Of a stretch of 28,899 bases of DNA, positions 1-28,899 are shown one piece after another. Within the stretch, counting starts at the first letter, position 1. Each line of letters opens with the position of its first letter. The translations under genes were made by a program, and so were the position numbers. Source of the stretch: a virus; the IMG/VR virus record IMGVR_UViG_3300034198_022305, positions 1 to 28,899 of that record. The stretch is one strand, 5' to 3'. Below the pieces are notes generated by a model that saw only the letters and a program-made list of their open reading frames with translations, had not been told where the DNA came from and did no database searches.

Positions 1-735
1 GTATTAGACATTACCACTGCGCCAGTAAGAGTACTGCCACCAGTTACTGCTATGGTATTAGAGAAAGTAGCAGCGCCAATATGTGAAGTAGTATTAGAGA
101 AAGTAGCAGCGCCAGTTAAAGTCGATCCACCAGTTACTGCTATGGTATTAGAAAACGTAACTGCACCAGTAGCTGATACAGTATTAGACATTACCACTGC
201 GCCAGTAAGAGTACTAATACCAGTTACTGCTATGGTATTAGAAAACGTAACTGCACCAGTGGCTGATACAGTATTAGACATTACCACTGCGCCAGTAAGA
301 GTACTGCCACCAGTTACTGCTATAGTATTATTAAATGTAGCAGCACCAGTTAATGTTAATGTATTAGACATTACTACTGCACCAGTGGCTGATACAGTAT
401 TAGACATTACCACTGCACCAGTGAGAGTACTGCCACCAGCTACTGTTAATGTATTAGACATTACCACTGCACCAGTGACTGATACAGTATTAGACATTAC
501 CACTGCGCCAGTTAAAGTAGATCCACCAGTTACTGCTATAGTATTATTAAATGTAGCAGCGCCAATATGTGAAGTAGTATTAGAGAAAGTAGCAGCACCA
601 GTGGCTGATACAGTATTAGACATTACCACTGCGCCAGTAAGAGTACTAGTACCAGTTACTGCTATAGTATTAGAGAAAGTAGCAGCACCAGTTACTGCTA
701 TAGTATTAGAGAAAGTAGCAGCACCAGTTACACTA
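1..735 (-). repeat. Imperfect 36-bp tandem repeats encoding 12-residue fibre repeats
   Basis: About 20 units of 36 bp follow one another with no spacers. Read on the minus strand they alternate between a type like VTGAATFSNTIA and a type like VTGAVVMSNTVS, with shared variants such as GGSTLTGA. Several neighbouring units are identical or nearly so at the nucleotide level, for example the two at about 661-732, which points to recent in-frame duplication. The array continues past the left edge of the window. Confidence 0.9.
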
Positions 736-1088
736 AGATTACCAGTAATATAAACATTAGCAGAAAATAAAGCATTGCTACCTATTACCACATTCGTTGA
801 TAAAGAATTAGCGTATATTTGTAATGATCCATTTACAAATACTGCATTTGATGAAATATTAATAACTGCTGGCGTTGATATTGTTCCGCCTCTAAGAGAA
901 CCATTTATTGCTAAAGTATTGGCAGAAAAGAAACCATTTACTACAGCATTACCAGTAGTTACAGATCCAGAAGATGTAGAATCTGCTGTTAATGCATTTG
1001 ATGAAATTACTTGAGCTATTTGATTGGTTCTTTCGAGCCATGTTCCAAACGACTGTGTGTTTGTTGTATTACTAACCGCAATAGTCAT
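1..1088 (-). CDS. Repeat-rich phage tail fibre or virion surface protein (partial, C-terminus outside window)
   Basis: The reading frame begins with ATG at 1088 (MTIAVSNTTNTQSFGTWLER) and stays open to base 1, so at least 362 residues are present and the stop lies beyond the left edge. Residues 1-120 are a non-repetitive N-terminal part, probably the virion attachment end. From about residue 120 onward the protein consists almost entirely of 12-residue repeats of the type VTGAATFSNTIA. Repeats of this kind, with Gly, Asn, Thr and aliphatic residues at fixed positions, are usual in trimeric beta-structured phage fibres. It is the last gene seen of the leftward baseplate/fibre block and shares one base (TAATG) with the preceding 73-residue gene, suggesting coupled translation. 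A fibre role is inferred from the repeats and position; no receptor-binding or chaperone domain is in view because the C-terminus is missing. Confidence 0.8.
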   Translation of the reverse strand, partial: MTIAVSNTTNTQSFGTWLERTNQIAQVISSNALTADSTSSGSVTTGNAVVNGFFSANTLAINGSLRGGTISTPAVINISSNAVFVNGSLQIYANSLSTNVVIGSNALFSANVYITGNLSVTGAATFSNTIAVTGAATFSNTIAVTGTSTLTGAVVMSNTVSATGAATFSNTTSHIGAATFNNTIAVTGGSTLTGAVVMSNTVSVTGAVVMSNTLTVAGGSTLTGAVVMSNTVSATGAVVMSNTLTLTGAATFNNTIAVTGGSTLTGAVVMSNTVSATGAVTFSNTIAVTGISTLTGAVVMSNTVSATGAVTFSNTIAVTGGSTLTGAATFSNTTSHIGAATFSNTIAVTGGSTLTGAVVMSN

Positions 1089-1309
1089 TATTGTTTATTC
1101 CCTAATAGCTGTCTTAGCATATTTTTTATCTCTGCTACATCTTCTTTAAGCTTATCAGTATCTTCTACAACTTTTGAAAGCTTTATCAATTTATCTCTTT
1201 CTTCACGATATTTATTCAAACTTTTTGAATCTGTATTAAGAATAGCTTTTGTATTAGCATTCTTTATTAAATGATCATTATCTCTTATTTTTAAAAAATC
1301 AGGTTTCAT
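1088..1309 (-). CDS. Small coiled-coil protein, unknown function
   Basis: The 73-residue product is highly charged and predicted to be largely helical. Heptad-like spacing of Leu, Ile and Val in the second half (KLIKLSKVVEDTDKLKEDV, then AEIKNMLRQLLGNKQ) suggests a short coiled coil. Small proteins ending in a similar helix occur beside structural genes in other marine T4-like phages, but I know of no assigned role. The start ATG lies one base after the stop of the preceding 737-residue gene, and the stop overlaps the start of the fibre gene by one base (TAATG). The tight packing argues for co-translation with the fibre and perhaps a helper or connector role, which is inference only. Confidence 0.75.
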   Translation of the reverse strand: MKPDFLKIRDNDHLIKNANTKAILNTDSKSLNKYREERDKLIKLSKVVEDTDKLKEDVAEIKNMLRQLLGNKQ

Positions 1310-1310
1310 A

Positions 1311-3524
1311 TTATATCTGTAAAGCTAGACAACGCATATTTTTCATTATTGGAACAAGAATAGAATTATTAGTAACAGGCACAATTTTAACAGCAAATGT
1401 CTTGTATGAATCATATACACCATCTGTAGAAGTTGTATATCTTAAAATACCATTATTGTTTGCATATAAAAATGCACCAAATCTAGACTGAAGCCCTGGT
1501 ATATTACCAACCGTAGCATTAGCAGTTGAAAAAGTAGTATTAGATGATACAATCATAGTTGAATTATTCACAATAGAACTTACTTTTCTTACATTAAAAT
1601 GCGTAGTAGTATTTGCTATATAAATATATGTATTAACTGTATAGAATGAAGTATCAGCGACTTTTATTGTTGTATTGCTAAATGTATTAGCACCAGATGA
1701 GTCTACTGGTACACTAGAAGGAAGACCAAACTGAACTTCTACTGTATCATCTCTATTAATAGCTGAACTATATACTGCTGATGTTTGATCAAATTCAGCC
1801 ATTACTGACCAATCTTTAGAATTAAATGTATCAGTATCAGCTCCGTTTAGAAATTTACCATACACATTAAATTGTGTTCCGGCTGGTCTATATACAGTCA
1901 AATAACAATTTAAATCTTCAGCATCTTGTTTATCTGCTAATACTACATTTTTAGAAATATATCTAGAAGCACTGTAATAACCATTTTCAAGTGTTTCATC
2001 AAAATATGTTACTGTAGTAACGTTTGCTGAAGCTGTAGAAGTTGCACCAATTATATTAGTATTAAGTACAAATGCCGAATTTGCTGAATTAATTCGAACA
2101 TAGCTATTATTAGCTTCATCAATAATGCCGCCGACAGCTCCCTGAGTTACTGTTTCTCCTACCTGGAATTTACCAGTAGTATTAGCAATATTTAAATGAT
2201 AACCAGTAAGTTGTGTTTGTGCAGTTGCTTGATTATATGTAATAGTTACAGATGTACCAAGTCTATCAATGAAAGGTGCAGTTAGATTATTTGATGTGCT
2301 TAAATCAGCTTTTACAATTAGAGTATTGTTAGTGCCAATAGTAGCATTTGCTAAAGAATTACTTCGCGATAATAGAAGTCTTTCTGTATCAGTAAACTCA
2401 TTTGGCAATCCTGGAAGTGTAGTTATGGCTGAATCTTCTATCATACTATTAGAGTAACCTTTAAATGATACAGTAATAGCAGTTTGAGCTGGTCTAATGA
2501 AATTAATTTGTGGTGTTATACTATCATATTGCTTGTTTGCAATTGCAGCAATATTTGCTGATGCATTAGACTGAGTACCAAATATAAACTGATTAGCAGA
2601 CGTTGCAAAGTTAAGTGTTGTATTTGCGTTTGGACTTTCAATAATTAATTCAAGCTCTTCAAGCGGATAATACTGAGACTGAGTGCTTAATAGCCCGCTT
2701 AATGCACCATTACCAGCAATTCTACCAACTATGCAATTACTAGAAGTAAATGATATGTTTGAAGTAACTGTAAAAGCAGTAGTATTTGAAATTGCTGTAT
2801 TTACTTGTCTAAAATTAATTGTTGATCTATCTGTAGTAGCCACATAAATCCAGCAGTTTGCAGCAAATGTAGTTAGTGATGTATTTGGAACTCTTACAAT
2901 CGTAGAGTTTATAGTGGTATTTGCTCCTGTAATAGTATTGTTAGATATCCAGATTTTTTCTGTATTATAAAAAGTTCCAACAACATTATTAACTTTAATA
3001 AACTCAGTAGGAGTAGGTTTTAAATATACAGATGCTGATGATGAAGTAAAATTAGCAATATACATATCATACTTCATACTTTCAGTAATTACTGGTGTCC
3101 ATACTAAATCATTTGATGATATAAAGAGATTTCCAAGCTGATTATTAGTATATATCGGAGCTTGTGTATTTACATCAACACCACCTAATTCACCAGTCCA
3201 TACTTGATATTCATCATTGCCACCGTCTGGAATAAGTACGATTGCATATTGTACATTAGACTGAAGAAATGGTGGTGATACAAATGTAAATGTAGAGGCG
3301 GCAGTAGCTGAATCTGATGCTGTTACATTAGCAGCTTCTAATCTAGATATGCCGCCTGTAATTCTATTAGATGTAGGAAATCCATTATCTACTGTTCTAA
3401 TCTCTAATGTAATACCATATAAAGATGATACAGATTTAAAATAGACATTTATCTTAGTTAAAAAGATACCGTCTATTCCAGTATTAGGCTGGGATACTAA
3501 GAAAGTTTGAGCTATTGGTTTCAT
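1311..3524 (-). CDS. Virion structural protein, probable detached C-terminal half of the DUF4815 baseplate/fibre protein
   Basis: The 737-residue product opens with MKPIAQTFLVSQPNTGIDG followed by IFLTKINVYFKS and an EIRTVDNGFPT segment. From family knowledge, this 'PLAQTF...GvFlTkvdlfF...vEIRt..nGyP' region normally lies inside one very long marine T4-like structural protein, downstream of a DUF4815 domain. Here it is a separate gene directly after that protein. Around residues 430-500 there is a beta module (GKFQVGETVTQGAVGGI, then NNSYVRI) also found in gp8. The rest is Asn/Thr/Ser-rich and probably beta. A gap of 30 bases separates it from the preceding gene, with only a weak purine-rich stretch before the ATG. 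The likely location is the baseplate periphery or fibre base. The CDS is certain; the split origin is inferred. Confidence 0.85.
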   Translation of the reverse strand: MKPIAQTFLVSQPNTGIDGIFLTKINVYFKSVSSLYGITLEIRTVDNGFPTSNRITGGISRLEAANVTASDSATAASTFTFVSPPFLQSNVQYAIVLIPDGGNDEYQVWTGELGGVDVNTQAPIYTNNQLGNLFISSNDLVWTPVITESMKYDMYIANFTSSSASVYLKPTPTEFIKVNNVVGTFYNTEKIWISNNTITGANTTINSTIVRVPNTSLTTFAANCWIYVATTDRSTINFRQVNTAISNTTAFTVTSNISFTSSNCIVGRIAGNGALSGLLSTQSQYYPLEELELIIESPNANTTLNFATSANQFIFGTQSNASANIAAIANKQYDSITPQINFIRPAQTAITVSFKGYSNSMIEDSAITTLPGLPNEFTDTERLLLSRSNSLANATIGTNNTLIVKADLSTSNNLTAPFIDRLGTSVTITYNQATAQTQLTGYHLNIANTTGKFQVGETVTQGAVGGIIDEANNSYVRINSANSAFVLNTNIIGATSTASANVTTVTYFDETLENGYYSASRYISKNVVLADKQDAEDLNCYLTVYRPAGTQFNVYGKFLNGADTDTFNSKDWSVMAEFDQTSAVYSSAINRDDTVEVQFGLPSSVPVDSSGANTFSNTTIKVADTSFYTVNTYIYIANTTTHFNVRKVSSIVNNSTMIVSSNTTFSTANATVGNIPGLQSRFGAFLYANNNGILRYTTSTDGVYDSYKTFAVKIVPVTNNSILVPIMKNMRCLALQI

Positions 3525-3554
3525 TTAATTAATATCTTTTTAAAGGATTTAAAT

Positions 3555-6500
3555 TTAAGGGTTCCCATTACCTGAACCGCCGGCCGCGGCACCAGTGCCG
3601 CCATTATCAAATGCATTATAATAATATGGCGTATACCATATATATTCTTCAATGGGTGCTGGCGGAGGCGGTGGATAAGTAATAATTACTGGTGGACCCG
3701 ATACAACACCATTTGTCTGAATAGTTTGATTTTGTGTAACTTCATTAATTGCTACGGTTGCATTTCTTGTATTTAGTATAGAACTTCCATATGATATCGA
3801 TAATCCGCTTCCTGCATAAGTAGCTACTGCTTCAGTAGTTATAGCACTTTGTCCCTGAGTTAGATCTGATATATCTGTAAGTCTAAACTGAATATCTCCA
3901 GCTTTAAATGTTTCTGGTGGTATAGAAAATAATCCACGCACTGTTCCATCAGATTGTACAATTAAATTACTTGACCATGTATTGTTATTTAGTGTATAAT
4001 ATGAATATACAATACTGCCTGTAGCATCAGCAGTTTTAAGAGTATATAATACACTACCATCGGCAGCTTTATTAATATTATTTACATTTGTTACTACACC
4101 AGTATAAACAAATAACGGCATACAGAAACTACTAACTGCAGTGTCACCGAAGTATGGATATACTCTTGTATTTGGTCTTAGTCCTTTAGCAGAAAAGAAT
4201 ACTACTTTAGGCATAATATATGGCTTAATACTTATGTCAGTAACATAAGCGCCTAGATTTAAAGCACTGCTAGATTCTGTAAGACCAAGTTGTGTACCAG
4301 TCTTTGTTTGATTGGCAGTAGTTGTAGTATTTATCTGTGTCTGATATGCTGTTGTTGTTGAGCCATCAGCATTAGTTACAGAAGAAGAAATTCCGCCAGT
4401 TTGATAAGCACTTCCATATGCAGCACTTGAGCTAGTAGTTACCCAATTTCCCCAAGATGTTCCCCAGCCCTGTTGTGCTTCAAGATTAATCCAATTAGAT
4501 GCTAAATCAAGATTATTGACTATAGCTGGAGAAACTGTAGTATCAGGCTGTGTATCACCAGAAGGATATAGTGATATACTGCCTCTGAAGTTGTAGATAT
4601 TACCTTCAATACAGTTATGATACTTAGATGCATATGGCTGTTGCTGAAGTAATGTATCATCAGTATGATTTAAAGTAATTAGATGCCCGCGCTGTTTATA
4701 TCCAGTGCTAAGTGCTGTATCTACACTTAGATTTAAATTTAACTGTCTAAAGAATGGTCTAGCTTCCTGCCTATTTGGATCTATTGCGATTGAATATTGC
4801 GGATGTAAAGTATTACCAATATCATGACCTCTAAATGGATCTACAAGAATACCATTCTTAAATCTATTTTGTCCTGATGTGCCACTTCTTACAAGAAGAT
4901 TAGTTGCTGATTGTTCAAGAAGAGAAAGTGAAGTATAATATTCTAGATTATCTATTCTATTTGAAAGCGTACCAATATCTGCCATTGTATAACGCTTAAT
5001 CTGAGATAGATTAATTGTAGTGGCATAGTCATATCTATTATAGGTTTTAGCACCTACTGCAGATAGTGTAGGATATGGAGGTACATCAACAATACCAAGA
5101 GACATTGTTCCGGGAATCTCAATAGGCGCGCGAGGTGAAGGATTTGATAATCCTTCTGTTATTAATAGTTGTCCGCCAGTAGTTACAGAAACTCTATCTC
5201 TGCGTGGTAGATAGTGTTCTAAATCAGCTCTTATTCCTTTATTTGGTGAAATTATATATGCACCTAAAGATCCAGGAATACTTGAATCTGGAGTACCAGA
5301 AAATGTAACTGTAGTACTTGGATTAATTGTTGCAGTTGCAATTACTGATGTAGATGTTGATGTATTAGCAGCATATGGACGGAAATCGATACAATCTCTA
5401 AGATCGAAAGTCGATCCCTTAGATGGCGAGAAGAATAAAGGTATTTCAGCTGTATTGATTGCGTCTGTATTAGCAACATTTACATCATCTATTGGATATG
5501 AATTAGCTGTAAAGAATCCCACACCATAAGTCTGATCATGTTGAAAGTGATCAACAGATATTAAAATAGTACTATCTACTGGTAAAGATGTAACTTTCGA
5601 CTTAAGATATGCTAAATCATAATGCGAGTCGCGCTGTCCATTATCTAATGAAAATGAATTTACTAAGTTTATTGTAGTATTAGAATAAGTACTATTTGGA
5701 GAAATCCATACACCATTAACCTTTAATACATCAGTAACACCAAGACACCATGGTCCTGCTGTACCGCTTATATGTGTATTAGTTTGAATCTTTATAAATT
5801 TATTTCTTTTAATTGATTTTTGTATTGGAGTAACGGCTGCACTATATTTTTCACTATCATAATATACTTTAACCGTCATGGTAGTTGTACTACCGATATT
5901 TAAATTAGCAGCAGTGCCAGATGTCTTAATTTCAATAGATCTATTTGATCTATTGAATGGAATAGGTAATCCAGCAGGAAATGCTAATCTATTATTAGCT
6001 GTAGTATTTGCTGTAGTGCAATTACCTTGAACAGTCATATATGTAGAATTAGTAACAGCTGTAATTGATTTTAAATCATGTGGAGTAAGACCACCAATGG
6101 CAATTACATCGCCCGCTTTATAATAAGTAGGAAAATCTGTAGTTGTTCCTACAATAATATTAGAAGTAGTATTGCATGAAACAGTACCAGGATTAAAAGA
6201 TGATACCGGAGAATAACCAGTCGAAGTTGGTATAACATTAAATGTAGAAGCTTGAACTTGACTTAATATACCATCACTTAATTCATAAAATCTTTCACCG
6301 GTTGGAACAGAAAATGCAGCAGTTGAACCTGCAGTAAAAGTAATAGTATCTGATCTATTTCTATATGGAAATGATGTTACATTAACCGAATTAGTCTTTA
6401 CTGCTTTCTGGCCAAAAGAATATATCATTGTATTATTAACAATTTCTTGTAGTTGTGCTGTATAAGAGCTAGTTCTACTATCATAAGTTAATACTACATC

Positions 6501-7949
6501 AGCTACGGCTGTTATTGAACCAGCAGACATAATACTTCTAACTGAACTAAAATTAAAGCCAGGACTCATTTGTATATTAAACAAATATAGAATATATTCT
6601 GCATTATATGCGCCTGGAGTTCCAGAAGAATATTCTATACCTCTAATATATGCTGTACCAATTTTAGTAGCAGAACTATATGATGTAGAAAGAAATGTAC
6701 CACTACTAATAGCTGTTTTTGCTACAGAATGGAGTTCTACTTGTACAAGATTATCAATATTGAAATCACCGACAAATTCTTTACCATAGATATAATATCC
6801 AAAATTAGCTGATACATATTGATCAGTAAAGCTTTGAGTATCTTTACCTTTTCTTAGATCGACTGCATTTCTATTAAGAAATTCTACTCTATGTCCTTTG
6901 ACATATGCCAAACCAGGTGATGATATTAAGCTTAAATAATCGGAATTAGATGTAGTATTAGATGAATCTGTATTAGCTTTTTTGTTTTCAGTTGTAAGTA
7001 AGAATGGATTAACTACAAAATCGCCATTAGTTTCAAATGTTCTTCTAGCAAGTTCAGTTCCAAGCGCAGCATATTGTGGATCATTTTTAATAGTAACTGG
7101 ACGGCCTGAATTAAAATCACAGATAGAAAAGAATGTTTCAGTATTTGAAATATCAGAAGTTGTCTTAACAATCAAATTAGGTGTTAACTTTAGACGATGT
7201 GCACCAGGAGCGCCATAATTTGGTGTATCAGCAGCATTATCATATAGAGCTGTATTAGAAGCTGGTGTTTCAATTGTTTCTTCTACACCAAAACCAACTG
7301 AATAGTTATTAGGAGTATTTGAATATTTCGAAACAACTACTGACTGAGCTGGAACTCTTACAAAATAACCTTTTTTGAATATAATGCCATCAGTTACAGA
7401 CATGGAATAGCCATAACCAACAGCATTACCAAAACTGCCACCAGAATTTGCTACAGTAACATTGCCAATGGCTACATTGGCCGTAGTAGAAATTACTAGA
7501 TTTTCAGTTGAATCAAATGTTGATTGTATTGCACCATTTGTATAAGTACCAGAATTTATGTATTTGATATACAGTGTATTTAATTCAGGTGCTTGAGAAA
7601 TGTATCCTTGAACACTATCTACAATAATTGCAGTAAGATTGCTGCTGGATTTTATAATCCTACCATTAAAGTCTTCAATAGTAAAAGCAGAACCATTTGC
7701 ATAATTATCATTAATTTTTACATATGAATATTGATTATCAAATGTAAAAGCACAACCTTCTAAAACCGATCCTTCTTTATATATGCTTTTACCGAATTTG
7801 TTAAGTTGATCTTGCAGTATACTTTGAGCAGCATTCATTTCGCGTGCTTGAACAGGCACACCAGGTCTAAACAATACGGCATACTGGTTTGAATTAGAAT
7901 TATAGTCGTCGAAGTATGGACTGCGTGATAGATCCGTGTCTAAAGTCAT
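3555..7949 (-). CDS. DUF4815-type baseplate/tail-fibre structural protein
   Basis: The 1464-residue product has a clear DUF4815-type N-terminus: SPYFDDY, then YAVLFRPGVPVQAREMNAAQ, SILQDQLNKFG and YKEGSVLEGCAF within residues 10-70. Family members are large structural proteins of marine and other T4-like phages at the position of the T4 gp9-gp12 fibre/baseplate genes. Around residue 1255 is GLRPNTRVYPYFGD, a conserved segment before the C-terminal part. The tail carries a proline run (PPPPPAP) and a Gly/Ala-rich end (GGTGAAAGGSGNGNP) encoded by a GC-rich patch at 3567-3603 that stands out in this AT-rich genome. The start is supported by GAGG seven bases upstream of the ATG, 8 bases after the gp8 stop. 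It is probably the platform linking wedge to fibres; the exact T4 counterpart is unclear. Confidence 0.85.
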   Translation of the reverse strand: MTLDTDLSRSPYFDDYNSNSNQYAVLFRPGVPVQAREMNAAQSILQDQLNKFGKSIYKEGSVLEGCAFTFDNQYSYVKINDNYANGSAFTIEDFNGRIIKSSSNLTAIIVDSVQGYISQAPELNTLYIKYINSGTYTNGAIQSTFDSTENLVISTTANVAIGNVTVANSGGSFGNAVGYGYSMSVTDGIIFKKGYFVRVPAQSVVVSKYSNTPNNYSVGFGVEETIETPASNTALYDNAADTPNYGAPGAHRLKLTPNLIVKTTSDISNTETFFSICDFNSGRPVTIKNDPQYAALGTELARRTFETNGDFVVNPFLLTTENKKANTDSSNTTSNSDYLSLISSPGLAYVKGHRVEFLNRNAVDLRKGKDTQSFTDQYVSANFGYYIYGKEFVGDFNIDNLVQVELHSVAKTAISSGTFLSTSYSSATKIGTAYIRGIEYSSGTPGAYNAEYILYLFNIQMSPGFNFSSVRSIMSAGSITAVADVVLTYDSRTSSYTAQLQEIVNNTMIYSFGQKAVKTNSVNVTSFPYRNRSDTITFTAGSTAAFSVPTGERFYELSDGILSQVQASTFNVIPTSTGYSPVSSFNPGTVSCNTTSNIIVGTTTDFPTYYKAGDVIAIGGLTPHDLKSITAVTNSTYMTVQGNCTTANTTANNRLAFPAGLPIPFNRSNRSIEIKTSGTAANLNIGSTTTMTVKVYYDSEKYSAAVTPIQKSIKRNKFIKIQTNTHISGTAGPWCLGVTDVLKVNGVWISPNSTYSNTTINLVNSFSLDNGQRDSHYDLAYLKSKVTSLPVDSTILISVDHFQHDQTYGVGFFTANSYPIDDVNVANTDAINTAEIPLFFSPSKGSTFDLRDCIDFRPYAANTSTSTSVIATATINPSTTVTFSGTPDSSIPGSLGAYIISPNKGIRADLEHYLPRRDRVSVTTGGQLLITEGLSNPSPRAPIEIPGTMSLGIVDVPPYPTLSAVGAKTYNRYDYATTINLSQIKRYTMADIGTLSNRIDNLEYYTSLSLLEQSATNLLVRSGTSGQNRFKNGILVDPFRGHDIGNTLHPQYSIAIDPNRQEARPFFRQLNLNLSVDTALSTGYKQRGHLITLNHTDDTLLQQQPYASKYHNCIEGNIYNFRGSISLYPSGDTQPDTTVSPAIVNNLDLASNWINLEAQQGWGTSWGNWVTTSSSAAYGSAYQTGGISSSVTNADGSTTTAYQTQINTTTTANQTKTGTQLGLTESSSALNLGAYVTDISIKPYIMPKVVFFSAKGLRPNTRVYPYFGDTAVSSFCMPLFVYTGVVTNVNNINKAADGSVLYTLKTADATGSIVYSYYTLNNNTWSSNLIVQSDGTVRGLFSIPPETFKAGDIQFRLTDISDLTQGQSAITTEAVATYAGSGLSISYGSSILNTRNATVAINEVTQNQTIQTNGVVSGPPVIITYPPPPPAPIEEYIWYTPYYYNAFDNGGTGAAAGGSGNGNP

Positions 7950-7957
7950 TATTTCCT

Positions 7958-10900
7958 CTAAAACTTGATAACTATATTTATTTTCTCAGTTGATGTATTA
8001 GATCTTGTAAATGGAACAATATTTTCAATATAAGAAGTTGTTCCAGATCCTCTTACGAGTTCTGGATATAATATAGTATCTGATAATGTTGCAATTCCAG
8101 TTGCGCCAGAAGTAGCACCAGTTATAATATTAGTACCGGTATTAAATGTATTATACACATTATATAATACTAATGCTGGATATATATTAGTTATCTGTGC
8201 CTGTGTTGATAATTGATTTATCACTATTTCATTAGATGCAAAAGTGCCATTCATATCAGTACATCTGACATAAGAATTATTTGCCCATAAAACAATAGCA
8301 GATGCACCAGTAGTATTACCTGTTAATTTATCACCATTTATAAATGTGCCAGTAGGTGCAGTTAATGTAAAATCAATATCTTTATTATATGTAAGTACAG
8401 TGCCAGTTCCATTAGAATATTGCTGTGTTACTTTTTCAAACTGAGAAAATACGCCAGTATTTGAAGTAAGAGGTATTCTGCAAGTCTGATTAAATGCATG
8501 ACCAAAATTGGTTGTAGCATCTATATTACCATTTGCTATTGATATAGAAACAATATTAGCATAAGCATTTGTTTGTGAATCATATAATATATCATTAGCA
8601 TTAAAATGACCACTTATATCTGATAGTCTAACAGTAGTATTACTTATTGTTTGTATTATCCTACCGGTTGCTCCAGTTTTTATTTCTGATACAGACTGCA
8701 CATTGGAATAAACAGAAAAATAAGAAACACTAGAATTAACCATACCATTTGCAGCAGTAGTTACTACATTGGCTCTAGCACCAGAAGCTAATCCAACTAC
8801 ACTGGTATTTACTGATTCTGTACCTGGAGTACCATAAGTATAAAATGGCAAACCAGTTGCTGTATTAGAAACATTTTTTAATTCAAGATAAGAAGAATTA
8901 GCAAATACCATAACACCAGCTTTACCAGTATTAGCTTGATATACTATTTCATCATTAGCAAAACTTGTACCATTATTACTGCCAAGATATAATTTTACTC
9001 TATCAAATGTGTTTAATGTAAGTGTAGCATCATTAATTGCTGGATCTTCTAAAATGCCTATTCTTCTATAATTTCCAGTTACTGGAAACTTATAACTTTC
9101 ATTATCGCCATTTGCAAATGTTACTGATATACCGGCATATTTTGCAGCAAGTTCCATATATGTATTTGATCCATGACCATTTTCTGGACTTACTACTGCT
9201 TCCGCAGTAGCGCCAGAACCCCATACATTATTAGATGTTATAGTTACATTTGCTATAGTATAATTTTGACCAGTATTAATCATATATACTTCAGATATAG
9301 ATCTATTTGGGTTAACTGAGTCATCAGTATTAACATATGCATATGCTAATGCACCATTTCCATCACCTGTAATAGATACTTTAGGTGATATAACATATTC
9401 TGTTAATTGATTCGGTGTTATACTGGTAAATAATACTTGAGCATTTCCAGTAGTATTACCGGAAGAGTTTGCTACAAAAATAGGCTGAGAACTATTAAAA
9501 TCACCTATTGGCTGTTCTATTGTTATATTTGGATAACTTGTTACAGAATATATTTGTGCTTTTACATTTGAAGATTTACCAATAACAAATAAATTGGCAG
9601 TCATTGTTCCACTTACAGATGTTAATTGCAATACTGAATCATTTGCAAATGACACTATACCATTTGCTCCTTGATTAATATCATACTCATTTACTTGTGT
9701 TACTTGCTCACCAGGTATGAATAACTTTCCAATTGGCTGTGTATTAGTAATACTAATATTAATTCCATTTAAATTTGTATAACTTATAGTTCCATATGCA
9801 CTATATGTACTTGTAGATACTGGGATAGCGGCAGAAGGAATTAGATAATGCACATTTGAAATATAAGTTTGTGAAAATGGTGTATTAGCATCACAGATTA
9901 TTACAGTAGAATTTACAGAAATGATACGTCTAATTTGTACGTTAGAAGTAGTATTACCGACTTTAATATAATTACCAGAAGCATAGTTAGAAGTAAATCC
10001 AGTACCAGTATTTGCTATTACAAAATTATTTCCAGCTATAACAGTAACGTTACCAGATTTAAGAGTACCGGCTGAAGCAGAATTATAGAAAGGTAAATCT
10101 AAACTAAAATTATTAGATGAATTATTTTTTGTAACTATAAAATTAGATGAATTAGCTACTGCTATCGTACCGGTAGCGCCTGTATCAGTCTGAATAATAT
10201 TATTTCCAACAGAAAAACTACCAGTATTATATAGATATGATACATAAACTGAATTTTGTGTTACTCTATTACCAACTGATATTGTGCCTTGAACATTGGC
10301 AAGATTTAAATTTACATATACAGTAAATGGCGGATTTACTGAAAGTCGTCTATCTAATCCAGAGTATTCAGTAATGTCTCTAATCTGACCAGCACCAGCA
10401 CCGGCTTTTAAATATATAGTTGATCCAACATATAATCCATTTATTTGTGATGCTGTATCTGGAAGAATTACTTGATAGCCACCAGAAAGTGTATTACGTA
10501 AAAATCCTTCATCATAAACTTGATAATTCGTACCTGGAGATGTAATATTGATATAATCTATAGTTCCAGCCACTGCAGATGATTCCACATTAGAATTAAT
10601 TGTAACTGGAATATATGAACTAGTAGAAAATTTATTATTAGCACCAGTTTCAACAGTATACATATATTTCCAAATATATCCATCAGAAGTTCTAAATGTG
10701 CCAGTAGGTGTATTTAATGATGGTTTAATAGTAGAAACTGAGTTTTGATTATTGTATATACATTTATATACTTCGCCTAGATTTGTTAATACATAAAAAT
10801 CTTTATCAACTAAATCTGGATCATTTTTTGAATACTGTGCATAGATTGTATTATTAGTCCACTCAGTCTTACGAATCATATATGAAACATCAGTATTAGC

Positions 10901-11101
10901 TATAAGTTTGCCGTATACTAAATCTCTATATAGAGAGAGTTCAGTTTGTTCTATAGAAGCATTTGCTGCAGGAGGATTAGCATCATCACTCCAAGGATCT
11001 GGCTTACCGACAAATACATAATATGATTTGCTAAGCTTTTTAATATTATTAATAAAGCTATCAATATTGTCAATTATTTGATTTACTGTCAGAATAGCCA
11101 T
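7958..11101 (-). CDS. 8: Baseplate wedge subunit gp8-like, greatly enlarged
   Basis: Residues 1-180 match the T4 gp8 pattern of marine T4-like phages: SYYVFVGKPDPWSDD, LYRDLVYGKLI, DFYVLTNLGEVYKCIYNN and SDGYIWKYMYTVE. T4 gp8 has 334 residues; this one has 1047. The extra length consists mainly of repeated beta modules of the form 'F..gE.vtq..tGA.G.v...NnSyv.l...sGtF', with at least five copies between about residues 260 and 1010. T4 gp8 sits in the baseplate wedge and binds gp7/gp10; the same place is inferred here. A CATAAATA late box ends 28 bases before the ATG, and GGA lies 9-11 bases upstream of it. The position after gp6 and the gp7-like gene agrees with T4 order. Confidence 0.88.
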   Translation of the reverse strand: MAILTVNQIIDNIDSFINNIKKLSKSYYVFVGKPDPWSDDANPPAANASIEQTELSLYRDLVYGKLIANTDVSYMIRKTEWTNNTIYAQYSKNDPDLVDKDFYVLTNLGEVYKCIYNNQNSVSTIKPSLNTPTGTFRTSDGYIWKYMYTVETGANNKFSTSSYIPVTINSNVESSAVAGTIDYINITSPGTNYQVYDEGFLRNTLSGGYQVILPDTASQINGLYVGSTIYLKAGAGAGQIRDITEYSGLDRRLSVNPPFTVYVNLNLANVQGTISVGNRVTQNSVYVSYLYNTGSFSVGNNIIQTDTGATGTIAVANSSNFIVTKNNSSNNFSLDLPFYNSASAGTLKSGNVTVIAGNNFVIANTGTGFTSNYASGNYIKVGNTTSNVQIRRIISVNSTVIICDANTPFSQTYISNVHYLIPSAAIPVSTSTYSAYGTISYTNLNGINISITNTQPIGKLFIPGEQVTQVNEYDINQGANGIVSFANDSVLQLTSVSGTMTANLFVIGKSSNVKAQIYSVTSYPNITIEQPIGDFNSSQPIFVANSSGNTTGNAQVLFTSITPNQLTEYVISPKVSITGDGNGALAYAYVNTDDSVNPNRSISEVYMINTGQNYTIANVTITSNNVWGSGATAEAVVSPENGHGSNTYMELAAKYAGISVTFANGDNESYKFPVTGNYRRIGILEDPAINDATLTLNTFDRVKLYLGSNNGTSFANDEIVYQANTGKAGVMVFANSSYLELKNVSNTATGLPFYTYGTPGTESVNTSVVGLASGARANVVTTAANGMVNSSVSYFSVYSNVQSVSEIKTGATGRIIQTISNTTVRLSDISGHFNANDILYDSQTNAYANIVSISIANGNIDATTNFGHAFNQTCRIPLTSNTGVFSQFEKVTQQYSNGTGTVLTYNKDIDFTLTAPTGTFINGDKLTGNTTGASAIVLWANNSYVRCTDMNGTFASNEIVINQLSTQAQITNIYPALVLYNVYNTFNTGTNIITGATSGATGIATLSDTILYPELVRGSGTTSYIENIVPFTRSNTSTEKINIVIKF
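7975..7982 (-). promoter_or_regulatory. Weak candidate late promoter box (AATAAATA) before the DUF4815 gene
   Basis: The minus strand reads AATAAATA, one base away from the T4 late consensus TATAAATA, 25 bases before the ATG at 7949. This spacing is close to the 28 bases seen for gp8 and the tube-cap gene. It lies inside the end of the gp8 coding sequence, where AT-rich codons could produce it by chance. Confidence 0.25.
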
Positions 11102-11129
11102 TGTTTTTTCCAGATATCTTTATATATTC

Positions 11130-11137
11130 TATTTATG
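11130..11137 (-). promoter_or_regulatory. Candidate late promoter box CATAAATA for gp8
   Basis: The minus strand reads CATAAATA followed by a 28-base A/T-rich leader containing CTGGAAAAAACA directly before the gp8 ATG. The box overlaps the stop codon of the 76-residue gene. The same variant box occurs upstream of gp4 in this window, and the 28-base distance is identical to that of the TATAAATA box before the tube-cap gene at 22272. Confidence 0.5.
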
Positions 11138-11363
11138 GTAATAATTCTAATTCAACTGGAAATTCTGAATCATTTTCATCTAACTGTGGTAAATTACTGA
11201 GAAAATCTTTATATTGTTCATGCGCTGGATCAAGTAAAACAGCTACTGTTAAGATAAATGTAGAATTAGCACGCTCTGCTGGTATTAGAGCACTGTAATC
11301 ATTTTTTAGTGAATTTCCTTTTACGAATTCTGCTTGTTCTCTTGTTAATATAATATGTCTCAT
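11133..11363 (-). CDS. Small conserved phage protein of unknown function between gp7-like and gp8
   Basis: The 76-residue acidic product begins MRHIILTREQAEFVKG and contains a central beta-like stretch (STFILTVAVLLDPAHEQ) and an acidic end (PQLDENDSEFPVELELLP). Short proteins with the same 'LT.EQAe.V.G ... vL.DPaHe....fL..LP' outline occur next to tail genes of several phages, as I recall, but no function is known to me. Its ATG overlaps the stop of the gp7-like gene by one base (TAATG). The module it follows, at the C-terminus of the gp7-like protein, is itself tail-associated, so the two may have travelled together. This is inference. Confidence 0.75.
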   Translation of the reverse strand: MRHIILTREQAEFVKGNSLKNDYSALIPAERANSTFILTVAVLLDPAHEQYKDFLSNLPQLDENDSEFPVELELLP

Positions 11364-14251
11364 TATGTTGGTGCTCCTACCGAAACCATATAATTTCTAA
11401 CCGCATTAAATAAAGTAGAGTGCTGAGCACTAGTAAGTGATCCACCAACTGATGCAAAAGCAGTGCAAGCAGAGCGCTGCGGGGTGGGAAAAGAATCAGA
11501 AGAATTAACACCGCCAATATAAATACTGTATGCTGGTAATACTACTTGTGCTATAGTACTTGGTTGATTTGTTACTAATAAATTGCCTTGCTTAAACACT
11601 GAAAATGTTGTATTACTACGATTAATTGCAGTTAAACCTAAATTTGTATTTGAAGCTGCGGTTAAGGAAGCGGTTAAGGGAGAGGAGTGTAAATAGCCAA
11701 CGACGGCATTACCGGTTGCAGTTTTTGTACTTATGGCTATAGTTCCAAAACTTCCTCCGGCACCCATATCAAATCTATTATCCATGCCGAAATTAATTGT
11801 ACTATATACTGACATATGCATACTATTAGAATTAAGAGTTTTAGCATCTATAGTTGGTATAAAATTTGTATCATAATAATTAGCTGTATTAAAAACAAAA
11901 TGTCTGTCTATAACAAATGTGGGTGAATTCACTAGAGTTGCAGTACGTAATCTTTTTAAAGAAGTAGTGGCTTGAATAGCGTTTTCACATGCCATTAACC
12001 ATAAATCATCTGTATTGTAGAAGGTGTCGTTAACTAATAGACTTTCAAATAATGTTGATATAAGAGCAAAACGCGGAGTTGATACTGTACCGCCGCGCGC
12101 TATTACAGCAGCACGCCATCTGGATGCTAAATCGTAACCTATACTTCCAATTGTAAAACTTTGTGGTATTGCTACTTCGTTTTGTATTTCATTTACTATT
12201 CTAAATGAACCATATAATGCTATACCTGCAGGATGCACAAGATCTCTAACAAATTTTTCATAACTGCTAAGCATTTTAGTAGCTATAATATCATATGATT
12301 GCGTTTGCCAATATTGACTATCAATCACATGCTGTGTATCAGATAAAAATCCACTTCTATTAGCAAAAAAACCCGTTCCTATTCCATGTTTATCAACTAC
12401 TGTAGTTGCAGTAATAACAGTTTGATTTTGCGCATTAGAAGAACTTAAAGTAACATAAGAATCAGGCGAATATGCAAAACCAGAATCATATATATCTGCA
12501 GCTATAGCTACACCGACAGCACTTCCAGTATCACCTGTAACCTCAGCATTATAACCTTTAAACCCAGTTCCATCTTGTATTTTTAAGTCATAAATTTCTG
12601 GTTGTTGAATTGTTACAATTGGATCAGATGAATAACCACTTCCTGGATTAATTTCAGATAAGTATGCTATAGTTCCAACTTCTATATCATAAGAATTTAA
12701 AGCTAATCCAATTTGTATATCTAAATTTTTATTTGCAATAGTCGGTTTTGTAAACTGTGGCCAATTTGTATTTCTAGTAAATGAGCTAACAGTAGCAGTT
12801 GCACCAGTATCAACATTAGTTATACTTGATCCTGGTACAAAATAGCCAAAATTTGCGCCAGTTATAGTAAGAACACCACCGAGATAACTACTAATAGTAC
12901 CATTTCCATATGCATTTTGTACTGGCAAAATTGTATTAATACTTATTATTGAACTGGTAGTATTACTAATTAAAGTAACACCCGATACAAGATTTGCATT
13001 AGTTATACCAGTACCATTTACGTATATTAAAGTTCCATCTGATCTATATACAGTAAGATTAGTTATATTCAGACTGGAATTAGATAAATTTTCTCCATTT
13101 GCTAAAGAATTATTTACTAATAAATTAATGTCCATGGGTACTACATTAACACCAGATGTACTTCTAACTATATTACCATTATTCCAAGTACCAGCAGCAC
13201 CTGTTATAGCTACATTACATCCAGCAGCTATATTATCCATTATAGTAGTATTAGAATTACCAATAATGTCTGTTGTTATATTGAATATTTCTTTATCTAC
13301 AAGATCTCCTACTTTAAATGTAGCACCAGCCCCACCACCGCCTGTTACACTAATAGCAGGATTAATTGAAAATCCAGAACCACCATTTATTAAATTAAAA
13401 GTAACTTTTCCATTTTCATCTCTAACTGCAGAAACACGCGCTATACCACCGGTGCCATCACCATTAACATTTAAAAATTCTCCAACAGAAAAACCAGCTC
13501 CGCCATTTATAATACCAATTGAAGAAAGTGAACCAATAATAAGTGGTGCATTATCTATGGAAATTGCTAAATTATAATCAGTTTTTTCTATTTCAGTTAA
13601 CTGATTATACTCAAAATTACTTATTTTATTACCAGATTCATTAATATAAAGATCATTACAAATAATTTTATAACCATATCTAAAAGATCCAGTAACTGCT
13701 GAAAGTGTTAATATATTAATAGTTTCATTATTTACTATTTTTGTAGAATAGTTTTCAACTACAGCAGATGACTGCAATGAACTATCATATATGATTTTTC
13801 CAACTATATCACTTAAATATTTGTTACTAGATATTTCAATATAAATTGGCCTGGTATATTGATTATTTGAAAGTCTAAATAAATCATTGCCAGGTATATA
13901 TACTTGTATATCTTCATTGAAAAGTATTCTAAATAGCAATTCATAAGATCTAAGAGATCCCTTTGATCTATATAAATCTAATATATGCTTAGAAAGAAGA
14001 CGCTTATCAGCCACAATGCTTTCTGGTATAGAAAGCATATACTTATTTTTAAAATACTTAACAAAAGTATCAAGAGTATTATCAATATCAGAATACTCAT
14101 ATAGGCTTCTAGATTGCTCTAGAGGATTACCTACTGATTCTAGCCATTCATAATAAGCCCGAGTAAACGCAATAAAATTTGATCCATATTCTTTATAGAA
14201 TTCTGGAAAATGCGTCTGAATAAATGGTGATATATATTTTTCTATAGACAT
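11363..14251 (-). CDS. gp7-like baseplate protein with an added C-terminal tail/lectin-like module
   Basis: The 962-residue product starts with a segment conserved in marine T4-like phages: FPEFYKEYGSNFIAFTRAYY, EWLESVGNPLEQSRSLYEYS, DIDNTLDTFVKYFKNKYMLS, then DLYRSKGSLRSYELLFRILF. It lies between gp6 and gp8, where T4 has gp7 (1032 residues), so a wedge role is likely. Around residues 240-320 are glycine-rich repeats (INGGAGFSVGEFLNVNGDG, then INGGSGFSINPAISVTGGGG). From about residue 700 a different module begins: SRWRAAVIARGGTVSTPRFA, STLFESLLVNDTFYNTDDLW, NTANYYDTNFIPT, ending GGSLTSAQHSTLFNAVRNYM. That module recurs at the C-terminus of unrelated phage tail proteins and is probably a beta-sandwich, perhaps ligand binding. 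The start overlaps the gp6 stop (TAATG). The gp7 name rests mainly on position. Confidence 0.82.
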   Translation of the reverse strand: MSIEKYISPFIQTHFPEFYKEYGSNFIAFTRAYYEWLESVGNPLEQSRSLYEYSDIDNTLDTFVKYFKNKYMLSIPESIVADKRLLSKHILDLYRSKGSLRSYELLFRILFNEDIQVYIPGNDLFRLSNNQYTRPIYIEISSNKYLSDIVGKIIYDSSLQSSAVVENYSTKIVNNETINILTLSAVTGSFRYGYKIICNDLYINESGNKISNFEYNQLTEIEKTDYNLAISIDNAPLIIGSLSSIGIINGGAGFSVGEFLNVNGDGTGGIARVSAVRDENGKVTFNLINGGSGFSINPAISVTGGGGAGATFKVGDLVDKEIFNITTDIIGNSNTTIMDNIAAGCNVAITGAAGTWNNGNIVRSTSGVNVVPMDINLLVNNSLANGENLSNSSLNITNLTVYRSDGTLIYVNGTGITNANLVSGVTLISNTTSSIISINTILPVQNAYGNGTISSYLGGVLTITGANFGYFVPGSSITNVDTGATATVSSFTRNTNWPQFTKPTIANKNLDIQIGLALNSYDIEVGTIAYLSEINPGSGYSSDPIVTIQQPEIYDLKIQDGTGFKGYNAEVTGDTGSAVGVAIAADIYDSGFAYSPDSYVTLSSSNAQNQTVITATTVVDKHGIGTGFFANRSGFLSDTQHVIDSQYWQTQSYDIIATKMLSSYEKFVRDLVHPAGIALYGSFRIVNEIQNEVAIPQSFTIGSIGYDLASRWRAAVIARGGTVSTPRFALISTLFESLLVNDTFYNTDDLWLMACENAIQATTSLKRLRTATLVNSPTFVIDRHFVFNTANYYDTNFIPTIDAKTLNSNSMHMSVYSTINFGMDNRFDMGAGGSFGTIAISTKTATGNAVVGYLHSSPLTASLTAASNTNLGLTAINRSNTTFSVFKQGNLLVTNQPSTIAQVVLPAYSIYIGGVNSSDSFPTPQRSACTAFASVGGSLTSAQHSTLFNAVRNYMVSVGAPT

Positions 14252-16050
14252 TATCCGCTTACTACACTAACAGAAACACCAGAACCAGTATCTATCTGAA
14301 GAAGATTATTACGACTGCAATATATATCTTGATTTACTGGTGCTGCAAAAATTCTAAGACCACCTGTTGGTACTGCATCATAAACATATGAATTAATATT
14401 AATTATACCATTGTTATAATCAATAGATCCTGCTATACTATAATTGCTTGTAGTTGTTGTTACAGTTTTTTCTAGTCTAAATAAATTGCCTGCAGTATTA
14501 TTTACACCTGAAATATAATCAGTATATACATATGTTTTACCTTCAGACAAAAACTCATTACTAATGATACTAGCTTGTTGTATTGGGTTTAAATGAAAAT
14601 CGACTTTTAGTGATATAGCATTTATTGGATTAAGATCGATGAATTTTTTGTATATAAATGCAGATGTTTCATTACTTAATATACTAACATCAGTATTATC
14701 TATCGCACTAGTTAAATTAGACATGCGAAAATTTCTACCAAACTGTTTTAAGTTATTATCATTAAAATCTGAAATAGTATCAATTACTACTGTTTGCATC
14801 TGATATGGTGTTAAACCGGTTTGATTATAATCAATATGAACTTTAGATAAAAGAGTAATATATACAAATTCAGGATCAATGATAACAGGAGAAATTCCAA
14901 GAGATGATCTTGGTTGTAGAAACGCAATTAAATCTTTTTTTCTAGAATCGGTTAGTGCTGTTTCACTATATGTAGAACATGATACGTAAACTTTGCCATA
15001 TTCAACATCACCAATACCTGATATAGTTTCACCACCATATGCATTAACACTTTCTATATCTGGAAAATTTGCCAAAATAAGATCAATGTAATCTTGTGTA
15101 GTAACAACACGTTCTTGAGTTTGGAAATAACGTGGGGCATTATATCTAATAGATTCAATACTTTCTGCATCTGCACCACTAGAAGATATTGCAACAGTAG
15201 TAGTGGTCATACCACTTTCTATTCTAGTATTATTTATTCCACTTAAATCAACTTCAATTGTAAATGTATCAATACCATTAGCAGCAGTTCCAGCGGTTGT
15301 TCTATATTCTGCTGTAATAACTGCACCATTTAATGGTTTTCTTCCAAATACACCATCACCAAATACTATTTGATATCTATTATCAATATCGCATTGAAGA
15401 AAATATACTTCTGATAATCCATCTAAATCATATAAACTTTTAGTCTGCACATATTCGCTTATATATTGTCCATCATTTTCTGAAACGACAACTACCAGAC
15501 TATTAGTATCTATATTTGAATCAAGAAGTGTAAATTTTTGGCCTTCATCATTATAATTAACTATAAATGTATCTTGAGAATATGAACCTTCATAAATAGC
15601 TAGATTATTAGCTGTAAAAGTTTGATTACCAGATAAAAGTGTTAATGTCTTGTCAGTTGTAAAAGTGTAGTTTCCAGATGAATTTTTACCGGTAAAAGAT
15701 GTTCCCTTTGGAATAGTAAATGAAACAGCATTAGATGTAGGTATAATAAGATCAATTACAGCTTTAGAAGATCTATTAGATCTAGCTGTATAATTAAGCA
15801 TTTTTGCATGAGATACTACAGAAGATCTCAGTTGCGCTGAATCTAAAAACATTTCAGAAGCAGCCATATTCAAATAAAATGCATTCATGAAAGTATTATA
15901 AGAAAGCACATCTAACAGGACGTTCATATTAGACCCGTCATAGTCATAATCTTTAAACGCAGACTGTGTGCGTAAAAAATTCTTAAGATTAGCTTTTAAA
16001 GTATCAAAATCCAGCGAGGCTAGACTAATTGATGAGTTTCCTGTTGCCAT
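14251..16050 (-). CDS. 6: Baseplate wedge subunit gp6
   Basis: The 599-residue product shows the typical gp6 N-terminus: SLDFDTLKANLKNFLRTQSA, FKDYDYDGSNMNVLLDVLSY, NTFMNAFYLNMAASEMFLDS and AQLRSSVVSHAKMLNYTAR within residues 10-90. T4 gp6 has 660 residues and forms the ring-linking core of the wedge, related to the gpJ baseplate family of P2-like phages. Conserved later features include FQTQERVVTTQDY (about residue 313), which in the family lies in the region joining wedges, and SLGISPVIIDPEFV (about residue 385). The gene lies one base after the gp25 stop, so it probably depends on gp25 translation, and it overlaps the following gp7-like gene by one base. Identification is confident from sequence and order. 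Confidence 0.93.
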   Translation of the reverse strand: MATGNSSISLASLDFDTLKANLKNFLRTQSAFKDYDYDGSNMNVLLDVLSYNTFMNAFYLNMAASEMFLDSAQLRSSVVSHAKMLNYTARSNRSSKAVIDLIIPTSNAVSFTIPKGTSFTGKNSSGNYTFTTDKTLTLLSGNQTFTANNLAIYEGSYSQDTFIVNYNDEGQKFTLLDSNIDTNSLVVVVSENDGQYISEYVQTKSLYDLDGLSEVYFLQCDIDNRYQIVFGDGVFGRKPLNGAVITAEYRTTAGTAANGIDTFTIEVDLSGINNTRIESGMTTTTVAISSSGADAESIESIRYNAPRYFQTQERVVTTQDYIDLILANFPDIESVNAYGGETISGIGDVEYGKVYVSCSTYSETALTDSRKKDLIAFLQPRSSLGISPVIIDPEFVYITLLSKVHIDYNQTGLTPYQMQTVVIDTISDFNDNNLKQFGRNFRMSNLTSAIDNTDVSILSNETSAFIYKKFIDLNPINAISLKVDFHLNPIQQASIISNEFLSEGKTYVYTDYISGVNNTAGNLFRLEKTVTTTTSNYSIAGSIDYNNGIININSYVYDAVPTGGLRIFAAPVNQDIYCSRNNLLQIDTGSGVSVSVVSG

Positions 16051-16051
16051 C

Positions 16052-16471
16052 TTATCTTACTCGCTGAAGAACTAGTTCCAGTGACAATTGATTTGGATTA
16101 TTTATGATAAAGAAAAATATATTCACTGTAAATCTATTTTGATCTTCGTTATTAATAACATTAACTAATATATCATTTGCGCGTGATTCATTTTGCTTTA
16201 TTGTATTTATTATATCTTTTTTAAGATCATCTGCAGTAAATCCAGTATATGGCTCAAACAGCATTCTACTAACATTACCACCAATATTTGGATTAAATAA
16301 TCTTTCACCAAGATTTGTAAGAACTAAGTTTCTTATTGACTGCTTTATAGAATTTTCATTAGTTATTCTAGCAATATCATTAGACAATGGACTCTTGTCA
16401 AATGATGACAAGAAATCACTAAAGTATTCTTGCTGTTTTGCAGTTGGTGTTTGATAGTCTATTCGTGCCAT
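16052..16471 (-). CDS. 25: Baseplate wedge subunit gp25
   Basis: The 139-residue product has the GPW/gp25 family core: ENSIKQSIRNLVLTNLGERL followed by FNPNIGGNVSRMLFEPYTGF (residues 39-78). T4 gp25 has 132 residues and forms the sheath-initiating, wedge-core part of the baseplate; the gp25 fold also occurs in type VI secretion (TssE). Length and sequence fit well. The start ATG at 16471 follows 16 bases after the needle gene stop, and within that gap sits an exact TATAAATA box only six bases before the ATG. No well-spaced Shine-Dalgarno sequence is visible: AGGA overlaps the upstream stop but is 14 bases away. Confidence 0.95.
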   Translation of the reverse strand: MARIDYQTPTAKQQEYFSDFLSSFDKSPLSNDIARITNENSIKQSIRNLVLTNLGERLFNPNIGGNVSRMLFEPYTGFTADDLKKDIINTIKQNESRANDILVNVINNEDQNRFTVNIFFFIINNPNQLSLELVLQRVR

Positions 16472-16477
16472 TGATGT

Positions 16478-16485
16478 TATTTATA
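16478..16485 (-). promoter_or_regulatory. Candidate T4-type late promoter box TATAAATA directly before gp25
   Basis: The minus strand reads TATAAATA ACATCA ATG. In T4 the late box occupies about -13 to -6, so transcription would begin about one base before the gp25 start codon and give a nearly leaderless mRNA. It lies in one of the few intergenic gaps of this block. In sequence this AT-rich an 8-mer of this kind can arise by chance, but its non-coding position supports it. Confidence 0.5.
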
Positions 16486-16487
16486 TC

Positions 16488-17495
16488 CTATGGAGTAGGA
16501 ACTTTAGGCGGCTGTTTTACACTAGATGTACTAGTAACACCATTTGTATAAGTGTATATATGATTATTAGTATAAACATATCCAACACCATACGTATCCC
16601 ATGCATTCCATGAAATTGCGTGTGTCGAAATAGTATTTGCAAAAGTATCAATAAATTTACCACTAATTTTAAGTTCACCGCCCATTGGCGGTGTGGCACC
16701 AGCTTCTAATTGTGCAACAGTTATAGCTGGATCTGAACCAGCAGATCTTATAGCTATAAATGTATTGCCATGAATATAAGTAGATCCAAGTTTACTAATT
16801 ACTTTTGTTTGCTCTTTATTTGAAAATAGTGTAGCTCTATTTTCTCCATAGATAATTATATTTTCAGCAGCTTGTGCCTGTATATCACCATTAAGTGATT
16901 CTATAAGAAGTAAGTCTTTAGACTTTATGGTAGTATTACCGGCTAAAGCACCAGCTACAAAGTTAACTTTTCCAATTGAAAACATATTTTCATTGGCTAT
17001 AAAGCTAGAATCTTTACCAGACTGCGAGCCGATTCTGCCTTCACATAAAATATTATAATCTTTTTTTACTACAAGATTATAACTACCGCCAATTGTCTGT
17101 GTCATATTTCCTTTAACTTCAAGATGCGCATCGCCACCCACCACAATACGGGCCGCACCGCCAATTTTAATATCACCATTTTTTTCAATAGTTATAGTAG
17201 TACTTTGTTTTACTATCTTACTGTCATTGGCTGTAACTACTTCTACTTTACGACCATCCTGCGAGACTTCAGTATAAGATCCAGACTTATGAGCAAAGCG
17301 CATTCTTTCATTACCAGGCGTGTCATCAAGCTGAATTTCATGCCCGGCACGGGTTACCTGAGTATAGTTATATGGATATTCAGATGCATAAGTAGTTCCT
17401 GGCGAGCGTGTATTAGCTGCCGATGGTGATGATAGAATTTTTGTCTTACCGGTGAATAGGCCGGTTATAGTATCAAATATAGGAACATTTACCAT
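16488..17495 (-). CDS. Baseplate central needle, gp5 C-terminal beta-helix-like protein
   Basis: The 335-residue product matches the spike part of gp5/VgrG proteins. Residues 30-80 carry the conserved run YPYNYTQVTRAGHEIQLDDT followed by ERMRFAHKSGSYTEVSQDGR. Residues 95-150 hold alternating beta strands (ITIEKNGDIKIGGAARIVVG, then DAHLEVKGNMTQTIGGSYNL) as in the trimeric beta-helix that pierces the outer membrane. In T4 this forms the C-terminal third of gp5; here it is its own gene. Its ATG overlaps the stop of the gp5-like hub gene by one base (TAATG), so the two are made together and probably assemble as one trimeric spike. The last 40 residues (Tyr/Thr/Asn-rich, ending KQPPKVPTP) are unlike a beta-helix and may form the tip. 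Confidence 0.88.
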   Translation of the reverse strand: MVNVPIFDTITGLFTGKTKILSSPSAANTRSPGTTYASEYPYNYTQVTRAGHEIQLDDTPGNERMRFAHKSGSYTEVSQDGRKVEVVTANDSKIVKQSTTITIEKNGDIKIGGAARIVVGGDAHLEVKGNMTQTIGGSYNLVVKKDYNILCEGRIGSQSGKDSSFIANENMFSIGKVNFVAGALAGNTTIKSKDLLLIESLNGDIQAQAAENIIIYGENRATLFSNKEQTKVISKLGSTYIHGNTFIAIRSAGSDPAITVAQLEAGATPPMGGELKISGKFIDTFANTISTHAISWNAWDTYGVGYVYTNNHIYTYTNGVTSTSSVKQPPKVPTP

Positions 17496-19108
17496 TATAC
17501 TCTACCAAAGTTTACATTAATATCTGTTGCAGTAGCTCTTTCTTGTGTCAAAATTTGATTCATAATATTAAGATTTTCAGTCTCTGAATCAACATAAGTT
17601 TGCTGATTTTCACCGACCAATACTTGAGCTTCTGTTACGCCTGAATCAGAAGAAATAAGTGCTGATGGATCAGCACTGCCAACACGCGGAGTAGGTGGTT
17701 TAGTAGAAGGAGCAGGCGTAGTAGCTGCTTCTGAATCTGTAGTAGTGCTTTGTTCAGGAACAGGTGGTGCATCTCCCGTAATTAAATTAAGAGTATCAGA
17801 CTTTAATTTACCTAACATTTGATCTTTAATAAAATCTGCTATATCTGGAACAGTCATGGATGCACCAAATGAAGATATAGATTCAGCTATATTAATAATA
17901 TTTTTTACACCATTTATGGTATTATAAAGTCCAGGTACTAATGTTGCTGCTATATCAGAAAGTTGATTCAAATTTGATAATGAAGTACCAAATAGCATAT
18001 TTAGTCCTCCAAGTTGTACAGCATTTATAACTGAATTTAAACCTGATACAATACTATTTGCACTTATTAAGCTTTGGCCGGCAGCTGATAAAAATGAATT
18101 TACTGCTAAATCACTTAATAAAGATTGTCCTGCTACAATTCCTCCCGGTATACTTGCTAAAGAATCTATCCCACCAAGAGATCCAAGCTGAGAAATAGTA
18201 GATATAGCCGAAAGTTGATTCATTAAATTGTTAGAAGAATCGGCAAAAGAAGAACTAGAAGATAAAGAACTTAACATTGATGGGTTAAATGACGGAGCAG
18301 ATAAAGAAGTTAAAGGATTAGCAGTTCCGCTTTGAAATGTGTTTGATATATTACTTAAAGCTTGATTAGTAGCTTGTAAGACATTTGGTGATAAAGAAGT
18401 TGGATCTATTGAATTTAAAAGTGAAAACGTTTTGTCTATGCCTATAGTACTCATTAAAGATGATAGCCCTCGAGTTATACTCGATGCTCCAATATCTACC
18501 AAACCAGCAGCTGTACTAAATGCGTCTATTGCTTGCAATTTACTAATTGCTATAACTGCTCCATTAAGAGAACCTGACATATTTGATGGATCTAATTGCA
18601 TTATAGTAGAAATAATATTAGTTGGTATAGATGATAATACACCAACACCAGCTGATAATGAAGCAAACTTAGATCCAGCTATAGCCAATGCAGTTAAGTT
18701 TTTACCACCTAAAGCTGCATTCAAATCTTGACCACGAGCAGCATTTGCCATATCATTCGTAGTAGAATCGATTGTGTACGATCCATCAACAATTTGCCCA
18801 GTTTTAGTTGTACCAGCAGACTGCAAAGTTCCTGTTGTTATTAATATAGTTCTTTCTGAATCTGCAAAATAGCCATCTACTATAGTTCCAACAACAGCAC
18901 CAACCGGCGAACTACCAACACCGAGAAGAGAAGCTCCCCATTGACTTCTTGGTATTGCCCATGGCAATTCACTATCTGGTATTAAAGATTGATTATCATG
19001 TAGACCAAATAAACGGACTTGAAGACGACCTTGTTGCTTTGGATCCATAACATTTACTACACGACCACGCCATCTTGTTCCACTATAGTCTGATGTTCTA
19101 TCTAACAT
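17495..19108 (-). CDS. 5: gp5-like baseplate hub protein (OB-fold, no lysozyme domain seen)
   Basis: The 537-residue product starts with a gp5 OB-fold domain (residues 8-110): TRWRGRVVNVMDPKQQGRLQ, VRLFGLHD, LPWAIPRSQ, then VGAVVGTIVDGYFADSERTI. T4 gp5 continues with a lysozyme domain and a beta-helix. Neither is recognisable here. Instead residues 140-430 are rich in Ser, Leu, Ile and Ala and look helical (for example LSSLSSSSSFADSSNNLMNQ, then SLGGIDSLASIPGG), followed by a Pro/Thr-rich linker (TTPAPSTKPPTPR) and a short C-terminal segment. The needle is the next gene, overlapping by one base. AAAGGA at 19118-19123, nine bases before the ATG, supports the start. Preceded by gp27, its usual hub partner. 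The role of the middle region is unknown. Confidence 0.85.
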   Translation of the reverse strand: MLDRTSDYSGTRWRGRVVNVMDPKQQGRLQVRLFGLHDNQSLIPDSELPWAIPRSQWGASLLGVGSSPVGAVVGTIVDGYFADSERTILITTGTLQSAGTTKTGQIVDGSYTIDSTTNDMANAARGQDLNAALGGKNLTALAIAGSKFASLSAGVGVLSSIPTNIISTIMQLDPSNMSGSLNGAVIAISKLQAIDAFSTAAGLVDIGASSITRGLSSLMSTIGIDKTFSLLNSIDPTSLSPNVLQATNQALSNISNTFQSGTANPLTSLSAPSFNPSMLSSLSSSSSFADSSNNLMNQLSAISTISQLGSLGGIDSLASIPGGIVAGQSLLSDLAVNSFLSAAGQSLISANSIVSGLNSVINAVQLGGLNMLFGTSLSNLNQLSDIAATLVPGLYNTINGVKNIINIAESISSFGASMTVPDIADFIKDQMLGKLKSDTLNLITGDAPPVPEQSTTTDSEAATTPAPSTKPPTPRVGSADPSALISSDSGVTEAQVLVGENQQTYVDSETENLNIMNQILTQERATATDINVNFGRV

Positions 19109-19121
19109 AATATGTTATCCT

Positions 19122-20327
19122 TTAATTCAAGCATTCAAGTACGCACGAATAACGTGGTCTTTCACCCTCGGGATTGATCATATGACGAAGAGAAGAAATT
19201 ATAAAATTGCCAGACACATTATCTTTTTTAGGGTTACCACTTAAAGCACTCTGTTGTTGAATATTAATATTGATTAGATCACCAGCTTTAAGCTTTGTAT
19301 CTCCAAAAACTCTTAATCTTACTATATTTTGCATAAGCATACCTGAATATGCTAATCTATTCGGTGTTGATTCTGGTATATTAGTAATTGGTAATCTATT
19401 ATCATATGGAATTGTAGAAGTACTGCCAGGATATTTTCCAAACTTTGATATAAATGAAGGCTTATTCCAATTATTAGGATCACCATATTTATCATTTTTA
19501 GCAGGAAAATCAATAGACTTAGATATATACTCATTAGTTTCGAAATTAAAAGTATTATAACGAGATTTAATCGTTCCTTTATCTATTCTATCCATTGCAT
19601 TAAAATTGTATGGTAATTCATATCCAAATATATTATTATCAGTAAGTTTAGTAATGTCTGAACTAACTGCGCTATCTTGTATAAAATTCTTTATGACACT
19701 CCCTTTAAACATACTTTCAATAGTTATAAAGTTGAATCCAGTTTGATTTTCAAAAAATACATAGCTTGAAGATTGGTTCTGAGACGATACTGCTCTATTA
19801 CGAATTCTATCTATAAATGGCCAAACTTTTTCGTTTTGCGCCAAAATATCTTGAATTCCTTTAGTCTCTTCAATATTAATCTTCTTTTTAGTTTTTAAGT
19901 AGCTTTTCAAAACATCTTGAATATTATGAGATATTAATTTTCCTTTGTAACTCTTTTGTATATAGCCATATGTATCAACACCACCAGATGCATAAAAAGC
20001 TTCCTCGGAAGTGCAAAGAAGAGTCATAGTTCTAGATTTATATTGCGCACTAGGCTCAAGATTCATTGGTTTGTTTATAAGAAACTTATATGTTACTTTA
20101 TTACCGCCGGGTGTTTGAAATGTTATATCAAATGGTTCGCCACCTGATAATTTAAGAGCTGAAAACAATACATCATCATTATCTCTTACATTAATTTCGG
20201 CAACAATACATGGTACAAATATACTTTCATATATTGAACATGATATAAAACCGGTAGAAATATTTCTACCAGCTAATGTCATGCTATTAATAATAAGATC
20301 ACCTGGTTGATATGAGTTTAATGCCAT
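19122..20327 (-). CDS. 27: Baseplate hub subunit gp27-like
   Basis: The 401-residue product is close to the length of T4 gp27 (391). It starts YQPGDLIINSMTLAGRN and contains early tube-domain-like strands (FVPCIVAEINVRDNDDVLFS, then GGEPFDITFQTPGGNKVTYK), a middle region with YVFFENQTGFNFITIESMF, and a C-terminal domain with RLRVFGDTKLKAGDLININI and NFIISSLRHMINPEG. This layout fits gp27/gpD-type hub proteins, whose trimer forms a cup holding gp5 and connects to the tail tube. It is directly followed by gp5, as expected for a hub cassette, with the gp5 Shine-Dalgarno sequence overlapping its stop codon. The start lies 4 bases after the gp53 stop. The assignment rests on remembered family patterns plus position. 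Confidence 0.85.
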   Translation of the reverse strand: MALNSYQPGDLIINSMTLAGRNISTGFISCSIYESIFVPCIVAEINVRDNDDVLFSALKLSGGEPFDITFQTPGGNKVTYKFLINKPMNLEPSAQYKSRTMTLLCTSEEAFYASGGVDTYGYIQKSYKGKLISHNIQDVLKSYLKTKKKINIEETKGIQDILAQNEKVWPFIDRIRNRAVSSQNQSSSYVFFENQTGFNFITIESMFKGSVIKNFIQDSAVSSDITKLTDNNIFGYELPYNFNAMDRIDKGTIKSRYNTFNFETNEYISKSIDFPAKNDKYGDPNNWNKPSFISKFGKYPGSTSTIPYDNRLPITNIPESTPNRLAYSGMLMQNIVRLRVFGDTKLKAGDLININIQQQSALSGNPKKDNVSGNFIISSLRHMINPEGERPRYSCVLECLN

Positions 20328-20331
20328 ATGA

Positions 20332-21276
20332 TTAAAGTAAATTAGCTAATGTATCAGACATCTGTGAAGATATATCTTCAGCTGCAGATGGATTAATTAA
20401 TCTTATTGTTTTATTTTTTAGATTTTTTTCTAATTCATCTTCATATATTGTAACTGGACTCCAATATATTGAATCTGCAGCTGTAATGTTATTTGCAAGT
20501 GATGATTTACTAGTTATGAAGTTATTAGTAAAACTTTCAGTTCCATAGACATAACTATTTGAAAAACTAATAGTAGTATTAGCTGGTGCTGTATCAACGT
20601 AACCACTAGTGTGTTGAATAGTAACAGATGTCGTGTTAGATGTTAATACTTGTCCACTACCAATAGTAGAATTTGAACTATTGTTATAACCAAACCGTAC
20701 AGTAACTATCTCATTATTCACATATAAAGCATTTCCAAGTATATTATATTTGACTATTTTATTAGTTTTAATAATACTATCTAGTCTTTTTCTCTTATAT
20801 CCAGTAATATTAGATCCTGTAAAAGTTGGTTCATAATAGCGTTTAGCTGTATCTAGATATGTGTTTCCAAATGCATTTTGTTTAGATATATCTGGTAAAC
20901 TATTATAAGTTGATATATCTATTATGATTTGATCATTATACCAATTATTTCTATAATAACTAATTTTTGCAGTAATCTTATCGATATTTCCATACTTTTT
21001 AAACAAATAATCATTAAAAACATTATCGGGCATATACCAGTCATAGTATGGATCGGTTATCCCATTAGATAGATATACTATCCAGCTCATATATTGATCA
21101 TTTAATAAACGATCAGCTAATTGGTCAGGTCTTTCATTATTGTCAATATCATATGGATAGTACAAAAAATTATTTTTAGCTGGAAAATCACGCACTACTA
21201 CTCTCTCAGTTATATTAACTGAGAGAGAACCATTATAATCAATTAGTGGAAATTTAGAGAAATAACTTTCAGACAT
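20332..21276 (-). CDS. 53: Baseplate wedge subunit gp53, with a C-terminal extension
   Basis: Residues 1-110 follow the gp53 family pattern: SYFSKFPLIDYNG, VVRDFPAKNNFLYYPYDIDN, ERPDQLADRLLNDQYMSWIV, YLSNGITDPYYDWYMPD. T4 gp53 has 196 residues and joins neighbouring wedges around the hub; this one has 314. The added part includes a beta-like insert (residues 190-270, SNTTSVTIQHTSGYVDTAP) resembling the Asn/Thr-rich inserts of the other baseplate proteins here. The last 45 residues return to the family pattern (SIYWSPVTIYEDELEKNLKN, KTIRLINPS). It sits between the tube cap and gp27, with gaps of 9 and 4 bases, so it is part of one transcript. Confidence 0.92.
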   Translation of the reverse strand: MSESYFSKFPLIDYNGSLSVNITERVVVRDFPAKNNFLYYPYDIDNNERPDQLADRLLNDQYMSWIVYLSNGITDPYYDWYMPDNVFNDYLFKKYGNIDKITAKISYYRNNWYNDQIIIDISTYNSLPDISKQNAFGNTYLDTAKRYYEPTFTGSNITGYKRKRLDSIIKTNKIVKYNILGNALYVNNEIVTVRFGYNNSSNSTIGSGQVLTSNTTSVTIQHTSGYVDTAPANTTISFSNSYVYGTESFTNNFITSKSSLANNITAADSIYWSPVTIYEDELEKNLKNKTIRLINPSAAEDISSQMSDTLANLL

Positions 21277-21285
21277 TATTGAACC

Positions 21286-22272
21286 TTATTTTCTTGGCAT
21301 CAATGATGCACCAGCAACCATATCATTTTGAAAATCCAGTTTTGTCCAATATTCAATTTCCATGAGTTTAAGACTTATCTTAACTTCTGTAGGTACATTC
21401 TGACTTCCCTTAAAGAAAGAAGGTGTAGAAGCAGGAGCATAGTCAATTGAAAAATTTGTAATTGCACATGGTTTGAATCGATATAGAAAATCATCATTAG
21501 AATAAAATGCAACCTGAACCATACTTGGATAATTTAAAAGTGTGCCAGATGAACTTGTTGCTACATCAGGAAGCATATGCCATTTAAATTCATTTACTAT
21601 AGAAGTTATTATTCTAGATTCTTCTGGATCTTTTGCTAATAGATTCCAGCTAAATTCATGTGTTTTAAAAGTAGGCTCTTTAAACATGACTGTCAAGAAT
21701 GGATTAATAGCTAAACCCAGCGGTTGTAAAACTTGTTCTAGTTTCAAATCAGCGCCAATGCCGCCTGTCGCTATATTTAGTGTATTATTAATTTTTGGTA
21801 TTGTGTCACTTTTAAGTTTGCTTAATGCTCCGCCTTGAACCCCTGCGGCAACTCCGCTTCCAATCCCTGCTAATACTGAATCAATTGTTGCACTTGAATT
21901 TTGCTGAGTACTTTCTAATACACTTTCAATAATAGCGCCAGTTACTGGCTCTGCTTTATCAGCACCCCACGTTGCTGCAAATCTATCTTGTATACTTTTA
22001 GCTACTGGTAGTCTAATAGTACCAGCTTTTTTCATATAAGGCTGGTCAAAAATTGATCTACGCTTATATTCATGAAAATCAAACGACATGCTTAGTGAAA
22101 ATTTATCTAAATCTCTTGGAAATACGAGTGGCAGAGTACTTATTTTTTTCTCAAATGGTCTTTTAGCACTAAGAGCAGCAGCCACAGTTCCAATTGCTAC
22201 TACGGCTGCAGCTGCATCAAGAATGCCAAATGAACGGAGTGTTTTTACTAAATCAATATTAGTCTTGGCCAT
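21286..22272 (-). CDS. gp48/gp54-like tail tube-baseplate cap protein
   Basis: The 328-residue product ends with a region typical of gp48/gp54 proteins: INPFLTVMFKEPTFKTHEFS, WNLLAKDPEESRIITSIVNE, FKWHMLPD, DDFLYRFKPCAITNFSIDYA, and NVPTEVKISLKLMEIEYWT (residues 192-312). In T4, gp48 and gp54 sit on the hub and start tube polymerisation; they share the tail-tube fold. Residues 15-40 are Ala/Val-rich (LDAAAAVVAIGTVAAALSA) and residues 130-150 Gly/Ala-rich, unlike T4. It is the first gene of the leftward block, with an exact TATAAATA box 28 bases upstream of the ATG and AAGGA in the leader. Whether it is gp48 or gp54 cannot be decided by eye. Confidence 0.8.
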   Translation of the reverse strand: MAKTNIDLVKTLRSFGILDAAAAVVAIGTVAAALSAKRPFEKKISTLPLVFPRDLDKFSLSMSFDFHEYKRRSIFDQPYMKKAGTIRLPVAKSIQDRFAATWGADKAEPVTGAIIESVLESTQQNSSATIDSVLAGIGSGVAAGVQGGALSKLKSDTIPKINNTLNIATGGIGADLKLEQVLQPLGLAINPFLTVMFKEPTFKTHEFSWNLLAKDPEESRIITSIVNEFKWHMLPDVATSSSGTLLNYPSMVQVAFYSNDDFLYRFKPCAITNFSIDYAPASTPSFFKGSQNVPTEVKISLKLMEIEYWTKLDFQNDMVAGASLMPRK

Positions 22273-22300
22273 ATCTTATTGTTTTTCCTTGATATTGACT

Positions 22301-22308
22301 TATTTATA
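22301..22308 (-). promoter_or_regulatory. T4-type late promoter box TATAAATA for the leftward baseplate block
   Basis: The minus strand reads TATAAATAAG, an exact late box, 28 bases before the ATG of the tube-cap gene at 22272. The leader contains AAGGAAAAACAATAAGAT. It is in the only divergent intergenic region of the window and is the obvious start for the whole leftward block. Confidence 0.75.
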
Positions 22309-22311
22309 ATG

Positions 22312-22319
22312 CATAAATA
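22312..22319 (+). promoter_or_regulatory. Candidate late promoter box CATAAATA for the rightward block
   Basis: The plus strand reads CATAAATA AGAAAC ATG, with the box six bases from the gp4 start codon. It is separated from the opposing TATAAATA box by three bases, so the two form a near-palindrome, CTTATTTATAatgcATAAATAAG. The C in place of the first T is the same variant found before gp8. Confidence 0.55.
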
Positions 22320-22325
22320 AGAAAC

Positions 22326-22760
22326 ATGAAAGGTTTATTTAAGCCACAAAACTTAGCTAAATATATGGGTGACCCAACGAAGATTGTTTTTAGATCATCT
22401 TGGGAACTAAAATTCATGTCTTATCTAGATCAACACACTGATGTTATTTATTGGCAATCTGAAGAGCTCTTTATACCATATAAATCACCGGTTGATGGCA
22501 GATATCATAGGTATTTTCCAGACTTTCTAGTCAAAAAGAAAGAAAGTGATGGTGCTGTAAAGACCGCCATTATAGAAATAAAGCCAGAAAAACAAACAAA
22601 GCCGCCAAAACATCCTGGAAAAGTAACTAAAAGATATATAAACGAGGTGTATACTTGGGGCATAAATGATTCAAAATGGAAAGCCGCAAGAGAATACTGC
22701 GCTGATAGAAAGTGGTCTTTTTACATATTCACTGAGAAAGAACTAGGCATAAAATGGTAA
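22326..22760 (+). CDS. 4: Head completion protein gp4 (T4 gp50/gp4), PD-(D/E)XK nuclease-like
   Basis: The 144-residue product (T4 gp4: 150) has the family pattern throughout: GLFKPQNLAKYMGDPTK, FRSSWELKFMSYLD, IPYKSPVDGRYHRYFPDFLV, IIEIKPEKQTKPPKHPGK, and KWKAAREYCADRKWSFYIFT. It is needed for finishing DNA-filled heads before tail joining. The arrangement E27, P65-D66 and E84-I-K86 looks like a PD-(D/E)XK nuclease active site, with E27 as the possible helix-1 glutamate. Alignment of the N-terminus with relatives supports the ATG at 22326, although no Shine-Dalgarno sequence precedes it and the late box is only six bases away. It overlaps the next gene by seven bases (ATGGTAA). Confidence 0.93.
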   Translation: MKGLFKPQNLAKYMGDPTKIVFRSSWELKFMSYLDQHTDVIYWQSEELFIPYKSPVDGRYHRYFPDFLVKKKESDGAVKTAIIEIKPEKQTKPPKHPGKVTKRYINEVYTWGINDSKWKAAREYCADRKWSFYIFTEKELGIKW

Positions 22761-23359
22761 CTTCCATCTTTCAGACTCTTTCAGAAAAAGCACAGACTGC
22801 TAAAATAGATCCAAAGAATGCCATGGCATCACGTGAGTGGTATAGATCCACGGCTGCTAAGATGATACAGATCAATAATAATCGTGTAATAGATCCTAAA
22901 AATGTTAGAAGTAATCTAAATACTCAAAATATTGGTCAAATGTTTATGTTCTTTTATGATCCGAAGAATAAACAAACTCTTCCATATTATGACAGATTTC
23001 CTTTAGTATTCCCTATAGAACTATATTCAGATGGATTCCTTGGTATTAATCTGCACTATTTACCGCAAAAATATAGAGCAAATCTAATGGATGCTTTATA
23101 TTCAACTATAAATAATAAGAAGAATGATAAAACTACGCGTCTTAGAATAAACTACGAAATATTAAGGTCAGCATCTAAAATGAGATATTTTAAGCCATGC
23201 TTAAAGAGATATCTATCAGCACATGTACTTCAGAAATTTCTGTATATAGATCCTGAAAACTGGGATAAGTGTTTAATGCTTCCAACAGAACGATTTGTTA
23301 AGAAAAATAAGTCATATATTCAAGCCGAAAGCGCACGTACAGTGGCTGGAAGACTATAA
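22754..23359 (+). CDS. Conserved T4-like phage protein of unknown function, next to gp4
   Basis: The 201-residue basic product contains a clearly conserved-looking core: GQMFMFFYDPKNKQTLPYYD, RFPLVFPIELYSDGFLGINL, HYLPQKYRANLMDALYSTIN (residues 56-116), then LRSASKMRYFKPCLKRYLSA and a C-terminal FLYIDPENWDKCLMLPTERF. I recall similar proteins following gp4 in other T4-like phages, without a firm function. Being beside gp4 and a tube-like gene suggests a part in head-tail assembly or the DNA end, perhaps a replacement for T4 gp2, which neighbours gene 4 in T4. I see no sequence evidence for that. It overlaps gp4 by seven bases and the next gene by one (TAATG). Confidence 0.85.
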   Translation: MVTSIFQTLSEKAQTAKIDPKNAMASREWYRSTAAKMIQINNNRVIDPKNVRSNLNTQNIGQMFMFFYDPKNKQTLPYYDRFPLVFPIELYSDGFLGINLHYLPQKYRANLMDALYSTINNKKNDKTTRLRINYEILRSASKMRYFKPCLKRYLSAHVLQKFLYIDPENWDKCLMLPTERFVKKNKSYIQAESARTVAGRL

Positions 23360-24168
23360 TGTTTAATGTAGCAGATTTCAAAAGCTATCTATCAGAAACA
23401 GGTACTCTACCTACAAACAGATTTTCTGTAGAGATTCCTGTTCCAAAAGTTTTATTTGGTGCTGAAGTAGTAGTAAATAACAAGAGAAGACCTATACCTG
23501 GCTTCACTGAAGATTTACAATTTAGAGCAGAATCTATTACTGCTCCTGGCGTTACATTAGATATGACAAATGTAAATAGATATGGTATCGGTCCAATTCA
23601 GAAATTTCCATTTAATGCTAATTTTACTCCAGTTTCTATAGCATTTTTAGCAGACAAAGATAGTCTTGTATGGATATTCTTTTATAACTGGTTGAATAAC
23701 ATTTTCTCATATAGTTATGACGACGCTAATCCAAGTGCAGACTTTTTAAGATATCGTGCTAACTACATGGTAGACTATGTAGTAGATCCTAAAATAAATG
23801 TATATGATTATAATAAAGTATTGTCTACTACTATACAACTTATTGATGCTTATCCAATAAGTATGAACGAGGTAAATCTGTCGTGGAGTGATAATAACCA
23901 GCTTATGCGCATAACAGTATCATTTGCTTATCGTCACTGGAGAATAGCAAACGCTGATATGGCAGATAATTCTACTAAGAGTCCCGGAGTGGCTGGTTTA
24001 AATATTCCACGAGGTAAATCCTTGACCGAGGTAACATATTCATCAAATACATTTATACGCGAAAATGGCGAAACTGGCTATATGGGTCGTGGTGGTTCAG
24101 CAGTTGGCGATCGTGCAGCCCGTGGCGGACCAATAAAAGCTTCACCAAGAACAATAAACACTCCATAA
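23359..24168 (+). CDS. Tail-tube-fold baseplate/tube protein (gp54/gp19-like)
   Basis: The 269-residue product has the pattern of tube-fold proteins found in marine T4-like phages: FRAESITAPGVTLDMTNVNR, YGIGPIQKFPFNANFTPVSI, FFYNWLNNIFSYSYDD, TTIQLIDAYPISMNEVNLSW, SDNNQLMRITVSFAYRHW (residues 55-195). In these proteins the paired beta sheets build the inner tube or its baseplate starter. T4 gp19 (163 residues) is the tube itself; gp54 (320) and gp48 are the starters. At 269 residues, lying beside gp26 rather than the sheath gene, it is more likely a tube-initiator than the main tube. The Gly/Arg-rich last 60 residues (GYMGRGGSAVGDRAARGGP) look disordered. Start overlaps the preceding stop by one base. 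Confidence 0.78.
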   Translation: MFNVADFKSYLSETGTLPTNRFSVEIPVPKVLFGAEVVVNNKRRPIPGFTEDLQFRAESITAPGVTLDMTNVNRYGIGPIQKFPFNANFTPVSIAFLADKDSLVWIFFYNWLNNIFSYSYDDANPSADFLRYRANYMVDYVVDPKINVYDYNKVLSTTIQLIDAYPISMNEVNLSWSDNNQLMRITVSFAYRHWRIANADMADNSTKSPGVAGLNIPRGKSLTEVTYSSNTFIRENGETGYMGRGGSAVGDRAARGGPIKASPRTINTP

Positions 24169-24180
24169 TAAATTATGAAT

Positions 24181-24184
24181 GAGG
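24181..24184 (+). promoter_or_regulatory. Ribosome binding site deciding the gp26 start
   Basis: GAGG lies seven bases before the ATG at 24192. A TTG at 24186, two codons upstream in the same frame, is only one base from GAGG and cannot use it, so ATG 24192 is preferred. Confidence 0.7.
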
Positions 24185-24191
24185 TTTGATT

Positions 24192-24902
24192 ATGACATTA
24201 CCTAAAATACAGCATCCAACGTTTAGAATTATCGTTCCATCTACTAAGAAACAGTTATTGTTTAGACCATTTCTGGTAAGAGAAGAAAAGATTCTTCTTA
24301 TGGCTAAAGCCGGAGAAGATTCAACTGATATCTTATCTGCGGTAAAACAAGTTGTAAACAACTGTTGTGAAGAAAAAAACTTTAATATTAATAAGCTAAC
24401 TATATTTGATATTGAATATATTTTTCTGAAGATTAGAGCTAACTCTGTAAGTAATAAAGTAAATCTTACATTTAAAGACTTAGAAGATGAAAAAGAATAT
24501 GCATTTGAAGTAGATTTAAATGCAGTGGAAGTGGAATATCCAAAAAATACTGATAATAGAATAGCTATTGATGAAAAGATGGGTATTTTAATGAAGTATC
24601 CAAGTGCATCAATATACGACGACAAAGACTTTATGAAGCTTGGAAAAGATTCTCTCTTTGAATTAATCATTAGATGTATTGATAAGATCTATAATAATGA
24701 TGAGATGTTTGATTCATCAAGTTATACGCGCGAAGAAATAATAGAATTCTTAGATAATATGAACGTTAATACATTTGAAAAGATACAACGGTTTATTACT
24801 GACTCGCCAACAATGAAGCATGTACTTAATTATAAGAATTCGCTTGGAAATGACCGCAAGATTGAGCTAACGACTCTAACAGATTTTTTTACATTGCGCT
24901 GA
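24192..24902 (+). CDS. 26: Baseplate hub assembly protein gp26-like
   Basis: The 236-residue product fits the T4_baseplate (gp26) family: LPKIQHPTFRIIVPSTKKQL, LFRPFLVREEKILLMAKAGE, DILSAVKQVVNNCC, LTIFDIEYIFLKIRANSVSN, then LTFKDLEDEKEYAFEVDLN. T4 gp26 (208 residues) is needed for hub assembly and is sometimes counted as a chaperone. The zero-frame protein ends DFFTLR. Just before the end lies a run of seven T that allows a -1 shift into a further 61 codons (see the slippery site), so two products are likely: 236 and about 294 residues. Short/long pairs of this kind are typical of tail assembly chaperones encoded before a tape-measure gene. Confidence 0.88.
   Translation: MTLPKIQHPTFRIIVPSTKKQLLFRPFLVREEKILLMAKAGEDSTDILSAVKQVVNNCCEEKNFNINKLTIFDIEYIFLKIRANSVSNKVNLTFKDLEDEKEYAFEVDLNAVEVEYPKNTDNRIAIDEKMGILMKYPSASIYDDKDFMKLGKDSLFELIIRCIDKIYNNDEMFDSSSYTREEIIEFLDNMNVNTFEKIQRFITDSPTMKHVLNYKNSLGNDRKIELTTLTDFFTLR
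24884..24890 (+). other. Candidate -1 programmed ribosomal frameshift site (T TTT TTT)
   Basis: In the gp26 frame the codons are GAT TTT TTT ACA, giving the heptamer T TTT TTT in the phase required for simultaneous -1 slippage. After the shift translation reads TTT TTT TAC ATT GCG CTG and continues for 61 codons to TAA at 25073-25075. The zero-frame stop is only ten bases downstream of the run. No strong downstream stem was found by eye. Confidence 0.7.
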
Positions 24903-25075
24903 GCCATAATACTCTAGAGAATTATTATAAGACTATATTTGGCTTGGCTCAGCATCATAAATACAGTATTAATGATTTAGAAAATATTATACCATTTGAA
25001 TTAGATATATATGTAAATATGTTGAAAGAATACATCCGTGAGCAAGAAGAAAAACAAAGAAATAGCGGAATGTAA
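24890..25075 (+). CDS. -1 frame extension of gp26 (tail-chaperone-like second domain)
   Basis: This frame encodes 61 residues when entered by a -1 shift: YIALSHNTLENYYKTIFGLA, QHHKYSINDLENIIPFELDI, YVNMLKEYIREQEEKQRNSG and M. The composition is that of a real helical protein, and the 'LenyYk..f.laQhHKYSi.dLEnm.PfE.diYv..L..yi.E' pattern resembles the small protein after gp26 in other marine T4-like phages, as I recall; those are sometimes labelled gp51, though T4 gp51 is longer. The frame is closed upstream by TGA at 24863 and has no ATG until 25019, so independent initiation would need CTG, ATT or TTG without a Shine-Dalgarno sequence. The stop overlaps the start of the next gene (TAATG), showing that ribosomes are expected to reach it. 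Confidence 0.75.
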   Translation, partial: YIALSHNTLENYYKTIFGLAQHHKYSINDLENIIPFELDIYVNMLKEYIREQEEKQRNSGM

Positions 25076-27879
25076 TGAAAAAAAGACGCAGCAGTAAATC
25101 AAAAACTAAACAATCAGATAATTTTAATACAGAAAGTGGTGTATTAAAATTTGTTGATAATGCGTCTGATGATAAGAAATCACCAAACCCAACGGACAAA
25201 CGACAGTCTGCAGATATCGTTGATATACGTAAATATGCTCAAGAAAAAAGCAATGGCGCAACCGGTGGCGCACTTAAGCAATTAGATCCAATTATTCGTA
25301 AAATAAGCAGCGAATCTAAAAAAACTGATAGTGATATTGCTGCAACTAAAAAAATTCTTAATATTAATGTTTTATCAATAAAGCGCGTATCTGCAGCTGT
25401 AAGCGTGTTAGAAACGCGCCTAGGAGATTTAACAGAGCAGCACAATAAAACTCTTGGAATGCTAGGCGATTTAATCTCTAAATTTGATGAATTCAAGAAA
25501 GAAACAAAAAAAGAATTTGAAAAAATAAACAAAGAGTCTAGTAATTCAGGCAGTGACCGCGGTATCGGCATATTAGATACTATAAGTGATATAGTAGATA
25601 TAGCATCTAATAAAGGAGACAAAAAACCAAAAGCAAATGCAAATGCTGCTAAAGTACCAGCAAAAGCAACAACTGTAGCAAGCGGAGCATTAAAGTCTCT
25701 GGGATCAGCTGCTAAACTTGGTGCAAAAACGCTTCCAGCAGTAGGCGGATTGGTTAGTGGTATAACTGAGTACATGGAAGGCGGCGACTTGGGTCGCGCA
25801 ATTGCATCTGGTGCAGGTACTATTCTTGGTGGGATACTAGGCGGAGTTCTTGGTTCCGCTCTTGGACCAGTTGGTACAGCAGCGGGTGGCATTGCTGGAT
25901 CTATGGCTGGTGAAGAATTAGCTAAATCTGGCTACGACTGGATTTTTGGTAAAAAGAAACCGGTAGAATCTGACACAATAAAGAAAGCGCGTGAAGATCG
26001 AGAAAAATCGAGTGATTCTAAGTCTGGTACATCAGTATCTTCTCCATCTCCTGGCATGACAACAACGTCTGCTGGCATGACAACAACGTCTGCTGGCACA
26101 GACCAAAAGCCATCGGCAACTAACACCAGTGGTGGTGGAGGCCCAAGCACAGGCGCTGTAGGAAACATGGCTACGTTGAATGCAGCAATGGATGAAATGA
26201 ATTTCACTGGAGATAGTCAGCGTGCTGGTCTAGCTGCAATTACAGTTGGTGAAAGTGGATTCCAATCAATTGCTGAAAATATGAATTATAGCGCAGCCCG
26301 AGCCCAAGAAATATTTAAGTACCAGCCTGCAGGCGGCTGGGAAGCTATCACATCAAAAGGTCCTGAAGCCGTCGCCGAAGAAGTATATGGATATAAAACT
26401 AAAAACAAAGGCGCGCAAGGTTTGGGAAATGATCAGCCAGGTGATGGCTGGAAATATCGAGGACGCGGTTTTATTCAAATTACAGGAAAATCTAATTATG
26501 CAGCAATCAGCAAAGCTATTGGAGTTGATTTAATAGCTGATCCTGACGCAATGTTAGACCCTAAAATTGCAGCAAAAGCAGCAATTGCTTTCATGCAGCA
26601 ACGTGGTTCGCCTGCAAATTTTGAAGATCAATTACGTGCTGTGGCTGGTAGCCGAGACAGCTGGTCCAAAAAGCGTGATACTTACAAAAAGTTTATGGAA
26701 GAAGGAACGTTTAAACTTGGCTCTGGCAAAAATAATCAGCAGACAGCTGCTTCTGGAAGCAGCGATGCAACAGCCACAGCTGTAGCTACTCCACCTACAA
26801 TGGCGCCAGAGGGCACTTCAGCGCCAAATGCTGTACCTGTAGAAAAAGGTGTAGCAATGCCTGGAGAAACATTTAATAAACCAGTTGCAGGGGCTGGCAA
26901 AGATTATAGTCAAGGCGGCGCTCAAGGTGCTTCAGGCACTCCAGGTACTCCAGGTACTCCAGGTACTCCAGGTACTCCAGGTACTCCAGGTATTCCAGGT
27001 ATTCCAGGTACTCCAGGTACTCCAGGTGTCAATAAAGGTATGGCTGAAAAACTGTCATCAATTGAATCTAGTTTTGGCAAGCTCGATGTGTCCAGCGGTT
27101 ACAGAGATCCAGCACAGAATAAAAGAGTAGGCGGCGCTAAAGATTCAGCTCATACGAGAGCAAATGCTGTAGATGTCACCTTTAGCGGTGATGAGGTTAA
27201 AACATTAAAACTTGTAGAGATTGCATCTAAAGCTGGCATCGGTGGAATAGGTGTATACAAACCTGGTTTTGTGCATTTAGATACAGAAAGTCGTAGAGTG
27301 TGGGGTCCAGATTATACTTCAAATTCAATTCCTAAGTGGGCTGCAGGTGCTTTACAAGCGCACATGTCTGGTCAAATGGGACAATATGATGCAACCGCGG
27401 CTAGAACAAAATCTGAGACTTCTGAGACAGGCGGTGCTGCAGGTGCAAGCGGTTCAGCAGCATCACTTGAAGGCAGTCTTGCTGAATTAAAGACTGGTTT
27501 GGGAAATATTGGTGGTATAAATTCAAAGGGAATGGGTGCAACATCACGTGGTATGTCTTCATCTGTACAAACTTCTAAAGCACAGATTCCTGGACCGCTG
27601 GGAATGGCTGGTACTCCAGGATTAGGACAGAATGCTGGTCTATTAAGCAATTTAATAGGCGGCGGCTCAATACCTCAATCTCCAATGGATATGGTTAGCA
27701 TGTTTGGAAGTCTTGTTAATGCTATAAATAAACAAGACAGTAATACACGTGCATCAAACCCAACATTTGCGCGAGACGCGTATCAAAATAATAATGTTCC
27801 ACCAGCTCTACCTTCGCAGAAGATACTCAGCGAATTATTTGGTATGAATACAGCACCAGATTATAATCCAGCAGGATAA
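25075..27879 (+). CDS. Multidomain virion cell-wall hydrolase: coiled coil, glycine zipper, GH19, collagen-like linker, M15 peptidase
   Basis: The 934-residue product appears to have this order. Residues 1-70 are basic and charged. Residues 75-165 look like coiled coil. Residues 215-285 are a Gly/Ala-rich hydrophobic stretch (AIASGAGTILGGILGGVLGS) that could insert in a membrane. Residues 365-550 are a GH19 lysozyme/chitinase-like domain: VGESGFQSIAENMNYSAARA with E393 a likely catalytic acid, then GDGWKYRGRGFIQITGKSNY. Residues 615-650 are twelve Gly-X-Y triplets. Residues 657-770 are an M15-type zinc peptidase: SSGYRDP, SAHTRANAVDVTF (H693, D700) and GFVHLD (H734, D736). The remainder is Gly/Ser/Ala-rich. 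It follows the gp26 frameshift cassette with a TAATG overlap, the place where other phages keep the tape measure. Most likely it cuts peptidoglycan during entry. No signal peptide is seen, and endolysin use is less likely. Confidence 0.85.
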   Translation: MKKRRSSKSKTKQSDNFNTESGVLKFVDNASDDKKSPNPTDKRQSADIVDIRKYAQEKSNGATGGALKQLDPIIRKISSESKKTDSDIAATKKILNINVLSIKRVSAAVSVLETRLGDLTEQHNKTLGMLGDLISKFDEFKKETKKEFEKINKESSNSGSDRGIGILDTISDIVDIASNKGDKKPKANANAAKVPAKATTVASGALKSLGSAAKLGAKTLPAVGGLVSGITEYMEGGDLGRAIASGAGTILGGILGGVLGSALGPVGTAAGGIAGSMAGEELAKSGYDWIFGKKKPVESDTIKKAREDREKSSDSKSGTSVSSPSPGMTTTSAGMTTTSAGTDQKPSATNTSGGGGPSTGAVGNMATLNAAMDEMNFTGDSQRAGLAAITVGESGFQSIAENMNYSAARAQEIFKYQPAGGWEAITSKGPEAVAEEVYGYKTKNKGAQGLGNDQPGDGWKYRGRGFIQITGKSNYAAISKAIGVDLIADPDAMLDPKIAAKAAIAFMQQRGSPANFEDQLRAVAGSRDSWSKKRDTYKKFMEEGTFKLGSGKNNQQTAASGSSDATATAVATPPTMAPEGTSAPNAVPVEKGVAMPGETFNKPVAGAGKDYSQGGAQGASGTPGTPGTPGTPGTPGTPGIPGIPGTPGTPGVNKGMAEKLSSIESSFGKLDVSSGYRDPAQNKRVGGAKDSAHTRANAVDVTFSGDEVKTLKLVEIASKAGIGGIGVYKPGFVHLDTESRRVWGPDYTSNSIPKWAAGALQAHMSGQMGQYDATAARTKSETSETGGAAGASGSAASLEGSLAELKTGLGNIGGINSKGMGATSRGMSSSVQTSKAQIPGPLGMAGTPGLGQNAGLLSNLIGGGSIPQSPMDMVSMFGSLVNAINKQDSNTRASNPTFARDAYQNNNVPPALPSQKILSELFGMNTAPDYNPAG
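26053..26094 (+). repeat. Two identical 21-bp direct repeats in the linker before the GH19 domain
   Basis: The unit GGCATGACAACAACGTCTGC plus a final T occurs twice in tandem at 26053-26073 and 26074-26094 and encodes GMTTTSA twice. It lies in a Ser/Thr/Gly-rich linker between the glycine-zipper part and the GH19 domain. Perfect identity suggests a recent duplication. Confidence 0.9.
26941..27030 (+). repeat. 9-bp tandem array encoding collagen-like Gly-X-Y repeats
   Basis: Ten tandem copies of a 9-bp unit: five CCAGGTACT, two CCAGGTATT, two CCAGGTACT and one degenerate CCAGGTGTC. Together with the preceding codons they encode GAQ GAS (GTP)6 (GIP)2 (GTP)2, twelve Gly-X-Y triplets. The unit length is a multiple of three, so copy number can change without breaking the frame. 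Confidence 0.95.
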
Positions 27880-27908
27880 AAAAAAGGCCAGATTAATCTG
27901 GCCCTTTT
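27880..27908. terminator. Bidirectional rho-independent terminator between convergent genes
   Basis: The perfect palindrome GGCCAGATTAATCTGGCC (27886-27903) is flanked by an A run on the left and CTTTT on the right, so each strand ends with a GC-rich stem followed by a U-rich tail. It lies between the hydrolase stop codon (27877-27879) and the gp32 stop codon (27914-27916) and can serve both transcripts. Confidence 0.88.
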
Positions 27909-27913
27909 CTATT

Positions 27914-28804
27914 TTAGGAAGCTAACTTCCGGAAGAAATTAAGATCATCATCTTCTTCGCTTGCTTCATCCATTACCGGAGATGGAGCAACACGCGATCT
28001 TGACTGTGGAGGAGCAATAGTATCTTCCTGCTCCATAACATTTGAAGTGCGTCCTTCCATAGGAGTTGAAAGTACGCGGGTTAGCTTTTCCTTAAGCTCT
28101 TCATATGTCTTAAAGTTAGACGGCTTCAAGAATTCCTGTAGTGAGTATTCCTGTGAGTGAATCATCTCTAGCTTACTATCATCCTTATGAAGTACTGAAA
28201 GATTCATAAAAGCTGACTTATCATAGTTGCGATATCCTTCAACATTACGAATCTTAAGTGCAAGATTTGCACCTTCCCAGAAGTCAAATGGATTTAGCGG
28301 CTTCTCATCGGGAAACTGAGGATTCATAACCTCATTCAACTTATCAAAGATCTTCTTACCATACTTGAATAGAAAAACCTTACCATTATTCTCTGGATTT
28401 CCATGATCTTCAACGACATAGATATTAGAGATAAAGTGAAGACGACGCTTCTGCTTACGTGCAGTATCCTTATCAGACTCTACACCAGAATTCCAAAGAG
28501 CCGAATTTACTTCACTAACTGGATCTTTCTGTCCAATTGTAGTAAGAGAGTTTTCAATATACCAAGAACCAGATGGACCCTTAAAACCATGATCAAAGAT
28601 ACGTACAAAGGGAACTTCTTCATCTCCCGGTGCAGGAAGAAACCTAATGACTGCATAACCATTGCCAACCTTATCTACAGTTGGTGTCCAAAATCGCTCG
28701 TCATTCTTGCGCTCATACTTAGCATTAAGCTTCTCAAGCTCTGATGTCAGAGCCGAAAGTGACTGTTCACCGCGCATTGCCTTAAGCCGTGCAAAATCTA
28801 CCAT
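27914..28804 (-). CDS. 32: Single-stranded DNA binding protein gp32
   Basis: The 296-residue product (T4 gp32: 301) shows the gp32 core: RFWTPTVDKVGNGYAVIRFL, HGFKGPSGSWYIENSLTTIG, QKDPVSEVNSALWNSGVESD, RRLHFISNIYVVEDHGNPEN, GKVFLFKYGKKIFDKLNEVM. The acidic tail ending EDDDLNFFRKLAS is the part that contacts partner replication proteins. It coats ssDNA in replication, recombination and repair. The start is placed at ATG 28804, with GGAG at 28812-28815 seven bases upstream; an in-frame ATG at 28870 lies next to the promoter and lacks a ribosome binding site. The protein has no cysteine at all, so the T4 zinc ribbon is absent. It is transcribed toward the baseplate genes but stopped by the palindromic terminator. 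Confidence 0.95.
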   Translation of the reverse strand: MVDFARLKAMRGEQSLSALTSELEKLNAKYERKNDERFWTPTVDKVGNGYAVIRFLPAPGDEEVPFVRIFDHGFKGPSGSWYIENSLTTIGQKDPVSEVNSALWNSGVESDKDTARKQKRRLHFISNIYVVEDHGNPENNGKVFLFKYGKKIFDKLNEVMNPQFPDEKPLNPFDFWEGANLALKIRNVEGYRNYDKSAFMNLSVLHKDDSKLEMIHSQEYSLQEFLKPSNFKTYEELKEKLTRVLSTPMEGRTSNVMEQEDTIAPPQSRSRVAPSPVMDEASEEDDDLNFFRKLAS

Positions 28805-28811
28805 TTTATTT

Positions 28812-28815
28812 CTCC
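28812..28815 (-). promoter_or_regulatory. gp32 ribosome binding site
   Basis: The minus strand reads GGAG followed by AAATAAA and the ATG at 28804. This spacing decides the start over the longer in-frame ATG at 28870. Confidence 0.8.
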
Positions 28816-28852
28816 GTATTAATGTGTATTGTTGTATTGAACATATTTTCTT

Positions 28853-28867
28853 AGGACAGCGTGTCCT
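28853..28867 (-). promoter_or_regulatory. Hairpin at the 5' end of the gp32 leader, possible autoregulatory element
   Basis: The minus strand reads AGGACA CGC TGTCCT, a six-pair stem with a three-base loop, at the expected 5' end of the late transcript. It is followed by about 48 bases low in G (28852 down to 28805, AAGAAAATATGTTCAATACA and so on) reaching the Shine-Dalgarno site. In T4 a structured element upstream of an unstructured A/U-rich leader is where gp32 binds and blocks its own translation. Confidence 0.5.
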
Positions 28868-28871
28868 CAAT

Positions 28872-28879
28872 TATTTATA
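28872..28879 (-). promoter_or_regulatory. T4-type late promoter box TATAAATA for gp32
   Basis: The minus strand reads TTGACATATAAATAATTGAG, containing an exact TATAAATA 67 bases before the gp32 ATG. Transcription would start at about 28866, at the edge of the leader hairpin. A TTGACA just upstream is too close to be a -35 element for this box. Confidence 0.65.
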
Positions 28880-28899
28880 TGTCAATCTTGCATCTTGAA

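Follow-up and report, generated by a model that had tools for sequence, protein, structure and literature searches.

In phage lambda, the tail assembly chaperone comes in a short form, gpG, and a long form, gpGT. The long form arises when ribosomes shift to the -1 frame shortly before the stop of the short gene, and the tape measure gene follows downstream. The slippery heptamer of lambda is G GGA AAG and thus differs from the T TTT TTT that is considered here. For T4-like phages, Vladimirov, Gautam and Davidson, in the journal Virology in 2022, are said to have described a tail assembly chaperone (TAC) system in which the gp26 family is TAC-N and the gp51 domain is TAC-C, with a poly-T -1 frameshift in several T4-like groups. 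Later papers that cite that study refer to the T4-like TAC work and to poly-T -1 signals in the TAC-N genes of T4-like phages (PMC10885494, PMC12846349). The TAC locus of Pakpunavirus Adele and the Vandenendeviridae also has a poly-T -1 shift and a misannotated second frame, but its motif is GTTTTT and it belongs to a different phage family from the one described here (PMC12846349).

In T4 itself, genes 26 and 51 are separate and lie on opposite strands. T4 gp51 (249 aa) matches phrog_150 over positions 13-280 of 282, gp51 domain included, and the match of T4 gp26 is confined to the N-terminal part of that family (14-235 of 282), so that in T4 the short form has a gene of its own and the long form is encoded as a fused gene. 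These are the same two protein forms that are predicted in our case, where a single locus with a slip would provide both. The T4 gp26 gene (L023, 2803-3429) ends GAG TTC TTT GAG TTA CTA TAA; the two phenylalanines are kept as amino acids but are encoded TTC TTT, and the slippery site is therefore absent in T4. The layout of one short and one fused long gene fits the reassignment of these genes to tail assembly chaperones that was reportedly made in 2022.

The locus studied here lies in IMG/VR virus record IMGVR_UViG_3300034198_022305, and the whole stretch of 28,899 nucleotides that was analysed is called the window below. With gp26 as TAC-N, gp51 as TAC-C and a predicted poly-T -1 shift, the locus is essentially of the same kind as the published T4-like TAC system, and it is an unannotated candidate for frameshifting of a type that has already been described in T4-like phages. 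The link between gp26, gp51 and tail chaperones was itself published in 2022, which the first-pass annotation of this DNA did not know. Compared with the published T4-like TACs, the window comes from an unannotated metagenomic phage, and the present analysis points to a stem specific to its clade and to a Shine-Dalgarno-like element in cyanophages.

The gp26 locus and its hidden frame

The gp26 product matches PF12322 (T4_baseplate, E=7e-54), which places it in the gp26 family, and phrog_150 (baseplate hub, E=8e-58); in tblastn it matched 609 phage records. In the 0 frame the gene ends ACA GAT TTT TTT ACA TTG CGC TGA, with the heptamer 9 nt ahead of the stop codon (Table 1). The first-pass annotation had noticed that a T TTT TTT ahead of the gp26 stop lies in exact slippage phase, and the codons GAT TTT TTT agree with this. 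An in-phase slippery heptamer stands at the end of TAC-N both in this sequence and in relatives. After a slip, reading would continue as Y-I-A-L-S-H-N... for 61 codons up to the TAA at 25073-25075. The peptide across the predicted shift is DFF-YIALSHNTLENYYK, and the predicted long product, gp26-gp51, has about 294 aa.

The hidden frame matches phrog_634, the 'baseplate hub assembly catalyst' (gp51), with E=8e-25, and 582 phage records in tblastn. When fused gp26-gp51 was used as the query, the full-coverage records among the matches listed aligned in two pieces and not in one continuous frame. The gp51 identity of the frame had escaped the first-pass annotation, which had drawn the frame from 24866 to 25075. 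It is indeed open from 24866, directly after a TGA in the -1 frame, to the TAA, but 24866 marks no more than the opening of the frame, and the functional extension would start at the slip site, at 24890. That annotation was also right that the frame has no ATG before 25019, that it has no Shine-Dalgarno site and that its TAA overlaps the next start as TAATG. As possible starts of gp51 we considered TTG 24944 and ATG 25019 and rejected both, since neither has a Shine-Dalgarno site and the conserved N-terminal block of the domain would be lost.

Table 1. Features of the gp26 locus, with positions in the window.
Feature	Position	Strand	Details and evidence
gp26 / TAC-N, 236 aa	24192..24902	+	ATG 24192, TGA 24900-24902; PF12322, phrog_150
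Slippery heptamer T TTT TTT	24884..24890	+	0-frame phase X XXY YYZ; sequence and conservation
-1-frame extension, 61 codons and TAA, gp51-type domain (TAC-C)	24890..25075	+	phrog_634, tblastn, relatives
Candidate downstream stem, 5' arm GCTGAGCCA	24898..24906	+	7 nt past the heptamer, overlaps the gp26 stop; fold, pair counts, helix scan
Candidate downstream stem, 3' arm TGGCTCAGC	24945..24953	+	fold, pair counts, helix scan
Next gene, 934 aa, M15 peptidase and GH19 domains	25075..27879	+	tape-measure position; start overlaps the long-form stop (TAATG)

Conservation across relatives

Relatives were compared as 126 distinct gp26 loci whose mutual identity is below 85%. An in-phase T TTT TTT, T TTT TTC or T TTT TTG is kept in 124 of them, and gp51 is encoded in the -1 frame in all 124 distinct loci where it is detectable, in keeping with the loci first read individually, nearly all of which had both the in-phase heptamer and the gp51 frame in -1. 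The -1 ORF after the slip is 55-77 codons long in every one of the 123 loci measured. Among 68 distinct loci for which similarity in gp26 was the only criterion of choice, all have the heptamer (68/68), and the gp51 frame is in -1 in 67/67 testable loci, one contig ending too early. From the codon usage of gp26 about 55 heptamers would be expected in 124 loci, versus the 124 observed (log10 P = -44.7 if the loci are taken as independent; they are related, so this value is only a guide). Site, frame and encoded domain are thus conserved together, which answers the question whether an alignment of gp26 relatives would keep both the slippery run and the second frame.

The first-pass annotation had named relatives with a normal start for the second frame and no slippery run as evidence that would count against a frameshift. 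The relatives keep the run, the exceptions being the Vibrio phages GR28A and VAP7, which have no run of six T and in which an ATG overlaps the gp26 stop as TAATG. The gp26 ends of these two phages, GAG GCT TTC ATG TAATG (GR28A, L010 1500-1530) and CAC GTT TTT CGC TAATG (VAP7, L015 1470-1490), resemble weaker slip sites combined with a stop-start overlap, and either a weaker site or coupling may be in use there.

Candidate stimulators

The window and 65 relatives (66 loci) have in common a conserved stem, formed in the window by GCTGAGCCA and TGGCTCAGC, in which 90.4% of cells are paired, versus 19-38% in slid controls, and 23 cells are compensatory. A helix scan over all positions ranks this stem first, and the folding z downstream of the heptamer averages -3.4 in these loci, versus -0.3 in controls inside gp26. 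RNAalifold, applied to the 66-sequence alignment, predicted no pairs and no consensus structure, and the stem therefore rests on single folds, pair counts and the helix scan; we regard this candidate stimulator as well supported but not proven. An Rfam search gave no match.

Another 57 loci, of which many are cyanophage-like, show weaker downstream structure than the window's clade does, and 61% of them have an upstream Shine-Dalgarno-like element, versus a background of 12%. Within this group the Glu codon is GAG in 30 of 41 cases, versus a background of 27%. The cyanophage relatives have the Shine-Dalgarno-like GAGGG upstream in place of the stem of the window's clade. We lean toward the view that there is one homologous, ancient slip site whose stimulators differ by lineage: the window's clade would use a covarying stem 7 nt downstream, and cyanophage-type phages a Shine-Dalgarno-like GAGGG ahead of the site. 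T4, in which each form has its own gene, is without the site. The lineage-specific stimulators may well be the part of this work most likely to be new.

Proposed mechanism and alternative explanations

We consider it highly probable that programmed -1 frameshifting makes two forms of a tail assembly chaperone from this locus: gp26 as the short form (TAC-N) and gp26-gp51 as the long one (TAC-NC). A fraction of ribosomes would slip back one base at T TTT TTT near the end of gp26, probably aided in the window's clade by the downstream stem. In the -1 frame the slipped ribosomes would bypass the stop of gp26 and produce TAC-NC with its gp51-type domain. Like gpG and gpGT in lambda, both forms would probably coat the presumed tape measure protein from the gene directly downstream and act as its chaperones. 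The occurrence of slipping, its rate and the chaperone function are predictions from sequence. The first-pass proposal that gp26 acts as a short/long chaperone pair through a -1 frameshift, tying the gp26 family to tail chaperones, gains support from the conserved heptamer and the gp51 domain in the -1 frame, with the frameshifting itself predicted.

It is possible, though unlikely, that the frameshift is real and that its products are baseplate hub parts or an assembly catalyst, following the classical T4 names, and not chaperones of the tape measure protein. The database names 'baseplate hub' and 'hub assembly catalyst' agree with such a role. It fits poorly with a short/long architecture made by -1 frameshifting beside the tape-measure position, and with the weak fold resemblance of gp26 to a known chaperone: for the predicted structure of gp26 (pLDDT 88.7), the HK97 TAC 2ob9, the highest-ranking chaperone among PDB structures, comes second, although below significance (E=0.75, prob 0.72, TMt 0.42). 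A sequence profile search of solved structures gave no credible relative. The reassignment of these genes that was reportedly published in 2022 by Vladimirov et al. also argues for chaperones.

That gp51 is instead a separate small gene, with a start of its own or translated by coupling or re-initiation after the gp26 stop, and that the T run is incidental, appears very improbable to us. Many cyanophages do have an ATG 3-8 codons past the slip and a separate gene in their GenBank annotation, and the stop-start overlap of GR28A and VAP7 would suit this reading as well. However, the two phenylalanines of the slip site are the first residues of the conserved FFxxxLxHxxLExYY block, so that every ATG, those of the cyanophages included, lies downstream of where the block starts, and in the window the first ATG comes about 44 codons into the extension and has no Shine-Dalgarno site. 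A stop in the -1 frame adjoins the heptamer in 32 loci, the extension is without any ATG in 7, and the two occur together in 3 (L145, L146, L151); in such loci independent initiation cannot yield the conserved start of the domain. The selection of heptamer codons far beyond codon usage also speaks against an incidental T run. Homopolymer runs are prone to error, but a T run that was miscounted in sequencing or assembly and hides a single continuous gp26-gp51 frame, an outcome that the first-pass annotation had allowed for, has a negligible probability. It is already refuted by the relatives, since isolates and many metagenomes yielded 124 distinct loci with the same phase and no single-frame version among them.

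Implications and neighboring genes

If gp26 and gp51 are joined by frameshifting as proposed, the gp51 of several hundred records from cyanophages and other T4-like phages is most likely no separate gene but the end of gp26 that is reached by the frameshift, and those records are consequently misannotated or lack the protein. Among GenBank phages (L004, L007, L014 and L018 versus L006, L009 and L017), the gp51 frame is present, but some records give it as a separate gene that begins beyond the gp26 stop and others leave it unannotated. One slip site with two kinds of candidate stimulators also provides a natural set of variants that is useful for studying how frameshift signals evolve.

The position of the gene downstream of the predicted long form suggests a tape-measure role for its product, and annotated tape measures follow closely at this locus in HTVC008M and Cr30. 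The 934-aa protein showed no similarity to the annotated tape measures of these two phages in blastp. Besides its GH19 lysozyme-like and M15 peptidase domains, it contains a collagen-like GTP repeat. Elsewhere in the window, an ORF on the plus strand at 52-753 is made up of imperfect repeats (VLDITTAPV, VLEKVAAPV).

What the first reader, a model, noticed from the sequence alone, without database searches (positions are those of the whole stretch)
25075..27879. One virion protein with two different predicted peptidoglycan cutters joined by a collagen-like rod
Seen: GH19-like motifs (GESGFQ...NMNYS, GDGWKYRGRGFIQITG) at residues 365-550 and M15-like zinc ligands (H693, D700, H734) at 657-770, with twelve Gly-X-Y triplets between. 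Upstream are a coiled coil and a Gly-zipper hydrophobic stretch. Known: GH19 cleaves the glycan and M15 peptidases cleave peptide stems. Inference: a tethered pair that opens the wall and perhaps forms a membrane channel during injection, replacing T4 gp5 lysozyme.
Basis: partly seen in the sequence, partly recalled or inferred. Interest (0 to 1): 0.8.

Follow-up and report, generated by a model that had tools for sequence, protein, structure and literature searches.

The report
Two-enzyme phage tail lysin, swappable cassette
A T4-type phage carries, in the tape-measure gene position of its tail, one protein with two predicted wall-cutting enzymes (one for the sugar chains, one for the peptide links), and comparison with relatives shows that the sugar-cutting half is swapped as a cassette between otherwise nearly identical phages.

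Summary
Window 25075-27879 encodes 934 aa. A GH19 domain (~358-545) and an M15_3 metallopeptidase domain (~653-760) both pass Pfam cut-offs. Both catalytic glutamates (E393, E401) and the zinc ligands (H693, D700, H734) are invariant in the relatives aligned, and the predicted folds match phage GH19 endolysins (Z 17-20) and M15 enzymes (Z ~6). The collagen-like stretch is real (13 Gly-X-Y), but it is a 9-bp tandem repeat that the closest relatives lack. A membrane channel is unsupported.

This phage's gp5 is split and has no recognisable lysozyme; Caulobacter phage Cr30 is the reverse, with lysozyme in gp5 and a lysin-free slot. (2) The glycan cutter is a swappable cassette: a phage with 98%-identical gp32 has Phage_lysozyme2 there instead, while a distant scaffold has this GH19 at 70% identity. 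(3) About eleven relatives carry a glycan cutter followed by a peptidase/amidase, always in that order.

Dual virion lysins are known in Gram-positive phages, so this is a new variant of a known kind. By-product: 85 of 85 loci show a -1 frameshift signature fusing gp26 to gp51.

The parts
25075..27879 (+). slot protein: predicted two-enzyme virion-associated lysin, 934 aa
25327..25539 (+). predicted long helix / coiled coil, residues 85-155
   Evidence: low-confidence AlphaFold helix
25777..25950 (+). Gly-zipper hydrophobic stretch, residues 235-292
   Evidence: resembles stretches in relatives' slot proteins
26097..26791 (+). exchanged glycan-cutter cassette (segment with no DNA match to L003; shared with L102 over 26131-26724)
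   Evidence: blastn; segment identities
26146..26709 (+). GH19 domain, residues 358-545; catalytic E393 (26251-26253) and E401 (26275-26277)
26792..26891 (+). conserved inter-enzyme linker (NAVPVEKG motif), a recombination joint
26917..27033 (+). collagen-like spacer, 13 Gly-X-Y triplets, 9-bp tandem repeat (26921-27027)
   Evidence: absent in L003
27031..27354 (+). M15_3 metallopeptidase domain, residues 653-760; ligands H693, D700, H734
27355..27876 (+). conserved C-terminal tail, candidate anchor
   Evidence: 69% identical to L003, 39-40% to L011 and L102
24186..24902 (+). gp26-like T4_baseplate protein (tail chaperone)
   Evidence: PF12322 E 7e-54
24884..25075 (+). slippery T TTT TTT (24884-24890) and -1 frame gp51-like extension ending at the TAA of 25073-25075
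17495..19108 (-). gp5 OB protein with no lysozyme hit
16488..17495 (-). gp5 trimer_C beta-helix protein
27914..28870 (-). gp32 ssDNA-binding protein, neighbour

Best explanation
It is a virion-associated peptidoglycan hydrolase with two catalytic domains, encoded in the tape-measure/hub slot of a T4-superfamily myovirus whose gp5 spike has no recognisable lysozyme. The constant scaffold (N-terminal coil plus hydrophobic stretch, and C-terminal tail) would hold the protein in the tail hub or lumen. When the tail contracts, GH19 cuts the glycan strands and M15 cuts peptide stems or cross-links, opening a local hole for the tube. The glycan cutter lies in an exchangeable cassette bounded by flexible linkers, so phages replace it by recombination while keeping the scaffold. 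Shown here: domains, conserved active-site residues, folds, gene position, gp5 without a lysozyme hit, cassette exchange. Inferred: presence in the virion, catalytic activity, bonds cut, timing.
For: Both domains above Pfam cut-offs; catalytic residues invariant; folds match phage GH19 lysins (Z 16.6-20) and M15 enzymes (Z 5.7-6.5); T4-type tail module around it; same slot annotated tape measure in Cr30 and phiM12; window gp5 has no lysozyme hit while Cr30 gp5 has one; 2x2 of scaffold and cassette; other slot proteins carry other wall-cutting domains.
Against: No experimental evidence of virion presence or activity. The M15 match by fold is moderate and no PDB match was found by sequence. The insert of about 430 residues in the OB protein has no annotation, so a divergent enzyme there cannot be excluded. 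Host and its wall chemistry are unknown.
Confidence: 0.78

Rival explanations
1. It is the actual tape measure protein of this phage, fixing tail length, with two lysin domains fused on; entry lysis is secondary.
For: It lies directly after the chaperone pair gp26/gp51, as tape measures usually do; slot neighbours are annotated tape measure in Cr30 and phiM12; relative L011 matches a tape-measure PHROG over residues 85-458, E 5e-36.
Against: Little predicted long helix (85-155; 199-290; low confidence); slot proteins in the clade range from about 330 to over 1800 aa with large disordered linkers, which is odd for a ruler; no other ruler candidate was sought outside the window.
Confidence: 0.3
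2. One or both domains no longer cut and serve only to bind peptidoglycan.
For: No activity data exist; the GH19 motif here lacks the His seen in some endolysins (VGESG here, GHESG in SPN1S).
Against: Both GH19 glutamates and all M15 ligands are invariant, and replacement is by other catalytic families, not by binding domains.
Confidence: 0.12
3. It forms a trimer with a collagen rod and a membrane channel for DNA passage.
For: Gly-zipper and collagen-like triplets exist; tape-measure proteins of some phages act at membranes (T5 pb2 and HK97, cited in PMC6116005).
Against: The collagen spacer is absent in the orthologue with 75-88% identical flanks. The hydrophobic stretch is weak and not universal. 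No structural support.
Confidence: 0.15

Closest known systems
HydH5 of Staphylococcus phage phiIPLA88 (PMC3150257)
   Same: Virion protein with two active peptidoglycan-cutting domains, CHAP and LYZ2.
   Different: Gram-positive host, siphovirus, other enzyme families, reverse order (peptidase first), no known cassette exchange.
T4 gp5 tail lysozyme, and Cr30 gp5 (OB + Phage_lysozyme2 + trimer_C)
   Same: Entry lysozyme of a T4-superfamily contractile tail.
   Different: One enzyme, inside the spike protein; here two enzymes in another gene while gp5 has no lysozyme hit.
TseP, T6SS effector (PMC11893102; structure 8xcl)
   Same: One protein with amidase and lysozyme; its lysozyme domain matches our GH19 at Z 17.7.
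   Different: Bacterial effector carried by VgrG; amidase first; not in a phage.
Tape-measure-borne lysins and domain shuffling (enterococcal survey PMC10194240; protein mosaicism PMC10684548; TM4 and T5 cited in PMC6116005)
   Same: Lysins in tape-measure proteins; shuffling of lysin domains.
   Different: Not this T4-superfamily slot, nor the paired glycosidase-then-peptidase layout with independent replacement; in the enterococcal survey lytic transglycosylases and endopeptidases are described in separate tail proteins.
PHROG 1047 'tail associated lysin'
   Same: Matches residues 121-330 (E 4e-8).
   Different: The match covers only the coil and Gly-zipper part, not the enzymes.

Membership tests
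GH19 (phage endolysin type) | Pfam PF00182 above curated cut-off | tested here: met
   35.7 bits against 25.5
GH19 (phage endolysin type) | Two catalytic glutamates | tested here: met
   E393 and E401 invariant in 31 of 31
GH19 (phage endolysin type) | GH19 lysozyme fold | tested here: met
   Z 16.6-20 to phage GH19 lysins, pLDDT mostly above 90
GH19 (phage endolysin type) | Glycan hydrolysis | not testable with these tools
   needs enzyme assay
Peptidase M15 (M15_3) | Pfam PF08291 above curated cut-off | tested here: met
   50.2 bits against 23.2
Peptidase M15 (M15_3) | Zinc ligands H, D, H | tested here: met
   H693, D700, H734 invariant in 6 of 6
Peptidase M15 (M15_3) | M15 fold with intact active-site geometry | tested here: inconclusive
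   Z 5.7-6.5 to 1lbu, Ply500, LysB4, LysECD7; distances not measurable
Virion-associated peptidoglycan hydrolase | Wall-hydrolase domain in a tail-module gene | tested here: met
Virion-associated peptidoglycan hydrolase | Present in the particle | not testable with these tools
   needs virion mass spectrometry
Tape measure protein | Gene next to the tail chaperone pair | tested here: met
Tape measure protein | Length of helical ruler matches tail length | tested here: inconclusive
   full-length model poor; tail length unknown
T4 gp5 hub lysozyme | OB domain and beta-helix in the same protein as the lysozyme | tested here: not met
   P0001 has neither; gp5 parts are separate ORFs
Collagen-like rod | Pfam Collagen above cut-off | tested here: not met
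   20.4 bits against 27.2, although 13 perfect Gly-X-Y triplets are present

The most novel reading that the evidence does not exclude
T4-superfamily phages of this clade keep a two-socket tail lysin: a fixed scaffold with a glycan-cutter socket followed by a peptide-cutter socket, each filled from unrelated enzyme families (GH19, Phage_lysozyme2, transglycosylase, SLT, VgrG3-type muramidase; then M15_3, VanY-like M15 or CHAP) and exchanged independently, after the entry lysozyme left gp5.
Probability: 0.55. Interest if true: 0.65.

Novelty: new variant of a known kind. Interest (0 to 1): 0.5.

Why it matters
A 2018 review states that virion lysins with endopeptidase activity are found almost exclusively in phages of Gram-positive bacteria (PMC6116005). 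T4-superfamily phages, whose known hosts are Gram-negative (established knowledge), with paired glycan and peptide cutters in one tail protein would widen that picture. The natural 2x2 of scaffolds and cassettes shows where recombination joints work in an entry lysin and makes it testable whether enzyme choice follows host wall chemistry. It also explains how a T4-type tail can do without lysozyme in gp5.

Tried and rejected
(1) tblastn of the N-terminal 362 aa against 50,697 phage records: no match; the scaffold is not seen among isolates. (2) Scans of viral contigs with the whole protein or N part gave only two relatives with the same scaffold, L002/L003; L009 is a separate short GH19 endolysin gene, set aside. 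(3) PDB sequence searches for the M15 domains and for L012 found nothing, and L016 gave only weak helical matches. (4) Full-length AlphaFold with 4 sequences: mean pLDDT 36, not used for conclusions. (5) L049 matched the GH19 seed, but its alignment lacked the first glutamate, so it was left out of A9. (6) Chimeric assembly considered: L002 and L003 come from two samples with the same architecture, and the window's GH19 cassette recurs at 70% in a third contig (L102), so misassembly is unlikely. (7) Active-site distances could not be measured, since model coordinates are not in the script box. (8) The M15-like assignment of the second domain in L012 and L016 rests on motifs (SxHxxGxAxD-type followed by H) and, for L012, on a tape-measure PHROG match; Pfam did not reach it. 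For L011/L102 it rests on hhalign (E 7e-7, probability 92%, over 56 columns only) and VanY E 2e-4 in L102, below that family's cut-off.

Full report
OBSERVATION. Pfam gives GH19 (E 1e-8) and Peptidase_M15_3 (E 3e-13), both above curated cut-offs, and a sub-threshold Collagen match; PHROGs gives endolysin for residues 365-512 (E 6e-37) and peptidase/endolysin families for the M15 part. phmmer against the PDB finds phage GH19 endolysins. An AlphaFold model of residues 356-775, built on 37 aligned window and viral-contig sequences, has the GH19 part mostly above pLDDT 90, the M15 part mostly 77-88, and an unstructured linker. The GH19 part matches phage GH19 lysins at Z 16.6-20; the M15 part matches the zinc DD-peptidase 1lbu (Z 6.5), Ply500 and LysB4 (6.1) and LysECD7 (5.7). 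E393 and E401 are invariant in all 31 GH19 rows with residues there, and H693, D700, H734 and D736 in all 6 M15 rows.

CONTEXT. The neighbours are a T4-type tail module: gp53, gp48/54-like cap, gp4, gp2, a tube protein, a gp26-like T4_baseplate protein, then our gene, then gp32 on the other strand. In Caulobacter phage Cr30 and Sinorhizobium phage phiM12 the corresponding slot after gp26-gp51 (and a small gene) holds a 562-567 aa protein annotated as, or similar to, a tape measure, with no lysin domain by Pfam. gp5 in the window is two ORFs, an OB protein and a beta-helix protein, and neither has a lysozyme hit. Cr30 gp5 has the classic layout OB + Phage_lysozyme2 + trimer_C; phiM12 gp5 has no lysozyme hit and an M15_3 protein is encoded next to it. 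The inference is that the entry enzyme has changed gene within the T4 superfamily, with gp5 and this slot as alternative homes.

CASSETTE EXCHANGE. The closest relatives (L002/L003; for L003 gp26 is 90% and gp32 98% identical) keep the N part (75%), the M15 (88%) and the C tail (69%), but carry Phage_lysozyme2 (PF18013, E 1e-27) in place of GH19 and lack the collagen spacer. At DNA level identity is 86.5% up to 26096, without a match across the cassette, 81% over the linker 26792-26891, without a match across the collagen repeat, and 86.5% again from 27025. A more distant scaffold exists in two versions: L102 with a GH19 70% identical to ours, and L011 with a Phage_lysozyme2 60% identical to that of L003, although their N part, second enzyme and C tail are only 24-40% identical to the window and L003. 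L102 and L011 share a VanY-like M15 (78%; hhalign to our M15 E 7e-7 over 56 columns; VanY E 2e-4) and a C tail (64%). These four proteins form a natural 2x2 of scaffold and glycan cutter, which is hard to explain except by recombination at the linkers.

GENERALITY. A scan with a gp26 alignment gave 80 loci. Where enough sequence follows, a large slot protein begins about 140-650 bp after gp26. Among 53 slot proteins Pfam finds Phage_lysozyme2 in 6, GH19 in 4, Phage_lysozyme in 3, SLT_3, SLT, M23, CHAP and M15_3 in 2 each, and VgrG3-type muramidase, M15_4, VanY, Hydrolase_2, transglycosylase and DPBB in 1 each. A scan with the M15 domain added L095-L097, where M15_3 is paired with a Hydrolase_2-like domain (sub-threshold), a Transglycosylas domain (just sub-threshold) and Phage_lysozyme2 respectively. 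Including L018 and L019 (CHAP second; L018's first domain is SLT-like by eye only) and L012 and L016 (M15-like motif second), about eleven slot proteins carry a glycan cutter followed by a peptide cutter, always in that order. They share ancestry, so the order is not eleven independent events, and several assignments are weak (see Tried and rejected). Many slot proteins further away show one enzyme or none.

MECHANISM. Most likely (0.78) the scaffold holds the two enzymes in the tail hub or lumen. After contraction they act together on one small patch of wall: GH19 on glycan strands, M15 on stems or cross-links, joined by linkers long enough for each to reach its bond. Position, domains, intact motifs, gp5 without a lysozyme hit and exchange are shown by sequence; virion presence, activity and timing are inferred. 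The collagen-like spacer looks like a young 9-bp repeat expansion and is not essential. Some other slot proteins have their own Gly-X-Y runs, so spacing may matter while the rod chemistry does not. The membrane-channel idea remains open but weak.

COMPARISON. Dual virion lysins are known in Staphylococcus phages (HydH5, both domains active), and a dual amidase-lysozyme T6SS effector, TseP, has a lysozyme domain related in fold. Domain shuffling of phage lysins is documented in general. A 2018 review states that endopeptidase-type virion lysins are found almost exclusively in phages of Gram-positive bacteria. I found no description of the paired, exchangeable arrangement in the T4 superfamily among the open-access papers searched, but most subscription papers were not searchable. 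Verdict: new variant of a known kind.

BY-PRODUCT. In 85 of 85 loci tested, gp26 ends with T TTT TTT or T TTT TTC in frame 7-16 nt before its stop, and the -1 frame runs into a conserved ~55-residue gp51. In the window and its closest relatives this frame has no usable start codon before the conserved part. The same heptamer class occurs at 112 of 19,208 other gp26 codon sites. This is the lambda G/GT pattern. T4 itself has genes 26 and 51 on opposite strands. A 2022 paper cited in PMC10885494 proposes a mechanism other than frameshifting for this pair in T4-like phages; the clades here look different. I could not read that paper, which may already mention them.

Noticed in passing
window 24884-25075 +; same site in 85 loci (most of L003-L090 and L095-L097): Programmed -1 frameshift signature (T TTT TTT/C) just before the gp26 stop, leading into a conserved gp51-like frame that often lacks a start codon; looks like the lambda G/GT tail chaperone pair. 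T4 has the two genes on opposite strands.
   Followed up: partly
window 17495-19108 -: The gp5 OB protein carries about 430 residues after the OB domain, rich in Ser, Leu, Ile and Asn, with no Pfam match. Function unknown; possible tube or hub filler.
   Followed up: no
window 1311-7949 -: PHROG 358 (2056 positions, unknown function) is matched by two adjacent ORFs of 1464 and 737 aa, so this large tail-module protein is split in two here.
   Followed up: no
window 27886-27903: Hairpin GGCCAGATTAATCTGGCC between the convergent slot gene and gp32, a likely shared terminator.
   Followed up: no
L098:1008-5588: A 1526-aa ORF with the same M15_3 family near its C-terminus; long low-complexity body, no glycan cutter seen by eye.
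   Followed up: no
window 26047-26098 +: A second short tandem repeat (21 bp x 2.5) lies right at the upstream cassette joint.
   Followed up: no
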